From the NCBI RefSeq assembly GCF_016595525.1, contig NZ_JAENII010000006.1, positions 62,001-126,000 on the forward strand: 64,000 bases of DNA, given 5' to 3'. The DNA is from Haloferula rosea (GTDB lineage Bacteria; Verrucomicrobiota; Verrucomicrobiia; Verrucomicrobiales; Akkermansiaceae). Positions 1-64,000 of the stretch are shown here, one piece after another; position 1 is the stretch's first letter; the number at the start of each line of letters is the position of its first letter. The notes under the pieces were generated by a model. That model was not told where the DNA came from, did no database searches, and saw nothing but the letters and a program-made list of their open reading frames with translations. The position numbers and the translations under genes are program-made.

Positions 1-615
1 CTGTTGTTCGGCATTCAGGGTGAGTTCCGAGTCGGGGAGGATTTCGTCCGTTCCGTCGGCTTCAGGGTCCCGCCTGACATCTTCGGTGACAATGGTGACC
101 AGACCTTTGCCCTCCAGTGCCTTGACGGCGGATGAAGCGCCTTCGCCGAGATCGGTGAGGGCGAGCTTGTGGTCCGGGGAATGAGTGAGGAGACTGACGA
201 TGGCGAATTGCTTGGGAGCTCTCCGTTCGAGGGTGGCGAGGGTCTCGTCATCGGGTGGTGAGCTGAGGATGGCGGACTTGCGCTTTTTCGCGGAGTTCTG
301 CTCGGTGCGGACGGATTCAGGAAGCAGGACGCGGATCACGCTCTCGATACTGCACCCGTAGTATTTGGCGATCCAATGGGCGAGCTCGAGGAGCTTCGGG
401 GTGATCAGGGGTTCGGGGTCGGAGAGCGAATGAAGCGGGCGCAGCTTGAATTTCAGTCCGCTGGCGTCACTGACGGCAAGGACGGTTCCTGTGGCATCCC
501 GGTTCCTCAAAGGTACCCGGACGCGGCATCCCGCCACCACGGGCAGTCCGTCGGGAATCGAATAGTCGAAGACGAGCTCGGAAGGCCCGTCGATGAGGAC
601 GCGCGCAGCGTTCAT
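1..615 (-). CDS. priA: Primosomal protein N' (PriA), N-terminal part, cut by window edge
   Basis: The first 205 codons are visible; the gene runs off the left edge of the window. The ATG at 613-615 gives a protein starting MNAARVLIDGPSELVFDYSIP and continuing with GCRVRVPLRNRDATGTV, then LLELAHWIAKYYGCSIESV. These are the landmarks of the PriA 3'-DNA-binding domain. The visible part ends in LTLNAEQQ, which corresponds to the start of the helicase domain (LNxEQQ). PriA is a replication-restart helicase that recognises stalled forks and reloads the replisome. The Walker A, Walker B and zinc-binding parts lie outside the window, so activity cannot be judged. It is the last visible gene of the minus-strand run from 7689, 79 bases downstream of its neighbour. 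Confidence 0.8.
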   Translation of the reverse strand, partial: MNAARVLIDGPSELVFDYSIPDGLPVVAGCRVRVPLRNRDATGTVLAVSDASGLKFKLRPLHSLSDPEPLITPKLLELAHWIAKYYGCSIESVIRVLLPESVRTEQNSAKKRKSAILSSPPDDETLATLERRAPKQFAIVSLLTHSPDHKLALTDLGEGASSAVKALEGKGLVTIVTEDVRRDPEADGTDEILPDSELTLNAEQQ

Positions 616-694
616 CGGGGAGATTGAACCGCCAACCTTCGATGGAGGCGAAGGTTTTTGTCAGAAAGCGCGCATTCCCGGGAGGTGGGATGCT

Positions 695-931
695 TCAGGT
701 CGATGCCACGAGGTTGCGGATCCTCTGATGCTGGTGTTTTGGGATACTCGACGAGAATCCGAACCTGCCATTGCCCTGCATCCAGAGGTGACCTTTTGAG
801 ATGCCCTCATCGACAAGAAGGTCGCTGATTTCCCGGAGCGTTGAAGAAGGCAAGCGCCCCTTGCGGCAGGTGAGTTTACGGTCGTGGAGCTCGATGACGA
901 GGGGGCAGGTCAGCTTGAGCCACCAGATCAT
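695..931 (-). CDS. Small DUF3634-like protein
   Basis: This 78-residue protein reads as one short hydrophobic start (MIWWLKLTCPLVIEL) followed by a compact domain with KLTCRKGRLPSSTLREISD and a C-terminal FSSSIPKHQHQRIRNLV. The pattern of a short N-terminal strand, a KGxxP turn and a final SIPxxxQQRIRN-like helix resembles DUF3634, whose function is unknown. The start lies 3 bases beyond the dxs stop codon, so the two genes are probably co-transcribed. Family assignment is by eye and moderate; that it is a real gene is supported by the tight spacing and lack of a competing frame. Confidence 0.6.
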   Translation of the reverse strand: MIWWLKLTCPLVIELHDRKLTCRKGRLPSSTLREISDLLVDEGISKGHLWMQGNGRFGFSSSIPKHQHQRIRNLVAST

Positions 932-934
932 CCG

Positions 935-2827
935 TCACCCGATGTGATTCATGACTTTTTCCACGGCGGCCTCGGCGGTGAGACCGTGGAGTTCGCGGAG
1001 TCCATCGATCTTTCCGTGCTCGACGAACTCGTCGGGCCAGCCGATGCGCTCGACCGGAGTTTCGATGGCGGAGTCATTGAGGTGTTCGATGACGCCACAT
1101 CCGAATCCATTCATCAGGACATGGTCCTCGAAGGTGCAGACCACTTTCGCGGCGCGTGCAACCTTCTCGAGAAGGTCGGCATCGAGTGGCTTGATGAAAC
1201 GCGGGTTGACCAGTGCGACGGACAGGCCCTTTTCCTCAAGCATCGCCTTGGTTCGCACGGCCATTTCGAACATGGTTCCGAGTCCGATCAGGGCGACATC
1301 CGAGCCTTCGGAAATGAGCTCGCCTTTGCCAAGTTCGATATCGGCGCAGGGGCCGTCCACCGGGGTGCCTGCAATGGGCCCGCGCGGATAGCGGATGGCG
1401 GTAGGACCGTCATCGTAAGCGGCCATCCATTTCAGCATGGAAACAAATTCCGCCTCATCCTTTGGAGCCATGTGGATGATTCCTGGAACGGGTCGGAGGA
1501 ATCCGATGTCGAACAGGCCGTGGTGGGTCGGTCCGTCGTCTCCGGATAGGCCACCGCGGTCCATGCAGAGGCGCACGGGCAGTTCCTGCAGGGCGATGTC
1601 ATGAATGATCATGTCATAGGCCCGTTGCATGAAGGTCGAGTAGATTGCGAGGAAGGGGCGGATGCCCTGGGTGGCGAGACCACTGGCGAACAGAGCTGCG
1701 TGTTCTTCGGCGATTCCGACGTCGAAGTAGCGCTCGGGGAGTTCCTTCTTGAAGATGTCGAGTTTGGTGCCGCCCGGCATGGCGCCGGTGATGGCGACGA
1801 TCTTCTCGTCCTCCTTGGCGAGATCGGTGATGGTGCGTCCGAAGATTTCGGATGCGGTCGGGGTCGCCGAGGTGTCTGTCGATCCGTCCTCGATCTTGTA
1901 TTGACCGAGTCCGTGGAACTTGCCCGGGTTCTCGAGGGCGGGTTGGTAGCCGCGGCCCTTCTCGGTGATGATGTGGAGTACGACCGGCTCATCGAGATTC
2001 TTGAGATACTCGAAGGTCTTGATCAGCAGTGGAAGATCGTGGCCATCGATCGGACCGAAGTAACGAATGCCGAATTTTTCGAAGAGGACGTTCGGGAAAA
2101 GCAGGTTCTTGGCGCTTTGCTCGACCTTATGGGCGAGATTCCGGGTCGCCTTGCCGGCGATGCGCTCGACGAATTCGGCGGCGGTATTCCGAACCGACGA
2201 GTAGGTGGAGTGGGTCTGCAGCGCGTTGAAGTAGCGGGCGATGGCTCCGACGTTCTTGTCGATCGACCACTCGTTGTCGTTGAGGACGACGATGAACTTC
2301 TTGGTTGTTTCGGCGATGTTGTTGAGTGCCTCCAGGGTGGGGCCACAGGTGAAGGCCGCATCGCCAGCGAGTGCGACGACATGCGAGTCGTCCTTGTTCA
2401 GGTCCCTCGCTGCGGCCATGCCGAGGGCGGCGGAGAGGGCGGTGCCGGCGTGGCCTGCGCCGTAGGCGTCGTGTTCCGACTCCGAGCGCAGGAGGAAGCC
2501 ATTGAGGCCCTTGTAGGTCCGAATGGTATCGATCTTGTCGGCGCGTCCGGTGAGCATCTTGTGGACGTAGCCTTGGTGGGCGACGTCGAATACGAACTGG
2601 TCCTTGGGGGTGGAGAAGATCCGGTGGAGAGCCACGGTGAGTTCAACCACGCCGAGGTTCGGTCCCAAGTGGCCGCCGGTCTTCGAAAGGTTGGTGATCA
2701 GGGCATGGCGGATTTCCTCCGTCAGCGCCGGGAGGTCCTCCTCGGGGATCGCCTTGACGTCATCGGGGCATTTGATGCCGGAGAGAAGGGGCCCGAGATG
2801 GGGAGGATTAGAAGAGGCGGATGTCAT
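935..2827 (-). CDS. dxs: 1-deoxy-D-xylulose-5-phosphate synthase
   Basis: DXS condenses pyruvate and glyceraldehyde 3-phosphate to 1-deoxyxylulose 5-phosphate. This is the first step of the MEP isoprenoid pathway and also feeds thiamine and pyridoxal synthesis. The 630-residue length is normal. Visible landmarks are GGHLGPNLGVVELTVALH near the N-terminus, the thiamine-diphosphate motif GDAAFTCGPTLEALNN, the central VGIAEEHAALFASGLA with the catalytic glutamate, and MDRGGLSGDDGPTHHGLFD with the substrate-binding Asp and His. The ThDP motif has GDAA where GDGA is common. The ATG lies inside the end of xseB (20-base overlap), so translation is probably coupled. xseB beside dxs resembles the xseB-ispA-dxs order of Escherichia coli, but ispA is absent here. 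Confidence 0.95.
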   Translation of the reverse strand: MTSASSNPPHLGPLLSGIKCPDDVKAIPEEDLPALTEEIRHALITNLSKTGGHLGPNLGVVELTVALHRIFSTPKDQFVFDVAHQGYVHKMLTGRADKIDTIRTYKGLNGFLLRSESEHDAYGAGHAGTALSAALGMAAARDLNKDDSHVVALAGDAAFTCGPTLEALNNIAETTKKFIVVLNDNEWSIDKNVGAIARYFNALQTHSTYSSVRNTAAEFVERIAGKATRNLAHKVEQSAKNLLFPNVLFEKFGIRYFGPIDGHDLPLLIKTFEYLKNLDEPVVLHIITEKGRGYQPALENPGKFHGLGQYKIEDGSTDTSATPTASEIFGRTITDLAKEDEKIVAITGAMPGGTKLDIFKKELPERYFDVGIAEEHAALFASGLATQGIRPFLAIYSTFMQRAYDMIIHDIALQELPVRLCMDRGGLSGDDGPTHHGLFDIGFLRPVPGIIHMAPKDEAEFVSMLKWMAAYDDGPTAIRYPRGPIAGTPVDGPCADIELGKGELISEGSDVALIGLGTMFEMAVRTKAMLEEKGLSVALVNPRFIKPLDADLLEKVARAAKVVCTFEDHVLMNGFGCGVIEHLNDSAIETPVERIGWPDEFVEHGKIDGLRELHGLTAEAAVEKVMNHIG

Positions 2828-3113
2828 CGTCGTCGGAGGGGTCCGTGTGGTCGGACTCGTTCTTGGTCAAGGTGTTTTCAGTGCTCTTTCCCGTCTCCGG
2901 TTTGGCAGCGATCGTCTTCAGGCGTTTTTTTGCGGTATCGAGCACCGTTTGGCATCTGCTCAGGAGGCGGGTGCCCTTTTCGAAGCGGGACACGAGTTCT
3001 TCAAGAGGAAGTTCCTCCTCTTCCATCGCGGATACGATGTCCTCGAGTTCGGTGAGTGCCTCTTCGAAACTGGGTTCGGCCTCTTCGGGCGGGCTTGCTT
3101 TCTTGCGGGGCAT
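2808..3113 (-). CDS. xseB: Exodeoxyribonuclease VII small subunit
   Basis: This 101-residue acidic protein has the XseB core FEEALTELEDIVSAMEEEELPLEELVSRFEKGTRLLSRCQTVLDTAKKRL: one helical hairpin with the LPLEE turn. XseB binds several copies to the large subunit XseA to form a single-strand exonuclease. A charged tail of about 30 residues (PSDDDDIRLF at the end) follows. The ATG at 3111-3113 overlaps the TGA of the upstream membrane-protein gene as ATGA, and the 3' end overlaps dxs. xseA is not in the window. Confidence 0.88.
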   Translation of the reverse strand: MPRKKASPPEEAEPSFEEALTELEDIVSAMEEEELPLEELVSRFEKGTRLLSRCQTVLDTAKKRLKTIAAKPETGKSTENTLTKNESDHTDPSDDDDIRLF

Positions 3114-4948
3114 CAATCGCGGAGGCTGGAGTCTTTGAGCTGGTTCTCGCTGTAGTAGATCATTTCCTGCCCGAGCAGCGGATTGCGGTAGGGGAAGCGG
3201 CGGTAGATCGAGGCGATGGTCGGCGCCTTGTCGTAGATGCTGAAACCCGGGCGGCTGGTGGTGGGGCCGGTGATGGAGGCCACGCGACCGTCGAGGACCA
3301 ATGCGGCGAAATCGCCGTAGGTGCTTTGCACGACCTGGGCCGTGCCGGCGTCGCGTGATTCCGGGGTGATGAGGATTCCGGAGAAGCGGGTGCCCAAGTC
3401 GCTTGCCTTGGTGTCGAGCTTGGTGAAATCGTCCATGCTTCGAGGGAGCCACATGCTGTGGGTGTCGGCATACCACGCGACTGCCCATGGTTGGTCGGAA
3501 ATGACGATTTCGGGCTGGAGTGGATCATTTTCCACCCAGTTGGGGAGACCGAGATTCAGCACGATGGGGTAGTAGGGTGGCCATTGCGGCCAGCCGCCCT
3601 TGTCCGAAACCATGAGGTAGTCCTTCACGTCTTTCGGCAGCGTCAGGAGCATGGGTGCGGCGGAGAGCGCGACGATCACGTAGTAGTGGGCATTGCGCAG
3701 GACGGGCAGCGAGGTGACGACGTCGAGCCGGCTCCAGAGGATGGAAAGGAAGGCCAGGCCGTAGGCGGCCATGATGGGAGCGAAGAGCAGGTGAATCTGA
3801 TTCGGGTGGAGGCTTTCCTTACTGTCGATCCCGAAGATGGCCATGCCGAGGGCGGCGAAGAGCCACATCAGGGCAATGAGCCAGCGGAAGCTTGCGATCG
3901 GCTTGCGCTTGAAGGGGTGGAGCAGGGCCACGAAGAAGATCGGCGCGGCCAGAATGCCTCCGAGGAATGGGATCAGGCTGGTTGCCTGAACAAGTGTGGT
4001 ACCGAGGATCTTCAGCAGGAGGCCGTCCAACACCAAGGGAGTGGAGCTGAGGTCGAGCGTCCGCATGATGGTCGACTCGGAACCGCTTGCGAGGCCGTTG
4101 TAGAAGACGAATCGGGCAAGGCCGAAGGGTTGGCCGGTGATGTCGGCCATCCGGTAAATCGGGAACACGACGGCGATGGCGAGAATGGCCAGCGACGACA
4201 GCGCGATGATGCCACGGGGGCGGAAGGCGAAGGCCGCGAAGATGAGGAAGCCGAAGAAGATCCAGGCGGTGATCCAGTGGGTGAGGACCATGAGGGAGAA
4301 GAACGCGGCTGCAATCAGCGGCTGGGCCATGGCACTGCGGCCTTCCTCCTGATCTTCGATCGTCCGGTAGGTGAAGTACAGGCCGCAGCTGAAGAGAAGG
4401 AGCAGCAGCATCTGGGGCAGGCCACTTTGGGAGAACGACCAGAACAGGTCACAAAGCAGCATCATGACTGCGGTGACCCCGGCGATCTTGGCGTCGAATA
4501 TTCGGCTCACCAGCAGGTAGGTGACGCCCATGGCCATGAGGAAAAAGAGCGTCGAAACGAGTGCGACGACCCGATCCAGCTCGTAGATGAGCTCCTTCTT
4601 GCCCATCTCGAAGGCGTCGGGCTTATCGGCGCCGACCAGCTTGAACACAGCACCCAGCACCATGGGATTCAGCGGCGAATGGTAGGTGTCCCTCAGGCCG
4701 ACCAGAGGAACGGTGGTTTCCTGATGGGTTTCCGCGAGGTGGTGCTCCAGCGGTTTGATCACTTTGGTGGTGAGCCCTTCTCCGCGTGAGACCTGGCGGG
4801 CGAGCTGGGCCTGTTCCATGGCCTGAGGGGTGCCGAGACCACGGAAGAGGACCATGAGGTGGATCCAGGTGAGTGCCAGCAGTACGACGAAAAACAGGGC
4901 CCGACGGATGAGGATGGTGCCGTCGAAGGTTTGATTGGGGTTGCTCAT
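3113..4948 (-). CDS. Polytopic membrane protein, GT-C glycosyltransferase-like
   Basis: This 611-residue protein starts with a cytoplasmic tail and a first membrane helix (ALFFVVLLALTWIHLMVLF). A loop with an early acidic/polar stretch follows, then about ten more hydrophobic segments, and a soluble C-terminal domain of roughly 160 residues (from about position 450). That layout fits the GT-C fold of polyprenyl-phosphate-sugar transferases (ArnT/PMT-like), with the catalytic loop after the first helix. I do not see a diagnostic DD or DE motif clearly enough to name a substrate. The stop overlaps the xseB start, and the gene begins 36 bases after the NtrC-type regulator, suggesting one transcript. 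Function is inferred from topology only. Confidence 0.6.
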   Translation of the reverse strand: MSNPNQTFDGTILIRRALFFVVLLALTWIHLMVLFRGLGTPQAMEQAQLARQVSRGEGLTTKVIKPLEHHLAETHQETTVPLVGLRDTYHSPLNPMVLGAVFKLVGADKPDAFEMGKKELIYELDRVVALVSTLFFLMAMGVTYLLVSRIFDAKIAGVTAVMMLLCDLFWSFSQSGLPQMLLLLLFSCGLYFTYRTIEDQEEGRSAMAQPLIAAAFFSLMVLTHWITAWIFFGFLIFAAFAFRPRGIIALSSLAILAIAVVFPIYRMADITGQPFGLARFVFYNGLASGSESTIMRTLDLSSTPLVLDGLLLKILGTTLVQATSLIPFLGGILAAPIFFVALLHPFKRKPIASFRWLIALMWLFAALGMAIFGIDSKESLHPNQIHLLFAPIMAAYGLAFLSILWSRLDVVTSLPVLRNAHYYVIVALSAAPMLLTLPKDVKDYLMVSDKGGWPQWPPYYPIVLNLGLPNWVENDPLQPEIVISDQPWAVAWYADTHSMWLPRSMDDFTKLDTKASDLGTRFSGILITPESRDAGTAQVVQSTYGDFAALVLDGRVASITGPTTSRPGFSIYDKAPTIASIYRRFPYRNPLLGQEMIYYSENQLKDSSLRD

Positions 4949-4984
4949 GGGATGGCTTTTCTGGGGGCGCTGCGGGAAAAGTGT

Positions 4985-6364
4985 TCAGCCGTCGATCTCC
5001 TTGAGCTTCCGCTGCAGGGTTCGGCGGCTGATTCCAAGGAGTTCGGCGGCATGGGTCCGATTTCCCCCCGATTGGTCGAGGGCAGCTCGAATGGTGCGAA
5101 TTTCGAGCGCATGCAAGTTGAATTCCGGAGGCGCCGCAAGGTCGATTTTCCCGGCCCGCTCGGGCGTGGGCACCGCCGCTTCGCCTCGAACGCCTGCCGG
5201 GAGATGCTTCACGTCGATCACGGGTTCGTTCGACATGACGACGCCATGCTCGATGGCGGTGCGGAGTTCGCGGACATTGCCGGGCCACGAATGCTTGCGC
5301 AGGCAGGCCATGGCGGCATCGGAGAGCGGTTTGATCGGGCGCCCGTTTTCCTCGGCGAACTCGCGAAGGAAGCCACCGGCGAGGAGGACAACATCCTCGG
5401 CCCGTTCGCGCAGTGGGGGCATGACGACCCTTACGACATTGAGCCGGAAATAGAGGTCTTCGCGAAAATCCCCGGCTTCAACCATGGCGGCGAGGTCGCG
5501 ATTGGTGGCGGCGAGCACGCGGACGTCGACCTTCACGGTGGTGTTCGAGCCGACGCGTTCGATGGTGCGCTCGGACAGGGCACGGAGGAGTTTGACCTGC
5601 GTGGTGGCATCGATTTCACCGATTTCGTCGAGGAAGAGGGTGCCTCCGTCGGCCTGCTCGAAGCGGCCGATCCGTCGCTGGGAGGCCCCGGTGAATGCTC
5701 CTTTTTCGTGGCCGAAGAGCTCGGATTCGAGGAGTTGGGGGGAAAGGGCGGCGCAGTGGACGATGACCATCTTGTCCTGTGGGCGACCGGAAAGTTGGTG
5801 GATGGCGTGGGCAACGACTTCCTTGCCGGTGCCGCTTTCGCCTTCGATCAGGACCGTGGCACGGGTCGGTGCGACCTGTTTGACGGTATCGATGACTTTC
5901 AGGATGCGCGGCGACTTGCCGGTCAGCCGACCGAGTCCGGCGGGGTCGGGGGCTTGTTCGCGAAGCTGCTTGTTCTCGGTCTCCAGTCGTCGGCTGCGGA
6001 GTGCGCGCTTGAGGAGGAGCTCGACGCCATCGAGGTTGAGCGGCTTGGTGACGAAATTCCATGCCCCGCGGCGCATGGCTTCCACGGCGGTATCCACGGA
6101 GCCGTAGGCGGTCATCATGATGGAGACTGGTGGCTCCGCGATGGAGAGGGCCTCGTCGAGGACCTCCATCCCCGAGTCGCCGCCAAGGCGGAGGTCGGTG
6201 AGGAGGAGTTCGGGCGCGTCGGCCTTCAGGATGGCCCGCGCTTCCTCGAGGTTGGAGGCGGTGGTGACGTCGAATTCTTCTTCGAGCGCAGCACGAAGGC
6301 CATCGCGGGTCGCGATTTCGTCGTCAACGATGAGTAGGGTGGGGAGCATGGGAGCTTTGAGCAC
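4985..6364 (-). CDS. Sigma-54-dependent response regulator, NtrC family
   Basis: The 459-residue protein has the three NtrC-family domains. The receiver (residues about 8-125) has the acidic pair at 14-15, phospho-acceptor Asp57 and Lys107. The AAA+ domain has Walker A GESGTGKE (175-182), GAFTGA (222-227) that touches sigma-54, and Walker B FLDEIGE (244-250). The Fis-type helix-turn-helix lies at the C-terminus (NRTHAAELLGISRRTLQRKL). A start at the internal ATG (6349) would give MLPTLLIVDDE and is equally likely. The histidine kinase 155 bases upstream is the probable partner. The target promoters are unknown; no nitrogen gene is nearby, so I give no gene symbol. Confidence 0.93.
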   Translation of the reverse strand: MLKAPMLPTLLIVDDEIATRDGLRAALEEEFDVTTASNLEEARAILKADAPELLLTDLRLGGDSGMEVLDEALSIAEPPVSIMMTAYGSVDTAVEAMRRGAWNFVTKPLNLDGVELLLKRALRSRRLETENKQLREQAPDPAGLGRLTGKSPRILKVIDTVKQVAPTRATVLIEGESGTGKEVVAHAIHQLSGRPQDKMVIVHCAALSPQLLESELFGHEKGAFTGASQRRIGRFEQADGGTLFLDEIGEIDATTQVKLLRALSERTIERVGSNTTVKVDVRVLAATNRDLAAMVEAGDFREDLYFRLNVVRVVMPPLRERAEDVVLLAGGFLREFAEENGRPIKPLSDAAMACLRKHSWPGNVRELRTAIEHGVVMSNEPVIDVKHLPAGVRGEAAVPTPERAGKIDLAAPPEFNLHALEIRTIRAALDQSGGNRTHAAELLGISRRTLQRKLKEIDG

Positions 6365-6519
6365 GGAACGATCTACAGGGTCGATCGAAGTTCTGATGAA
6401 GTTTGTGCGAGAGAGGTTGGAATGGTTCGGCGTGCTGGGTGGACTGCCAAGGCCGAGGAATCAGTCGGAGATTCAGCGGGGAGGCCCGGCGTTCCGGGGC
6501 TGATGGCGGGGTTCCATGT

Positions 6520-7689
6520 TCAATCGATATCAATCACGCGGTCGGAGGACTCGAGAAGGCGAACGGGTTTGGGACCGCGGGGGAGGAGGATGAGGATGGT
6601 GGTGCCTGCGTCGGGTTCACTTTCGATCTCGATCTCGCCGCCGTGCTCGCGGACCACGCGGCGGACGATGAGCAGGCCGAGGCCGGTGCCGGATTGTTTG
6701 GTGGTCTGGTAGGGCTCGAAGAGCGATCCCATCTGTTCAGGGTCGATGCCCTTGCCGGTGTCCGCAATGGAGATACGGCATTCGTAGTCGTTGTAGCTGG
6801 TGGACACCTTGATGCGGCCGTCCCCCGATGGCATGGCCTGGTAGGCATTGCGGAGGAGGTTGTAGAAGACCTGTTGGAACTGGGTGGCATCGAGTTCCAT
6901 CGCGGGGAAGCCGTCGGCGAGGTCGAGTTCCACGGCGATGTTGCGGGATGCGAGTTCGGGCTCGAGGAGCTTGAGGGTGTCCTGCAGGACCTGATGGAGT
7001 TCGCAGCGCTCGCGCTGGGGGCTCGTAGGGCGGATGGCTTCGAGGAACTGCCTCAGGATGGTGTCGAGGCGCTGGATTTCGCGTCGTGCGGTATCGAGGT
7101 GTTCGGTGAGGGGTTTCCGGTCGCCGGGGGGGAGCTTCCTGAGCTTGCGTTCGAGGAGTTGGAGGTGGATGTCGAGCGAGTTGAGCGGGTTGCCGATCTC
7201 ATGGGCGACGCCGGCGGCGAGCAGGGTGAGGGCATTGAGCCGCTCGCTTTCCAGCTCGTTGGCGGCCTGTTCGCGGGAGCGGGTCTGGTCGCGGACGAGC
7301 ATCACCCAGCCGAACGACTCACCTCCCAGATTCGAGGTGATGGGTGAGAGGTAGAAATTGAGGTATCGGTTGTCCGGGTAGAAGACTTCGAGATCGCGCG
7401 ATACGGTTTTGCCGGGCTTGGCGATGGTTTCCCAATCGAGGCCGGGAATCCGCTGGGTGAGGCGTTCGCCGACGATTTCGTCTCCGAGACCGAAGAAGCG
7501 TTGGGCGGCTCCGTTGATGAAGGTGACGAGGCCTTCGGCATCGAGGACGATGACTCCTTCGTGCAGGGCCTCGAAGACCTGCTCCAGAAAGCCTTTCTCG
7601 CGGATGAGGCGGGAAAGGAGCTGCTGCGCCTCAGCCGGGTCGATGCGGTCGAGCCGGGCGAGGAGCTTTTCGAGGAATCCGGATTTCAC
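6520..7689 (-). CDS. PAS-domain sensor histidine kinase, NtrB type
   Basis: This 389-residue soluble kinase has an N-terminal helix, a PAS domain (about 35-145, FEALHEGVIVLDAEGLVTFINGAA), a HisKA dimerisation domain with the H-box LAAGVAHEIGNPLNSL (phospho-His163), and a HATPase domain with the N-box FYNLLRNAYQAMP, ADTGKGID and GTGLGL. No membrane segment is visible, so it should sense an intracellular signal through PAS. It lies directly before the NtrC-type regulator on the same strand, separated by 155 bases that may hold a second promoter. The start is 45 bases from the divergent cutA start, so the two promoters must share that gap. Confidence 0.92.
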   Translation of the reverse strand: MKSGFLEKLLARLDRIDPAEAQQLLSRLIREKGFLEQVFEALHEGVIVLDAEGLVTFINGAAQRFFGLGDEIVGERLTQRIPGLDWETIAKPGKTVSRDLEVFYPDNRYLNFYLSPITSNLGGESFGWVMLVRDQTRSREQAANELESERLNALTLLAAGVAHEIGNPLNSLDIHLQLLERKLRKLPPGDRKPLTEHLDTARREIQRLDTILRQFLEAIRPTSPQRERCELHQVLQDTLKLLEPELASRNIAVELDLADGFPAMELDATQFQQVFYNLLRNAYQAMPSGDGRIKVSTSYNDYECRISIADTGKGIDPEQMGSLFEPYQTTKQSGTGLGLLIVRRVVREHGGEIEIESEPDAGTTILILLPRGPKPVRLLESSDRVIDID

Positions 7690-7734
7690 GAGAGATGGTT
7701 GCGAGGTTCAGGTTTTCCGTGTTCAGAGTGAGGC

Positions 7735-8070
7735 ATGAAAAACGAGGTGCTCGTGGTGTTATGTAGCTTTCCCAGTGAAAAGGAAGCGCGACAGATTGGC
7801 GCGGCTCTGGTCGAAAAGCAAGCGGCGGCCTGTGTGAATGTGATCCCGGGGGCGACGTCGATTTATCGCTGGGAGGGCAAGATCCACGAGGACTCTGAGG
7901 CGTTGGGTGTGATCAAGACCACGCGCGCGGCATACGATCGTCTCGAGGCGATGATTCTCGAGCTTCACCCGTATGAGGTCCCGGAGGTCATCGCTCTGCC
8001 CGTGGGGGCGGGGAGTGAGGGCTATCTGGGCTGGGTTCGGGGGCAGACGGAGTTGCCCGGGACAGATTGA
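7735..8070 (+). CDS. cutA: CutA family protein
   Basis: CutA is a small trimeric protein linked to divalent cation tolerance; its precise role is unsettled. The 111-residue protein shows the family landmarks: an N-terminal strand VLVVLCSFPSEKEARQIGAALVEKQAAACVNVIPGATSIYRWEGKI, then EALGVIKTTRAAYDRLEA, then HPYEVPEVIALPV and the C-terminal GYLGWV. Length and order are typical. The stop codon at 8068-8070 is immediately followed by the stop codon of the convergent phosphatase gene at 8071, leaving no spacer for a terminator. Confidence 0.95.
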   Translation: MKNEVLVVLCSFPSEKEARQIGAALVEKQAAACVNVIPGATSIYRWEGKIHEDSEALGVIKTTRAAYDRLEAMILELHPYEVPEVIALPVGAGSEGYLGWVRGQTELPGTD

Positions 8071-8391
8071 TCAGGGCAAGTAACGGCGGCATTCGCGCTG
8101 CAGGCGGTCGACGAGCTTGGGGTCCATGTAGGAATAGTGGTCGGGGATGCCGAGGACGACGACCCGCTTGTTGGCCAGCATGGAGCCGAAGCGCGACTGG
8201 AGTCGTTTGCGGTGGATGGGCTCCATGACGAGAATGAGGTCGGCCCACGCGACTTGGTCGGCCTCGAGGACGACATCGGCATCCGCGCTGAGGCCGGCGG
8301 AATCGGTTTCAATCCCCGGGTGATCGGCAAAGACGGCTTCCGCGGTGGGGCTTCGGAGCTTGTTTCTGGAACAGAGAAAAAGCCAGTTCAC
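8071..8391 (-). CDS. COG4551-type low-molecular-weight protein tyrosine phosphatase
   Basis: I use a GTG start at 8389-8391, which gives 106 residues beginning MNWLFLCSRNKLRSPTAEAVF. This contains the CxxNxxRS P-loop variant (CSRNKLRS) of small tyrosine phosphatases, with the nucleophile Cys and phosphate-binding Arg both present. TDSAGLSADAD and the downstream IPDHYSYMDPKLVDRL supply the general-acid Asp region and match the short 'predicted protein tyrosine phosphatase' group. The substrate is unknown. An in-frame upstream extension would overlap acyP and has no phosphatase character. The gene is the last of the tightly spaced minus-strand operon starting at 11125, 5 bases after acyP. Confidence 0.82.
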   Translation of the reverse strand: MNWLFLCSRNKLRSPTAEAVFADHPGIETDSAGLSADADVVLEADQVAWADLILVMEPIHRKRLQSRFGSMLANKRVVVLGIPDHYSYMDPKLVDRLQRECRRYLP

Positions 8392-8396
8392 CCCAG

Positions 8397-8672
8397 CTAG
8401 CGCTCGATCGTGAAGCCCTTCACCCCATCGAGTGGTGGGATGTTGGTGACGTGCATGCCCTTGATGTTGTGGGCCACGGAGCTTTCTTCGGCGATCTCGT
8501 TGATGAAGGCTTCGACTTCGCCGGATTCGCCACCCACTTCCATTTCGACCGTGCCATCGGTCAGATTGCGCACGGTTCCCACGACCTCGAAGCCCTTGGC
8601 GAGATCCTTGCAGGTATAGCGGAAGCCGACCCCTTGGACCCGGCCTTCGAAGATGACACGTCGTGCGCTCAC
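8397..8672 (-). CDS. acyP: Acylphosphatase
   Basis: Acylphosphatase hydrolyses acyl phosphates such as 1,3-bisphosphoglycerate. The 91-residue protein has the full signature GRVQGVGFRYT near the N-terminus, with the catalytic Arg, and GTVRNLTDGTVEMEV with the catalytic Asn. The gene starts with GTG; its GTGA overlaps the TGA of the upstream MarC-family gene by 4 bases, which indicates coupled translation. Size and motif order are canonical. Confidence 0.95.
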   Translation of the reverse strand: MSARRVIFEGRVQGVGFRYTCKDLAKGFEVVGTVRNLTDGTVEMEVGGESGEVEAFINEIAEESSVAHNIKGMHVTNIPPLDGVKGFTIER

Positions 8673-9262
8673 GAGGACAAGGATGCTTGGTAGACGGCCA
8701 CTCCGTCGAGGAACATCTGAACGGCAACGAGGATAAGGATGAGCCCCATCAGTCGCTCAAGTGCCCTAGTCCCCTTAGCGCCAAGGAATCGCATCAGGAG
8801 GGGAGAAGCGATCAAAATGGCGGCGGAGACGGCCCATGCTGCGATCAGGGCCACTGCGATCATTGGCCATTGGTCCGGGTATTTGGTGGTGGTGAGGAGG
8901 ACGAGGGCGATGGCGGAGGGTCCGGCGAACATGGGGATGGCCATCGGCACGATGAAGGGTTCGTCGTCCGAGGCCTCGGTCATCAGGGAGCGGGCGGGGA
9001 AAAGCATGCCCATCGCGATGAGAAACAGGATGATGCCCCCGGAGATGCTCAGGGTGGCAGGCTCGAGCTGGAGGAAGCCGAGGATGCGTTCGCCGCCGAA
9101 CAGGAAGAGCATCATGATCGCCAGCGCGATGAGCATTTCGCGGATCAGGACACGGCGCCGGCGCTCCTCGGGCAGCCGGGACAGGATGCTGTGGAATACG
9201 GCGACGTTCCCGAATGGGTCGAAGACCAGAAAGAAGGTCGTGGCGAGGGCGAGGACATCCAT
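8669..9262 (-). CDS. MarC family (UPF0056) integral membrane protein
   Basis: The 197-residue protein has six predicted hydrophobic helices and the family landmarks: FLVFDPFGNVAVFHSILSRL at the N-terminus, then GGIILFLIAMGML, a loop with the conserved AIPMFAGPSAIALVL, and the terminal RLMGLILILVAVQMFLDG. MarC proteins were once linked to multiple antibiotic resistance, but the transport role is not established. The ATG shares its first base with the TAA of the upstream gene (TAATG), and its stop overlaps acyP. Confidence 0.92.
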   Translation of the reverse strand: MDVLALATTFFLVFDPFGNVAVFHSILSRLPEERRRRVLIREMLIALAIMMLFLFGGERILGFLQLEPATLSISGGIILFLIAMGMLFPARSLMTEASDDEPFIVPMAIPMFAGPSAIALVLLTTTKYPDQWPMIAVALIAAWAVSAAILIASPLLMRFLGAKGTRALERLMGLILILVAVQMFLDGVAVYQASLSS

Positions 9263-10533
9263 TACTCGTCTCCGGGGCCGAGGTTCCGGAACTGAATGAG
9301 GGTGGGGCCGATCTGCTCGACCTGCATGCGTCGTCCGTCGGGGGTGGCGGTGAATTCGCCGGCGGCCGGGTCTTCGTCGAGCCCGGCGATCACGCCAATC
9401 ATCGTCCGGGCGGCTTCGAGGATCCGGGTGGCGCTCGCTTCGTCGGCGAGCTGGACGTGCCAGAGGAGGTCGAGTTGGGTGTCACTGCGTGCCTGCAGGG
9501 TGAATCGGTCACCACGCCAGGCGGTCGCGAGATCGGCCCACTCGGGGTCGAGGGTGGCCAGCCAGAGTTGCAGCCCGAGCATGCCCAGGGATTCCTGCAG
9601 GACTTGCTCGCCTGCCTGCTCGGGGAGCACGGGCAGGGTGATTTCGAGGTCTTCCTGATCGGGGAAATAGGTGGCGGTGAGCACGGGTGGCTCATGCAGG
9701 GTGCCGAGCAATTCCTCCTGCTCCATCAGGCGGTTGGCACGTGGCAGCCCAAGCTGGGAAGGGAAGGTGGCAAGTCCGCGAATGAACACGGGGAGACTGG
9801 CGAGGAGCTCGCGGCTGGCTCCGCCGTCGTCCATGCTGCCCGTGAATCCACGGCCGAGGGCCTGACGGGCGAGGAAGCGGTTCTCGACGGCCATGGCGGC
9901 ACCGTGATGCAGGGCAGTGCGGGCGCGGTCGGCATCGTCCCCGAGATATCCCGCAGGTGGTGGGTAGTGCTGGTGGAGGAGGATGCGTGCCAAGGCCCGG
10001 AGCAGGGCAGCCTGGTCCGGGATGCTGTTGGTGTCGAAGCGGTCGGTCACCCAGGCTTCGCCCGTCTGGTCATCGAACCATGAGCGGGCTCCGAGGCTCC
10101 GGGTCACGGCGAGCTGGGCGGCGTAGCGGTCGTTGGGGTTGAGCAGGCCGATGGCGGACCATGCTTGCTGCCGGTGGTCCAGGCTGTTCGGTGGGAAGCG
10201 GGATTCGATGGCCGCCGTGATGCGGTCGGCGAGTTCTTCGCCGGCGACCTGGTGGACCATCGGGCTACTGCGGAAATCCAGCCCGATCACGCTCTCGGCG
10301 AACTCGATCAGGGTCGGCGGGACGCTGAGTTCGCCTCCGCCCTGCGCGAGCGAACGAAGGCTCTCGTTTTCCCGTTCGAGAAGCTCGATTTCCTCGCGCA
10401 GCGTTTGCAGTTCCGCCGCCATTTCCTCGCTGCGACCGGTCGCCGCGGCGTTTTTCCACTGCAGACCCTGCAGGAGGCCGGCTGCGCCGAGCGCACCACC
10501 CAGCAGGATGGGGAGCAGAGCTTTCGGATTCAT
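9262..10533 (-). CDS. Hypothetical membrane-anchored coiled-coil protein
   Basis: I do not recognise this family. The ATG at 10531-10533 gives 423 residues starting MNPKALLPILLGGALGAAG, a single membrane anchor or signal. A heptad-like stretch follows (AAELQTLREEIELLERENESLRSL, about residues 35-60), then a mostly helical soluble region and a beta-rich end. A longer in-frame reading adds 18 residues but overlaps the upstream gene and would bury the signal. The anchor plus coiled coil suggests a periplasmic protein held at the inner membrane. It sits 4 bases after another secreted hypothetical protein and overlaps the MarC-family gene by one base. Confidence 0.7.
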   Translation of the reverse strand: MNPKALLPILLGGALGAAGLLQGLQWKNAAATGRSEEMAAELQTLREEIELLERENESLRSLAQGGGELSVPPTLIEFAESVIGLDFRSSPMVHQVAGEELADRITAAIESRFPPNSLDHRQQAWSAIGLLNPNDRYAAQLAVTRSLGARSWFDDQTGEAWVTDRFDTNSIPDQAALLRALARILLHQHYPPPAGYLGDDADRARTALHHGAAMAVENRFLARQALGRGFTGSMDDGGASRELLASLPVFIRGLATFPSQLGLPRANRLMEQEELLGTLHEPPVLTATYFPDQEDLEITLPVLPEQAGEQVLQESLGMLGLQLWLATLDPEWADLATAWRGDRFTLQARSDTQLDLLWHVQLADEASATRILEAARTMIGVIAGLDEDPAAGEFTATPDGRRMQVEQIGPTLIQFRNLGPGDE

Positions 10534-10537
10534 GGAC

Positions 10538-11125
10538 TCAGCGCCCGACGGGGCGCGAATTCGGGTTGGCCGGATCCACTTCCTCAAGCTCGTTGAGATC
10601 GGGGATGACTTGGGAGTCGACTTTGCGGCCGAAGATTTCCTCCGCTGTCTTTCCCTTGATCAGGGTGATGCCGACGGGAAGCTGGGCGGTGCCGTCCGCG
10701 TTGTAGCGGTAAACGAACATATGGACGGGTTTCTCCTTCTTCGTGCCTGGGAAATAGCGCTTCACCCGGACGTCGTAGAGGAGTTCCTGCACGAGTTTTC
10801 CGAAAGTGGGTCCGGGGCGTTTGCTATAGCCGAAGCTGGTTTTGTAGAGCTTGTTGCCGAGGCCGTCGTAGATGTCGCACTTCAGCGGGTTCCCTTTGTC
10901 ATCCATGCGGTAGATCGTCTTCATGGTGACATTGCCGGCCGCGGTGGTGGTCGTCTTCTCGAGCGTGCGTTTGTCGTTTCCGCGCTCGAACACGGTTCGG
11001 GTGCCGTCTTCGTTGCGCTTCACGCGGACGAAGGGTCCTTCGATGTCCACGCCGGGGATGCCCTGACAGTGGGCTGCAGGGATCATCGCGAGAGTCAGGA
11101 TGAGTGCAAAAATCGGACGGATCAT
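10538..11125 (-). CDS. Secreted hypothetical protein
   Basis: This 195-residue protein begins MIRPIFALILTLAMIPAAHC, a clear export signal; the Cys is not in a convincing lipobox. The mature part is rich in charged beta-strand-like segments (VRVKRNEDGTRTVFERGNDKRTLEKTTTTAAGNVTMKTIYRMDDKG), reminiscent of repeat-like strands in periplasmic proteins. I find no catalytic motif. It is the first gene of the five-gene minus-strand operon and diverges from folP over 60 bases. Confidence 0.7.
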   Translation of the reverse strand: MIRPIFALILTLAMIPAAHCQGIPGVDIEGPFVRVKRNEDGTRTVFERGNDKRTLEKTTTTAAGNVTMKTIYRMDDKGNPLKCDIYDGLGNKLYKTSFGYSKRPGPTFGKLVQELLYDVRVKRYFPGTKKEKPVHMFVYRYNADGTAQLPVGITLIKGKTAEEIFGRKVDSQVIPDLNELEEVDPANPNSRPVGR

Positions 11126-11185
11126 GGGCGGGCGGAGATTAGGACTTGGCTTGAGGGGGCGCAAGACGCCATTTCCGGGGTCCCG

Positions 11186-12028
11186 ATGCGCTGGAAAACC
11201 CGTCAATCGTCCCACGATCTCAGCACCCGAGGCATGATCATGGGGATTCTCAATGTCACCCCGGATTCGTTTTCGGACGGGGGCAGGCACGCCGGTCCCG
11301 AGGCGGCGCAGGTCCAGGCGCAGCGGCTGATTGCCGAGGGGGCGGACATCATCGACGTGGGTGGCGAGTCGACCCGGCCCGGGGCGGAACCCGTCGGATT
11401 GGAGGCGGAGATCGGGCGGGTGGTGCCGGTGATCGAAGCGCTGCGGTCGGATTGGGATGGCTTGATTTCCATCGATACGATGAAGCCCGGAGTCGCCCGC
11501 GCGGCGCTGGAGGCCGGGGCGGATATCGTCAATGACGTCAGTGGTTTGCGGGATCCGGAGATGATCGGGGTGTGCGTGGACTCGGGATGCGGCGTGGTGG
11601 CCATGCACATGCAGGGCGAACCGCGAACCATGCAGATGGCTCCGGTTTACGAAGATGTGGTTGCCGAGCTTCGCGACTACTTTGCCGAGCGGCTTCAGTG
11701 TTTCCTGGAGGCAGGCATGGATCCGGAGTGCGTGGCATTTGATCCCGGGATTGGTTTCGGGAAATCACTCGAGCACAACCTGCAGTTGATCCGCGGGCTG
11801 GAGGGGTTGCAGGTCGGCGACCGTCCGCTTCTGATCGGCTTGTCGCGGAAGAGCTTCATCGGGAAGCTGTTGGAGAGTGACCGGATGGAGGACCGGGAGT
11901 GGCCGACCGTGGCGCTGACGGCGTGGACCCGTGAGAGCGGGGCGCGCATCCACCGCGTGCATGACGTGCGGCCGAACCGTGAGGCGCTGCGCATGGTCGA
12001 GGCCGTGATGCACGGCGTGGATGATTGA
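11186..12028 (+). CDS. folP: Dihydropteroate synthase
   Basis: FolP joins 6-hydroxymethyl-dihydropterin pyrophosphate to p-aminobenzoate in folate synthesis and is the sulfonamide target. From the ATG at 11186 the 280-residue protein shows MGILNVTPDSFSDGG (residues 19-33), DVGGESTRPGAEPV, the middle VNDVSGLRDPEM, FDPGIGFGKSLEHNLQLI and LIGLSRKSFIG, with a terminal RIHRVHDV. All pterin and pyrophosphate contacts appear intact. The reading frame is open far upstream, but that part only mirrors the minus-strand genes. No other folate gene is nearby. Confidence 0.95.
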   Translation: MRWKTRQSSHDLSTRGMIMGILNVTPDSFSDGGRHAGPEAAQVQAQRLIAEGADIIDVGGESTRPGAEPVGLEAEIGRVVPVIEALRSDWDGLISIDTMKPGVARAALEAGADIVNDVSGLRDPEMIGVCVDSGCGVVAMHMQGEPRTMQMAPVYEDVVAELRDYFAERLQCFLEAGMDPECVAFDPGIGFGKSLEHNLQLIRGLEGLQVGDRPLLIGLSRKSFIGKLLESDRMEDREWPTVALTAWTRESGARIHRVHDVRPNREALRMVEAVMHGVDD

Positions 12029-12169
12029 GGTGGCATGACGAAGCGGCTTGAATGACGCTGGCGTGCGAGGCCGGACGATCTCCGCCATCCATCGCCGCGA
12101 AAGTTCACCGCCGTCCTAGCGGTAGATAGGATTCAGCCCGTGATGTCCCTTCCTTTCATCGTACGACCC

Positions 12170-14512
12170 ATGAAGCTCTGGCCGGTGTGGCTCGCCTGTG
12201 CGGGTAGTGCCGTGGCGGAGCCCTCTGGGCAGCATCATGGGCGTCAGATTTATCAGAAACTCTGCGTCGAGTGCCACGGGGCGAATGGTGAGGGGAACGA
12301 CGAGGAGTTCGTGGACCCCCTGTACGGTGAGAAATCGGTCGAGGCACTGGCTCGTCGAATCCACCGCACGATGCCGGAGGATGAGGAGCATTTGTGCGTG
12401 GATGACGATGCGGCGGCGGTGGCGGCCTACATTCATCAGGCATTCTACTCGCCCCAGGCGAGGGCGGGCTTGAATCCGCCCCGCCGCGATCTGGTGCGGC
12501 TCACGGCCCCGCAGTTCAAGCAATCGGTGGCCGATGTGGTGGGTCGCTTCATGGGTGGACACGGCCGCCTGCTGCCCGAGAAACGTGGACTGAGCTTCAA
12601 GGCCAGTGGCCTGCATGAGGACAGTGCCGGGAAGAACAAGTTCACCAACGTGAAGCGGCACCAATTCGAACGCTCGGGTGAGGATCTGACCTTCAATGTC
12701 CGCGAGATGATCGGTGAGGAGCCGATCACCACCCGTTCCGACATCACGGTGAATCTTTCAGGTTCGATCCTGGCCGAAGAGACGGGCAGCTACGAGTTTG
12801 TCGTGCGCAGTGCCAATGGTTTCCGCCTGCGGGTCAACCAGGACCATTCCCAACTCGCGGTGCTCGACCGCTGGGTGGCGTCCGGGAAAGACATCCGCGA
12901 AGCAGGGGTCCGGGTGGAGTTGGTCGGCGGACGTCCCTATGCCTTGCACTTCGAGACGGTGGTTTCGCCCAAGGATCAGCACGCGACGACCGAGGTGCTG
13001 TGGAAGACGCCGCATGGCGCGCTCGAAAGGATTCCCAAGCGCTTCCTTTATTCGGTCTGGTCCCCGCCGGTGGCGGTGGTGACGACATCGTTTCCGGCCG
13101 ACGATGCGAGCTATGGATACGAGCGTGGCAGCGGGATCTCGAAGGACTGGCTGCTGGCGGTGAATCGCGGGGCGATCGAAGCTGCGGATTTCGTCGAGGC
13201 CAACCTGAACCGATTGGCAAAAACCAAGGCGGGGGCCAAGGACCGCGACCGGAAGGTGCGCGAGTTTTTGGGACGCTTTGTCGAAGCCGCGCTGCGTCGA
13301 CCGCTCGACTCGGACGAGCAGAAAAGCTTCCTCGAGGGGCCGATCAATCGTGCGGATGGTGTAATTCCTGCATTGCGGCCGGTGGTGGTGCGGGCACTGA
13401 CCTCGCCGGAGTTCCTCTATCCCGAACTGCCGCAGGGCGAGGGCGGGGAGTCCAGGGAGACGGCGGCACGCTTGGCTTTGGTGTTGTGGGATTCCGTTCC
13501 CGACGAGGCTCTGGCGAAAGCGGCGGCCAAGCGGCAGCTTGATTCTCCGCAGGCGATCGAGCGACAGGCTCGGCGGATGCTCGACGACCCTCGTGCTCGA
13601 CTGAAGGTGCGAGGCTTCTTCCACCATTGGTTGGAAATGGATCGGGCGGAGGATGTGTCGAAGGACCATGAGCGTTTTCCCGGCTTCGATGAGCAGTTGA
13701 TGGCGGACCTGAGAATTTCGCTGGAGTTGTTTCTCGATGAGATCGTCTGGAGCGAGTCCTCCGATTTCCGCCAACTACTACTCGCGGATTACTTGATGCT
13801 CAATCCGCGGCTGGCCAAGGTCTACGGGGAACAGCCCACGCAGGGAGGGTTTCAGAAGGTGGCCTTTGATTCCCGGAAGCGCACCGGCGTGATCACCCAT
13901 CCCTACCTTCTGGCTACCCTCGCATATCACGACAACACCTCGCCGATTCACCGGGGAGTCTTCCTGACCCGCAACATCGTCGGCCAGCAGCTCAAGCCTC
14001 CGCCCGAAGCGACTGCCTTCAAGGATGCCGACTTCGATCCAACCATGACGATGCGGGAGAAGGTCTCGGAGTTGACCCGCGACAAGTCGTGCATGGCCTG
14101 CCATTCGACGATCAACCCGTTGGGATTCAGCCTCGAGCACTACGATGCGATCGGCCGCTGGCGGGCGAAGGACGGAGGTCGGGCCATTGATGCGAGCAGT
14201 GATTTCCTGCCCGAAACCGGTGACCGGATCCGCCTCCGTGGAGCGCGCGATGTCGCCGAGTTCGCCGCTTCCAGTCCGATCGCCCACCGTGCCTTTGTTC
14301 GCCAGATGTTCCACCATTTGGTCAAGCACGGCATGGCGAGTTATGGTCGCGATGCCGACGAGCACCTTTATCGTAGGTTCCGGGACTCTGATTTCAATAT
14401 CCGCGAGCTCTGCGTGGCCATCGCCAAGGTGGCGGCGCTCGGGAGCGGTGACTCCAGCTCCGCGCAGCATCCGGCCGATGCGACGAAATCCCTGCATGCG
14501 AATACCCAGTAA
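12170..14512 (+). CDS. DUF1592/DUF1588 cytochrome-like protein with PA14 domain
   Basis: The 780-residue exported protein starts MKLWPVWLACAGSAVAEPSG. Upstream in-frame starts at 12140 (GTG) and 12143 (ATG) are possible. An N-terminal haem-c site (CVECHG, about residues 32-37) lies in a small cytochrome domain. A PA14-like beta domain follows (about 185-300, ETGSYEFVVRSANGFRLRVN), then the DUF1592 helical region, DUF1588 with a second CxxCH (CMACHSTINPLGFSLEHYDAIGRWR) and a DUF1585-like end. Such proteins are abundant in Planctomycetes and Verrucomicrobia and are encoded with DUF1552 partners, as here 6 bases downstream. They are thought to act in surface or periplasmic redox or carbohydrate-linked processes; the reaction is unknown. 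Confidence 0.88.
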   Translation: MKLWPVWLACAGSAVAEPSGQHHGRQIYQKLCVECHGANGEGNDEEFVDPLYGEKSVEALARRIHRTMPEDEEHLCVDDDAAAVAAYIHQAFYSPQARAGLNPPRRDLVRLTAPQFKQSVADVVGRFMGGHGRLLPEKRGLSFKASGLHEDSAGKNKFTNVKRHQFERSGEDLTFNVREMIGEEPITTRSDITVNLSGSILAEETGSYEFVVRSANGFRLRVNQDHSQLAVLDRWVASGKDIREAGVRVELVGGRPYALHFETVVSPKDQHATTEVLWKTPHGALERIPKRFLYSVWSPPVAVVTTSFPADDASYGYERGSGISKDWLLAVNRGAIEAADFVEANLNRLAKTKAGAKDRDRKVREFLGRFVEAALRRPLDSDEQKSFLEGPINRADGVIPALRPVVVRALTSPEFLYPELPQGEGGESRETAARLALVLWDSVPDEALAKAAAKRQLDSPQAIERQARRMLDDPRARLKVRGFFHHWLEMDRAEDVSKDHERFPGFDEQLMADLRISLELFLDEIVWSESSDFRQLLLADYLMLNPRLAKVYGEQPTQGGFQKVAFDSRKRTGVITHPYLLATLAYHDNTSPIHRGVFLTRNIVGQQLKPPPEATAFKDADFDPTMTMREKVSELTRDKSCMACHSTINPLGFSLEHYDAIGRWRAKDGGRAIDASSDFLPETGDRIRLRGARDVAEFAASSPIAHRAFVRQMFHHLVKHGMASYGRDADEHLYRRFRDSDFNIRELCVAIAKVAALGSGDSSSAQHPADATKSLHANTQ

Positions 14513-14518
14513 TCTGCC

Positions 14519-15886
14519 ATGAAATACTACGATCGACGTAATTTCCTTCGCGACCTCGGAGTCTCGGCGGCGCTGGCTCCCTTTGTCGGTGGTTTGCCGA
14601 GCCTGCTTGGAAAAGACTCCGGAGCGGCACCCGCGAAACAGCGTTTGATCGTGATGTTTTCGCCGAATGGCACGATTCCCGAGGAGTTCTGGCCTGAGAT
14701 CTCCGAGGATTCCCTGAGCTTCAAACGGATCCTGGAGCCGCTCGAGGACTTTCGTGACCGCACCCTCGCGCTGCGCGGCATCGCCAACAAGATCCGTGGT
14801 GATGGTGATGGCCATATGCGCGGCATGAGCTGCCTGTTGACCGGCACCGAACTCCTGCCTGGAAACATCCAGGGGGGTGGCAATACTCCGGCCGGCTGGG
14901 CCGGAGGCATCTCGATCGATCAGGAGCTGAAAAACCGCCTGCAGAAGAACGAAGTCACCCGCACCCGTTTCGGCTCGATTGAGTTTGGCGTGGCGGTGCC
15001 GAACCGGGCCGACCCGTGGACGCGAATGTGCTATGCCGGGGCTGACAAGCCGCTGGCGCCGATCTCGGATCCTGAACAGATGTTGGCCAAACTGTATGGC
15101 GACGCGAAGGACAAGGAGACCCTGCTGGGCATCGTCGATGGCGTGAAGGACGACATCGGCCGGGTCGCCCGCAAGCTGAGCTCCGAAGATCGCGAGATGC
15201 TCGACCAGCACCTGACCTTGGTCCGCGAGATGGAGGTTGAACTTTCCCAGGCCGGACAGAAGGAGCTGATCCACCCGGTTCCCGAGATCGACCCGGCGGT
15301 CGAGCTGGTGAATGACAACACGCCGGAACTCAGCCGCATGCAGATCGATCTGCTGGTCAGCGCGATGGCGAATGACATGACGCGGATCGGCACTCTGCAG
15401 TTCATGCGCTCGGTGGGGCAGGCGCGGATGCACTGGCTCGACGTGCAGGAAGGTCACCACGGCTTGTCCCACGAACCGGACGGCAACAAGGACTCACGCG
15501 AAAAGCTGATCCGTATCAACCGCTGGTTTGCCGGCGAGCTGGCTTACCTTGTCCGGCGTCTCCACGACACCCCGGAACCCGGCGCCGATGGCAGCATGCT
15601 CGATCACACCCTGGTGATCTGGCTCAACGAACTCGGGAAAGGGAACAGCCACACGCTCAACGACATTCCCTTCCTGATGATTGGCGGGGCCCCCGGCATT
15701 CGGATGGGTCGCAGCCTCGATTTCGCCCAGACGCCCAAGCACGAAGGCAAGGCAAAGCAGGGGAACAAGCGGAACTTCGTTGCCCACAACCGGCTCTGGC
15801 TAACGGTCGCCGAAGCCATGGGCCAGCCGCTGGACAGCTTCGGGAACGCCGACCTGTGCGCCGGCGGAGCGCTGGACTTGGGCTGA
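14519..15886 (+). CDS. DUF1552 protein with Tat-type signal
   Basis: The 455-residue protein begins MKYYDRRNFLRDLGVSAALAP, an RRNFL twin-arginine motif, so it is probably exported folded. The body matches DUF1552: RLIVMFSPNGTIPEEFWPE, then LRGIANKIRGDGDGHMRGMSCLLTG, then WLDVQEGHHGLSHEPD, and LVIWLNELGKGNSHTLNDIPFLMIGGAPG. The general plan resembles DUF1501-type sulfatase-like proteins with several conserved His and Asp residues, but the function is unknown. It follows the DUF1592 gene by 6 bases and surely belongs to the same transcript. A weak inverted repeat (7-base arms AAGGAGG at 15909 and CCTCCTT at 15935) lies after the stop and could aid termination. Confidence 0.9.
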   Translation: MKYYDRRNFLRDLGVSAALAPFVGGLPSLLGKDSGAAPAKQRLIVMFSPNGTIPEEFWPEISEDSLSFKRILEPLEDFRDRTLALRGIANKIRGDGDGHMRGMSCLLTGTELLPGNIQGGGNTPAGWAGGISIDQELKNRLQKNEVTRTRFGSIEFGVAVPNRADPWTRMCYAGADKPLAPISDPEQMLAKLYGDAKDKETLLGIVDGVKDDIGRVARKLSSEDREMLDQHLTLVREMEVELSQAGQKELIHPVPEIDPAVELVNDNTPELSRMQIDLLVSAMANDMTRIGTLQFMRSVGQARMHWLDVQEGHHGLSHEPDGNKDSREKLIRINRWFAGELAYLVRRLHDTPEPGADGSMLDHTLVIWLNELGKGNSHTLNDIPFLMIGGAPGIRMGRSLDFAQTPKHEGKAKQGNKRNFVAHNRLWLTVAEAMGQPLDSFGNADLCAGGALDLG

Positions 15887-15993
15887 GGGGGGAAGCGCCA
15901 GCTCGCGAAGGAGGCGTGCTTTTCCCTTCCGGTCCTCCTTGATTCCCATGGAGATGGTGGCATTAAGTTCGCTGCTGGTTCAATTCTCCTACC

Positions 15994-17781
15994 ATGACTC
16001 CGCAAGCGATCGACATGCTGGTGACCTTCGCGGTGCTCGGGGCGGTCTTTCTGATTTTCATGCGTGAGTGGCTGCCGGTCGACATGGCGGCACTGGGTGG
16101 GATGTGTGTGCTGCTGGCCGTCGGCGTGCTCGATGAGAAGGATCTCGGAAAGGTCTTCAGCAATGCGGCTCCGATGACGATTGGAGCGATGTTTGTTTTG
16201 AGCGAAGCGCTGACTCGGACGGGTGCGATCGATTGGCTCGCGGGAAAGTTCGCCAAGTGGGCGGGTTCGTCCCTTTTGCGGGCGGTCTTGATCCTGGCGT
16301 TGATCGTGATGCCGCTCTCGGCCTTCCTCAACAACACGCCGGTGGTGGTGGTTTTCCTGCCGGTTCTGATGGCCTACTCACGGTCGACGGGAATTCGTGC
16401 GAGCAAGCTGCTCATCCCTCTTTCCTTCCTCAGCATCCTCGGCGGCACCACCACGCTGATCGGTACTTCGACCAACCTGCTGGTCGCGGGAGTCGCAAGC
16501 AACGTCGGCCAACCCGCCTTCAGCATCTTTGAGATCAGTGGACTGGGTCTGATCTATGCGGCGATCGGCTTCCTCTATCTCTACTTCATCGGTCATCGCC
16601 TGCTGCCGAATCGCGATACGGTGAGCAGTCTGCTCGATGCCGAGGACACGCGGCGATTCAGCAGCGCGGCAGAGATTGCAGCGGGCTCTGACCTGATCGG
16701 TCAGCGACTTCTCGATGTGGCGGCTTTCGCGGATCGGAAGAAGGTCGTGGTCTATCAGGTGAACCGTCGCGGCCAGCGGGTCGATGACATTCCCCTGGAT
16801 GCGCTGGTGATCGAAGAGAGGGACGTGCTTTGGTTTCGGGCGACGTCGAAGGTCCTGGCGGAGATGAGGGCGACGGAGGGTCTGGTGCTGCTTCCCGAGA
16901 AGATCGGGGAGAAGGATGGTGGGACCGAGGTGATGACGGTGGAAGCAATCATCGGAAGCCACAGCAAGCTCATCGGGAAGACGGTCCGCGGTTCGAACAT
17001 GCGGCGCAAGTATGGCGTCGTGGTGATGGCGGTGCATCGGAAGGGGGTGAACCTGAGCGAGGGATATCAGGATCTCAGTCTGGCCTTTGGGGATACGCTT
17101 CTTCTTGAAGGCCCGGTCCATGGGCTTTCCCAACTGCGTGCCGAGGATGACTTCCTGAGTCTCAATGAGAGCGTGGTGAAGACTCCGAGGAAGTCGAAGA
17201 TTCTGGTGGCCATCGGTGCTTTGGGATTGGCGATCCTGCTGGCGGCCGTGGGAGCCATGTCGATCACCAGCGCCGCCTTGATCGCGGCGGTCACGGTGGT
17301 GCTGCTCGGTTGCGTCGAAGTGCGGGAGGCCTACCGCAGCATCGAGTGGAATATCCTTTTCCTGATCTACGGCATGCTGGGGATCGGTGTGGCGATGGAG
17401 AAAACCGGCGGCGCGGAATTGATCGCGAACCAGGTGGTGGCGATGAGCTCCGACCTGGGTCCTGTCTTCGTGCTGGCGGCGATCTACCTGCTCGCGTCAT
17501 TGATGACCGAGATCGTCACCAACAACGCGGTGGCGATCATTCTGACACCCATCGTCATCTCGATCGCGGCATCGCTCAACGTCGATCCGCGACCCTTCAT
17601 CGTCGCGGTGATGTTCGGAGCGAGCGCGAGTTTCATCACGCCGATCGGATACCAGACGAACACCTACGTGTACGGTGCGGGCGGCTACAAGTTCAGTGAT
17701 TTCCTGAAAGTGGGTGTTCCGCTGAACCTGATCCTCTGGGCGACGGCGACGGTTCTGATCCCGAAGTTCTGGCCGTTCTAG
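15994..17781 (+). CDS. SLC13/DASS family permease with two TrkA-C domains
   Basis: The 595-residue transporter has a membrane half (about 1-195), a soluble insert (about 205-385) with two TrkA-C/RCK-C-like domains (VVVYQVNRRGQRVDDIPLDALV and VVVMAVHRKGVNLSEGYQDL), and a second membrane half. The substrate-loop motifs MPLSAFLNNTPVVVVFLPV and LMTEIVTNNAVAIILTPI are the paired NT-type signatures of the divalent anion:sodium symporter and ArsB-like superfamily. Relatives carry sulfate, dicarboxylates or other anions; the substrate cannot be read here. It is a single-gene unit preceded by a 107-base gap. Confidence 0.9.
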   Translation: MTPQAIDMLVTFAVLGAVFLIFMREWLPVDMAALGGMCVLLAVGVLDEKDLGKVFSNAAPMTIGAMFVLSEALTRTGAIDWLAGKFAKWAGSSLLRAVLILALIVMPLSAFLNNTPVVVVFLPVLMAYSRSTGIRASKLLIPLSFLSILGGTTTLIGTSTNLLVAGVASNVGQPAFSIFEISGLGLIYAAIGFLYLYFIGHRLLPNRDTVSSLLDAEDTRRFSSAAEIAAGSDLIGQRLLDVAAFADRKKVVVYQVNRRGQRVDDIPLDALVIEERDVLWFRATSKVLAEMRATEGLVLLPEKIGEKDGGTEVMTVEAIIGSHSKLIGKTVRGSNMRRKYGVVVMAVHRKGVNLSEGYQDLSLAFGDTLLLEGPVHGLSQLRAEDDFLSLNESVVKTPRKSKILVAIGALGLAILLAAVGAMSITSAALIAAVTVVLLGCVEVREAYRSIEWNILFLIYGMLGIGVAMEKTGGAELIANQVVAMSSDLGPVFVLAAIYLLASLMTEIVTNNAVAIILTPIVISIAASLNVDPRPFIVAVMFGASASFITPIGYQTNTYVYGAGGYKFSDFLKVGVPLNLILWATATVLIPKFWPF

Positions 17782-17830
17782 CGGAGTGGACGGGGAAGAG
17801 CTTCAAGACTTTCCGCGTAGGGAGCCGGCA

Positions 17831-17859
17831 TGATGAAGCGGCTTGGAAAGCCGCGCTCC
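17831..17859. repeat. Short palindromic element between convergent genes
   Basis: A perfect hairpin (GCGGCTT at 17838-17844, loop GGA, AAGCCGC at 17848-17854) sits in the 83-base gap between the SLC13 gene and the convergent helicase gene. It could act as a bidirectional terminator, though no T-tract follows. The left part, GCATGATGAAGCGGCTTG, resembles GCATGACGAAGCGGCTTG at about 12035, after folP, which suggests a dispersed repeat. Only these two copies are seen in the window. Confidence 0.5.
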
Positions 17860-17864
17860 TCAAC

Positions 17865-20576
17865 TCAGCCCAGCGGCGCGAGGAGGGCGGAGAGGGTTTG
17901 TTGGTCGGGGGCGGCGGCCTTGGCGGCATCCGCGAGGAGGGCGTCGGCGAGCTCGGATTTCTTCTGCTGCAGCTGGTGGATCCTTTCCTCGACGGTGCCC
18001 TGGCAGATGAGCTTGTGGACGAAGACCGGGTTCTTCTGGCCGATGCGGTAGGCGCGGTCGGTGGCCTGGGCTTCGGCCGCGGGGTTCCACCAGGGGTCGT
18101 AGTGGATGACGGTGTCGGCGGCGGTCAGGTTGAGACCGGTGCCGCCGGCCTTCAGTGAGATGAGGAAGAGCGGGGTCTCGCCTTGCTGGAACTTCTCGAC
18201 CAGCTCGCCCCGGTTCTTCGAGCCGCCGGTGAGCATCAGGTAGCGGATTTTCCGCTGCTTGAGGTGGGCGGCGATGATGTCGAGCATCGAGGTGAACTGC
18301 GAGAACAGCAGGATGCGCCGCCCTTCTTCGACGAGGGTGTCGAGCAGGTCGGCGAGGTAGTCGAGCTTGGCTGATCCGGCGGCGTCGGCCTCGATCTTCG
18401 ATTCGTTCTCGAACTTGAGTAGCTTCGGCTCGCAGCAGATCTGGCGGAGCTTGAGCAGGGCCTCAAGGAAAAGCATGCGGGAGCCTTCGAGGCCTTTGAT
18501 GGCGATGGCCTGGCGCACGCGTTTGTCCATCGTCGCCCGCACGGTTTCGTAGAGATCCTTCTGGCTGGTATTGAGGTCGATGGGGTGGACGAGGATGGTC
18601 TTCGGGGGAAGTTCCTTGGCGACCTGGTCCTTCGTTCGGCGCAGGATGAGCGGGGCCACGCGTTCCTTCAGCGCGAGCTGGCGATCCGTGTCGCCCTCGT
18701 CCTCGATGGGCTTGCGGAAGCGCCGCTTGAAATCCTCCTGGCCTCCGAGGAATCCGGGCATGAGGAAGCGCATCAGGCTCCAGAGCTCGCCGAGGTGGTT
18801 CTCCACCGGGGTGCCGGAAAGGCAGAGCCGGTGGCGGGCCTCGAGCTTGCAGGCGGCCTGGGCGACCTTGGCCGACGGGTTCTTGATGTACTGGGCCTCA
18901 TCGAGGATGGCCAGGTGGTACGAATACTCTCGTAGTTTATCGATGTCCCGCTGAAGCAGCGCGAAGGAGGTCAGGATGACGTCGGCGTGGGGGATGGAGC
19001 GGAAGTATTTCTTCCGCTGGGGGCCGTCGAGAATGAGGACCGAGAGGGAGGGTGCGAAGCGCTTGATCTCGGCATACCAGTTCGGCACGACGGAGGTGGG
19101 GGCGATGACCAGGGCGGGACGTTTTTGCGAGCGTCCGGATTCCTTCTCGACCAGAATGTGGGTGATGGTCTGGAGGGTTTTTCCCAGCCCCATGTCGTCG
19201 GCGAGGATGCCGTGGAGCTCATGGCGGGCGAGGAACTGCATCCATTGAAATCCGATCTGCTGGTAGTCGCGCAGTTCGGCCTGCAGGCCTGCCGGCTCCT
19301 CGATTTCGTGATCTCCCTCCTTTTGTCCGGTGACGAGAGAATCGATGAGCTTGGTCAGCTTCTCCGGTGGTGAGAACTTTTCCGGGTCGGCCTGCACGAG
19401 TGTGGCGGCATCGAGTGGGTGGAGCTGGAGTTTCGACCCTTTGAAACGCCGCGGGTCGATCAGGGCGGAGAACTGCTTGAGGATGCGGCGGAGTCGGTCG
19501 GCGGGGAGCCGCATGGCCCGACCGTCGTCAAGATGGTGGAGGATGTCTCCCTCGGCGGGAAATTCGAGCGAGACCTCATCCGCGCCCTGATCGAGGAGTT
19601 GGGCGAGGATGGGGAGCAGGTCCAGTTGTTTGCCGGCGACATCGAAGCCCACGGACAGGTGAAACCAACTGCCGCTGCCGTCGTCGACCAGGGTGTATTT
19701 GAAGGCGTCGGGATCGACGTGAATCACTTCATGGCCGACGTCTTCATCGAACTCGAGGGTCCAGCCACTGGAGGCGAGTTGTCTTTCTCCGGTGGTCCGG
19801 AGCCACGGCCAGAAGTGTTCCAGCGGGCCGTGTCCGGGGTTCGGGAACCAGAGTGACTGGGGGTTGAGCGAGTCGGATTTCGTGTCCGCCGATTTTCCCT
19901 CGAGGGCGAGGAGGAATCGGAATTGGGCGTGGGATCCGAGTGATGCCAGTCCGATCTGCTGGAGTTGCATGATGGCATTCATCTCGGCGGCGCTGTCGCG
20001 TCGAATGATGACATCATCGGAGATCCGGTGCTCGGTGAGGCCCGGCTTGCCGCCAAGTGGGACCCGGTGTTTCCCGTAGATGGCGAATGGACGGGCGACA
20101 ACCCACTCCCCCGAGTCGTGGATCTTCAGGGCCTGGAGCAGGAGGCGCACGACCTTGGAGTCGGTCGGTTCCCGGCAGACCTGGAGGTGGAAGCTGACGT
20201 CATGGACTTCCGGCTCGATGGGCGCGACTGATTCCGAGGCGGGGGCAACTCGGGCTTTCTCACTGAAGAGGTCGCGAAGCTTGGCGGGCTTGGAGGCGAC
20301 GGTCAGCAGGGCGACGGCGTGCGGGCAGTAGGACTGCACTTCACAAGCGCAGGTGGACTCGAAGTCCCAGGTGCTACCATTTCTCCAGTAGGACACCTCG
20401 CAGGCCTCGCCATGGACATCGGCGCGGAGGCTCAGGTTGTCGTCATCGATGAGCTCGGCCTGCAGTGCCCGCACCTTGCCCTTGAGCTTGGTTCCCACGA
20501 GCAGCACCTCGTCCTCGAAGCGCTCGCTCCAGGCCTGGGTGCTCAGGTGGTCTTTGATGTCGTTGGTTTCCTCCAC
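17865..20576 (-). CDS. SWIM zinc-finger SNF2-family helicase
   Basis: The 903-residue protein has an N-terminal SWIM zinc finger (Cys76, Cys78, Cys84, His86 in CACEVQSYCPH), a long spacer domain, and a SNF2 ATPase core. The core shows LADDMGLGKTLQTITHIL (Walker A, about 458-475), LAILDEAQYIKNPSAK (motif II as DEAQ, about 555-565), LSGTPVENHLGELWSLM, and the second lobe with LLFSQFTSMLDII, LISLKAGGTGLNLTAADTVIHYDPWWNP and the final RIGQKNPV. Bacterial proteins of this type use ATP to translocate on duplex DNA and may displace bound proteins or RNA polymerase. No restriction or defence partner is nearby, so I regard it as a housekeeping-type remodeller. Confidence 0.92.
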   Translation of the reverse strand: MEETNDIKDHLSTQAWSERFEDEVLLVGTKLKGKVRALQAELIDDDNLSLRADVHGEACEVSYWRNGSTWDFESTCACEVQSYCPHAVALLTVASKPAKLRDLFSEKARVAPASESVAPIEPEVHDVSFHLQVCREPTDSKVVRLLLQALKIHDSGEWVVARPFAIYGKHRVPLGGKPGLTEHRISDDVIIRRDSAAEMNAIMQLQQIGLASLGSHAQFRFLLALEGKSADTKSDSLNPQSLWFPNPGHGPLEHFWPWLRTTGERQLASSGWTLEFDEDVGHEVIHVDPDAFKYTLVDDGSGSWFHLSVGFDVAGKQLDLLPILAQLLDQGADEVSLEFPAEGDILHHLDDGRAMRLPADRLRRILKQFSALIDPRRFKGSKLQLHPLDAATLVQADPEKFSPPEKLTKLIDSLVTGQKEGDHEIEEPAGLQAELRDYQQIGFQWMQFLARHELHGILADDMGLGKTLQTITHILVEKESGRSQKRPALVIAPTSVVPNWYAEIKRFAPSLSVLILDGPQRKKYFRSIPHADVILTSFALLQRDIDKLREYSYHLAILDEAQYIKNPSAKVAQAACKLEARHRLCLSGTPVENHLGELWSLMRFLMPGFLGGQEDFKRRFRKPIEDEGDTDRQLALKERVAPLILRRTKDQVAKELPPKTILVHPIDLNTSQKDLYETVRATMDKRVRQAIAIKGLEGSRMLFLEALLKLRQICCEPKLLKFENESKIEADAAGSAKLDYLADLLDTLVEEGRRILLFSQFTSMLDIIAAHLKQRKIRYLMLTGGSKNRGELVEKFQQGETPLFLISLKAGGTGLNLTAADTVIHYDPWWNPAAEAQATDRAYRIGQKNPVFVHKLICQGTVEERIHQLQQKKSELADALLADAAKAAAPDQQTLSALLAPLG

Positions 20577-20731
20577 GGGCCGGAATGGCGGATGGGATTA
20601 GGGCGACCCGCTGCGGGTGGGAGGAAGATGGACTGAGGGGAGGGATGGAGTCAAACGAGGGATGGCCGGAGCGACGGAACTTCTGTCAGCGCGCCGTGGC
20701 GGGCTGAGCACGGCGGTGGGTTCGCGCCGGG

Positions 20732-22231
20732 TCAGGGAGCGACCGGTTTCAACTCGATGGTCGGGTCCTTCTTGTCCACCGGGTATTGAGCACCAGCGCC
20801 TTCGAGCTCCTTGGACATGGCCTGGATCATGCGGCCCAGCACCTCGGGCTGGGTCTTGGCCTTGTTGTCGGCTTCGGTCGGGTCCTTGGCGAGGTTGAAG
20901 AGTTCGCAGCGTTGGCCCGCCGGCTTGTTGTAGTGGTAGACGAGCTTCCAGTCACCCAGGCGGTAAACGGTGTAGTAGCTGCTGCGGTGGCTGTGGGGAA
21001 AGTGCATGAGGAAGTCGCGCTTGCCGTCAAACGTGCCGCCGTTGAGGGCGGGTGCCAGATTGTCTCCGTCGATCGGGGATTCGTAGTCGACGCCGACGAG
21101 TTCGAGCACGGTGGGAAAGATGTCGTGGATGGTCCCCATTTCGGTGGTGATGGTGCCACGGGTGATGGGCAGCTTTTTCTGGGATGGGTTGTCCGCATCC
21201 TGTTTGGCCCAGGCGGCGATGAACGGGACGCGCATGCCACCTTCGTAGTGGGTTCCCTTCTTGCCACGCAGCGGGGCGGAGCTGGCGATGGTGTGGGTCT
21301 TGCCGAGCGGGGCATCGCTTCCGTTGTCGCCGAGGAAAAGGACCAGCGTGTCCTCAGCCACGCCCAGGGTGTCGAGTTGCTTGAGGATTTCGCCCACGGA
21401 GGCGTCCATGCTTTCCACCATGGTGGCGAAGGCCTTGGCGTTCTTCGGGATGTCGGCGTCGGCGTAGTTCCCGGCGTAGCGCTCGTTCGGCATGAACGGG
21501 GCGTGCAGGCCGTAGTAGGCCATGTAGGCGAAGAAGGGCTCCTCGTCTTCCACGGCCTTCTTGATGGCGGCGTTCATTTCGAGGGTCAGGGCATCGGTGA
21601 GATAGATGTCCTTGCCGTGGTATTTCTCAAGGTGCGGCACGGCCCGGCTCTTGTTTCCCTTGATCCATCCGAAGCCATCCTGGCCGTAGTAGCTGCCGGG
21701 CTGGCCCCATGAACAACCACCGATGTTCACGTCGAATCCGAAGTTGTCGGGAAACTCGCCGTAGGCATCGTTCGGTCCGAAGTGGGCCTTGCCGGCGTAG
21801 ATGGTGCGGTAGCCATCCTTTTGCAGAAGTCCGGCAAGCGTTTGCTGGCCCTCGGTGATGCCTTCCCACTTCCAGTCGGGTGGTCCCTGGGGACCACGGT
21901 TGTTTCCTTCCGACCGGATCCACTGGGTCGTGTGGTGGCGTGCCGAGCTCTGTCCGGTCATGATCGAGACGCGGGTCGGCGAACAGACGCTGTTGGCGTA
22001 GAAGGTCTCGAAGCGCATGCCGCGGCTGGCCAGATCCTCCATGTTCGGCGTGCGGTAGAGCTCGTTGAGCGGATGCTTCTCTGGCTGGCCCTTGGCATCG
22101 GTGAGGAAAGGCAGGGAGGTGTCCATGAGCCCCATGTCGTCGACGAGAAAGACGAGGATGTTCGGCTTGTCGGCAGCTTGGGCGGCGGTGACAGCCAGCG
22201 AGAGGGCAAGAAGGATGGGCGTGAAGTTCAT
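20732..22231 (-). CDS. Secreted type I sulfatase
   Basis: The 499-residue protein has a signal peptide (MNFTPILLALSLAVTAAQA) and then the sulfatase fold: KPNILVFLVDDMG with metal-binding Asp31/Asp32, and NSVCSPTRVSIMTGQ, where Cys83 in CxPxR is the residue converted to formylglycine. Further in come GYRTIYAGKAHFG, YYGLHAPF, VLFLGDNGSDAPLGKTHTI and a C-terminal YYTVYRLGDWKLVYHY. It should remove sulfate esters from a polysaccharide or similar substrate in the periplasm or outside the cell. Verrucomicrobia carry many such enzymes. No glycoside hydrolase or formylglycine-generating enzyme lies beside it. Confidence 0.93.
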   Translation of the reverse strand: MNFTPILLALSLAVTAAQAADKPNILVFLVDDMGLMDTSLPFLTDAKGQPEKHPLNELYRTPNMEDLASRGMRFETFYANSVCSPTRVSIMTGQSSARHHTTQWIRSEGNNRGPQGPPDWKWEGITEGQQTLAGLLQKDGYRTIYAGKAHFGPNDAYGEFPDNFGFDVNIGGCSWGQPGSYYGQDGFGWIKGNKSRAVPHLEKYHGKDIYLTDALTLEMNAAIKKAVEDEEPFFAYMAYYGLHAPFMPNERYAGNYADADIPKNAKAFATMVESMDASVGEILKQLDTLGVAEDTLVLFLGDNGSDAPLGKTHTIASSAPLRGKKGTHYEGGMRVPFIAAWAKQDADNPSQKKLPITRGTITTEMGTIHDIFPTVLELVGVDYESPIDGDNLAPALNGGTFDGKRDFLMHFPHSHRSSYYTVYRLGDWKLVYHYNKPAGQRCELFNLAKDPTEADNKAKTQPEVLGRMIQAMSKELEGAGAQYPVDKKDPTIELKPVAP

Positions 22232-22356
22232 GAAGTGCGTCGCGGTTACGCGCTGGTTGGGTCCGGCATTTCACCGGGGGTGGATCGAGGTGCTTTTCCA
22301 TCGCCAGTGGGGAAGGCAGAGTACAGGTTCGCCGCCGCTTCAACCCCGTCGATTCC

Positions 22357-23739
22357 TTGAATCCTTCATCGCCCATCCACGAGCCGGACGTGCCTACCCT
22401 CGCCAGCGAGGGTAGGGCGACGATTCGTTTGGCCTTGCCGCTGATCGTCGGGCAGCTGGCGCAGATGCTGATGGGGGTGGTGGATACCTTGATGATCGGG
22501 CAGGTCGGGGTGACCGAACTGGCGGCGTCATCCTTTGCGAACACGCTGATTTACGTGCCGATGATGTTCGGCATCGGCATGGCGGTGGCCGTTTCCATCC
22601 GCGTCTCCCAGGCGCGCGGCGCGAAGAATCCGGAGGCGGCGCGCGCTGCGCTTCGGCACGGTCTTCAGATTACCACAACGATCGGCGTTCTGACCTTGCT
22701 GGCGGCTTGGTGGATCCTGCCGGCTTTGGGGATCTTCCGCCAGGATCCGGATGTGTTGGAGGCCATGCCGCGGTATTTCCTGCTGGTCGCCGCCTCGATG
22801 ATCCCGGCGATGGCGAGCATGGCGGTGAAGAACCATGCCGATGCGATGAACCGACCGTGGCCGATGTTCTGGATCACCTTCGGCAGCGTCCTGTTGAATG
22901 CCCTGCTCAACTGGATTTTCATCTTCGGCCGATTCGGAGTCCCCGCCATGGGGCTGGAAGGTGCCGGGGTGGCCACCCTGCTGGCCCGAACGGTCGCGTT
23001 CGCGGCGATGATCCTGTGGTGTGTGAAGTCGCCGACCCTTCGCGAGTGGGTGCCGTATCATTGGTTCCGGCGCCCGGAACGGAAGGCTATCGTCGACCTG
23101 ATTCGCATCGGGTTTCCGACCAGCATGCAGCTGCTTGCCGAGGTGAGCGCCTTCGTCTTTGCGGCCCTGATGATTGGCACCATGGGCGAGGCCGCGTTGG
23201 CTTCCCACCAGATCGCCATTTCGTGTGCCGCGACTTCCTTCATGATTCCGCTGGGCCTGTCCATGGCGCTCACGGTGAGAATGGGTGAGGCCTGGGGTTC
23301 GAAAGAGTTGTGGCGCCTCCGTCGCATCCTCGTAAGCGGCTGGATGATCGGGTTGGTGTTCGTCCTCTGCAGCGCTTCGGCCTTCCTCGTCTTCAACGAT
23401 GTGATTGCCGGTTGGTTCGTGCAGGAAGTCGAAGCCCGGAAGCTGGCGGCAGCCCTGCTCGTGGTCGCCGCTGCATTTCAGTTCAGTGACTCGATGCAGG
23501 TGCTTTCCGCCGGGTCTCTGCGCGGGCTGGATGACGTCAAGATTCCAGCGTGGCTCGCCTTTGGTGCCTACTGGGTCATCGCCATCCCTTTGGGGTGGTT
23601 GCTTGCCTTCCGGCTGGACTGGGGCACCGTCGGGGTGTGGTGGGGAATCACCATCGGTCTCAGCCTCACAGCCATTGCGCTGGGGCTGCGGGTCTGGAGG
23701 AAGACCGGAGAGCAGGGGCTGGCCGGGAAGGCCTACTGA
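22357..23739 (+). CDS. MATE family efflux transporter
   Basis: The 460-residue protein has twelve hydrophobic helices in two halves. The N-half opens with RLALPLIVGQLAQMLMGVVDTLMIGQVGVTELAASS, the standard MATE opening (LPxxxGQ, D-T-x-M-x-G). The C-half repeats the pattern (RIGFPTSMQLLAEVSAFVFAALMIGTMG). These proteins export drugs or cationic metabolites with Na+ or H+. The longest reading begins with TTG at 22357; GTG at 22390 (VPTLASEGRATIRLA) is a good alternative, and no clear ribosome binding site decides. The end overlaps the convergent peroxidase gene by 7 bases. Confidence 0.9.
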   Translation: MNPSSPIHEPDVPTLASEGRATIRLALPLIVGQLAQMLMGVVDTLMIGQVGVTELAASSFANTLIYVPMMFGIGMAVAVSIRVSQARGAKNPEAARAALRHGLQITTTIGVLTLLAAWWILPALGIFRQDPDVLEAMPRYFLLVAASMIPAMASMAVKNHADAMNRPWPMFWITFGSVLLNALLNWIFIFGRFGVPAMGLEGAGVATLLARTVAFAAMILWCVKSPTLREWVPYHWFRRPERKAIVDLIRIGFPTSMQLLAEVSAFVFAALMIGTMGEAALASHQIAISCAATSFMIPLGLSMALTVRMGEAWGSKELWRLRRILVSGWMIGLVFVLCSASAFLVFNDVIAGWFVQEVEARKLAAALLVVAAAFQFSDSMQVLSAGSLRGLDDVKIPAWLAFGAYWVIAIPLGWLLAFRLDWGTVGVWWGITIGLSLTAIALGLRVWRKTGEQGLAGKAY

Positions 23740-24266
23740 GCGAGGGCCTTTTCGATGGCCTCGACGACTTCCTTGCTGTCCGGCTTCTGGCGCGGCTCGA
23801 AGCGTGCGATCGCCTCGCCTTTCTTGTTGATCAGGAACTTGCCGAAGTTCCATTTCACGTTGCCGGGGAAAATGCCGCCATCACCGGTGAGTTTGGCGTA
23901 GAGTGGGTGCTGGTCCTTTCCCTTCACATGGAGCTTCGCCATGAGCGGGAAGCTGACGTCGAACTTCACTTTGCAGAACTCGGCGATTTCTTCGTGGCTT
24001 CCGGGTTCTTGGTTGCCGAAGTCGTTGCAGGGAAAGGCAAGGATGACCAATCCCTGATCCTTGTATTTGTCGAAGATCGTTTCGAGGGTTTCGTACTGTT
24101 TCGTCAGTCCGCACTTCGAGGCGGTGTTCACGATCAGTACGACCTTGCCCTTGTAGTCCGCGAGGGTCTGTTCCTTGCCCCCGATCGTCTTGAACGGGAT
24201 CGTATCGAGATCCGCAGCAGGTGCCACGGCAAGATTGGCGGCGAACAGGGATGCGAGGAATTTCAT
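23733..24266 (-). CDS. Glutathione peroxidase family thiol peroxidase, exported
   Basis: The 177-residue protein has an N-terminal export signal (MKFLASLFAANLAVAPA) and the peroxidase landmarks VLIVNTASKCGLTKQYETLE with the peroxidatic Cys52 (Cys, not selenocysteine), LAFPCNDFGNQEPG with a second Cys, and VKWNFGKFLINKKG with the Trp-Asn of the active-site tetrad. Bacterial relatives usually use thioredoxin rather than glutathione. A periplasmic place is inferred from the signal. The stop overlaps the end of the convergent MATE gene. Confidence 0.93.
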   Translation of the reverse strand: MKFLASLFAANLAVAPAADLDTIPFKTIGGKEQTLADYKGKVVLIVNTASKCGLTKQYETLETIFDKYKDQGLVILAFPCNDFGNQEPGSHEEIAEFCKVKFDVSFPLMAKLHVKGKDQHPLYAKLTGDGGIFPGNVKWNFGKFLINKKGEAIARFEPRQKPDSKEVVEAIEKALAQ

Positions 24267-24341
24267 GATGCTGACCCTAGAGGCCTTTGCTGATCCCGCA
24301 AGGGATGAAAACCGGGATCGGCAGGTCGCTACTGGGGCGGA

Positions 24342-24722
24342 TCAGTACCACCAGGGATTGTAGGGGCCCCATGCACCCCAGCCATAGGCGGCCTCCATCT
24401 GCATCTCGGCGGCCACCCGCTGGTCCTTGGCGATCTGCTGCTGCGTGGCATAGGCTTGATACTTCTGATTTTCCTCGGGACCACCGATGTAGACCCGCCC
24501 TTCCTTGGGGTCCTTGTAGGCGTAGAGCATCTTCCCCTTGATCTCCTTGCTGTAGAGCTTGTAGGGCTCCATCTGGTCGTAGATCTGCTGCTGTTCCTGG
24601 TTCTGTGGCGTCTTTGGCCGGAAGCCGGACGCCGAGAGCAGGCGCTTGGTGTTTGACGAACCCATGCTCGCGCAGGAGGCGAGCAACAACACGGGAAGCA
24701 GGAGGGAGCAAAGGACCTTCAT
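24342..24722 (-). CDS. Small lipoprotein of unknown function
   Basis: The 126-residue protein begins MKVLCSLLLPVLLLASCASMG with a good lipobox (LASC, Cys17), so it should be lipid-anchored. The rest is polar, with a Gln-rich segment (QNQEQQQIYDQ), PEENQKYQAYATQQQIAKDQ and an aromatic-glycine tail (YGWGAWGPYNPWWY). No known domain is recognised. It lies 75 bases upstream of the peroxidase gene on the same strand and diverges from the SLBB gene. The intergenic 24723-24860 contains an imperfect inverted repeat around 24793-24824 (GGATGAATGA facing TTCATCATCC) that could be an operator. Confidence 0.75.
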   Translation of the reverse strand: MKVLCSLLLPVLLLASCASMGSSNTKRLLSASGFRPKTPQNQEQQQIYDQMEPYKLYSKEIKGKMLYAYKDPKEGRVYIGGPEENQKYQAYATQQQIAKDQRVAAEMQMEAAYGWGAWGPYNPWWY

Positions 24723-24860
24723 GGTTCCCCTACCCTAGCCAATCGTTCGGAGGGGGCAAGAAGTTGTCTGTGGGGGATGGCGTGTGAAAATTGGATGAAT
24801 GATCTCTGAAGTCTTTCATCATCCGGTTGGGCGTGCTTGCTTGGAGAGGTGAATTTTCTC

Positions 24861-25331
24861 GTGGCAGCTGGGATGGGACTGACGGTGGCGGCAGCGGCAC
24901 TCGTCGTGTTTTCCGATCGCGACATGGAGGCATCGAATGGAGTGACCACCGTTGCTTCATCCGAAGCTCCAAGGCCCGAGCGTCCGGGTCGCTCGGCGGA
25001 CTTCGAGATCGTTCCTGGCCCCGGCTTCAATGGACGCCGGGCCCTGGGCAGTGTGTCGCTGGCCACCCGGGGTCAGCCGTCGCTGGCGAGCGTGACCGTG
25101 GTTGGATTCGTGCGGCGGCCCGGACGGGTATCCCTCGGCGAGGTGACCACCATCCGAGGGGCGATTGAGTTCGCGGGAGGGGCGACGGAGTTTGGAAGCC
25201 TGAAAAGGGTGAAGCTGGTCCGGGACGGCAGGGCTCACCAATTCGACCTAACGGCCAAGGAGGCCGATCTGGTGATGATTGGAACCAATGATATCATCGA
25301 GGTTCCCCAGAAGATGTTGCTGGGTCGTTAG
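24861..25331 (+). CDS. Small SLBB-domain protein with N-terminal membrane segment
   Basis: The protein has one N-terminal hydrophobic stretch (GLTVAAAALVVFS), a Pro/Arg-rich linker and a C-terminal SLBB-like domain: VTVVGFVRRPGRVSLGEVTTIRGAIEFAGGATEFGSLKRVKLVRDGR, ending TNDIIEVPQKML. SLBB domains occur in polysaccharide export (Wza-like) proteins and bind sugars or pack into outer-membrane rings. Here only one domain is present and no export operon is adjacent. The start is uncertain: a GGAGAGG ribosome binding site at 24843 favours GTG at 24861 (156 residues), with GTG 24849, ATG 24873 and TTG 24837 as alternatives. Confidence 0.68.
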   Translation: MAAGMGLTVAAAALVVFSDRDMEASNGVTTVASSEAPRPERPGRSADFEIVPGPGFNGRRALGSVSLATRGQPSLASVTVVGFVRRPGRVSLGEVTTIRGAIEFAGGATEFGSLKRVKLVRDGRAHQFDLTAKEADLVMIGTNDIIEVPQKMLLGR

Positions 25332-25386
25332 AGTATCCTTCGACGCTCCAGCACTTGAGACCGAGCGCCAATCTTCCTGCGGATTC

Positions 25387-26760
25387 TCAGTCGATGGCAT
25401 CGCTCGAGCGGCGCTCGAAGAACTCGCGGATGTCCACGCGGAAGCCGGCGGCGATGAGAAGCGAGAGGGTGGGGTAGTCGATGAAGCGTTTGCGCAGGGT
25501 GATGACCTCCTGCATCGTTTCGCTGAGCAGCTCAGCATTGTTCCCAGGGGAGGTCCCTTCCTTACTTGCCGAGATGGTGGCATCCACGAGAAGCTCCGCG
25601 ACCATGGCGGGGAAGTAGGTGAAGTAGAACACGAACAGGTAGGCGGCGACTCCGGCTGCGACGAGGGCGATGGCCTTCATGGAGCGGCGTACCTGGGCGC
25701 GAGTGGTTTCCATCACCTCCGAGATGAGCGAGGCGACGGAGAAGCAGGCGATGGCGAGGAATGGCATGCTCTTGAGACCGCCCATCACCCAGATGACGAG
25801 GAAGACGAAGCCTGCGACGAGCGGGACGACGGCCCATTTGAGACCGGTCTTCTCGTCATCGGAGAGAGCGAGACGGCCTTTCCGTGATGAAGCCAGGGCC
25901 AGGTTGAACAGCGGCACGTAGCAGATCATCACCATGAACAGGAGCATCAGGAGACCCTGCACGCCCTTGCCGAGGAGGAGGGGGAGGGGATCCTCGAATT
26001 TCCGCAGGAAACGGCCGGTCATGGACGCGGCGAGGATGCCGGCGAGCAGGTAGTACCATGGCACCCGACCCATCCACAGGAGTCCGCGCATGAGCCAGCC
26101 TAACAGAGGATTTCCCATCTTCAGGCTTTCGGCGAGCCCGATGCGGGCATCTTCGTGGCCGGGGTCGATGCGCAGGGCTTCGATGAAATGTTGTTCGGCG
26201 GCCTGGGCGTCTCCTGCCAGTTGCTTCACCCAGCCCCGTGCGCAGTGGCTGGTCGCCTCATCGGGATCATCGGCGAGCAGGGTGTGGGCTTCGGCGTCGG
26301 CCTCTTCGTGACGTCCGACTTGCCCGAGGAGGATGCTCTTGTAGAAGCGGCAGCTGTCGTCGTCGGGGTCCAGCGCCAGCCCGGTCTCCGCGGACTGCAG
26401 GGCCTCGGTGGGCTTGTTGAGTTGGAAGAGGATACTGGCCTTGAGGCCGTGGTAGGTTGCGTCGTCGGGATCGCTTTCGATGGCGGTCCCGATGGCCTTG
26501 AGTGCCTCCTTGTGTCGACTCCGCTCGGACAGGCAGCGGGCGAGCATGAAATAGGCGTCGGTGAACTCCGGGGCCTGACCGATGATGTCACGGAAGACCT
26601 CTTCGGCCTGCTTCGGTTTGTTCTGGTCCAGCAGGGCGACACCGAGAAAGAACAGGATGCTCAGGTCTTCCGGATCCTTGGCGAGTAATCCGCGGGCAAC
26701 CCGCTCGGCTTCCTCCGGGCGATTGCGGGAAAGAAGGAACTGAATGGATGAGAGGGACAT
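25387..26760 (-). CDS. TPR-repeat membrane protein (distal gene of AAA/TPR operon)
   Basis: The 457-residue protein carries about six tetratricopeptide repeats in residues 1-205 (for example AEEVFRDIIGQAPEFTDAYFMLARCLSERSRHKEAL), and from about residue 220 a membrane region of five or six helices (LLWMGRVPWYYLLAGILAASM, VVPLVAGFVFLVIWVMGGL, MKAIALVAAGVAAYLFVFYF). The architecture matches the next gene upstream, which starts 7 bases away, so the two are probably paralogues. TPRs would face the cytoplasm and dock partners, plausibly the ATPase encoded first. The function is not known. Confidence 0.75.
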   Translation of the reverse strand: MSLSSIQFLLSRNRPEEAERVARGLLAKDPEDLSILFFLGVALLDQNKPKQAEEVFRDIIGQAPEFTDAYFMLARCLSERSRHKEALKAIGTAIESDPDDATYHGLKASILFQLNKPTEALQSAETGLALDPDDDSCRFYKSILLGQVGRHEEADAEAHTLLADDPDEATSHCARGWVKQLAGDAQAAEQHFIEALRIDPGHEDARIGLAESLKMGNPLLGWLMRGLLWMGRVPWYYLLAGILAASMTGRFLRKFEDPLPLLLGKGVQGLLMLLFMVMICYVPLFNLALASSRKGRLALSDDEKTGLKWAVVPLVAGFVFLVIWVMGGLKSMPFLAIACFSVASLISEVMETTRAQVRRSMKAIALVAAGVAAYLFVFYFTYFPAMVAELLVDATISASKEGTSPGNNAELLSETMQEVITLRKRFIDYPTLSLLIAAGFRVDIREFFERRSSDAID

Positions 26761-26767
26761 GAGTGAT

Positions 26768-28039
26768 CTAGGACTCGGATTTCCGCAGCGAGGGGATCAT
26801 GCCGAGCCATGAGGTGCCGACCACGGCGAGGATGACGAAGGTCATGAGTTTGCCGCCTGTCGCGTTGAACACCGAGTCGGAACCCGGTGGTGCGAGTTGG
26901 AACTGGGAGGCGATGGCGCAGGTCACGACGGCCAGGGTCACGGCGATGAAGATCTTCTGACCGAGCGCGGAAACTTCACCGAAGATGAGGCTGGCCGGAA
27001 TGGCGGCCCCCATCAACGCCATGCCGAGGAAGGTCACATGGAGTGGGAAGAACAACGCGCCCACCACCAGAACGGCCAGTCCACCGAAGAAAAAACCACC
27101 GACCGTGAGGCCGTCGAGTTTCTCACGCTGGTTGAGTGTGAGTCGGGCGAGGGGGTCCTTGAGTAGCAGGAAGTTTCCCAGACCGCTGGCCAGCCAACCG
27201 CCGAACGCAAAGAGGAGGTAGCCGGCTATCAGGGGCACGGCAGCGAGCGGGTGCAGGGTTTGCAGAAGCACGACGCCGAAGCGGTAGCCCAGATAGATGC
27301 CGATGATGATCAGCCACTGGTTCTTTTCGCTGTAGCGCTGGAGAAAGAAGCACCACTTGAGGAACAGGCGGTAAACGGGGGAGCGGGCCTTGTAGGCCTC
27401 CCGCAGTCCGAGTCGGGCGTGCTCCATCTCGGGGTTCAGACGAAGCGCTTCGCGGAAGAGTTCCTGGGCCTTGTCCTGGTCGCCGCGGTTCAACGCGGTC
27501 CACCCGGCGGTGGCGAAGGTCCACGGGTCCTCGGGGTCGCGTTCGAGGTGCCGCGAGATGTTGACCTCCGCTTCATCAAAGCGCTGCTGCATGCGCAGGA
27601 TCATCGACAGCAGGTTCGAAGCGCTCTGGAGATCGGGGTCGAGTTCGAGTGCCTTGTTCGCGGACTCCTCGGCATCGGTTAGAAGACGGAGTCCGCATTG
27701 TGCATTGCCGCGGTAGAACCATGCGGGCGCGAACTCGGGATCGAGGGCGATCGCCTTGTCGGCGGCGGCGAGGGCGTCTTTGAAACGGTCAAGACCGTGC
27801 AGAATGCCGGAGCGGATGGCGTGGAGACCGGGGTGGATCGGATTGAGCGAGATGGCGCGGTCGATGGCATCGAGCGCATCCTGCAGGGATCCACTCTGTT
27901 CATAGTAGCAAAGCGCCAGCTCCAGGTAGCCCTGATAGTCGTCGGGCTGCTGGGACAGATACTGACGGGCTGCGGCGATCGCTTCCTCGTAGCGTCGCCG
28001 TTCGCGCAGGATGCGCGCGTGATCGAGGCCGCTGCTCAT
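26768..28039 (-). CDS. TPR-repeat membrane protein (middle gene of AAA/TPR operon)
   Basis: The ATG at 28037-28039 (MSSGLDHARILRERRRYEEAI) overlaps the TGA of the ATPase gene as ATGA and gives 423 residues. About six TPRs fill residues 1-225 (for example AIALDPEFAPAWFYRGNAQCGLRLLTDAEESANKALELDP). A membrane domain of several helices follows (IIIGIYLGYRFGVVLLQTLHP, LIAGYLLFAFGGWL, VGGFFFGGLAVLVVGALFF, KIFIAVTLAVVTCAIAS). The layout equals that of its downstream neighbour. Translational coupling to the ATPase argues for one complex. Confidence 0.76.
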   Translation of the reverse strand: MSSGLDHARILRERRRYEEAIAAARQYLSQQPDDYQGYLELALCYYEQSGSLQDALDAIDRAISLNPIHPGLHAIRSGILHGLDRFKDALAAADKAIALDPEFAPAWFYRGNAQCGLRLLTDAEESANKALELDPDLQSASNLLSMILRMQQRFDEAEVNISRHLERDPEDPWTFATAGWTALNRGDQDKAQELFREALRLNPEMEHARLGLREAYKARSPVYRLFLKWCFFLQRYSEKNQWLIIIGIYLGYRFGVVLLQTLHPLAAVPLIAGYLLFAFGGWLASGLGNFLLLKDPLARLTLNQREKLDGLTVGGFFFGGLAVLVVGALFFPLHVTFLGMALMGAAIPASLIFGEVSALGQKIFIAVTLAVVTCAIASQFQLAPPGSDSVFNATGGKLMTFVILAVVGTSWLGMIPSLRKSES

Positions 28040-29406
28040 TTCTTGAGCCCGAGGTAGGTCAGGACGTCGTCGTAGAAGCCGCTCTGGTTGGCATAGAGGG
28101 CGTAGTTCTTGGCGCTCTCGAACCACTTCCGGGTTGATGGTTTCACCTGCTTGGCGGCCTTTTCGAGCATCTTGCCGGTGATGGGCACGACGGAGCCCTT
28201 CTTCATGGCTTCATTCAGGGCCGCCTCGGTGGCCTGATCGAAGACAGCGCGGAGGTCGGCACCTGAGAACCCCTCGGTGCGCTTGGCGATCGAGGCGGGG
28301 TCAAAGCCGACCAGGGGCTTCTCCCGCCCATGGATGCCTGCGATTTCAGCGCGCGCCTCGCGGTCCGGCGGCGGCACGAAGATCAGTCGGTCAAAGCGTC
28401 CGGGACGCATGAAGGCACCGTCGACGTGCCAGGGTGCGTTGGTGGCACCAAGGACGAGCACGCCGTCATTCTCGGCCTGGGCGCCATCGAGTTCGGCGAG
28501 GAATTGGTTGATGATGCCGCGGCCGGCGGATTGGCGCATGTCGCGCCGATCAGCGGCGAGGGCATCGATCTCATCAAAGAACAGGACCGAGGGTGCGGCT
28601 TTGCGCGCGAGTTCGAAGATCTTGTGCAGCTTCGACTCGCTCTCGCCGATGTACATGTCGAGCACCTGGTGGAGACCGACGCTGAAAAACGATGCGTTGA
28701 TTTCTCCGGCAGTGGCCCGGGCGAGCAGGGTCTTGCCGCATCCGGGCGGGCCGTAGAGCAGCACGCCGCCGCCCGCTTTCTTGCCATAGGAAGCGAAGAG
28801 CTCGGGGTTCTTCAGCGGGTGGATGATCTTCATGCGGATGTCGTCCTTCACCGCTTCCATGCCGCCGACGTCGTCGAAGCGGACGTCCGATTTGACACGG
28901 AATTCCAGGTCCAGTTCGCGTGCCGCGACGGCATCCATGCCTTCGAACAGGTCTTCGTCCTCGTCGTCCAGTTCGACCGGACCGTGGGAGGTCATGGCGG
29001 TCTTTTTCTGTCCTCCCTTGGCGAGGATTCCGTTGAGGAGCTCCTGATCAGCGAGACCGGGGTTGAGTTCGATCGCGCGATCGTAGTGTTTGCGGGCGGA
29101 TGGCCCGTCGCCTTCCTCGAGCACCAGCCGGGCAAGCAGCAGCCATGCTTCGGCAAGATCGGGTTGGCTGTCACACAGGGCTTCGAGGCGAACGATGGCT
29201 TGGGAACTTTCGCCACTCAGGTCGAGCAGGCGGGCCATGCCGACTTGTGCCGCTCCATGATCGGGTTCGAGCGCGAGCACGCGTTCGAGGTAGCCCTTCG
29301 CGTCTTCGAGCTCGAACTGGTCCTCGTGGCCTTGGGCGACCATGAGGAGCAGCGGGATGTTGTCGGGCGATGCCTCGAGGGCGATCTTCAAGGCATTCAG
29401 ATCCAT
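28036..29406 (-). CDS. TPR-AAA+ ATPase, Cdc48/Vps4-like module
   Basis: The 456-residue protein fuses N-terminal TPRs (about 1-125) to a single classical AAA domain: VRFDDVGGMEAVKDDIRMKI, Walker A GPPGCGKT (219-226), substrate-pore loop MYIGESESKLHKIF, Walker B VLFFDEIDAL (DEID 278-281), sensor LGATNAPWHVD and the arginine-finger segment RPGRFDR (334-340). A helical lid with GFSGADLRAVFDQA follows. This is the FtsH/Cdc48/Vps4 type of protein-unfolding or complex-remodelling ATPase, but there is no protease domain or N-terminal Cdc48 domain. It is co-transcribed with two TPR membrane proteins, which may recruit it to the membrane. Substrate unknown. Confidence 0.85.
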   Translation of the reverse strand: MDLNALKIALEASPDNIPLLLMVAQGHEDQFELEDAKGYLERVLALEPDHGAAQVGMARLLDLSGESSQAIVRLEALCDSQPDLAEAWLLLARLVLEEGDGPSARKHYDRAIELNPGLADQELLNGILAKGGQKKTAMTSHGPVELDDEDEDLFEGMDAVAARELDLEFRVKSDVRFDDVGGMEAVKDDIRMKIIHPLKNPELFASYGKKAGGGVLLYGPPGCGKTLLARATAGEINASFFSVGLHQVLDMYIGESESKLHKIFELARKAAPSVLFFDEIDALAADRRDMRQSAGRGIINQFLAELDGAQAENDGVLVLGATNAPWHVDGAFMRPGRFDRLIFVPPPDREARAEIAGIHGREKPLVGFDPASIAKRTEGFSGADLRAVFDQATEAALNEAMKKGSVVPITGKMLEKAAKQVKPSTRKWFESAKNYALYANQSGFYDDVLTYLGLKK

Positions 29407-29491
29407 GGCTGGTAGGAAAGCGCCTTGCGCGGGTCAATCAAGCCCGGACGCCGCGACCGGGTGGATTTCCGCGAGATGCCCGTCTGTGAGC

Positions 29492-30490
29492 TCAGTTCTG
29501 CAGTCCCTGACTGCGTGCCCATGAGAGGTAGTCGCTGACGGCTTCCTCCAGTTCCTTGAGTCCCTTGGCGGCGTGTTCCTTTTCGATCTTTTCGAGTGCG
29601 GCACGGCGCTCGTCCTCGTTCTCGATCTGCCTGGCCTTCATTTGCTTCTCGTGCAAATCCCGGTCCCATCCGTGGCTCGCGAAGCGGAGGTCGTAGCGAT
29701 TGATCACGGCGATGAAGTCGTGCTCACCGTTCTTACGCTCTTCCAGTGCCTTCATTTCCTCGAGGGAGATGCGCTCATCGCCCTCCTCCGACTGGATCTC
29801 ATCGAGGATCAGGGCGAGCGTTTCGGCCTTCCCTCGCACGCTCTTCCTGGCCATCGCTTCATCGATGGCCTTGGTGCGTTTTCCCTCGGGATCCATCCTT
29901 TTCAGCTGCCCGGCCAACCTTTCGAGTTGGGCGGAGCAGGCAGCGGGGTCCTGCGCCTCTTGTTTGATCAGATTCTTGATTTCCGCTTCGCCGAGCTTCG
30001 GGGTGCTCCAATCGATGATGGCATCTCGGCGGTCGAGGCTTTCCCAATCGCCCCAGACGTAGCCGACGCGGGCGCCCGGGTCGTAGCCGGAGGTGGTGAA
30101 TACGACGTCGCCCTTTCGGTACTGCTCGCCTTGCTTCAGTTCGTATCCGGCTTCGCGGAAGACGCGCTCGATGACCTGACGGGCCAGGTCTTCGGAGATG
30201 TATGACGGCATGCCGGTGCCAAAGGGACTGGAACGGTAGGGTAGTCCGTTCTTTGCGATCGTCAGTGGGTTCTCGAGGCCATTTGCCTCGGGTGGCTCGG
30301 CGCCGACCCATGAGCAGAGCAGGGACGAAGCGCCAAAGGTGGTGACCCATGTGCGGAAGCGCGACGAAAAGGGGTAGGGGTGCGCCAGCAGGACGGCGGG
30401 ATCGAAGTCCTCGCTGGTCGGGTAGCCGGGCCGGCGATAGCGCCGGACGGGTTCAACTTTCAGTGGTGGCTGCGTGCGTGGTTCGCTCAT
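29492..30490 (-). CDS. Unknown conserved-looking protein overlapping a radical SAM gene
   Basis: From the ATG at 30488-30490 (MSEPRTQPPLKVEPVRRYRRPGYP) the protein has 332 residues. The N-terminal third has a segment rich in Pro, aromatic residues and Ser (LLAHPYPFSSRFRTWVTTFG, then SLLCSWVGAEPPEANGL). The middle has VVFTTSGYDPGARVGYVWGDW, and the C-terminal half is charged and helical (EEMKALEERKNGEHDFIAVINRYDLRFASHGWDRDLHEKQ). I do not recognise a named domain and see no signal peptide or metal site. It overlaps the radical SAM gene by 38 bases, which makes a shared role likely: substrate, chaperone or partner of that enzyme. It ends 85 bases before the AAA operon on the same strand. Confidence 0.65.
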   Translation of the reverse strand: MSEPRTQPPLKVEPVRRYRRPGYPTSEDFDPAVLLAHPYPFSSRFRTWVTTFGASSLLCSWVGAEPPEANGLENPLTIAKNGLPYRSSPFGTGMPSYISEDLARQVIERVFREAGYELKQGEQYRKGDVVFTTSGYDPGARVGYVWGDWESLDRRDAIIDWSTPKLGEAEIKNLIKQEAQDPAACSAQLERLAGQLKRMDPEGKRTKAIDEAMARKSVRGKAETLALILDEIQSEEGDERISLEEMKALEERKNGEHDFIAVINRYDLRFASHGWDRDLHEKQMKARQIENEDERRAALEKIEKEHAAKGLKELEEAVSDYLSWARSQGLQN

Positions 30491-31661
30491 GGTCCCTTTG
30501 GGTTCGTTCTTCGATGACGAGGTTCTCGACGAAATCGAGCACCGGGTAGCTCGGGTTGTAGTGGCGGTGGATGAAGTGCGCATTGCGCTTCTTGAACAAT
30601 TCCGTGGCGATCCGGTCGGCGATCGGGATCAGCATTTGTTCGTAGTGGCAGAGGGCCGGGCTGGCGAGGTCGAGTCGGCCGGTGCTGGTCCAGTTGATGC
30701 AGGCGCACCATTTGCTGCAGCGTCCGGACAACGAACAATCGCCGCATTCGGACTTGTCGCCTTTTGCCTGTTGGTGAAGCGAGAGGCGGGAGGTTTCATC
30801 GAACCCTGTGAGGATGTCGCCGATCCGGTATTGCGAGTCGCCGACGTCGTCGCCAACGAACTGAACGCAGGGATACAAGCGGCCTGAAGGGGCGATGGAG
30901 AATTCCCGAAGACCGAAGGAGCAGGCGCACTGCGTCTCATTCGAACGGATATGCGATTGAATGCGGGAGTCGAAGCAACTGACGAAGACCTTGCGTCCGT
31001 CGCGATGCCAGCGGACGTAGGTTTCCGCCAGGCGGTTCAGGGATTTTTCCAGCCGGGCCATCGATGCTGCGGACCAGTCTGCCGAGAAGTCGAGAGCGAT
31101 GGAGATGTAGGAAAATCCCTGGCGGACGAGCCAACCGACCGATTGATCCAAGCGGTCGGCCACCGCCGGGGTCACAACGGTGGTGACATTCATGCACGGG
31201 TTCCACTCCAGCCACTCGGGGATCATCTGTGCGAGTTGGTCCGCGTAAGGGCGGCCATTGGGCGTCGGTCGCTGCTGCTCCTGGGTTGCGGGATCGCCAT
31301 CGAGGCTGACGGAGACATACACCTTGCGCTTCGCCAGGGCGCGCCGGGTCGTTTCGTTGAGCAGAAGCCCGTTGGTGCTCAGTTTGAAGGAAAGTCGGAG
31401 ACCTTCGGCGCGCTCGAGAAACTGGTCGGCGACATCGCACAGCTGCTGGAGCCGCATCAAGGGCTCGCCGCCGAAGAAGACGATCTCGAGATGATCGGCT
31501 TGCTGGTGGCGTGCTTCTGCGAGTGAAAAGTCGACCGCCTTGGTGGCGACCTCGTCGGTCATGTGCCGTCCGACCTTGGCGCCTGTGTAGCAATACGGGC
31601 AGCGCAGGTTGCAATCGTGGGTCAGATGGAAGGTGACCGAGAGTTTTCGCGAAGAGGACAT
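30453..31661 (-). CDS. Radical SAM protein with SPASM domain
   Basis: The 402-residue protein has the radical SAM cluster motif CNLRCPYCY (residues 16-24), the SAM-binding GGEP motif (IVFFGGEPLMRLQQL), and a C-terminal SPASM region with several Cys (ETQCACSFGLREFSIAPSGRLYPCVQF, then SECGDCSLSGRCSKWCACIN) for two auxiliary iron-sulfur clusters. SPASM members include anaerobic sulfatase-maturating enzymes and RiPP peptide maturases. The adjacent sulfatase is 8 kb away and has CxPxR, which is matured by other enzymes as well, so that link is weak. The overlapping downstream gene is the better partner candidate. Upstream, TGTG-N7-CACA at about 31710-31725 could be an operator. Confidence 0.88.
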   Translation of the reverse strand: MSSSRKLSVTFHLTHDCNLRCPYCYTGAKVGRHMTDEVATKAVDFSLAEARHQQADHLEIVFFGGEPLMRLQQLCDVADQFLERAEGLRLSFKLSTNGLLLNETTRRALAKRKVYVSVSLDGDPATQEQQRPTPNGRPYADQLAQMIPEWLEWNPCMNVTTVVTPAVADRLDQSVGWLVRQGFSYISIALDFSADWSAASMARLEKSLNRLAETYVRWHRDGRKVFVSCFDSRIQSHIRSNETQCACSFGLREFSIAPSGRLYPCVQFVGDDVGDSQYRIGDILTGFDETSRLSLHQQAKGDKSECGDCSLSGRCSKWCACINWTSTGRLDLASPALCHYEQMLIPIADRIATELFKKRNAHFIHRHYNPSYPVLDFVENLVIEERTQRDHERTTHAATTES

Positions 31662-31804
31662 CGGGAGATCTCACATGGTGCGCAAGCCGCGGCATGCTGG
31701 CGATGCATTTTGTGTGAAGAACACATCGGGAACGGACCGGCCGCCCGATTCCTGAGGCTTCATTCTGACAAAACCGCCACCCCCTCGATTTGTCGGACGC
31801 GGAA

Positions 31805-33412
31805 TCAGGGCTGCAGCGCCGTAAAATCGAGGTCCCACTTGGCGAGATACTTCTTCAGGCGATCGGCGTCGTTGGTGACCTTGCGCTTCTTGCGCGTGGC
31901 GGCGAACAGCTCGCGCCCTGCTTCGGACAGCGACTTGGAGCGCTGGCAGACGGCGACGACGTGGGCGAGTTGGACGCGGTCAAAGGGGTCGATCTCCTCG
32001 AGTTGGGCGGCGCCGATGAACCGCGCGAGGTCGGCCTGCTCCGAGTGCTGGGGCGTGCTGGGGCGGTACCAACTTTCACGCAGCCGGATCACTTCTTCGT
32101 CGACGTCCTCACGGCGGATTCGCCCCCGTGGAGCGAGGGTGGCCATGCGGGTGACGGCGGCGTTCAGATCACGGAAATTTCCGAGCCACGGGGTGTCGGG
32201 AGCTTCGGCGAACTTGAGGAAATGCTCGCGGGCCTCCTTGTTGAACGAGATCGCCCTGTTGTCGCTTTCGGTGAAGCGGCGCAGTTCGTAGTCAAGATTG
32301 GGCGCGATGTCCTCGCGGCGCTCCTTCAGGGCTGGAAGAGAGAAGGTCCACAGGTGGATCCTCGCCAGCAGGTCTTCGCGGAAGCGTCCCTCGGCGACTT
32401 CGTCGCGCAGATCCCGGTTGGTGCCGGCGATGAGTTGGAAGTTGCTCTTCACCGGAGCATCCGCGCCGACGGGGAGGAAGGTCTTCTCTTCCAGCGCGTG
32501 GAGCAGTTTGGCTTGCTCGTCGAGTCCCAGCTCTCCGATTTCATCGAGGAAAAGCAGTCCCTTGTGGGCTTGTCGGAGGAGCCCGGGGCGGTCGGATTGG
32601 GCTCCGGTGAAGGCACCCCGCCGGTGGCCGAACAAGGCGGATGCCGCCGTATCTCCGGTCAGGGTGGCACAGTTCACCTCGACGAATTCCCCGTCGAGTC
32701 CGCCGCGTTGGTGCCTGAGTTGATAGATGCGTCGTGCAAGGTGGCTCTTGCCCGCGCCCGTGGGCCCGGTCAGGAGCATCGGAGCCTTCGAGCGCAGGGC
32801 GACCTGCTCGATTCGTTCGATCAGGCGGTTGAAGTTCGCGGAGCGCGTGGCGATGCCGCTCTTCAGAAAATCGGTGGTTTCCTCAAGGTCCCGGGCAAAG
32901 CGGGTACTAAGGTCGTCGTATTTCGAGAGATCGAGGTCGATCAGCGAGTAGCGCCCGGGAGCTCCCAAATCCTTGCGACGCTGCCCACGTGGGGGTGCGG
33001 TCTGAATCAGGCGACCCGGTAGGAACCCCGCTTCATTCAGAAGGAAGAGGGAGATCTGTGCGATGTGTGTGCCTGTGGTGATGTGGATGAGGTAGTCGAC
33101 CTTCTCGCGGTCGAACTCGTAGCCCCGGGCCCAATCGTGGAGCGCCCCATAGACGTCGGCCAGATCCCACGGGTCGCGGCCGAAACGGACTTCATGGGTG
33201 TGGACTTCGGTCTCCGGTGACACCAGGCGGATGTCCTCCACCACCTTCTGAGCCAAAGCATGGGAAGAGGGGTCGTGGAGCAGTTCGAAGCGATCGATGA
33301 GGAGATCCTCGTGCTGAAAGAGCGATACGCTGGGGCGCCACTTGTCCCACCGCTCCGCCGAGCTCCCGCGGTCGAGAGTGGTCCCCAGAAGGCCAATGGC
33401 GGTGCGTTTCAT
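31805..33412 (-). CDS. rtcR: RtcR, CARF-domain sigma-54 activator of RNA repair
   Basis: RtcR activates sigma-54 transcription of rtcBA. The 535-residue protein has an N-terminal CARF-type sensor domain (about 1-185; IGLLGTTLD at the start, YLIHITTGTHIAQISLFLLNEAGFLPGRLIQTAPP in the middle). The AAA+ domain has Walker A GPTGAGKS (216-223), GAFTGA (266-271) and Walker B FLDEIGE (288-294). A C-terminal helical DNA-binding region follows. In studied cases the CARF domain is thought to sense RNA ends or a nucleotide made upon RNA damage. It is divergent from the rsr-rtcBA unit, with a sigma-54 promoter in the 285-base gap. CARF here has no link to a CRISPR locus. Confidence 0.93.
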   Translation of the reverse strand: MKRTAIGLLGTTLDRGSSAERWDKWRPSVSLFQHEDLLIDRFELLHDPSSHALAQKVVEDIRLVSPETEVHTHEVRFGRDPWDLADVYGALHDWARGYEFDREKVDYLIHITTGTHIAQISLFLLNEAGFLPGRLIQTAPPRGQRRKDLGAPGRYSLIDLDLSKYDDLSTRFARDLEETTDFLKSGIATRSANFNRLIERIEQVALRSKAPMLLTGPTGAGKSHLARRIYQLRHQRGGLDGEFVEVNCATLTGDTAASALFGHRRGAFTGAQSDRPGLLRQAHKGLLFLDEIGELGLDEQAKLLHALEEKTFLPVGADAPVKSNFQLIAGTNRDLRDEVAEGRFREDLLARIHLWTFSLPALKERREDIAPNLDYELRRFTESDNRAISFNKEAREHFLKFAEAPDTPWLGNFRDLNAAVTRMATLAPRGRIRREDVDEEVIRLRESWYRPSTPQHSEQADLARFIGAAQLEEIDPFDRVQLAHVVAVCQRSKSLSEAGRELFAATRKKRKVTNDADRLKKYLAKWDLDFTALQP

Positions 33413-33439
33413 CTGCTGCGTCGATGGGATTTGGGGCTT

Positions 33440-33457
33440 CCCTATGCCATGGCATGG
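33440..33457. promoter_or_regulatory. Palindrome in the rtcR leader
   Basis: An 18-base imperfect palindrome with a perfect 12-base core (ATGCCATGGCAT at 33443-33454) lies 28 bases before the rtcR start codon. A second hairpin (GCGAGC-TGAA-GCTCGC) follows at about 33467-33482. Either could be an autoregulatory operator or a leader structure. No binding protein can be named from sequence. Confidence 0.35.
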
Positions 33458-33640
33458 GATTCCTGGGCGAGCTGAAGCTCGCGGTCCGATTGAAGTTGAA
33501 TGAAGGATAAAAAACTATTCAAAAAGATAAATACCTCAGTTTTACGGATCTGTATTGTCGTGGTTTGGTGAATTCTGGTTTGTTGTAAGTGACTCTTTAT
33601 CAGTGGAAAGTGGTGTATTTGATTCATCAGAAGAGGGTCT

Positions 33641-33656
33641 TGGCACGGAGCTTGCC
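33641..33656 (+). promoter_or_regulatory. Sigma-54 promoter of the rsr-Y RNA-rtcBA unit
   Basis: TGGCACGGAGCTTGCC matches the -24/-12 consensus TGGCAC-N5-TTGC exactly, with the invariant GG and GC ten bases apart. Transcription should begin near 33667, about 30 bases before the rsr ATG. The upstream 33485-33640 is strikingly AT-rich for this genome, as expected for bendable DNA between activator sites and a sigma-54 promoter. The divergent RtcR is the obvious activator. Confidence 0.85.
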
Positions 33657-33697
33657 ATAAGGGGATTCGTCCGACGAGACCAGCGGACACCCCAATC

Positions 33698-35275
33698 ATG
33701 GCAAACAAGAACCTCTTCCGATCCCTCCGTGGGGCGCTCGCTCCTCAAGCGACGACCCGCAACCGTGCCGGTGGTCCCGCTTATTCGCTTTCGGACCGGG
33801 CGACTCTGGCTCGGGTGGCAGCGACGGGATGCCTGACTCCCACTTTCTACGCCTCGGCGGAGAACCAGCTCGATCGGGTGCTCGAGCTGGCCGCCCGGGT
33901 GGACGTCGATTTCGTCGCCAAGACGGCGCTCTATGCACGTCGGCGCGGTCACATGAAGGACATGCCGGCGCTGCTTTGCGCGGTTCTGGCAGGTCGTGAC
34001 CTCGAGCGCTTTGCCGAGGTCTTTCCCCAGGTCATCGACAACGGACGCATGCTCCGGACCTTCGTCCAGATTCTGCGTTCCGGGGTCACCGGGCGGAAGT
34101 CCCTCGGCTCGGCGCCCAAGCGTCAGGTCCGCCGCTGGCTCGAACGGGCCAGCGACCGGAAGCTGCTGCAGGCGTCGATCGGCAATGCCCCTTCGCTGGC
34201 TGACATCGTCAAGATGGTTCATCCGCGTCCGGACAGTGCCACCCGGGAAGCCTTCTATGGATGGCTCCTGGGGCGTCCATACGATGCGGCTGCCCTGCCC
34301 GGCTTGGTGCGTGAGTTCGAAGCATGGAAGAAGGACCAGACGGGAGAAGTCCCCGAGGTTCCCTTCCAGATGCTGACCGCTATGGATCTGCAGCCACGGG
34401 AATGGACCGCGATCGCCGGTGCCGCGAGCTGGCAGCAGACGCGGATGAACCTGAACGCCTTCGCTCGTCACGGCGTCTTCCGTTTCGGCGGGATGGCCGA
34501 CATGATCGCCGATCGTCTTCGTCATCCCGAGTTGATCCGTCGGTCGCGGGTCCTTCCCTACCAGTTGATGGTTGCCTATCTGAATGCTTCGGATCAGGTG
34601 CCGGAGAAGGTGCGGGAGGCTCTGCAGGACGCGATGGAGATCGCTCTCCAGAATGTGCCGAAGATCGATGGTTCAGTAGTCGTGTGTCCGGACGTGTCCG
34701 GGTCCATGCAATGGCCGGTCACCGGGTGGCAAAGGAGCGCGAGCTCGGCAGTCCGCTGTGTGGATGTCGCCGGTCTTGTGGCTGCCGCGCTGCTTCGCGA
34801 CAACCGATCTGCCCGGGTTCTGCCCTTCGAGTTCGATGTCGTGGACGCCCGCTTGAACCCGCGTGACTCGGTCATGACGAATGCCCACAAGCTCACGCAG
34901 GTGGGTGGCGGGGGAACCAACTGTTCGGCACCCTTGCGGCAACTCAACCGCGAAGGCGCTGCGCCGGACCTCGTCATCTACGTCTCGGACAACGAGTCCT
35001 GGGTCGACGCCCAGCGAGGTGGTCGGGCAACCGCCGTCATGGCCGAATGGGAGAAGCTCAAGCAGCGGAACCCGCGGGCCAGGATGGTCTGCATCGACAT
35101 CGTGCCGAACGCGACCACCCAGGCTCCCGACCGAGCGGACATCCTCAACGTTGGCGGCTTCAGTGACGCGGTCTTCGAGATCATCGGTTCCTTTGCGAAG
35201 GGTGGCAACGCCACGGACCACTGGATCCGGGAGATCGATCAGGAAACCCTCAACCCACGAATCAAAATCGCATGA
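33698..35275 (+). CDS. rsr: Rsr, bacterial Ro60 (TROVE plus vWA) RNA-binding protein
   Basis: The 525-residue protein has the HEAT-like TROVE ring (about 1-320, including DRVLELAARVDVDFVAKTALYARRRGHMKDMPALL) and a C-terminal von Willebrand A-like domain with an intact MIDAS: DVSGSM at 332-337, GGGGTNCSAPL with the conserved Thr, and YVSDNESW. Ro60/Rsr rings bind Y RNAs on their outer surface and misfolded or damaged RNA ends in the central hole. In Deinococcus the complex tethers polynucleotide phosphorylase. It is the first gene after the sigma-54 promoter; four Y-RNA-like structures begin within about 10 bases of its stop codon. Confidence 0.93.
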   Translation: MANKNLFRSLRGALAPQATTRNRAGGPAYSLSDRATLARVAATGCLTPTFYASAENQLDRVLELAARVDVDFVAKTALYARRRGHMKDMPALLCAVLAGRDLERFAEVFPQVIDNGRMLRTFVQILRSGVTGRKSLGSAPKRQVRRWLERASDRKLLQASIGNAPSLADIVKMVHPRPDSATREAFYGWLLGRPYDAAALPGLVREFEAWKKDQTGEVPEVPFQMLTAMDLQPREWTAIAGAASWQQTRMNLNAFARHGVFRFGGMADMIADRLRHPELIRRSRVLPYQLMVAYLNASDQVPEKVREALQDAMEIALQNVPKIDGSVVVCPDVSGSMQWPVTGWQRSASSAVRCVDVAGLVAAALLRDNRSARVLPFEFDVVDARLNPRDSVMTNAHKLTQVGGGGTNCSAPLRQLNREGAAPDLVIYVSDNESWVDAQRGGRATAVMAEWEKLKQRNPRARMVCIDIVPNATTQAPDRADILNVGGFSDAVFEIIGSFAKGGNATDHWIREIDQETLNPRIKIA

Positions 35276-35280
35276 AAAGA

Positions 35281-35368
35281 TCGGCCAGCACTGCGGATGC
35301 AGAGCCTGACTACATCGTCTATGGAACGCCCATGTCAGGTCCAACTTCTTGCCGCGGTGCTGGCCACC
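35281..35368 (+). ncRNA. Y-RNA-like RNA A
   Basis: The ends pair in a 14-bp stem (GGCCAGCACTGCGG at 35283-35296 with CCGCGGTGCTGGCC at 35352-35365, one G-U). An internal loop follows with ATGC on the 5' strand and TTG on the 3' strand, then a second stem (CCTGAC at 35305-35310, GTCAGG at 35333-35338) and a loop region with a small ATGG/CCAT hairpin. It lacks T-arm and D-arm modules. The loop elements match those of RNAs B-D, and the stem pair beside the loop is G-C here but A-U in B-D, a compensatory change supporting the fold. It begins 6 bases after the rsr stop. Confidence 0.75.
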
Positions 35369-35462
35369 CTTGCCGAATGCAGGTGGGACTCCACTTGATT
35401 CCGGAGACGGAGTGGAATCACTCGCCGGAGAGCACGTCTCATCGCCCAACTTGTCGGCACTC
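35369..35462 (+). ncRNA. Y-RNA-like RNA B
   Basis: The terminal stem is TGCCGA (35371-35376) with TCGGCA (35454-35459), next to the family motif AATGC on the 5' strand and ACTTG on the 3' strand. Inside, one hairpin is possible at AGGTGG-GACT-CCACTT (35381-35396), and a second with GAGACG (35404-35409) pairing CGTCTC (35435-35440) around GAGTG-GAAT-CACTC. No T-arm sequence is present. It follows RNA A directly, with no room for a separate promoter, so processing from the operon transcript is likely. Confidence 0.7.
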
Positions 35463-35471
35463 TATATCTCA

Positions 35472-35597
35472 ACCCGCGAATGCAGACAGGATTCCATTCG
35501 GATCGCAGGATCCCCGGTTCGAGTCCGGCACCTCATCGAGGTGAATGCCCTTGGGTGAGGGCAAATCCACATCTTGTCGACTCCCTTGTCGCGGACT
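35472..35597 (+). ncRNA. YrlA-like RNA C with permuted tRNA-like module
   Basis: Outer stem CCGCGA (35474-35479) with TCGCGG (35589-35594); family motif ATGC / CCTTG; inner stem GACAGG (35485-35490) with CTTGTC (35573-35578). The module inside holds a T-arm (CCGG-TTCGAGT-CCGG, 35514-35528), then a closed acceptor-like hairpin (CACCTC at 35529-35534, loop ATC, GAGGTG at 35538-35543), then a D-arm (TGCCC-TTGGGTGA-GGGCA, 35546-35563). The order T, acceptor, D is circularly permuted relative to tRNA, with the anticodon position joined to the Y-RNA stem (GGAT/ATCC). Confidence 0.78.
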
Positions 35598-35614
35598 TCT
35601 CATCCTAACCCACT

Positions 35615-35752
35615 TTCGCGGCGAATGCCGATGGAACTACATCATTACTAATGACCAGGTCGCCGGTTCGAATCCGGCTCGGGCCACCATCGACGGCCCG
35701 GTAGCTCAGTGGTAGAGCGGGAAACTTGTTTCATCACCTTTGTCGCCGCGAT
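35615..35752 (+). ncRNA. yrlA: YrlA-like RNA D with permuted tRNA-like module and ACCA loop
   Basis: Outer stem CGCGGCGA (35617-35624) pairs perfectly with TCGCCGCG (35743-35750); family motif ATGC / CTTTG; inner stem GATGGAAC (35630-35637) with GTTTCATC (35728-35735). The module holds a perfect 5-bp T-arm (GCCGG-TTCGAAT-CCGGC, 35662-35678). A 7-bp acceptor-like stem follows (TCGGGCC at 35679-35685 with GGCCCGG at 35695-35701), closed by ACCATCGAC, then a canonical D-arm (GCTC-AGTGGTA-GAGC, 35704-35718). The bases after the 3' acceptor strand read A-CCA, like a tRNA 3' end. There is no anticodon arm in place, so it is not a decoding tRNA. T-rich sequence follows before rtcB. Confidence 0.85.
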
Positions 35753-35790
35753 CCTTTTCCTTACTTCAATCATCACTTCTTATCCTCACC

Positions 35791-37275
35791 ATGAACACCA
35801 TCCACAAAACTGACGAAGCTGTCGGATTCATCCCGCTCCCCGGAGACAAGGGAAAGCCCATCACCGTGATCGGGAATGACTACATCCGTAGTACGTTCGA
35901 CGAGATGTGCCTGCAGCAGGTCGTGAACTCGCGCATGGCTCCCGGGGTCACCGACGCCATTCTCAACCCCGACGGACACGTCGGATACGGCGCACCAATC
36001 GGATGCGTGATGGTGTCGCCGACGCACATCTATCCCGGCCCTGTCGGGGTCGATATCAAGTGCTCGATGTCCCTCCTCCAGATGGATATCCCCGAGGATG
36101 TGATCGAGGATAAGCGAACCCGCCGTGCCCTGATCAACGCCATCACCGAGCGGACTCCGACCGGTGCGGGACGTGGACAGCGCAGCGTGCCCAAGGGACG
36201 CCGCGTCGATCAGAAGCTCGGAGCCCGGGCGGTCACCGAAGGAGTTTCGGAGGCTGTCTGTGAAGCGCTCGGAATTCCGCCCGAATGGGCGGAGTGCTGC
36301 GAGGACTCGGCCCACGTCGGTCACGACGGAAGCCGGGATGCCCTCGAGTCGCGACTCGAGTGGATTCTTGAAACCAAGCGGATCCGGAATTTCGGCGACA
36401 AGATGGGTCAACTCGGATCCTACGGAGGGGGCAACCACTTCGGAGAGTGCGAGATCACCCGCGTCCAGGACCGTCCATCGATGCGTGAGACCTCGAAGTC
36501 ATTCGGCTTGAAGGACGGTCACGTGTCGTTTCTGAGCCACTGCGGATCGCGAGGGTTTGGAAACCTGTTGGCACAGCATCAGTTCAAGGATCTCGAGCGC
36601 AAGTTCGAGACCTGGAGCACGCCGTACCCTGCAGGTGACAAGAAGCTCGTCTACGCGCCGCTTGGAACTCCCGAGGCCAATGCCTATTTGGATGACATGG
36701 CGCTGGGTGCGAACTTCGCGACCGTCAACCACATGCTGATCAATGCTTTGGTCCTCGAGGCCTTCCAGGAGGTCCTCCCCGGCACAACGGGAGAGCTCGT
36801 GTATTTCATTTCCCATAACATCGCCCGTGAGGAGATCGTCGATGGGAAGAAATCATGGGTTCACCGGAAGGGCGCGACGCGTGCCGTGCCCGCCGGGCAC
36901 TTCTCGCTGGCTGGAACCCGCTTCGCAGAAACGGGGCATCCCATCCTGCTCCCTGGAAACCCTCGTGACGGCTCGGTCGTCATGGTGGCCCGGGGTGGGG
37001 CCGAGCGCACGGCGTGGTCGGTCAATCACGGAGCCGGTCGACAGCTTGGACGTCGAAACGCGTTCCGAACCCTCGACCAAAAGGCGGTGGACGCGGAGTT
37101 CGATACTTCGGACATCCTCTTCAACGGGCGGAAGTATCCGCTCGACGAAGCGCCCGATGCCTACAAGAACTTCCCTGAAGTTCTCCACAGTGTCGAAGCT
37201 GCCGGCCTGGCCGAAACCGTGGCGAAGCTGCAGGCGCGCTTCGTCGTCAAGGACTCGGCGGAGGCGGATGACTGA
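35791..37275 (+). CDS. rtcB: RtcB RNA ligase
   Basis: RtcB joins RNA 2',3'-cyclic phosphate or 3'-phosphate ends to 5'-OH ends using GTP and Mn2+. The 494-residue protein shows PDGHVGYGAPIGCV, then GPVGVDIKCSMSLL with metal-binding Cys91, GSYGGGNHFGECE and FLSHCGSRGFG with metal-binding His residues, FISHNIAREE, and VNHGAGRQLGRR with His413 at the guanylylation position. All catalytic positions I can place are intact. The ATG lies 40 bases after RNA D. It is the third element of the sigma-54 unit (rsr, Y RNAs, rtcB, rtcA). Confidence 0.95.
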   Translation: MNTIHKTDEAVGFIPLPGDKGKPITVIGNDYIRSTFDEMCLQQVVNSRMAPGVTDAILNPDGHVGYGAPIGCVMVSPTHIYPGPVGVDIKCSMSLLQMDIPEDVIEDKRTRRALINAITERTPTGAGRGQRSVPKGRRVDQKLGARAVTEGVSEAVCEALGIPPEWAECCEDSAHVGHDGSRDALESRLEWILETKRIRNFGDKMGQLGSYGGGNHFGECEITRVQDRPSMRETSKSFGLKDGHVSFLSHCGSRGFGNLLAQHQFKDLERKFETWSTPYPAGDKKLVYAPLGTPEANAYLDDMALGANFATVNHMLINALVLEAFQEVLPGTTGELVYFISHNIAREEIVDGKKSWVHRKGATRAVPAGHFSLAGTRFAETGHPILLPGNPRDGSVVMVARGGAERTAWSVNHGAGRQLGRRNAFRTLDQKAVDAEFDTSDILFNGRKYPLDEAPDAYKNFPEVLHSVEAAGLAETVAKLQARFVVKDSAEADD

Positions 37276-37307
37276 AGCTCGCCCTCCAACATTCGTGAAT
37301 TCGAACG

Positions 37308-37340
37308 GGACATCGTCATTCATTGGCGGTGACGATGTCC
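37308..37340 (+). promoter_or_regulatory. Strong hairpin between rtcB and rtcA
   Basis: An 11-bp perfect stem (GGACATCGTCA at 37308-37318, TGACGATGTCC at 37330-37340) with an 11-base loop sits in the 81-base gap. No T-tract follows, so it is more likely a processing, stability or attenuation element than a full terminator. It ends 16 bases before the rtcA ATG and could mask ribosome access. Confidence 0.6.
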
Positions 37341-37356
37341 TCAGACTCTTTCCAAC

Positions 37357-38373
37357 ATGGCAAAATTGATTCAACTCGATGGAGGTTCCGGCGGTGGCCA
37401 GATGCTGCGCACAGCGCTGAGTCTGTCCATGGTGACGGGGCAGCCGTTCCGCATGACCGGGATCCGGGGCAAGCGCCGCAAGCCGGGGTTGATGCGCCAG
37501 CATCTCACTTGTGTGCGGGCGGCCTGTGAGATTTCAGGTGGCACCGCAGACGGTGCGGAAATCGGTTCGACCGAACTGGTCTTCCGTGCTGGTGAGGTGA
37601 AGCCGGGTTCCTATCAGTTCGCCGTTGGCACGGCGGGGAGCACTTCCCTGCTGCTGCAGACCTTGTTGCCCGCGCTGTGGTCGTGTGGTGGCGAGAGTTC
37701 GCTCAGGTTGGAGGGGGGAACACTCAATCCAATGGCGCCTCCGTTCGAGTATCTCGACGCGGTCTTCCTCCCTGCAATGGCGAGGATGGGGGCGGTTGCG
37801 GAGGTGAGGCTGGTGGAAACCGGCTTTGCTCCTGCGGGGGGTGGGATGATCGAGTGCAATGTGAAGCCTTGCAGTGGCTTCACTGAGATCGATTGGTCCG
37901 ACCGGGGCGAGCTCGTCTCGAAATCGATCCGGGTACCGGTGCGCGAGCTTCCCTTATCGATCGCGGGGCGGATCCTCGATTCCGCCCTGGCGGCCTATCC
38001 CTGTGAGGATGCGGTGGTCGAGTCGCGGGAACCCGGACCGGGTCGTGGTGTCGCTTGCCTGGTATCGGCGGAATTCGAGAAAGCGTGCGAGATGGGAGTC
38101 TCGTTTGGTCAACATGGGATCAGCGCCGAGCGGGTCGGCAAGCAGGCTGCCAAGCTGATGAACAATTTCATCGGCAGTGGGGTGGCGGTGGGTCTCCACC
38201 TCGCAGACCAATTGCTTCTGCCCATGGCGCTCGCGGGCTGCGGACGATTCACGACGATCCGGCCCGACTCCCATGTGCCGACGAATATCTCGGTGATCGA
38301 GAAATTCCTGCCGGTGAAGTTCGGGTTGTCCGAGGAGGACAAACGCTGGGAGATCGCCGTCACTTCGGGGTGA
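37357..38373 (+). CDS. rtcA: RtcA RNA 3'-terminal phosphate cyclase
   Basis: RtcA converts RNA 3'-phosphate ends to 2',3'-cyclic phosphates with ATP via a His-AMP intermediate. The 338-residue protein has GGGQMLRTALSLSMVTGQPF, then RKPGLMRQHLTCVRAA, FAVGTAGSTSLLLQTLLPALW, HLADQLLLPMALAG and SHVPTNISVIEKFLPVKF, where His306 aligns with the adenylated His of the Escherichia coli enzyme. One oddity: the N-terminal motif is DGGSGGGQ rather than DGxQGEGGGQ, so the usual metal-binding Glu is missing and the loop is two residues shorter. It closes the RNA-repair unit. Confidence 0.9.
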   Translation: MAKLIQLDGGSGGGQMLRTALSLSMVTGQPFRMTGIRGKRRKPGLMRQHLTCVRAACEISGGTADGAEIGSTELVFRAGEVKPGSYQFAVGTAGSTSLLLQTLLPALWSCGGESSLRLEGGTLNPMAPPFEYLDAVFLPAMARMGAVAEVRLVETGFAPAGGGMIECNVKPCSGFTEIDWSDRGELVSKSIRVPVRELPLSIAGRILDSALAAYPCEDAVVESREPGPGRGVACLVSAEFEKACEMGVSFGQHGISAERVGKQAAKLMNNFIGSGVAVGLHLADQLLLPMALAGCGRFTTIRPDSHVPTNISVIEKFLPVKFGLSEEDKRWEIAVTSG

Positions 38374-38398
38374 CGGCGGCGGGCGATCCCGCGATGGC

Positions 38399-39508
38399 TC
38401 AGTGCTCGAGCGGGTTCTCGCCGGAGGCATCGCCTAGGTGGGCGAGGGCGGCGGGCAGGAACTTCTTGAAGCGGGTTTTGTCGATCGCCTTCATGTAGGC
38501 TTCCTGCGGGGAAATCATGCCTTCCTGGAGTTTGCTCCAGATGGACTCATCCATGAACTGCATGCCTTCGCCCTTACCGCCGGTGATGACGTCGTAGAGC
38601 TTCTGGGTGGCACCTTCCCGGATGATGGCCTGGACGGCTGGGGTGGCGAACATGATCTCGTGCACGGCGACCCGGCCGGGGCGGTCGGTGCGTTTGCACA
38701 GAAGCTGGGCGAGCACGCCGCGAAGCGAGGCCGCGAGCATGGTGCGGACCTGCGACTGCTGGTCGGCGGGGAACACGTCGATGATCCGGTCAACGGTTTT
38801 GCGCGCGTTGTTCGTGTGCAGGGTGCCGAAGACGAGCAGGCCGGTTTCGGCGGCGGTGAGGGCGAGCGAGATGGTCTCGAGGTCACGCATCTCACCGACG
38901 AGGACGATGTCGGCATCCTCACGGAGGGCGGCGCGCAGGCCGTCGGCGAAGGATGGCGTCTGGATCGGCACCTCACGCTGGGTGATGATGGATTGTTTGT
39001 TCCGGTGCACGAACTCGATGGGCTCTTCCACGGTGATGATGTGGCGGCTGTAGTTCGTGTTGATGTAGTCGAGCAGGGCGGCGAGGGTCGTCGACTTGCC
39101 GGAGCCGGTCGGCCCGGTGACCAGGATGAGGCCGGAGCGGATGTGGCCGAAGCGCTTGACCACTTCCGGCACGCCGAGGGACTCGAGCGACATGATCTCG
39201 GTGGGGATCAGCCGGAACACGGCGGCGAGGCCGTTCTTCTGTTTGAGGTAGTTGCAGCGGAAGCGCGACTCCTCGTCCATCTCGTAGGCGAAGTCGAGGT
39301 CACCGGTTTCGAGGTAGATCTCGAAGGCCTTCGGATCACAGATCTCCTCGAGCATCCGGCGGATGGTGTCGTGATCGAGAACCGGTTCGTCCGGGATGGC
39401 GGTGACGGCACCGTGGACGCGGGTCTTCGGTGGCTCGGTTTCGGCGAGGTGGAGGTCGGAGCCCCCGCTTTCGACGAGGTATTGGAAAAGGCGGTCGATT
39501 TCGGCCAT
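38399..39508 (-). CDS. pilT: PilT-type twitching ATPase
   Basis: PilT is the hexameric ATPase that retracts type IV pili. The 369-residue protein has the N-terminal PAS-like domain (SDLHLAETEPPKTRVHG), Walker A GPTGSGKSTTLAALLDY, the Asp-box ITVEEPIEFVH, Walker B with the PilT signature LREDADIVLVGEMRDLET, the His-box TLHTNNARKTVDRIIDVFP, and ALRGVLAQLL. It has a C-terminal extension ending in GDASGENPLEH. A second PilT-like gene lies 30 bases upstream on the same strand. No pilin or assembly gene is in the window. Confidence 0.93.
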   Translation of the reverse strand: MAEIDRLFQYLVESGGSDLHLAETEPPKTRVHGAVTAIPDEPVLDHDTIRRMLEEICDPKAFEIYLETGDLDFAYEMDEESRFRCNYLKQKNGLAAVFRLIPTEIMSLESLGVPEVVKRFGHIRSGLILVTGPTGSGKSTTLAALLDYINTNYSRHIITVEEPIEFVHRNKQSIITQREVPIQTPSFADGLRAALREDADIVLVGEMRDLETISLALTAAETGLLVFGTLHTNNARKTVDRIIDVFPADQQSQVRTMLAASLRGVLAQLLCKRTDRPGRVAVHEIMFATPAVQAIIREGATQKLYDVITGGKGEGMQFMDESIWSKLQEGMISPQEAYMKAIDKTRFKKFLPAALAHLGDASGENPLEH

Positions 39509-39538
39509 GACGCTGGAAGTGGGTTTGTTGAGGAGCGA

Positions 39539-40621
39539 TCAGGATTGGAAGAAGGTCTGCATCTGGACCTTGTCTTCAGCGCGATAGAGGGCTTCCTCCT
39601 GAGTGATTTGCCCCTGGATGTAGAGCGTTCGAAGCGACTCATCCATGGTGATCATGCCGACGTTCTTACCGGTCTGCATGACGCCCGGGAGCATGAAGGT
39701 CTTGCCTTCCCGAATGCAGTTGGACACGGCGGCGGTATTGACGAGCAGTTCGAGGGCGAGGATGCGGCCGTTGCCGTCGGCCTTGGGGACGAGCTGCTGG
39801 GAAATCACACCGCGCAGTGATTCGGAGACCATGATGCGGATCTGGTCGCGCTGGTCGGTCGGGAACACGTCGAGAATCCGGTCGAGCGTCCGCGGCGCGT
39901 TGCCGGTGTGCAGGGTGCCGAGAACCAAGTGGCCGGTTTCCGCTGCGGTGAGGGCGAGCTGGATGGTCTCAAGGTCGCGCATTTCCCCGACCATGATGAC
40001 ATCGGGGTCTTCCCGCAGGGCTCCGCGAAGGGCCTTGGCGAAGGACTCGGTGTGGAGGTGGACCTCACGCTGGTTGACGTGGCAGCCTTGAGAGTCGAAC
40101 ACGTACTCGATCGGGTCTTCCAGGGTGAGGATGTGGTCCTCACGGTCCTTGTTGATGAAGTCGATGAGGGAGGCCAGGGTGGTGGACTTGCCCGAGCCGA
40201 CGGCCCCGGTCACGAGGATGAGTCCGTTGTGGTAGCGGGTCAGCGGGACGAGGGAATCGATGGGCAGGTTGATCTGCTCCATCGTCTTGATCTCGGTGCT
40301 GATGATCCGGAAGACCATGTCGTAGCCGAGGCGCTGTTTGACGACCGAGGCACGGAATCGGCCCTCTTCGTTGGCGTAGGCGAAGTCGACATCCCCTTTT
40401 TCCTGGAGGCGGTTCCATTCACGATCTTCGAGGAATGAGCGGGCGAGCTTCTCGGTTTCATCCGCGGTCAGTGGTTCGTGATCATCCCAGATGGGCTGGA
40501 GTTGGCCGAACCGACGCCATGCGGGCGGGAAGGCTGTGGCGAGGTGAACGTCGGAACATTCATACTCCCGACCGAGTCGGAGATACTGGTCGACGTGATC
40601 TAGAACTTTGTGCTCAGCCAT
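39539..40621 (-). CDS. Second PilT/PilU-type ATPase
   Basis: The 360-residue paralogue shares the whole PilT layout: SDVHLATAFPPAWRRFGQLQPI, Walker A GAVGSGKSTTLASLIDF, LTLEDPIEYVFDSQ, LREDPDVIMVGEMRDLETIQLAL, TLHTGNAPRTLDRILDVFP and SLRGVISQQLVPK. Walker A has AV where most PilT proteins have PT, but the Gly, Lys and Ser are kept. Tandem pilT and pilU-like genes are common where retraction needs an accessory motor. Which of the two is the main PilT cannot be decided from sequence. Confidence 0.9.
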   Translation of the reverse strand: MAEHKVLDHVDQYLRLGREYECSDVHLATAFPPAWRRFGQLQPIWDDHEPLTADETEKLARSFLEDREWNRLQEKGDVDFAYANEEGRFRASVVKQRLGYDMVFRIISTEIKTMEQINLPIDSLVPLTRYHNGLILVTGAVGSGKSTTLASLIDFINKDREDHILTLEDPIEYVFDSQGCHVNQREVHLHTESFAKALRGALREDPDVIMVGEMRDLETIQLALTAAETGHLVLGTLHTGNAPRTLDRILDVFPTDQRDQIRIMVSESLRGVISQQLVPKADGNGRILALELLVNTAAVSNCIREGKTFMLPGVMQTGKNVGMITMDESLRTLYIQGQITQEEALYRAEDKVQMQTFFQS

Positions 40622-40648
40622 AGGGTTTCTCTTTATAGAGCCCGGAAA

Positions 40649-41026
40649 TCACTTCTTGGGAAGAGGCAATCTTGCCTGTTTTGAATCGGCATGGTCCATG
40701 AAGCGCCGTTGTAATTCGCTTGTAATCACGCGGGTGAGGGTGGGCTTCAGGAAGGTGACCGCGGCGGTGAACAGCAATCCGAAGAGCTTCCCCTTCTTTT
40801 TCGTTTTCCTGGGTCGCCGGAACAGGCGGCTGGCGACCAGTCCGGCGCCGAGTGAGCCTCCGAACCAGAGCCATGGCTTGCCCATCACCGCTCCCTTGAT
40901 GCGGGCGGGCACGTCGAGCTTGTGGCGGAGTTCGACGATGTGATCGCCGAGACCGTCTCTGGATGCCTCGAGCCGGCGGATCAGGGCTTCGACTTCGGCG
41001 GAGTGTTTTTCAGGCGCTGGAGCCAT
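40649..41026 (-). CDS. Small protein, possible YqjK-like member of stress operon
   Basis: The 125-residue basic protein (MAPAPEKHSAEVEALIRRLE) has an N-terminal helix, a short hydrophobic stretch (LWFGGSLGAGLVASRLF), a Lys-rich segment (RRPRKTKKKGK) and a second helix (LFGLLFTAAVTFLKPTLTRV). Its place after DUF883- and YqjE-like genes matches that of yqjK in enterobacteria, but sequence similarity is not evident by eye. It overlaps the previous gene by 46 bases; no in-frame start removes the overlap without losing most of the protein. Confidence 0.55.
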   Translation of the reverse strand: MAPAPEKHSAEVEALIRRLEASRDGLGDHIVELRHKLDVPARIKGAVMGKPWLWFGGSLGAGLVASRLFRRPRKTKKKGKLFGLLFTAAVTFLKPTLTRVITSELQRRFMDHADSKQARLPLPKK

Positions 41027-41415
41027 TCGCGGTCTTTGGCTAGTTCGTTGCGGGTCAGAGGAAAGCTGGAAGGGCCGGGTTGCCGGAGGCGCAGGATGGC
41101 CGCGACGGCGACCAGCAGGTGGGCCAGGGCGGCGAGCAGGGTGAGCCCGTACCATGGGATGGCGTCCTGGACATTTGCGATCAGTCCGATCAGTCCGGTG
41201 AGCAGGAGAATCCACGTGAGGCCGGCTCCTACCGCGATGATGGCGACGAGGACACCACGCTGGGCGGCATCCCGACCTGCCGCCTGAGCTTCCAGGCGGA
41301 AGAGTTCGAGCCGGGAGTCCACGAATTCGGCGGCCATTGCTTGCCACGTATCCGGCGATTTTTTCGCAGGTTCGGGTGGCGGATCAAAAGGGTCGCTCAT
41401 CGTATCAGGGGACAA
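40981..41415 (-). CDS. YqjE/phage-holin-superfamily membrane protein
   Basis: The 144-residue protein (start at 41415, or at the ATG at 41400 giving MSDPFDPPPE) has the DUF1469 layout: an amphipathic helix (EFVDSRLELFRLEAQAAGRDAAQRGVLVAIIAV), two membrane helices (VAIIAVGAGLTWILLLTGLIGLI and YGLTLLAALAHLLVAVAAIL) and the tail PLTRNELAKDREWLQRL. The family is often labelled phage holin, but there is no prophage here. It is typical of stress-linked membrane operons with DUF883 proteins, whose gene lies 63 bases upstream. Confidence 0.78.
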   Translation of the reverse strand: MSPDTMSDPFDPPPEPAKKSPDTWQAMAAEFVDSRLELFRLEAQAAGRDAAQRGVLVAIIAVGAGLTWILLLTGLIGLIANVQDAIPWYGLTLLAALAHLLVAVAAILRLRQPGPSSFPLTRNELAKDREWLQRLKNTPPKSKP

Positions 41416-41478
41416 GGATACCGGGAGGTGGGATCACCTCCTTGCGTCGGGCAGGGTGCCGTTCGGTCACCAGCGCCA

Positions 41479-41886
41479 TCAACGGCGGGCAATCAGGCCG
41501 ATGAGGAAGCCGACCCCAAGTGCGCCAAGCACGGTCTTGGTAGGGTTCTGGCGAACGTAGTCCTCAGCGGTGATGTGGAGTTCCTTGGCCTTGTCGCGGG
41601 TCTGGTGCCACTGTTCGTCGGCTGCGCCGCGGATCTGGGTAGCGCGGACGGTGGCCACTTCCTTGAGGGCGATGGCCTTCTCGGTGGCTGCGTCGCGGAA
41701 CTGTTGGGCACTTTCGACGGCGCGCTCCTTGGCGGCCTTGGCTTGCTCGGCGGTCTGGTTGGCCAGGTCTTTGGCCTTCTCTCCAGCGGCGTGGCGCAGG
41801 TCGTTGGCTGCCTGGGACACCGATGGGGAATCGGAGAATCCGGTTGCAGGATCGAGGGAGTCGGCTTTGGCAAAATCTTCAGACAT
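41479..41886 (-). CDS. DUF883 (ElaB/YqjD) family protein
   Basis: The 135-residue protein is a long Ala-rich amphipathic helix (AANDLRHAAGEKAKDLANQT and on through EQAKAAKERAVESAQQFRDA) that ends in the DUF883 tail ITAEDYVRQNPTKTVLGALGVGFLIGLIARR, a C-terminal membrane anchor. ElaB/YqjD proteins bind ribosomes at the inner membrane in stationary phase in Escherichia coli. It is the first gene of the three-gene set; 111 bases separate it from the AsmA-like gene, enough for its own promoter. Confidence 0.88.
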   Translation of the reverse strand: MSEDFAKADSLDPATGFSDSPSVSQAANDLRHAAGEKAKDLANQTAEQAKAAKERAVESAQQFRDAATEKAIALKEVATVRATQIRGAADEQWHQTRDKAKELHITAEDYVRQNPTKTVLGALGVGFLIGLIARR

Positions 41887-41997
41887 GATCGTGTGGAGTT
41901 AGGTGTTGAGGAACAGAGCTTGGTAGCAGGAAAGTGACACTGAATGATGGGCGGTGCAAGGCATCACTCGGGGGAAACGGAGCTGTTTTTTGTAAGC

Positions 41998-44589
41998 TCA
42001 TCGATTCCTCGGGGAAATCCTCGATCGATTGGATGATGGAGCTGCAGTGCCCTTGGGGGCGGGCGCTCGCCTCTCCGGCACGGCCCGGGCTTTCGGTGGT
42101 GTCAGCAGTTTTTCTTCCTGCGCAGGAGGGGGGGAGGTGAACATCACGTTCTGCCACTCCGGCTTCGACAGCGGACCCGTCCCACGGAACTGGAACAGCC
42201 CGTAGAAGGGCCTGAGTGGCAGGGTGATGATGCCAAGGAAGCCGCGCGCATTCATGCGGATGGTCATGTCGATTTCCTGCTCGGGGAGATCGGCCTTGCC
42301 GTCGCCCGTGAAGATGAGGGAGGGCGTGGTGGTGACGAAGTCTTCGGTCGAAACCACCCCGTTCTTGATGTCCATGCTGAAGAAGGCGGACTGCGCCTCC
42401 TGGAACCCTGCTTTCCGGTTGCCCAGCACGGCGGCAATCGCGGGTGACAGCGGCCCGAAGACAGGCACATCGAACAACTCGGATTCTTCAAGGGCAAGGT
42501 GACCCTGACCATTGAGGCCGGCGACGCCCCCTTGCAGGCTGAACTCGAGTCGGCCGGTGACCTTGCCGCTCGGTGTGCTGTCGAATTCGTAGGTCCGGCT
42601 GATCTCGGGCAGTGCGAGGTGGGTCCAGTCGATTTCGCCGCTGACTTTCTTGGAGCCATCGGTCGGCGCGGTGAGGTCGAGACGGACGAGGCCGCCGAAT
42701 GCTCCCACGCTGGTGTCGCTGATCCTGATGCTCCCGGGAAGGATCCGGACCCGGCCTTCCGGAGCGGTCAGGGTCAGCTCACGATCGAGGAACTCATAGT
42801 CGATCGGGGCGGTGGAGTTGAAGCGGATGAGGAGATCCTGTTTCGGTTGCCCTTCCTTGATGCCGATCAGGCCCGCGGCGGAAAGGGTCGGAGTACTATG
42901 GAAGCCGTAGTCCTCGACCGAGTCGGCCACCGTGGGTGCGAAGGTGCGGAGGATCGGGGCGGGCCAGGCGGTTCCCTCGAGGTTCTCGATGGCGATGGTA
43001 CTGGCGGGTCGGTCGTAGCGGATGAGCCCGACCTCGATCCGGCCGCTGTCCGGCCCGTCGTGACGTTTCCTCAGGGGGTAGTCCTTGTAGTCGAATTCGA
43101 CTTCGCCCTGGCTGAAGTCGAGGCGGTCCCGGGTGAGATCCAGGTCGACGCGGGCGAACTTCGCCGGCACGCCGCGGTAGCTGATTTCCCGTGCCTCGAA
43201 GTTCCCCATGAATTCCCAGTCCGTTTTGTCCTTCGGGTTGGCGCGGCCCGAGAAGGTTCCCTGGACTTCGGTCTGCTCGGTTGAGGAGAAGTCCGCGAGG
43301 ATCCGGGCGAGCGGTTTCAGCTTGGAGATGCTCTTCTGGACGAAGGGGACGGAAAGGTTGCCGCTTCCCTGATAGAGCACGGATTCGGGGGTGATGAATG
43401 CTCGTCCGGTCACACTCCGCGGGCCTTCAAACAGGGTGAAGTCCTCGAGCAGAAGGCGCGGGCCGTCCCAGGAAAACGAGGTTTTCACGCGATCGGCCGA
43501 GTAGTTGAGAAGGGAGGGTTCATGGAGGTCGACGAGGCCCATCATCTGGATTTCCCAGCCGTCCGGTCCATCGCCGAAGTTTCCCTTCACATCGACCACG
43601 GGGGGGCGCCCGAAGGTGGGCATGACGTCGGGGAGTGGCAGCCGGAGCTTGGTCAGGATTTCGGTCAGATCGAGGTTCGAGTGCAGCTCGAAATCGCCCT
43701 GCATCTCGGCGAGGTCCATCTCGGCCTTGCCGTTCAGGCGGCCATCGGTGGCGTCGATGTCGGCGCGGTGGATGACGAGCGTGCGGTTGCGCATTTCCGC
43801 CTGGATCTCGAGCCTTTTGATTTCCAGTTCGCGGCTGCGGATGTCGTTGGCGCTCATCGTCGCGCTGGCGCGGAAGCTGCCGGGATTCTCGAAGTCGCCG
43901 GAGATGTCGGCGCGGATGCGGGGGGCTGACTTGGGGTCGAGCTCGAAGCTGTCGAGGGTATCGACGATGCTGCTGAGGATGCGGCGGCGTTCGGCGCGTG
44001 CCTGCTGGGCTGCCTCGGGGTCGTAGTCCGAGCCACCCCGGTAGAGAAGAAGGTTGCCATTGATGGCCAGTCGGAGCCCGCCCACTGAGCCGCTGGCGCC
44101 GGTGATGGTCAGCCGGCGGTTGGCGGAGAATTCCATCCGGCCCTTGAGCTCGGTGATGTCGAGGGTCTTGGTTTCCGGGTCGGTGGCGTCGACGGGAAGC
44201 GACACGCTGGCTCCGGACAGGTCGAGTCGGTCGATCCGGAATTCGCCGCGGGTGAGCTTGGTGCGGTCGACGTCGAGCAGCAGCGAGTGGAAACGCCCGA
44301 GGATCCGCTCACGGGACTCATCGGTGAAGACGGTGACCTCTCCGGCTTCGATGCCGCGGAGTGGGAGGTAGCGCAGGCTGGCCACGTCGGCGTGCACGCC
44401 TTGGCGCGACAGGGCCTGCTCGATGCCGTTGCGCCAGCTGTTGGGCAGGCCGGTATGATTGGCCCACCACAGGGTGACCGCGGCGGCCACTGCGAGGAGG
44501 AAACCCAGCAGGGCGAAGGCGGTGCGAACTCGGTGGATGACGCGGATTCTCCTCACGCTCGTGACATCATGCCGCAGCGAGCCCGGCAA
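41998..44589 (-). CDS. AsmA-like/TamB-YhdP superfamily protein
   Basis: The 863-residue protein has a single N-terminal membrane helix (TAFALLGFLLAVAAAVTLWWA) and a very long beta-rich body. Repeating strand patterns (for example FRIDRLDLSGASVSLPVDA, LDLTEILTKLRLPLPDVMP, VDVKGNFGDGPDGWEIQMMG) and a C-terminal AsmA_2-like end (IDMTIRMNARGFLGIITLPLRPFYGLFQFRGTGPLSKPEW) are visible. Proteins of this superfamily form grooves that move phospholipids between the two membranes. The tail (about 45 residues) is Pro/Arg-rich and disordered. It lies 35 bases after the GYF-domain gene on the same strand. Confidence 0.8.
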   Translation of the reverse strand: MPGSLRHDVTSVRRIRVIHRVRTAFALLGFLLAVAAAVTLWWANHTGLPNSWRNGIEQALSRQGVHADVASLRYLPLRGIEAGEVTVFTDESRERILGRFHSLLLDVDRTKLTRGEFRIDRLDLSGASVSLPVDATDPETKTLDITELKGRMEFSANRRLTITGASGSVGGLRLAINGNLLLYRGGSDYDPEAAQQARAERRRILSSIVDTLDSFELDPKSAPRIRADISGDFENPGSFRASATMSANDIRSRELEIKRLEIQAEMRNRTLVIHRADIDATDGRLNGKAEMDLAEMQGDFELHSNLDLTEILTKLRLPLPDVMPTFGRPPVVDVKGNFGDGPDGWEIQMMGLVDLHEPSLLNYSADRVKTSFSWDGPRLLLEDFTLFEGPRSVTGRAFITPESVLYQGSGNLSVPFVQKSISKLKPLARILADFSSTEQTEVQGTFSGRANPKDKTDWEFMGNFEAREISYRGVPAKFARVDLDLTRDRLDFSQGEVEFDYKDYPLRKRHDGPDSGRIEVGLIRYDRPASTIAIENLEGTAWPAPILRTFAPTVADSVEDYGFHSTPTLSAAGLIGIKEGQPKQDLLIRFNSTAPIDYEFLDRELTLTAPEGRVRILPGSIRISDTSVGAFGGLVRLDLTAPTDGSKKVSGEIDWTHLALPEISRTYEFDSTPSGKVTGRLEFSLQGGVAGLNGQGHLALEESELFDVPVFGPLSPAIAAVLGNRKAGFQEAQSAFFSMDIKNGVVSTEDFVTTTPSLIFTGDGKADLPEQEIDMTIRMNARGFLGIITLPLRPFYGLFQFRGTGPLSKPEWQNVMFTSPPPAQEEKLLTPPKARAVPERRAPAPKGTAAPSSNRSRISPRNR

Positions 44590-44624
44590 TCAATCCGGAA
44601 GGTGCAGGAGGGGTCGGGGCCAGC

Positions 44625-45197
44625 TCACGGCACGGTCGATTCGACCGGCACGGCCATGACATTCAGCACGATGGAAATGATGATGAGCAGAAGGCCGATG
44701 CCGGCGGAGAGGTTGACCCAGAGTTTGGCGGAATTCGATGCCGCGCGGGCGGCGGCGAGGTCTCCTGATTGCTTCAGGCCGTCGACCTTCGCGGCGTATA
44801 CGATGGCGACGATGCCGAAGGGAAGGCAGCAGAGCAGGGTGGTGACGATGGATTGCCACATGTAGGTCGGCAGCGCCTTGTCCGGAGTGGGGTCCGCGGT
44901 GGTGCTGACGGAGCTTCCGGGGGACTGGTAGGGCGAGGGGGCCGCTGGCTGGGGCGGAGCGGATGCCGGAGCGGGTGCTGACGCAGGGGCCTCGGTGGCC
45001 ACCGCTTCGGCCGGCGCGGCGGCGGTGGGCTCGACCGGGGCGAACGCGCTGATGCTGGATATCGGCTGCCAATCGTTCATGCCCTCGTGCCAGGCGAGTT
45101 CGCTGGTCTTGACGAGGCCGCTGCCGATCTTGGCCTTGAGTTCGCTTTCGGAAATCGGGCCCTCTTGTTTGCCGTTGTTCGAGTAAAACCACTCCAT
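44625..45197 (-). CDS. GYF_2-domain protein with CD225-like membrane end
   Basis: The 190-residue protein begins with a GYF_2 domain ([20 protein letters not shown], then [14 protein letters not shown]; residues 1-55). An Ala/Pro-rich linker (55-105) follows, then a C-terminal pair of membrane helices in the interferon-induced/CD225 style ([47 protein letters not shown]). The combination is common in Bacteroidetes and Verrucomicrobia; its function is not known. It diverges from the DnaK paralogue. Confidence 0.85.
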
Positions 45198-45320
45198 GTC
45201 ACCGGGGGGAATAGCGTGTTCCAACAGAAGTGTCACTGGAATTGGTCCGCGACTTGGCGGGGCGCCGGGTGTCCGGGTGATTCGAAGGATTGGGCATTGA
45301 GGACCGGCCGGAGGCGGACG

Positions 45321-47099
45321 ATGGTGGCGCGGATGAGCGAGGTGATTCTTGGAATTGATTTGGGCACGACGCATTCGGCGGTCGGCGTGGTGGAATCCGG
45401 ATTTCCGATCCTGCTCGCCAATGAATCGGGCAAGCGGATCATGCCGAGTGCGGTGTGGTTCGGTGAGGATGAGGTCGAGGTGGGGGAGAAGGCGCTTCGT
45501 CGGCGTGGCGTGGATCCGGTGGTGACCAGCGTGAAGCGGCTGATGGGTCGCAAGCTCCACGAGGTGGAGGACTTTCCGCTCGAATGCACGCGGGGTGAAG
45601 GGGGAGGAGTGCGTGTGCTGGGCCGCAGCCCGGAGGAGGTGAGCGCCGAGATCCTGCGTGAGCTGAAACGGATTGCCGAGTGGCGGCTCGAAACCGAGGT
45701 GCATAAGGCGGTGATTACGGTGCCGGCGTATTTCAATGAGGGGCAGCGGGCGGCAACGAAGCGGGCGGGCGAGCTGGCGGGGCTGGAAGTGGTGAGGATC
45801 ATCAATGAGCCGACCGCTGCAGCACTGGCCTACGGGCTGGACCGGCTCGACGACCGGTCGCGGGTGGCGGTGTATGATTTCGGCGGCGGGACCTTCGATC
45901 TCTCGATCCTCGAGATGCAGGACGGGGTGTTCCAGGTGCTGTCGACGCATGGGGACACCCGACTGGGCGGCGATGACCTCGATGTGGCCCTGTGGCAGTG
46001 GGTGGCTGAGAAGTGTGGGCTTCCAGCCGAGCCGGGACCGCGGGAGCTGGCTGAGGCCGAGCGGGTGAAGCGGGCGCTGTCGGATCGCTCCGAGGAGGTG
46101 TTTCGCCTGCCCTTTGCCGAATCCGGCAATGTCGAACTGGCGGTGAGCCGTGAGGATTTCGAACGGATTGCGGCGCCGATCCTGGAGCGCACGATGGCTT
46201 GCTGCAAGCGGGCGCTGTCGGATGCGGATCTGACGGTGGAGGAACTGGACGCGGTGGTGCTGGTCGGAGGGAGCACCCGGATTCCGGCGGTGCGTGACCG
46301 GGTGGAGCGTTTGTTCGGTCGGTCACCGGATCTTTCGCAGCATCCGGACGAGGCGATCGCACTGGGTGCGACGATCCAGGCGGGTGTCATGAGTGGTGCG
46401 ATGCGCCAGGTGGTGCTGTTGGATGTCACGCCGCTGAGCCTTGGCATCGAGACTTTTGGTGGACTGATGAACGTCCTGATCCCGCGCAACACGACCATTC
46501 CCTGCAAGGCGGGCGAGATGTTCACCAACGCGGTGGCAGGTCAGCGGTCGATGAAGATCCGCGTGCTGCAGGGGGAGCGGGAGATGGCTCGGGACAATTG
46601 GCCGCTGGGGGACTTCGAGGTGGCTTTCGAGACCGCGGAAAAGGGCAGGGCCCGGGTGGGGGTGCAGTTCCGGATCGATGAAAGCGGCCTGCTCGAGGTG
46701 CTGGCCCGTGACGTGGCGACCGGCGTGGATACGGTGGTCGAGATCGACAGTGCGGCGGTCGATGTGGACGACGACCGGGTCGAGCAAATGGTGAGTGAGT
46801 CCGTGGAGCATGCCTTCGACGACATGGCGGAGCGGATTTTCACCGAAGCCCGCCTCAAGGCTGAGGAACTGCTCAAGGCGGTGGATGCGGTCATGGCGCA
46901 GGGGGATGGACTGGTGACGGACGAGGAGGCGGCGGAGATTCGGCGGCTGTCTGCGTCGGTCGAGGAGGCGATGGAGAAGGGGGAGCCCAACCCGCTCAAG
47001 GCGGCGGTGCAGGCCCTCGACCAGGCGACGGAGGGGGTCGCGGCCCGCTTGGTGGAAAAGGCGATGGAGGAGTCGCTGATGAAGAAGCTCGGGGATTGA
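45321..47099 (+). CDS. DnaK/Hsp70 paralogue, HscC-like
   Basis: The 592-residue chaperone has the ATPase landmarks [17 protein letters not shown], then [56 protein letters not shown] and [16 protein letters not shown], plus a substrate-binding half ([27 protein letters not shown]). At 592 residues and without the DnaK C-terminal tail it is closer to HscC than to the main DnaK, which also fits the absence of dnaJ and grpE nearby. A GGAGG at about 45310 favours the ATG at 45321; ATG 45333 ([11 protein letters not shown]) would be the shorter choice. Confidence 0.88.
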
Positions 47100-47373
47100 G
47101 GCGGCGGTGTGGGACTGGGGGGCGTACGGGCTGCAGCCCTTGTAGATTGGTCGGATTTCGTGGGATTGCCGCGGATTTTGGCCGTCTTCCGGGTGAATCT
47201 CTTTTTCGGATTTCCTTGCAACTGCTGGTCAGTGCTATAGGCGGCTGTTTCGGTTCGCGCGTTGACAGGGTCATGGCGTGGAAGGCTGCCGGGGAGTTTT
47301 CAAACTTCGCGGGGGTCTGAAACCCGATTCCCGGGTACGGCCAAGGCTCATGCTGCGAACCACCAGAAAAGAT

Positions 47374-47649
47374 ATGAAAATGTATGTAGGAAACCTCTCG
47401 TGGGATTCGACGAGTGAAGATCTCAAGGAATTGTTTTCGCAGTATGGAGAAGTGAGTGACGTGTACGTTCCCACCGATCGTGACTCCGGTCGTCCACGTG
47501 GCTTTGCCTTCGTGACGATGGGTTCGAAGGAAGCCATGGAAGCTGCAGTCAAGGGTGTGGATGGAACGGAATTCCAAGGCCGCGACCTGCGGGTGAACGA
47601 AGCCCGTCCTCGTGAAGACCGCGGTGGCGGTGGCGGATACCGCAACTGA
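47374..47649 (+). CDS. RRM-type RNA-binding protein
   Basis: The 91-residue protein is a single RNA-recognition motif with RNP2 MYVGNL (3-8) and RNP1 RGFAFVTM (42-49), ending in a Gly-rich tail ([14 protein letters not shown]). Bacterial RRM proteins of this size resemble cyanobacterial Rbp proteins and are often cold- or stress-induced RNA chaperones. Starts at 47350 ([10 protein letters not shown]) and 47380 are possible; 47374 gives the family-typical beginning. The upstream 47100-47373 holds no gene and may be a long leader. A strong terminator follows 28 bases after the stop. Confidence 0.9.
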
Positions 47650-47677
47650 TCGCCAGCGATTCAGAAACTTTTTCCAA

Positions 47678-47708
47678 GGCGGCACCCGGTTTCGGGAGCC
47701 GCCTTTTT
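47678..47708 (+). terminator. Rho-independent terminator of the RRM gene
   Basis: GGCGGC (47678-47683), an A-A mismatch, CCCG, loop GTTT, CGGG and GCCGCC (47698-47703), then five T residues. Ten base pairs with one mismatch followed by a T-tract is a textbook terminator. Confidence 0.92.
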
Positions 47709-47745
47709 CGTGTCCCTGCCTGAGCCGGCTGGAGATCCGGGCACG

Positions 47746-47779
47746 AAAAAGCGCGCCGGGCATGAAGCCGGGCGCGCTT
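47746..47779 (-). terminator. Rho-independent terminator of the desaturase gene
   Basis: Read on the minus strand, a 9-bp stem (47771-47779 with 47749-47757, AAGCGCGCC/GGCGCGCTT), extended by three inner pairs, is followed by a run of T residues (complement of AAAAA at 47746-47750). It stands back to back with the plus-strand terminator of the RRM gene. Confidence 0.85.
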
Positions 47780-47802
47780 GGGAAATGGTCGACCTGACGG
47801 GA

Positions 47803-48924
47803 TCAGGCGGAGGCTGGGATGCGTGCGCGGCGGATCTCGGCGAGGTGGGCGAGGATCTCACGGGTTTCGCTGCTCCAGCGCTCGAGGGCTTTGCGGGAAA
47901 GCTCCACGCGGTCGGCGATGGCGGTTTCCAGCTCTCCGTAGCTGGTGGAAAGACGGTCCAGCAGTTCCTGCAGGGCCTCGGTGGCCGATTCGCGCCATGC
48001 GTGGTCTTCGGACTCCGCCACGCGTGCCAGCTCGGCTTCGGTGCGGCGGCGTGCCTCGGTGATTTCCGCGAGGAGAACCTTGCTGTTCGGGACGCGGCGG
48101 AGGTTGCTTGCGAGGCCCACCTTGGAAAGGCACCAGATGGTCCACTTGGTGGGATCCCAGTTCCACGCCTTCACGCCGTTGCGGTAGTCGTGTTGGAACT
48201 CGTGGTGGTAGTTGTGGTAGCCCTCACCAAAGGTGAAGAGGGACATCAGGAAGCTGTCACGAGCGCTGCAGCGGGTCGAGTAGGGCTGGCGGCCGATCGT
48301 GTGGCAGAGCGAGTTGATGAAGAAGGTGCACTGCTGGACGCAGAAGACACGCAGGGCGCCAACGATGAGGAAACCTCCGAGGGCTCCGACCGGGCCGTTC
48401 CAGAGGTAGCCGAGCGCGGTGGGAAGGATCAGGCCGACGAGCACGGCGATCAGCTTGTCCCAGCGGTGTTGCCACATGACCAGCTTGTCCTTTCGGAGGT
48501 CGGCGACGTTGTCGAGCGGTGGCTCGGGCAGCGTCTTGAAGAGGATCCAACCGATGTGGGCCCAGAAGAATCCCTTCGAGATGTCGTAAGGGTCGTCGTC
48601 GTGGTCCGTGTGCTTGTGGTGGCGGCGGTGATCCGAGCACCAGTTCAGCGCGGAGTTCTCAAAGGCGCAGGCGCCAAAAATCAGGGTGAAGAAGCGAACG
48701 GGCCACTTGGCCTTGAAGGACAGGTGGGAGAAGAGGCGGTGGTAGCCGAGCGTGATGCTCATGCCTGTGGAGATCGCGTAGAAGGCGAAAAGGCCGGCAA
48801 GAAACGGGTCGAAGCCGTTTTTCCAGATGTAAATGGGGGCCGCGATGACTGCTGTCAGGCTGATGACAAGCAGGAAGACCGTGTTGACCCAATCGACGCG
48901 ATTAGTGGGGAAAGGAACTTTCAT
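47803..48924 (-). CDS. Membrane fatty acyl desaturase with C-terminal coiled coil
   Basis: The 373-residue protein is a delta-9-type acyl-CoA or lipid desaturase. It has four membrane helices and the three His boxes that hold the di-iron centre: HRLFSH (62-67), HRRHH (99-103) and HNYHH (237-241). Residues about 285-370 add a highly charged helical stretch (EITEARRRTEAELARVAESE and so on) beyond the normal desaturase end, unusual for a family of about 300 residues. It introduces a double bond in acyl chains and so tunes membrane fluidity. It is a single-gene unit with its own terminator. Confidence 0.92.
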   Translation of the reverse strand: MKVPFPTNRVDWVNTVFLLVISLTAVIAAPIYIWKNGFDPFLAGLFAFYAISTGMSITLGYHRLFSHLSFKAKWPVRFFTLIFGACAFENSALNWCSDHRRHHKHTDHDDDPYDISKGFFWAHIGWILFKTLPEPPLDNVADLRKDKLVMWQHRWDKLIAVLVGLILPTALGYLWNGPVGALGGFLIVGALRVFCVQQCTFFINSLCHTIGRQPYSTRCSARDSFLMSLFTFGEGYHNYHHEFQHDYRNGVKAWNWDPTKWTIWCLSKVGLASNLRRVPNSKVLLAEITEARRRTEAELARVAESEDHAWRESATEALQELLDRLSTSYGELETAIADRVELSRKALERWSSETREILAHLAEIRRARIPASA

Positions 48925-49035
48925 AGGTTTGAACCGCGAGATGCCTAGTCGCTCCCGCTCTTGTGGTCAACCTTAGTCCGACTTGTTCGAGGAGGACAGA
49001 GCCAAGACGGAATTGTGCCGGAAAACCGTAAAAAC

Positions 49036-49494
49036 TCACTCATTCCCCGGTGCCATGCCTTTTCGGCGCATCTCCTCGAGGGTGTCGCTCCTGTCCGCCA
49101 GGCCTTCCCAGACTTCGGGAACCACGTAGATCGGAGCACCCACCCGGACGGCCAGCGCGATGCAATCGGATGGCCGCGCGTCCAGCTCGACGATTTTCCG
49201 GTCCATGATCTCGTTCTCCGCCTCCAAAATCAGGCGGGCATAGTAGATTTCGTCATCGACCTCGTGGATGACCGCCCGCGAAACCTTGGCGCCAAAACCC
49301 TCGAGGGTATGAACAAACAGGTCATGTGTCAGCGGGCGTGGCGGAGTCTGGCCGGCCAGCGCGGCATTGATGGAGGTGCCGATGGCCAGATCGATGTAGA
49401 AGACGATGGCCTTCTTTCCGTCACCGAGGAACACGGCGCAGCCTGCCGGGGTGGGCATCAGGGCGATGGGTTCGACTCGGACGAGATCAGACAT
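49036..49494 (-). CDS. Bifunctional nuclease domain (DUF151) protein
   Basis: The ATG at 49492-49494, preceded by GAAGG, gives 152 residues with the BFN/DUF151 pattern: VFLGDGKKAIVFYIDLAIGTSINAALAG, then RPLTHDLFVHTLEGFGAKVSRAVIHEVDDEIYYARLIL, then IVELDARPSDCIALAVRVGAPIYV. The terminal DARPSDAIALA-like motif is diagnostic. Plant and bacterial members have RNase/DNase activity in vitro; the cellular role is unclear. It diverges from recJ, with starts 97 bases apart. Confidence 0.9.
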   Translation of the reverse strand: MSDLVRVEPIALMPTPAGCAVFLGDGKKAIVFYIDLAIGTSINAALAGQTPPRPLTHDLFVHTLEGFGAKVSRAVIHEVDDEIYYARLILEAENEIMDRKIVELDARPSDCIALAVRVGAPIYVVPEVWEGLADRSDTLEEMRRKGMAPGNE

Positions 49495-49590
49495 GCCTTC
49501 AAGTTCGTATGAACCTGCCTCCCGCTCAAGGAGAGAGTTCCTGCCCACGTGGTCCGATGGCGTGTTTGGTGCTTGCATGGAGTTCCGGGC

Positions 49591-51336
49591 ATGAGTGCTT
49601 GTGCCGGGCTTGAACTGGTCGATAGAGTCGCTGGACGAATGCAAGCCGGTGACCGACAATGGATCCTCAGAGGCGAGCCTTTTCATGCAGATGGAGAGAG
49701 CTCGGCCGCTGGATTTCCGGCGATCCTCGGTCATCTCATCGAGCAGCGTGGGTTGCCATCGGGGGATGACCTTGAAGGGTTCCTGCGGCCTCGCTTGAGA
49801 GACCTCGGCGATCCGTTCGAGATTGGCGAAATGGATCGGGCCGTGGAGCGGATTTTCAAGGCGATCGACGCGGGCGAGGAGGTCTGCATTTTCGGCGACT
49901 ACGACGTGGATGGGGTGAGTTCGGTGGCGGTCATGCGCCGGATCCTCGAGGCCTACGGGCTGAATCCGCGGCACTTCATCCCGCGGCGGAGCAGTGAGGG
50001 ATACGGGCTCAGCGATGCCGCGCTCAAGCGGGCGATGTCGGAAGGGCCCAAGCCGGATCTGATCATCACGGTGGACTGTGGGACGGTTTCGGTGGACGAG
50101 ATCGCCGGGTTGCGCCAACGCGGGATCGACGTCGTGGTGGTGGATCACCATGAGCCCGGACCTGCCGGGCGCCCGGATGTGGCGGCGCTGGTGAATCCCA
50201 AGTTCGGAGGTGGTCCGGACTACCTGTGTGCCGCCGGGGTGTGCTTCAAGCTCGCCCATGCGCTGCTCAAGACGCGCCGCCTCGAGAACTTTGAGCTGAA
50301 GAGTCTGTTGGAGTTGGTCACGTTGGCGACCGTGGCGGACATCGTTCCGATGGTGGGGGAAAACCGCCTGATGGTCCGGCATGGGCTGAAACTCCTTCCC
50401 AATACCCTGAATCCCGGCCTGAAGGCGCTCCAGAAGGTGGCTGGCATGAATGGTCGGGTGAGTTCGATGGACATCGGTTTCCGCATCGGCCCGCGACTGA
50501 ATGCAGCGGGTCGGATGGATGTGCCGGAGGACGCGCTGGGCATCCTGCTCACCAACTGTCGTCGTCGTGCGGATGAATTCGCCGGCAAGCTGGAGGATTA
50601 CAACCGCCAGCGGCAGGCCCACGAGGCACAGATCCGGAAGGAGGCGCTCGAGATGTTGGACAAGGACTTCGATCTGGAGACGGATCCGGTGATCGTCCTC
50701 GGCTCGCGCGATTGGCATCCCGGCGTGGTCGGAATCGTGGCCTCGCGTTTGATGCGCCAGTATCACAAGCCGACCTTCATCGTGGCGATCGATGAGGACG
50801 GGATCGGCAAGGGGAGCGGCCGCAGCATCGAGGGGGTGTCACTGGTTGAGGCCATCCATGCTTCCAGTGATTTCCTTGAGGCAGGGGGTGGCCACGACAT
50901 GGCTGCAGGGATTTCGGTGCGAGAGGACCAGATGGACGCTTTTCGCGATGCCTTCCGCCGCTACGTGCTCGAGCACTCGGACGAGTCGACGCGTCATCCG
51001 CGGATGTTCCTTGATGCCGAGATCGAACTGGACAGCCTGTCGCTCGAGTTCCTCCGCGACTACGAGCTGTTGCAGCCTTTCGGCAACGGGAACCCCCAAC
51101 CGGTGTTTCTGGCCACGAAGGTGCATCTATGCCGACCGCCGATGCGCCTGAAGAACAACCATCTTCGGTTGCAACTGCGGCAAGGGTATCAGGAACACGA
51201 CGCCGTGTTCTTCGGAGGCGGGGAGAATGACCTGCCCGACCCGCCGTGGGATGTGGCGTTCACCATCGACCGCAATCACTTCCGCGGGCGCACCTCCCTG
51301 CAGATCATCGTGCAAGACGTGAGGGCGGCTGAGTAG
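49591..51336 (+). CDS. recJ: Single-strand-specific exonuclease RecJ
   Basis: RecJ degrades single-stranded DNA 5' to 3' in recombination and mismatch repair. From the ATG at 49591 the 581-residue protein has the DHH phosphoesterase motifs YDVDGVSS (from residue 104, after Asp103), ITVDCGT, VDHHEPG (DHH 185-187) and VTLATVADIVPM, a DHHA1 domain ending GGGHDMAAGIS, and a C-terminal OB-fold region (LLQPFGNGNPQPVFLATKVHL). The ATG at 49639 (MQAGDRQWILRGEPF) also fits the family start. A strong hairpin directly follows the stop codon. Confidence 0.94.
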   Translation: MSACAGLELVDRVAGRMQAGDRQWILRGEPFHADGESSAAGFPAILGHLIEQRGLPSGDDLEGFLRPRLRDLGDPFEIGEMDRAVERIFKAIDAGEEVCIFGDYDVDGVSSVAVMRRILEAYGLNPRHFIPRRSSEGYGLSDAALKRAMSEGPKPDLIITVDCGTVSVDEIAGLRQRGIDVVVVDHHEPGPAGRPDVAALVNPKFGGGPDYLCAAGVCFKLAHALLKTRRLENFELKSLLELVTLATVADIVPMVGENRLMVRHGLKLLPNTLNPGLKALQKVAGMNGRVSSMDIGFRIGPRLNAAGRMDVPEDALGILLTNCRRRADEFAGKLEDYNRQRQAHEAQIRKEALEMLDKDFDLETDPVIVLGSRDWHPGVVGIVASRLMRQYHKPTFIVAIDEDGIGKGSGRSIEGVSLVEAIHASSDFLEAGGGHDMAAGISVREDQMDAFRDAFRRYVLEHSDESTRHPRMFLDAEIELDSLSLEFLRDYELLQPFGNGNPQPVFLATKVHLCRPPMRLKNNHLRLQLRQGYQEHDAVFFGGGENDLPDPPWDVAFTIDRNHFRGRTSLQIIVQDVRAAE

Positions 51337-51358
51337 GCGGGAGGAAAGGTCCTCCCGC
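51337..51358. terminator. Hairpin between convergent recJ and dapL
   Basis: GCGGGAGGA (51337-51345), loop AAGG, TCCTCCCGC (51350-51358) forms a perfect 9-bp stem immediately after the recJ TAG. It lacks a T-tract on either strand, so termination would rely on the hairpin alone or on Rho. Confidence 0.55.
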
Positions 51359-51391
51359 GCGACTCGTTTGATCTCGGGAGAGTTTGGTTTC

Positions 51392-52624
51392 TCAACCAAA
51401 TACCGTTGCGATGCGTTGGCAAACTTCCTCGACCTTCTCGCGGGAATTGAAGGCGGAGATGCGGAAGTAGCCTTCGCCGGCGGCGCCGAAGCCGGCACCC
51501 GGGGTGATCACCACCTGGGCTTGGTTGAGCATCTTGTCGAACATGCCCCACGAATCCGTTCCTTCCGGGCAGGCGACCCAGACGTAGGGGGCGTTCTCGC
51601 CACCGAAGACGGTCAGACCGGCCGTGGTGCAGGCTTCGCGCAAGAGGGCGGCGTTGCCCATGTAGTGTTCGATCAGGGCGGCGACCTGGGCCTTGCCTTC
51701 GGCGGAGAAGACCGCCGCGGCACCCTTCTGGACGGGGTAGGAAGCGCCGTTGAATTTGGTCGAGTGGCGGCGGCCCCAGAGTTGATGGAGTGGCACGCGT
51801 GAACCGTCGGCAGCGGCACCGGTGACGGTCTTGGGGATCACCGTGTAGGCACAGCGCACGCCGGTGAAGCCGCCATTCTTCGAGAAGGAGCGGAATTCGA
51901 TGCAGCAGTCCTTGGCGCCTTCGATCTCGAAGATGGAGTGGGGGATTTCCGGATCCTGGATGAAGGCCTCATAGGCGGCATCAAAGAGGATGATGGAGTC
52001 GTTGGCCTTGGCGTAGTCGACCCATGCCTTGAGCTGTTCGCGGGTGGCGACGGTGCCAGTCGGGTTGTTCGGGAAGCAGAGGTAGATGAGGTCGACCTTT
52101 TCGCTTGGAAGATCCGCCACGAATCCATTTTCGGCCGTGCAGGGGAGATACAGGAGGCCCTCGTAGGAGCCGTTCGCATCGGCTTCGCCCGTGTTGCCGG
52201 CCATCACGTTGGTGTCGACATAGACGGGGTAGACAGGGTCGGTCACCGCGATGCGGTTGCCGGGACCGAAGATGTCGAGGATGTTGCCGGAGTCGCACTT
52301 GGAACCATCGGACACGAACACCTCGTCGGCGCTGATGCCGAGGTCGGCATACTGGTTCTCGACGATGGCTTCGCGGAGGAATCCGTAGCCTTGTTCCGGG
52401 CCGTAGCCCTTGAAGGTTTCGCGGTTGCCCTGCTCATCGACGCCGTCATGCATCGCCTTGCGGACGGCTTCCGGGAGGGGTTCGGTCACATCGCCGATGC
52501 CGCAGCGGATGAGCTTGGCGGCATCGGACGGGTTGGCCTCAGTGAAGGCATTCACCCGGCGTGCAATTTCAGGGAAAAGGTAACCGGCTTTGAGTTTGAG
52601 GAAGTTCGAGTTGATCGATGCCAT
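51392..52624 (-). CDS. dapL: LL-diaminopimelate aminotransferase
   Basis: DapL makes LL-diaminopimelate directly from tetrahydrodipicolinate, replacing the DapD-C-E steps of lysine and peptidoglycan synthesis. The 410-residue class I PLP enzyme shows [24 protein letters not shown], then [54 protein letters not shown], the PLP-lysine motif [15 protein letters not shown] (Lys249) and [21 protein letters not shown]. DapL is characteristic of Chlamydiae, Verrucomicrobia, cyanobacteria and plants, which supports the lineage call. Confidence 0.95.
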
Positions 52625-52710
52625 GGCGCGGGGTGTTTAGCTCCGCGGACCGATGGCTGCAAGCCTTCGAGGGTGCGTTCGATCATGCCGCCCACGATGA
52701 CGGTGGGATC

Positions 52711-53934
52711 TCATGACCGGGCAGTGGGTTCGCGGAGTGAAGCTCGGTAGGCGCTGGGCCCCATTCCAGTTTGACGGTGGATGAAATTGAAGAAGTTCGG
52801 CGGGTGGGAGAAGCCGCAACGCTCGCCAATCTCCTGGATCTCAAGATCGCTCTCGCCGAGCAAGCGTCGGGCTTCAGCAAAGCGCCGGCGTCGGGCTTCC
52901 TCCGCGATTTCAAAGCCGTAGGCCTGTCGAAAGCGCCGGCGCAGCGTAAGGGGCGCGCATCGGGCCAGCGAGGCGAGTTCACCCACGGTCACGCCTGTCA
53001 GATGGTGGCGATCAAAGTGGCGTTTCGCTCGTTCAATGGTGGGCTCTCCGGACAGGCCGCCGGTGCTTTCGCGGACCAGAAGGCGCCGGCATTTCATCAA
53101 ACGCCCGGTTGGGCGAGGGGCGGATCCGGACATCCATTGGTCAAGCATCGCCGAAGCCTCCCGCCCGATCTCTTCGCCGGGGATCTCGACACTTGAAAGC
53201 GAACACGCGCCGCTGCGCCCGATCGTTCGGTCGCCTTGGCCAAGCACGGCCAGGTGCCCGGGAATCTCGATTCCTCGATTTCGGGCTGTGGTGCAGGTCA
53301 TGATGCCGATGTAGTCGTCCTGGCAGAGCAGTCCGGTTCCGATGGGAGTGGCTTCGAGGAATTCATTCAAGCCGCTGATACGGTTGGCCTGCCAAATCAA
53401 CGTCGGGTCGGAAATCGGGTGTTGGGCACCCAGATCGAAAGAGATCCATTCGAGTCCTTGCTGCAGCACCTTCTCTCGGAGATCCGAGACCCGCGTCGCC
53501 CACACTCCTCCTGGCCGGAGGTCTTGACCGACATAGCCGACGCATTCCACGCCGAGTGACTGAAAATGATCCAGGGCGAGGTCGTTGAGCGAGCGTCGGT
53601 CGAAGGTGACCTGGGCGCTTCGACCGGGGAAATCGGACATGTTTCCGCGGGGAGGCATACCGACCTGGACGACGGGGAGTTTCGATTCCAGAAGCCCCAG
53701 ATGCGGTTCCGTCTGGCGATGGTGCCACAGGATGACGCCATCGAGATAGTCCGTCAGGCTTCCCGAGAGCTGGCCTTGTTCGGGATCCAACTCGATCACA
53801 TGCCATTGACCGTGGCTTTCGACCCAATCCAGGACGCCTTGCCGGACCCGCTGTGAGTACTCGAAGAACATCGGCAGGACCAAGGCCACAGCGCGCATTC
53901 TTTCGGTTTCCTTTCGCATAACCGATGGTGGCAT
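52711..53934 (-). CDS. XylR-like AraC-family transcriptional regulator
   Basis: The 407-residue protein joins an N-terminal LacI-type periplasmic-binding sensor (about 13-285: VALVLPMFFEYSQRVRQGVLDW, then LDGVILWHHRQTEPHLGLLE, then GLLCQDDYIGIMTCTTARNRGIEIPGHLAVLG) to a C-terminal AraC pair of helix-turn-helix motifs (about 305-400: VTVGELASLARCAPLTLRRRF, then IQEIGERCGFSHPPNFFNFIHRQTGMGPSAYR). XylR proteins bind a pentose in the sensor. Verrucomicrobia carry many such regulators for carbohydrate genes, so the ligand is not assumed to be xylose. Internal ATGs at 53919 and 53898 could be the real start. It diverges from the secreted protein at 54101. Confidence 0.9.
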   Translation of the reverse strand: MPPSVMRKETERMRAVALVLPMFFEYSQRVRQGVLDWVESHGQWHVIELDPEQGQLSGSLTDYLDGVILWHHRQTEPHLGLLESKLPVVQVGMPPRGNMSDFPGRSAQVTFDRRSLNDLALDHFQSLGVECVGYVGQDLRPGGVWATRVSDLREKVLQQGLEWISFDLGAQHPISDPTLIWQANRISGLNEFLEATPIGTGLLCQDDYIGIMTCTTARNRGIEIPGHLAVLGQGDRTIGRSGACSLSSVEIPGEEIGREASAMLDQWMSGSAPRPTGRLMKCRRLLVRESTGGLSGEPTIERAKRHFDRHHLTGVTVGELASLARCAPLTLRRRFRQAYGFEIAEEARRRRFAEARRLLGESDLEIQEIGERCGFSHPPNFFNFIHRQTGMGPSAYRASLREPTARS

Positions 53935-54100
53935 GAGTTTTCAAAAAGTGAACTTGATAGATAAGAAGGGAATTTGTGTGGGCATGGTGTCTGCTGGTTG
54001 GATGGTCAAGTTGCCTACTTCTCCCAGTTTCCCTTTGTGGATCCGTCTCCGTGCGCGGGCGGACGTAGCTTCGGAAAAAACACAAAATATGCTCCCTTCG

Positions 54101-56641
54101 ATGAAAAAACTTCCACTTCTTGGGGCCGCCTGCGGCCTGCTCTCGCCTCTGGCAGTTTTCGGCCAGACCATCTTGATCGACTACGATGATGGTGACTCGG
54201 GAAACGGTATCCATGATGCCAACATCAACAGTGGTGATATTGGGGTGCAGGATTGGGTTGGAAGTCACCAGTATCAAACGAACAACAACTCTGGGGTCGG
54301 CAGCAGCCAGAACCTGATCATGGGTGCAAACCGGGAGGCTGCCCACACTCTGGAAACGACGGGTTACTCTCCGGAAGTGGGGCACACCCTCACGGGCTCG
54401 TTCATGTGGCGGTCTGCGGCAAACTGGGATGCGGCGGACCGGCCGGTCTTCAGTGTATTCTACACCGACGATGACACCATTGACGGAGCGCCGACGGACC
54501 TATTCTCCTATGAGGTTGCGACATCCAACGGCACCACATACCGGGTGGAGAATGTCCCAGCGCATCTCATCACCGATTCCGGCGTGACGGGAAAAACGCT
54601 CTTCGTCCGGCTTTCCGACAATGACAGTGCTGTTGGTGGCGAATTCTACCGAGCGGACAACGTGTTTGTCTCGGTGGATACGACGGTGCCTAGCCCGTTT
54701 CTCCTTGTGGATGCAGACGTCAGCTTGTCCGCAAACACCACGGCAACGAGCAACTTTTCGATTCCGATCTCCAATCTCGCTGGTGACGGGACGACTCCCT
54801 TGGCGATCTCGGGCGTGACACCGACCGGAACGGACAGCTCCGGAGTAAGCAACCTGGTGTTTCCTCCGACGGTCGTGGCCACGGCAAGCGACCAAATCAC
54901 CTTTGACTTCACTCCGAGTTCGGGGGCGGGGAGCTATACCTTTGATTTGGAGATTGCATCCGATGACGCAGGGCTCGCTTCTCCCAGAGTGGTGACCGTG
55001 GATGTCGAAGTCGGCGCGAGCCCCTTCCTGGTGGTCGACGGCATCGAGGACTTCGTAAACGACGGTAGCTCAACGAGCTACTCTGTCTCCGTCACCAATG
55101 ACAGTGCGGATGGGACAACGCCATTAAGCATTACAGGTGTGATTGCATCCGGCACGGATTCGGATGATGTGTCGAACATCGTCTTCCCTCCCAGCGTGGC
55201 GGCCGGAGCTTCCGGAGACATTACTTTCGATTTCCTTCCCTCGGTTGGAGGTGGAAGCTATTCGTTCGTGTTGGAAGTCAGCTCGGATGATCAAGGCGCT
55301 TCGTCTCCCACAGAGATTCTCGTGTTCGTGGACGTCGAGGACCCGGTAATCAGCTTGGGGTCGGCGAGTCTGGACTTCGGTGACTTCAGCACACCGCCAG
55401 CCCCCCAAGTGGAGACCGTGACGATCACCAACACCGGTGGAGCAACGGATCTGGTGATCGATGAGATCAACACGGCCATCACCGGTGCTGGCGCATTCAC
55501 GATCACCAGCTTCCCTGGTCCGATCGCGCCCGGGGCTTCGGGCGACCTTGAAGTGACCTTCACTCCTGCCGCTGGAGAAGGGCTGATAGAAGGCACACTG
55601 ACCATCGTTTCGAACGACTTCGACAACACGCAACCGCAGGTCTCGCTGCGGGCATTCATCTTTCCCTCTGATCCTGTGGCAGCGATCGATTTTGGAACCT
55701 CGGGTTCGCCGGTGGCCGCGGGTTACACCCAGTTCGAGGTGTCGGAAGGAGCTTCGCAGACCATCGCCGGTGTCGGAGTGACCCTCAGCTCGCGGGACGG
55801 AAACATCAGCGCAGGAAGTGGTGCGGGTTCCGGAGATCTCTTTACCGACTTCGCCCAAACGCCCTTCAACGGATCGGCTGGAGCCTACATCAGCGTGGTC
55901 CTTACCGGGTTGGCTGACGGTACCCTGAATCTGGTTTCGAGCCACGACTTCTCCAGTAGCTTCGCCCTTCCCATCAACGTCCAGTTCGGGGAGGTGGGAG
56001 CGTTGGCCTCGATCGCCAATGGGATCACCCGGCCCGGGGAAGTGGCCCATTCGGCTGTGGTGGAAGCTGGGAAGACCTACGAGCTTCGGGTGATCGAAAG
56101 CGGAAACGCCAATTTAGCCTACATCAGTGGTCTGCTTCTCTGGGGTGATGCGGTTCCAGGAGGGACGCCTTTCGGATCGTTTGTGACGGATGCCGGCCTC
56201 GACCCGGCAACGACGGGTCTCCCGGGCCTTGACCCCGACTTGGACGGGATCGACACCGGGATCGAATGGGTCGTTGGCGGGTCACCCAATGACACGGTGA
56301 ATCCGGATACGACAAAGCTTCCCACCGCCGCGGTTCTCACGGCGGACCCGGATGGTGATGAGACCGTCTCCGATTATCTGGTGTTCACGTATCGTCGCAC
56401 TACCGCGTCTGCGGCAGACACGGACACAACCATTGATGTCGAGTATGGCACGACATTGGCCGGTTGGAACACGGCCTTGGATGGCACCGACGGAGTAGTG
56501 ATCATCGAGACTCTTGATGGCTTTGAAGCCGGCGTGGATCAGGTCGACGTGTACGTGCCAACCTCCTTGGGGAATGCTGACGGCAGACTCTTCGCCCGGC
56601 TCAATGTGACCATCGCCGGAACTGAGGTGGCTGTGGACTAA
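54101..56641 (+). CDS. Large secreted protein with repeated choice-of-anchor-D-like domains
   Basis: The 846-residue protein starts MKKLPLLGAACGLLSPLAVFG, an export signal. An N-terminal lectin-like domain (about 25-195, LTGSFMWRSAANWDAADRPVFSVFYTDDD) is followed by two copies of a roughly 109-residue beta unit starting near 198 and 306 (SPFLLVDADVSLS and SPFLVVDGIEDFV). Each contains TFDFTPSSGAGSYTFDLEIASDD-like strands. A third, ASPM/choice-of-anchor-D-type domain follows (ISLGSASLDFGDFSTPPAP, VTITNTGGATDLVI). A further beta domain leads to a terminal region with DPDLDGIDTGIEWVVGGSP. Its role is probably adhesive or structural at the cell surface; no enzyme motif is seen. Confidence 0.8.
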   Translation: MKKLPLLGAACGLLSPLAVFGQTILIDYDDGDSGNGIHDANINSGDIGVQDWVGSHQYQTNNNSGVGSSQNLIMGANREAAHTLETTGYSPEVGHTLTGSFMWRSAANWDAADRPVFSVFYTDDDTIDGAPTDLFSYEVATSNGTTYRVENVPAHLITDSGVTGKTLFVRLSDNDSAVGGEFYRADNVFVSVDTTVPSPFLLVDADVSLSANTTATSNFSIPISNLAGDGTTPLAISGVTPTGTDSSGVSNLVFPPTVVATASDQITFDFTPSSGAGSYTFDLEIASDDAGLASPRVVTVDVEVGASPFLVVDGIEDFVNDGSSTSYSVSVTNDSADGTTPLSITGVIASGTDSDDVSNIVFPPSVAAGASGDITFDFLPSVGGGSYSFVLEVSSDDQGASSPTEILVFVDVEDPVISLGSASLDFGDFSTPPAPQVETVTITNTGGATDLVIDEINTAITGAGAFTITSFPGPIAPGASGDLEVTFTPAAGEGLIEGTLTIVSNDFDNTQPQVSLRAFIFPSDPVAAIDFGTSGSPVAAGYTQFEVSEGASQTIAGVGVTLSSRDGNISAGSGAGSGDLFTDFAQTPFNGSAGAYISVVLTGLADGTLNLVSSHDFSSSFALPINVQFGEVGALASIANGITRPGEVAHSAVVEAGKTYELRVIESGNANLAYISGLLLWGDAVPGGTPFGSFVTDAGLDPATTGLPGLDPDLDGIDTGIEWVVGGSPNDTVNPDTTKLPTAAVLTADPDGDETVSDYLVFTYRRTTASAADTDTTIDVEYGTTLAGWNTALDGTDGVVIIETLDGFEAGVDQVDVYVPTSLGNADGRLFARLNVTIAGTEVAVD

Positions 56642-56822
56642 GCGGGCGAGTCGTCCAGCGCCTGCTCGACTTGATCCTGAAAGAGCCGGAGTTGGGGGTC
56701 ACCGATGCCTTTCATCCAGTGACATAGGCTGCTGGTCGTCCCAGCGGGTGCGCGGATGCAGCGGGCAAAATGGCCCGCAAGTCCCACAAGAGACTTGGAT
56801 TGAAGATCGGTGCGGCTTCTGC

Positions 56823-57578
56823 ATGATCGCTCCCGTGTTGGAAAGCGACTCCCCCTCCCCTGGCCCAACCTTTCCGGTGACCCGCTGGACCATCGTCTCG
56901 ATGGCCCGCGGAGGTGAGGACGCTGCGGCTCGGTTGGCGCTCGAGGAGCTGTGCAAGGCTTACTGGTATCCGCTCTATGGCTTCGCACGGCGGAAGGGGC
57001 TTTCGCCAATGGATGCCGAGGATGCGGTGCAGGCGTTTTTCCTCAAATTGCTGGAGCAGGACTCGTTCGATCGTGCGGATCGCGAAAAGGGCCGACTGCG
57101 GTCGTTTCTGCTGGGAGCGTTGTCGAACTTCCTCGCCCAGCGCTGGCGCAATGAGAATGCTGCGAAACGTGGAGGAGGCATGAAGCATCTGCGGATCGAT
57201 CAGGCGTGGGCCGAGGAACGGCTGGTGGAAGATAGCAGCGAAGGCGATGGGTTGGAGGAATTTGACCGCGAGTGGGCCTATGCGTTGATCGAGCGAGTGT
57301 TCGAGCGAATGAGGAGCTTCCATGCTTCGCGGGGGCGGGAGGCGGTATTCGAGAAGTTGAAGGGCTGCTTGATGGGCGATGGCGCCTACGGTGATGAGGC
57401 TGATTTGGCAGTTGAAATGGGGCTGAGCGGCGCGGGCGTGCGCTCGGCGGTTTTCCAGATGCGCCAGCGTTTCCGCCGCTACGTGGAGGAGGAGATCCGT
57501 GACACGGTAGGTAGTGAGGCGGACCTGCGCGACGAGCTTGCTCACCTCTGCCGGGTGCTTGCCGATCATCGCGGATGA
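56823..57578 (+). CDS. ECF-type sigma factor
   Basis: From the ATG at 56823 the 251-residue protein carries region 2 (WYPLYGFARRKGLSPMDAEDAVQAFFLKLLEQDSF) and a region 4-like segment (DEADLAVEMGLSGAGVRSAVFQMRQRFRRYVEEEIR), joined by RLRSFLLGALSNFLAQRWRNE. The pattern PVTRWTIVSMARGG at the start and the kinase gene 46 bases downstream are typical of the ECF group paired with Ser/Thr kinases in Planctomycetes and Verrucomicrobia. It likely directs RNA polymerase to a small regulon controlled by phosphorylation. No anti-sigma factor gene is adjacent. Confidence 0.9.
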   Translation: MIAPVLESDSPSPGPTFPVTRWTIVSMARGGEDAAARLALEELCKAYWYPLYGFARRKGLSPMDAEDAVQAFFLKLLEQDSFDRADREKGRLRSFLLGALSNFLAQRWRNENAAKRGGGMKHLRIDQAWAEERLVEDSSEGDGLEEFDREWAYALIERVFERMRSFHASRGREAVFEKLKGCLMGDGAYGDEADLAVEMGLSGAGVRSAVFQMRQRFRRYVEEEIRDTVGSEADLRDELAHLCRVLADHRG

Positions 57579-57627
57579 AACAATTTCCGCGAAGATGGAA
57601 AGAACCTGGTGAATCTAGGCAATCTTG

Positions 57628-60600
57628 ATGAGTTCCCAAACCACCTGCCCGAAATGCAATGCCACTCACCCGGAGGGCATCGCGGGTGGCATGTGCCCGC
57701 ATTGCTTGCTGGCGGGCTTGCTGGAAACGGGGGGCAGCCCGCGACTTGGCGAATGTGAAGGTGATTCGGTGGGCCCCTACGAGCTGATAGAGCTGCTCGG
57801 AGAAGGCGGCATGGGCAGCGTGTGGCGGGCCCGGCAGCTCCATCCGGTCGAGCGTGAGGTGGCGCTGAAGATCATCCGCCTCGGCATGGACACCCGCGAG
57901 GTGGTATCGCGTTTCGACAGCGAAAGGCAGAGCCTCGCGATGATGGATCATCCGGGCATTGCCCGCGTGTACGACGCGGGAGCCACCGAGGAAGGTCGAC
58001 CGTATTTCGCGATGGAACTGGTCGGAGGTGAGCCGGTGACAAACTACTGCATTTATCGTAGTTTGAATCTGGAGAAGCGCCTTCGGCTGTTCCTGGAGAT
58101 CTGTGAAGCCGTCGAGCATGCGCATCGCAAGGGCATCATCCATCGTGATCTCAAGCCGTCGAACGTGCTGGTTGTGGAAACTCCTGAAGGTCCACGTCCG
58201 AAGGTCATCGACTTCGGCATTGCAAAAACACTGGAGACCGAGAACGACGGACGGACCTTTGTCACCCGGGCTGGGCACGCGATCGGGACACCCGGCTACA
58301 TGAGCCCCGAGCAGGCCGGTGCGGAGGCGGATGTGGATACGCGCTCGGACGTTTATTCGCTCGGTGCGCTGCTGTATGAAATGCTCTCGGGAGTTCCCCC
58401 GCTGGGGAAAGAGACGTTCCGTGAGATCGCTTATGTGGAAGTGCTGCGGTTGATCCGCGATACTGATCCGCCTCGCCCGAGCACGCGTTTGGGGCATGCG
58501 TCGGAACCCGGCGCGCGGCCGCCTTTGAGGATTGCCCGAGATCTTGACCGCATCGTGATGAAGGCGCTGTCCCGCGAGCGCGAGCGGCGCTACGGCGGGG
58601 CGACCTCGCTGGGTGAAGACGTGCGGCGTTTTCTCGATCACGAACCGGTCAGCGCCACGGATCCGACGTTGGCCTACCGGGTGGGAAAGTTCATCCGCAA
58701 GCATCCACTGCCGGTAGGGCTTTCGGTGCTGATGCTTCTGGGGGGCATCATCGCCACGCTTCTCATTTCCCGCGAGGCTGGGCGGGCACGCCTGGCGGCG
58801 GAGAGCGAGCGTACTGCTCGCGAGGAAACCCTTGGAGCGCTCGCTGATGCCTATCGAAACAACGGCCTCGCCGCCGCGCGCAGCCGTCACGACGCGCTCG
58901 CGGCCCTGTGGTTCACCGAGGCGGCGGATATCGCCGCGCACGATGAGCAACGCACGCGCGCCAACCGCCTCCGGGCCAATCTACACACCTCCGCGGCGTT
59001 GCTACCGGTCCGCAAATTCGCGCGGAAGAAGCGCGCGGGAGCCCGCCTGATGTTCGATGATTCGTCGCGCTTCCTCCACGAGGGCTGGTTCGGGGTGGGG
59101 CAGGGGTTCTTTGACCTGAAGGAAGCGAAGGAACTGGATTTCGGCCTTTCGGTCCAGGCCGGGTGGCTGCTGCCGGGCGCACCGTTGGCAGTCATCTCGG
59201 ATGGCTCGGAGCAGGTGCAGGTCCGCGATCTGACCACCTTGGAAGTCGTCGAGGCAATCCGGTTTCCGGAGGTGAAGGTGACCGGCCTCTGGTGCGATGC
59301 GTCGGGGAACCGGCTGGTCGCGGGTGACAGCCGGCTGCGGGTTTGGGATCGTGCTGGAGAAGCCTTCGTCCACGGCGTGCTCGCCCACCCGGAACCGGTG
59401 CGCTACGCGCGTTTTTCACCCGCTGGCGATCGATTGCTGACGGTGGACAAGGGCGATGACATCCGGGTCTTCGCGCTGACGCCGGACGACAACCGGTTGC
59501 TGTTAGGACCACTTCGCGTCGAGGGGGCGGCGGGATACGATGTGTTGCTGCCGGATTTCGTGGAAGGTGGTGAAATGATCCGCGTGCGTGGCCGGGCGGG
59601 GATGCGCCACTTCCGGGTCACGACCGGGGAGCTGGTCGCGCGTCTGCCACATCTCGACCGGGCCTTTGATTTCACCGGCGATGGTGAGCTATTCGGCGGC
59701 TTCAACATGATCGGAGAAACCCGGTCCGGCGCGGCGCGGGTGTCGAAGCCCTTCGGTGGAGCGCTGTTTCTCGAGGATGATTCCGGCTTCTACGGCACGG
59801 GAAACGGACAGCTTTACAACTTGGCGGGCGCGCCACTCGGGCAGCTTGCCTTGCCGGGTGCGGCGCGCGGGTTTTCGCCGGACGGCACCCTGATGGCCTC
59901 GACGCTCGGGGGGCATCTCGCCATTGATCGGCTGGCGCGTCCGGAGCCTTTTCACCGGATCCACGCGCCCGAGGCCGGACGGCTGACATTCACGAGCGAC
60001 GGCAGCCTTTTCGCCTCGGCGGGATGGAGTGGGGCCCATCCCACCGGCACCGCCACGCGGGCTTACCGGGTGGACGATGGTTCCCCGGCCGGACCGCAGA
60101 TCGACACGGGCAGGCAGCACCTCAGCGGCCTATTTTTTCCCGGGACGACGCACCTGCTCACTGGCGGTCGGACCGAAGCAGTGGGGGATTCGGTCGAGCA
60201 TGAGTCGGTGGGTGGCGGGGGCGTGCTGCAGTTGTGGGATGCAGTCACGGGCCAGTCCCTCGCCGGGCCCCTGGCCCTTCCTTCTGAGCCGTGGGCGATG
60301 GCGCACCACCCCGGGCAGGAGTGGATCGCGGTGATCTGCCGCAATGGTTCGGTGCTTAAGCTCAGGCCGGATCTGGGCGGATTCGAGGAGCTGTTGAAGC
60401 TCGACTTCCAGCTCGGCATGGCTTCCGCCGAGCACCGGCAGGGGCATCTGGTGTTCTCCGAAGATGGAGCGCGGCTTTACGCCAATCTATTCGGCTCGCC
60501 GGTCTGGGCGATCGATCCGGCCGCGGGCGAGGTAATCTTTGAAACCCCGCAACGTCTGGGTCAGACCATGCAACTCGCGGTGCGCGGGGGCGTGCTGTTC

Positions 60601-61344
60601 TGTCCTACCGCGCGCGCCGAGGACGAGTGGTTGTTCGATGCGGCCACCGGCGAAACCATCGCCCTTGATCCCGAGTTGAAGCCCCATCTGCCGCTCGGCT
60701 CCGGCATGTCGGCAGATGGTCGCGAAGTGGTTTTCTCCGGGGTCACCCGGGTGTCGGTAGTCGATCTTGCGACCCGCTCCGCGATCGGGCCCGGCTTGCG
60801 GTCGGGCAAGGGCTGGCTTTCCTACTCTACCTTTGTCCCCGATACGCCATGGGTTCTAACAGCTTCCACCGCGAATTCCGACGTGGCCGAGCTGATCCTC
60901 TGGGACCGCTGCACCGGCACCGACCTCGCCCCGCGCTGGGACCTTCGCGGCTCGGTGATCGCGGATCTGAAGACGACCGGCGATGGCTCGCGGGCGGTGC
61001 TCGCCATTCGCGGGGCAGGCTATGTGGTCGTAGATCTCGATGAAATCCGCGCCTCCGAAACCTGGCAGGATGGGCTCAGCCAAGAGGACCGCCGTGCCCT
61101 CGCCGAGCTCCGCGCCGGCAAGCGCCTGGTGGACGGAACTCCCGGCTCACTCGACACGCCGGACGCCTGGCTGCCGCTCTGGAACGACCTGTATTCCCAC
61201 CACCCGGAGCAGTTCCCGCTGAAACCCGCCATGATCGACCTGCTGCGTTGGCATCGGAACCAGGAGGTTTTCCACGGCGCAGACAGCCCCCCAGGCCGCT
61301 GGCACCGGGCGCGGGTCGAGGCGCTGGGAGGCGGGTCGAGGTGA
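57628..61344 (+). CDS. Transmembrane Ser/Thr protein kinase with C-terminal propeller-like domain
   Basis: The 1238-residue protein begins with a zinc-ribbon-like pair (CPKCNATHPEGIAGGMCPHC). A complete kinase domain follows: GEGGMGSVWRA, Lys81, HRDLKPSN (172-179), DFG (195-197) and GTPGYMSPEQAG. One membrane helix comes at about 361-382 (VGLSVLMLLGGIIATLLIS). The roughly 850-residue outer region has many short beta repeats (VRYARFSPAGDRLLTVDKGDDIRVF, LQLWDAVTGQSLAGPL), a divergent WD40-like propeller. The kinase would face the cytoplasm and the propeller the periplasm, so it looks like a sensor. The partner is presumably the ECF sigma factor 46 bases upstream. A TTG at 57625 precedes the ATG in frame. 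Confidence 0.9.
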   Translation: MSSQTTCPKCNATHPEGIAGGMCPHCLLAGLLETGGSPRLGECEGDSVGPYELIELLGEGGMGSVWRARQLHPVEREVALKIIRLGMDTREVVSRFDSERQSLAMMDHPGIARVYDAGATEEGRPYFAMELVGGEPVTNYCIYRSLNLEKRLRLFLEICEAVEHAHRKGIIHRDLKPSNVLVVETPEGPRPKVIDFGIAKTLETENDGRTFVTRAGHAIGTPGYMSPEQAGAEADVDTRSDVYSLGALLYEMLSGVPPLGKETFREIAYVEVLRLIRDTDPPRPSTRLGHASEPGARPPLRIARDLDRIVMKALSRERERRYGGATSLGEDVRRFLDHEPVSATDPTLAYRVGKFIRKHPLPVGLSVLMLLGGIIATLLISREAGRARLAAESERTAREETLGALADAYRNNGLAAARSRHDALAALWFTEAADIAAHDEQRTRANRLRANLHTSAALLPVRKFARKKRAGARLMFDDSSRFLHEGWFGVGQGFFDLKEAKELDFGLSVQAGWLLPGAPLAVISDGSEQVQVRDLTTLEVVEAIRFPEVKVTGLWCDASGNRLVAGDSRLRVWDRAGEAFVHGVLAHPEPVRYARFSPAGDRLLTVDKGDDIRVFALTPDDNRLLLGPLRVEGAAGYDVLLPDFVEGGEMIRVRGRAGMRHFRVTTGELVARLPHLDRAFDFTGDGELFGGFNMIGETRSGAARVSKPFGGALFLEDDSGFYGTGNGQLYNLAGAPLGQLALPGAARGFSPDGTLMASTLGGHLAIDRLARPEPFHRIHAPEAGRLTFTSDGSLFASAGWSGAHPTGTATRAYRVDDGSPAGPQIDTGRQHLSGLFFPGTTHLLTGGRTEAVGDSVEHESVGGGGVLQLWDAVTGQSLAGPLALPSEPWAMAHHPGQEWIAVICRNGSVLKLRPDLGGFEELLKLDFQLGMASAEHRQGHLVFSEDGARLYANLFGSPVWAIDPAAGEVIFETPQRLGQTMQLAVRGGVLFCPTARAEDEWLFDAATGETIALDPELKPHLPLGSGMSADGREVVFSGVTRVSVVDLATRSAIGPGLRSGKGWLSYSTFVPDTPWVLTASTANSDVAELILWDRCTGTDLAPRWDLRGSVIADLKTTGDGSRAVLAIRGAGYVVVDLDEIRASETWQDGLSQEDRRALAELRAGKRLVDGTPGSLDTPDAWLPLWNDLYSHHPEQFPLKPAMIDLLRWHRNQEVFHGADSPPGRWHRARVEALGGGSR

Positions 61345-61416
61345 AAATTCGGTCACACCCTGAAGCGAATCCGTAAAAACGGGAAACTGAATACTAGCAT
61401 CCGCTCTTCTCTGACC

Positions 61417-63096
61417 ATGAATCCCCGCACGCTCTCCCTCTTTTCCCTCGTCCTGATGGGTCTCCTCCCGGCTCAGGCGCAGATCACCGTCGATGGCAGC
61501 CGCGACGCCGCCTACGGCCAACCTCTCGCCATCCAGCTCGCCCCGACCGGCTTCGGCGACAACACCGATGCAACCCCTCTCACTGCCAACGGCTCTGAGC
61601 TGAATGCCGCCTACGCCGTGATTCGTGCTGACAAGCTGCATCTCTTCCTCGCGGGAAACCTTGAAACGAACTTCAACAAGCTGGAGGTCTTCATCGATAG
61701 CCAGGCGGGTGGGCAGAACGTGCTCGCGGGTGACAACCCGGACGTCGATCTCGATGGACTCAACGCAATGGCGGGGCTGACCTTTGACTCCGATTTCGCA
61801 CCAGACCACTACTTTACCATGGGTGGGGGAGACCAGGGTTTCGGGGCTGGATTGGAGTTCTTTGTGAGCTTCGCAACCTTGGGGAACACGGGCTTTGGTG
61901 AGGGCACGGGATCAGTCACCAGCTTTCCAGCCACCATGATCCTTCCTGCTGCGACCACCGGGCTGGGTTTGGATCGGGCCATTCGAGTGGGTCTCGACAA
62001 CTCCAATATCGATGGGATCACCAACGCATCGGTGGCGGGGGCTTCCACGGTTTCCACTGGGATCGAGATTTCCATCCCGCTTGACCTCCTCGGAGGTGTC
62101 ACCCAGCCACTGAAGATCTGTGCCTTCATCAACAACGGGAATCACACCTTCCTCTCGAATCAGGTGCTTGGCAGCTTGCCGGCAGGAACCAGCAACCTTG
62201 GTGGACCGGGCACGGTCAATTTCGAATCGGAGCCATCCGGAACCGACCAGTTCTTCCTCGTCACAGCCGAGATCAATGCCGGAGTGGAGGCGACCCTGGA
62301 CGCGGGTGGAGGAAGAACCACGGCAGGAATCGTAGTCAATGATGGGGCAATCGGCGGGATCGTCGGTATCTCGGGCGATACGACCGTGGCGAGGCACGGG
62401 TTTGTTGGGCAGATCTATGATGCCGTCGCCTTGGAGCTCGGAGCGAGCCCGGCACAAGTCGACGAAGGGCAAACCAGGCAACTGACGGCGGTGGAGGTGA
62501 TGGACGACCAGACGACGCTGGCTCTTGATCCTGCCGAAGTGGAGTGGGTCAACAACAGCGATGCCCTGACTTCGATCAGTGCTGCAGGGCTGGCTACTGC
62601 GGGCACCGTATTTAAGGACAGCTTGGCAAACGTCGGCGGCACCCGTGCAGGCCTCGCTGATCCAGACGGCTTCGATCTCACTGTGATCAACGTTGGTGAG
62701 GACGATTTTGGCAGTTATGCCGCAGACGGGATCGACGATGATTGGCAGGTGGATTTCTTCGGGATCGGAAATCCAGAAGCCGCACCGGGTGAAAATCCAG
62801 ACGGGGACAGAGACGACAATCTGATGGAGTTCCTTGCCGGATTTGATCCGACCGACGCCTCCCAGTTCTTCCAGTTCAAGATCGAAGGTTTCAGTAATCC
62901 CGGCACCTTGGATCTGAAGCTCAACAAGGTGATTCCGGGTCGGGTTTATCACTTGTTGGAAAGCGGTAATCTCACCGCGCCGTTCGCCGAGGTCTCGAGC
63001 TTCAGCGTCACGACGGAGGAGCTTGAAAAGATCATCCAGGATGGCGACGCGCCGGCTGATCGAAACTTCTATCGAATCGAAATTTCCAAGCCCTAG
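61417..63096 (+). CDS. Secreted beta-rich protein of unknown function
   Basis: The 559-residue protein starts MNPRTLSLFSLVLMGLLPAQAQ, a signal peptide. The N-terminal half resembles a CBM9-like or lectin-type beta domain (ITVDGSRDAAYGQPLAIQL, LNAAYAVIRADKLHLFLAGNL, LEVFIDSQAGGQNVL), a pattern frequent in Verrucomicrobia surface proteins. Near residue 445 DGIDDDWQVDFFGIGNPEA introduces a Ca-binding-like, Asp-rich segment (NPDGDRDDNLMEFLAGFDPTD), then a closing beta domain ends in NFYRIEISKP. No enzyme motif is found. It follows the kinase gene by 72 bases and may be under the same control. Confidence 0.72.
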   Translation: MNPRTLSLFSLVLMGLLPAQAQITVDGSRDAAYGQPLAIQLAPTGFGDNTDATPLTANGSELNAAYAVIRADKLHLFLAGNLETNFNKLEVFIDSQAGGQNVLAGDNPDVDLDGLNAMAGLTFDSDFAPDHYFTMGGGDQGFGAGLEFFVSFATLGNTGFGEGTGSVTSFPATMILPAATTGLGLDRAIRVGLDNSNIDGITNASVAGASTVSTGIEISIPLDLLGGVTQPLKICAFINNGNHTFLSNQVLGSLPAGTSNLGGPGTVNFESEPSGTDQFFLVTAEINAGVEATLDAGGGRTTAGIVVNDGAIGGIVGISGDTTVARHGFVGQIYDAVALELGASPAQVDEGQTRQLTAVEVMDDQTTLALDPAEVEWVNNSDALTSISAAGLATAGTVFKDSLANVGGTRAGLADPDGFDLTVINVGEDDFGSYAADGIDDDWQVDFFGIGNPEAAPGENPDGDRDDNLMEFLAGFDPTDASQFFQFKIEGFSNPGTLDLKLNKVIPGRVYHLLESGNLTAPFAEVSSFSVTTEELEKIIQDGDAPADRNFYRIEISKP

Positions 63097-63167
63097 TCAG
63101 CCCAACGCACGCGACCCGCTTCGACACTCATTTCCAATCCCAAAAATCACCAAACTCCCAAACCACG

Positions 63168-64000
63168 ATGAAACTTCTAGCAACGATCCTCACCTCCCTC
63201 TGTCTGTGTGGTGCGGCGCAGGCGGCACCTCCATCCATCATCAACTACCAGGGCCGCGTCTCGGTGAATGGTGAGAACTTTGATGGCACCGGCTTGTTCA
63301 AGTTCGCGCTGGTTGATGCGGTGGGTTCGACAAGTTACTGGGGCAACGACGGGACCGGCGCGGCAGGGGGCGAACCCACGGCGGCAGTGTCATTGCCGGT
63401 GAACAAGGGACTCTACGCGGTGGGGCTTGGCGACACGGCACTGGGAAACATGACGGAGGTGCCTGCGTCGATTTTCGCGGGTCAGGATGATGTCCGGCTC
63501 AGGGTATGGTTTGATGATGGAGTCAATGGGAGCATTCAGTTGGTGCCCGATCAACGGATCACCTCGGTGGGATACGCCCTGAGTGCTGCCCAGGCGGATA
63601 GTGTGGCGGATGGGTCGATTACCGGTGCGAAGCTTGCCGATGGAGCCGTCAGTGCTTCCAAGTTTGCCCCATCCATCCTTTCGGCGCAGTCCGGAGAAAG
63701 CTATGCCTACGCGCTGAATCCATCGGGAGAACTCGCTGTGAGCGTGGCATTCGATCAGGCGTTTCCACCTGGCACGATTCCTGAAGTAGAACTCCCGGCA
63801 GGTTGGGTTTTGTCCGGTGCCGCGAGCTCGACGGGCTTCTCCGCCACGAACGATTCTCCTACGTTCGGGACAGCGGTTGCCGACAGTTCGGCTGGCTCGG
63901 GGCAGTTCACCTCGCTTGCTCTGGTAGATGGCCGCCCGGCGATCAGTCAGTACAACGCGACGACGGGCGATTTGACCTTTGTGATCGCGGTGGATGCCGG
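63168..64000 (+). CDS. Secreted protein, N-terminal part, cut by window edge
   Basis: The first 277 codons are visible, from the ATG at 63168 to the window end with no stop. A signal peptide (MKLLATILTSLCLCGAAQA) is followed by PPSIINYQGRVSVNGENFDGTGLFKFALVD, typical of bacterial surface proteins with a fibrous or tail-like body. The segment RITSVGYALSAAQADSVADGSITGAKLADGAVSASKFAP is a repeated Ala/Ser/Gly motif seen in tail-fibre-like domains. It lies 71 bases after the previous secreted protein. Length and function cannot be judged. Confidence 0.72.
   Translation, partial: MKLLATILTSLCLCGAAQAAPPSIINYQGRVSVNGENFDGTGLFKFALVDAVGSTSYWGNDGTGAAGGEPTAAVSLPVNKGLYAVGLGDTALGNMTEVPASIFAGQDDVRLRVWFDDGVNGSIQLVPDQRITSVGYALSAAQADSVADGSITGAKLADGAVSASKFAPSILSAQSGESYAYALNPSGELAVSVAFDQAFPPGTIPEVELPAGWVLSGAASSTGFSATNDSPTFGTAVADSSAGSGQFTSLALVDGRPAISQYNATTGDLTFVIAVDA

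Follow-up and report, generated by a model that had tools for sequence, protein, structure and literature searches.

A close described counterpart of the locus analysed here is the rsr-yrlBA-rtcBA operon of Salmonella Typhimurium, with rtcR, rsr, Y RNA genes, rtcB and rtcA together with sigma-54 control (PMC7790460). According to the same source (Hughes 2020), 5' tRNA halves with a terminal cyclic phosphate activate RtcR, Salmonella YrlA remains uncut when tRNAs are cut, with YrlA fragments undetected, and YrlA might competitively inhibit the nuclease. In E. coli, VapC cuts initiator tRNA and induces rtcBA, and healing of that tRNA is described as not apparent (PMC5175333). tmRNA is named beside Y RNA as a tRNA mimic (PMC8394870).

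The same components are found in the window, by which we mean the whole 64,000-nucleotide stretch of Haloferula rosea DNA that was analysed. The name of the Salmonella operon (yrlB, yrlA) denotes two Y RNAs, whereas the window has four units in a row, A to D, between rsr and rtcB. We consider it highly probable that these are tandem Y RNA genes belonging to an operon for RNA repair, each closed by a putative Rsr-docking stem, with inner parts that differ.

The repair operon and its four intergenic units

31805..33412, minus strand: rtcR, encoding the sigma-54 activator of the operon, divergently oriented to rsr (Pfam RtcR 6.8e-76, Sigma54_activat 1.9e-50)
33641..33656, plus strand: sigma-54 (-24/-12) promoter-like site TGGCACGgagcTTGCC, which starts 57 bases ahead of the rsr ATG
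33698..35275, plus strand: rsr, Ro60 homologue (Pfam vWA_Ro60 7.8e-16; best PDB match 2nvo Rsr 3.1e-20)
35283..35365, plus strand: unit A, Y RNA-like, 14-pair closing stem, without tRNA arms (scan, fold against shuffles)
35371..35459, plus strand: unit B, Y RNA-like, 6-pair closing stem, without T arm or acceptor (YrlA 23.5 bits)
35474..35594, plus strand: unit C, candidate Y RNA with degraded tRNA-like body, 6-pair closing stem (YrlA 27.8 bits)
35616..35751, plus strand: unit D, candidate Y RNA of the YrlA type whose tRNA body is circularly permuted (YrlA 65.1 bits)
35791..37275, plus strand: rtcB, RNA ligase (Pfam RtcB 1.4e-97)
37357..38373, plus strand: rtcA, RNA 3'-phosphate cyclase (Pfam RTC 5.9e-73)

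The genes for RtcR, Rsr, RtcB and RtcA lie together, as in an rsr-Y RNA-rtcBA repair operon. The TROVE part of Rsr is matched at 8e-4 only, which is under the Pfam cut-off. The promoter of such an operon is present as a sequence match: TGGCACGNNNNTTGC has a single exact match in the window against 0.03 expected, namely the sigma-54 site upstream of rsr, which scores 11 of 12 positions. A match of at least 10 of the 12 positions is found upstream of rsr in 32 of the 50 loci examined, as opposed to 0.2% of shuffles. RtcR and sigma-54 would most likely switch the repair operon on.

Between the end of rsr (35275) and the rtcB ATG (35791) lies a gap of 515 bases, which an earlier note had described as not empty. 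This is borne out by a scan for ATGC and TTG with six or more uninterrupted pairs on their outer side, G-U pairs included. The strict scan of the gap returned exactly the four units A, B, C and D, whereas mononucleotide shuffles give 0.01 on average (n=100) and order-1 Markov simulations 0.02 (n=50). With four units observed against about 0.02 expected, chance stems were rejected as an explanation. The stem lengths given earlier stand for A (14 pairs), B (6) and C (6), whereas D has 9 pairs and not 8, and the four units are present with boundaries that were off by 1-3 bases. Compared with dinucleotide shuffles, the folds of A (z -4.99, 0/200 as good), D (z -2.82, 2/200) and C (z -2.13, 8/200) are better than expected, but the fold of B is not (z -0.80, 44/200).

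The closing stem of all four units carries the bases typical of rsr-linked bacterial Y RNAs, GAAUGC/CUUGUCG or, in unit A, GGAUGC/CUUGCCG, and the array adjoins the Ro60/Rsr gene, where such RNAs are encoded. The compensatory exchange of A-U for G-C beside the loop of unit A, which had been noticed before, is real and recurs in relatives: the pair is AU in 16 and GC in 2 sequences of the D-class alignment A3 (columns 10/147, n=18), and AU in 10, GU in 2 and GC in 1 of the alignment A1 of an initiator-like class (columns 8/140, n=13). The closing stem as a whole is conserved in relatives, with compensatory changes in the alignments of array units. The inner stem is followed by a second motif, CUACA in A and D, CUCCA in B and UUCCA in C, which corresponds to CUAC in the Rfam consensus.

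The units lie inside a probable operon, and a search of the rsr-rtcB gap for a terminator-like or sigma-70-like site found none, as would be expected if the structures were parts of the rsr-rtcB mRNA (leader hairpins, or processing or stability elements for rtcB) and not separate RNAs. This appears improbable, because the units are each self-closed and have the Y RNA motif, and because the number and order of the units vary among relatives while the genes stay. The four units are most likely the Y RNAs of the rtcR / rsr-Y RNA-rtcBA RNA-repair operon and, judging from their sequence, would be transcribed and bound by Rsr.

The comparison with Rfam is compatible with this assignment without being decisive. 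At the gathering score, there is no match anywhere in the 64-kb window. With all matches shown, a 651-base search gives full-length alignments of the YrlA family (RF02553) to D (65.1 bits, E 1.4e-14), C (27.8 bits) and B (23.5 bits), and leaves A unmatched. The gathering score of YrlA is 69 bits, and since all four units stay below it, formal membership of Rfam YrlA is not claimed. Genome-wide, YrlA also matches 7 of 14 control genomes at E <= 0.001, none above the cut-off, and the sub-threshold score is therefore not our main argument for Y RNAs, which is the common closing stem, the position and the conservation. The earlier description of the units as Y RNA-like and adjacent to genes for a Ro60 homologue and an RNA ligase agrees with the YrlA matches to D, C and B and with the Pfam and PDB identities of the genes.

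Unit D and its permuted tRNA body

35616..35624 with 35743-35751, plus strand: closing stem of D, 5' and 3' strands, 9 pairs (scan, alignment)
35630..35637 with 35728-35735, plus strand: inner stem of D, 5' and 3' strands (YrlA match, alignment)
35642..35654, plus strand: extra hairpin of D, UCAUUacuAAUGA, an insertion relative to Rfam YrlA (helix 3 of the D-class alignment)
35662..35678, plus strand: T arm of D, GCCGGTTCGAATCCGGC (YrlA match, alignment)
35679..35685, plus strand: acceptor stem of D, tRNA 3' strand, pairing with 35695-35701 (alignment)
35686..35694, plus strand: acceptor loop of D, ACCA + UCGAC
35704..35718, plus strand: D arm of D, GCTCAGTGGTAGAGC (YrlA match, alignment)
35514-35528, plus strand: T-arm-like element of C
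35529-35543, plus strand: acceptor-like hairpin of C
35547-35562, plus strand: D-arm-like hairpin of C

Unit D begins with the closing stem, AUGC, the inner stem, CUACA, the extra hairpin and the T arm. The acceptor 3' strand UCGGGCC, ACCA, UCGAC, the acceptor 5' strand GGCCCGG and UA follow, and the D arm, the inner stem, UUG and the closing stem complete it. As predicted from this order, the unit is a tRNA whose anticodon loop is opened and whose 7-bp acceptor is closed. Unit D shares with YrlA the closing stem GAAUGC/CUUGUCG, the CUAC motif, and T arm, closed acceptor and D arm in identical order; it differs in the extra hairpin and in a 9-base acceptor loop that starts with ACCA. The tRNA-like domain of YrlA (T arm, closed acceptor, D arm) is present in D, degraded in C and absent in A and B. 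The earlier note had overlooked both the CUACA-type motif and the tRNA-like bodies of D and C. The units differ in kind: D is a tRNA mimic by its predicted structure, C a degraded one, and A and B are without a tRNA body. tmRNA, which also carries a tRNA-like domain, has a free chargeable CCA end, whereas the CCA of unit D sits within a closed loop.

The predicted structure is conserved with covariation. In the D-class alignment (18 sequences, MAFFT, not structure-fitted), 96.4% of cells are paired and 16 pairs are changed on both sides, values of which neither is reached in any of 500 shuffles; 49 cells are changed on both sides as opposed to 0-7 in slid versions. Like the other covariation structures, that of the D class was derived from its own alignment, and two of its pairs were added by hand. 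The extra hairpin contains one pair with 10 double changes and four pair types (n=18), and its pair 33/40 is unpaired in 8 of the 18 units. With the covariance model R3, unit D scores 139.3 bits, but it is one of the 18 training sequences of that model.

The sequence of 3' half with ACCA, spacer and 5' half is also the layout of permuted tRNA genes, which are known in algae and archaea (PMC3978253) and likewise have the 3' half ahead of the 5' half. That unit D is such a gene, giving a working tRNA once processed, is nevertheless very improbable. It holds no complete tRNA with an anticodon: the anticodon loop is missing and both halves lead into Y RNA base stems, which occupy the break point, so that no tRNA can come from it. 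ARAGORN reports no tRNA in the window, although the program may miss permuted tRNAs, and most D-class relatives do not retain ACCA. Only window D, L092.2, L096.2 and L107.4, 4 of the 18 aligned D-class units, have the exact ACCA after a 7-pair acceptor, the others having acceptor loops such as ACTTT or AACATCGAC, and a conserved role of the acceptor-loop CCA was rejected as a strong claim on this ground. Among the 105 of 156 array units that could be parsed (51 in which the T or the D arm was not recognised were left out), CCA occurs near the start of the acceptor loop in 17 units versus 8.1 in shuffles, with 1 of 2000 shuffles as high. This enrichment is suggestive only, because at least 6 of the 17 units depend on doubtful 2-3-pair stems and because the units are related.

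The remaining units depart from this pattern to different degrees. Unit C scores 42.5 bits with R3, 38.8 with R1 and 23.5 with R2. Unit A reaches 27.5 bits with R2 via the Rsr-type stem only, and is a singleton in clustering, though similar to short units without tRNA arms. Unit B scores 44.0 bits with R1 and 15.7 with R2, is not reported by R3, and retains CCGGAG and CUCGCCGG. Its closing stem UGCCGA/UCGGCA is the usual one of the initiator-like class that is described below, and it stands second in the array after a short unit, like the initiator-like units in L087, L090 and L100. Only these stem ends and residual motifs are shared with that class, and its A11:U24-type D arm pattern is matched by no unit of the window. 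Unit B may be a collapsed member of the initiator-tRNA-like class, a plausible descent that is unproven because T arm and acceptor are missing.

Arrays and tRNA types in related genomes

An rsr match at E <= 1e-20 is present in 40 of the 260 genomes of the family that were searched. Across 53 loci, the strict scan finds 156 units in rsr-rtcB gaps, versus 0.64 expected in all, with a maximum of 7 in L087. It finds none in four loci, namely L039, where the contig ends 210 bases past rsr, L047, L050 and L052. At E <= 1, model R3 has 157 matches across 39 family sources (38 related loci and the window); one match outside the gap was left out (L105 225-394, 15.1 bits), and the other 156, hand-checked, lie within rsr-rtcB gaps. 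The number per locus ranges from 1 (L108, cut by the contig end) to 9 (L088) and is at least 4 in 19 of the 39 loci, counts that are too low because R3 detects only two of the four units of the window. Four units in one locus, which the earlier note had considered exceptional, are thus neither a record nor unusual. L083, from the genus of the window, has the same rsr locus as L051. A deltaproteobacterial locus (L038 2492-3325) has five Y RNA units after rsr, tRNA-like and plain ones alternating, and such arrays are therefore not confined to the family of the window.

A new finding in relatives is that some array members have, by comparison of predicted arms, the D arm of a single tRNA type, namely the initiator or Leu. 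Clustering of the 156 strict-scan units gives a generic YrlA cluster of 71 and two clusters that stand out, with 14 and 10 units. When their D arms are compared with the 42 tRNAs of the window's genome, initiator tRNA is the nearest for 11 units of the 14-unit cluster (1 tied, 2 elsewhere), and tRNA-Leu for 9 of the 10-unit cluster (1 tied). At a D-arm score of at least 26, 9/14 are called initiator and 6/10 Leu in the two clusters, and none of the 132 other units is called either (52 of them score below 26). Only the initiator among the 42 tRNAs has an A11:U24 pair, which is found in 13/13 aligned initiator-like units. The initiator-like class also keeps an anticodon-stem remnant, 4 of whose 5 pairs have changed on both sides. 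The signal for the classes comes from the D arm and from patterns that were written after the classes had been seen. Over the whole body, initiator tRNA is the best match for 4 of the 14 initiator-like units, with Asp, Cys, Trp or Pro elsewhere, mostly via the T stem, and tRNA-Leu for 9 of the 10 Leu-like units, with some scores near the shuffled maximum. The canonical elongator D-arm pattern is present in 77 of the 156 units.

Sequences that were not used in building models from the clusters fall into the same classes. L105 4756-4879 scores 97.5 bits with R1 and 34.4 with R3, and L093 1751-1886, whose D arm is that of tRNA-Leu and which has a long hairpin resembling a variable arm, scores 108.3 bits with R2. 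R2 scores drop from 100.7 to 58.1 with nothing in between, and 11 loci have a Leu-like unit. With R1, 15 units score at least 97 bits and the next one 88.3, but the R1 score alone assigns no class, because unit D also reaches 74.4 bits. Among the titles and abstract openings covered by a literature search, none describes tRNA-specific Y RNAs, though the main Y RNA papers may do so. A Y RNA unit outside the strict scan, L107 4447-4573, has a D arm, TAGTTCAATTGGATAGAAC, that resembles tRNA-Arg of the window's genome.

Possible origin and function

The acceptor loop of unit D, a CCA end followed by a 5-base spacer, looks like the junction of two tandem tRNA genes and suggests a concrete origin. 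R1, which was built from Y RNAs only, also matches tRNA clusters in a search of 387 genomes of the phylum. In the 19 of these matches with loci (L144-L162), the matched 5' half is an initiator tRNA in 16, and two tandem initiator genes are covered in 11, with two Asn-Asn pairs and a single pair of elongator-type Met tRNAs as the exceptions. Since the model matches across tandem tRNA genes, a Y RNA body of this type is equivalent to the place where two tRNA genes join head to tail, and we infer that Y RNAs may have arisen from such junctions. An origin by tandem duplication has been proposed for the permuted tRNA genes of other organisms (PMC3978253).

In the proposed mechanism, each RNA would close on itself, and the GAAUGC/CUUGUCG-type stem would, by homology, be the place where Rsr binds. 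D would present the permuted tRNA body, with the Rsr stem in place of the anticodon loop, C the degraded one, and A and B hairpins only. The tRNA body would presumably recruit or block tRNA-handling enzymes.

How it would do so can be read in several ways. The tRNA-like units may tether exonucleases (PNPase, for example) to Rsr or obstruct the ring with which Rsr binds RNA, the tRNA shape being a docking fold only and unrelated to particular tRNAs. Such a role is published for Rsr, Y RNA and PNPase of Deinococcus (PMC7790460, PMC8394870) and would agree with the prevalence of the generic elongator D arm among tRNA-like units, whereas the retention of one tRNA's D arm in two classes of relatives would be needless for a docking fold. 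We give this reading a little less than an even chance. Our leading guess for the function, given about one chance in three, is that the tRNA-like units are decoys held by Rsr, which anticodon nucleases or tRNA enzymes bind and cannot cut in the anticodon loop, when broken tRNAs switch the operon on. The D-arm classes fit, without proving, the published idea of Y RNAs as uncuttable tRNA decoys. The generic elongator type of most units, the lack of a tRNA body in A and B, and the Deinococcus tethering role count against it, and owing to A and B it cannot account for all four units. The D-arm classes hint at a reason for the resemblance of bacterial Y RNAs to tRNAs. If the Y RNAs of one operon copy different tRNAs, including the targets of toxins, the decoy idea becomes testable nuclease by nuclease.

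A more speculative and rather doubtful extension is that the arrays of the family are panels of tRNA look-alikes (initiator, Leu, elongator), derived from tandem-tRNA junctions and with the Rsr stem for the anticodon loop, which act as isotype decoys or repair scaffolds against the anticodon nucleases that trigger RtcR. The window would then hold a reduced panel, with D as an intact elongator-type mimic, C as a decayed mimic, B as a collapsed initiator-type unit and A as a plain Y RNA.

Other genes are found next to arrays in at least some relatives. With rsr taken as the plus strand, L083 has at 4668-5260, on the opposite strand between array and rtcB, a DUF433 and DUF5615/PIN-like gene pair, of a kind that we take to be toxin-antitoxin-like, and similar ORFs occur in L085. 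A PIN-domain and FitA-like antitoxin gene pair adjoins the Y RNA array at L110 4409-5049 (rsr as plus); VapC-like PIN toxins of other bacteria cleave tRNAs. In L087, the gap before rtcB encodes a protein with CPCC cysteine-rich and DUF6714 domains (5821-6636), and the ORF 4498-5028 of this locus has no Pfam match. An Rsr relative is also encoded in 354 of 50,697 phage records, mostly of Mycobacterium and Streptomyces phages.
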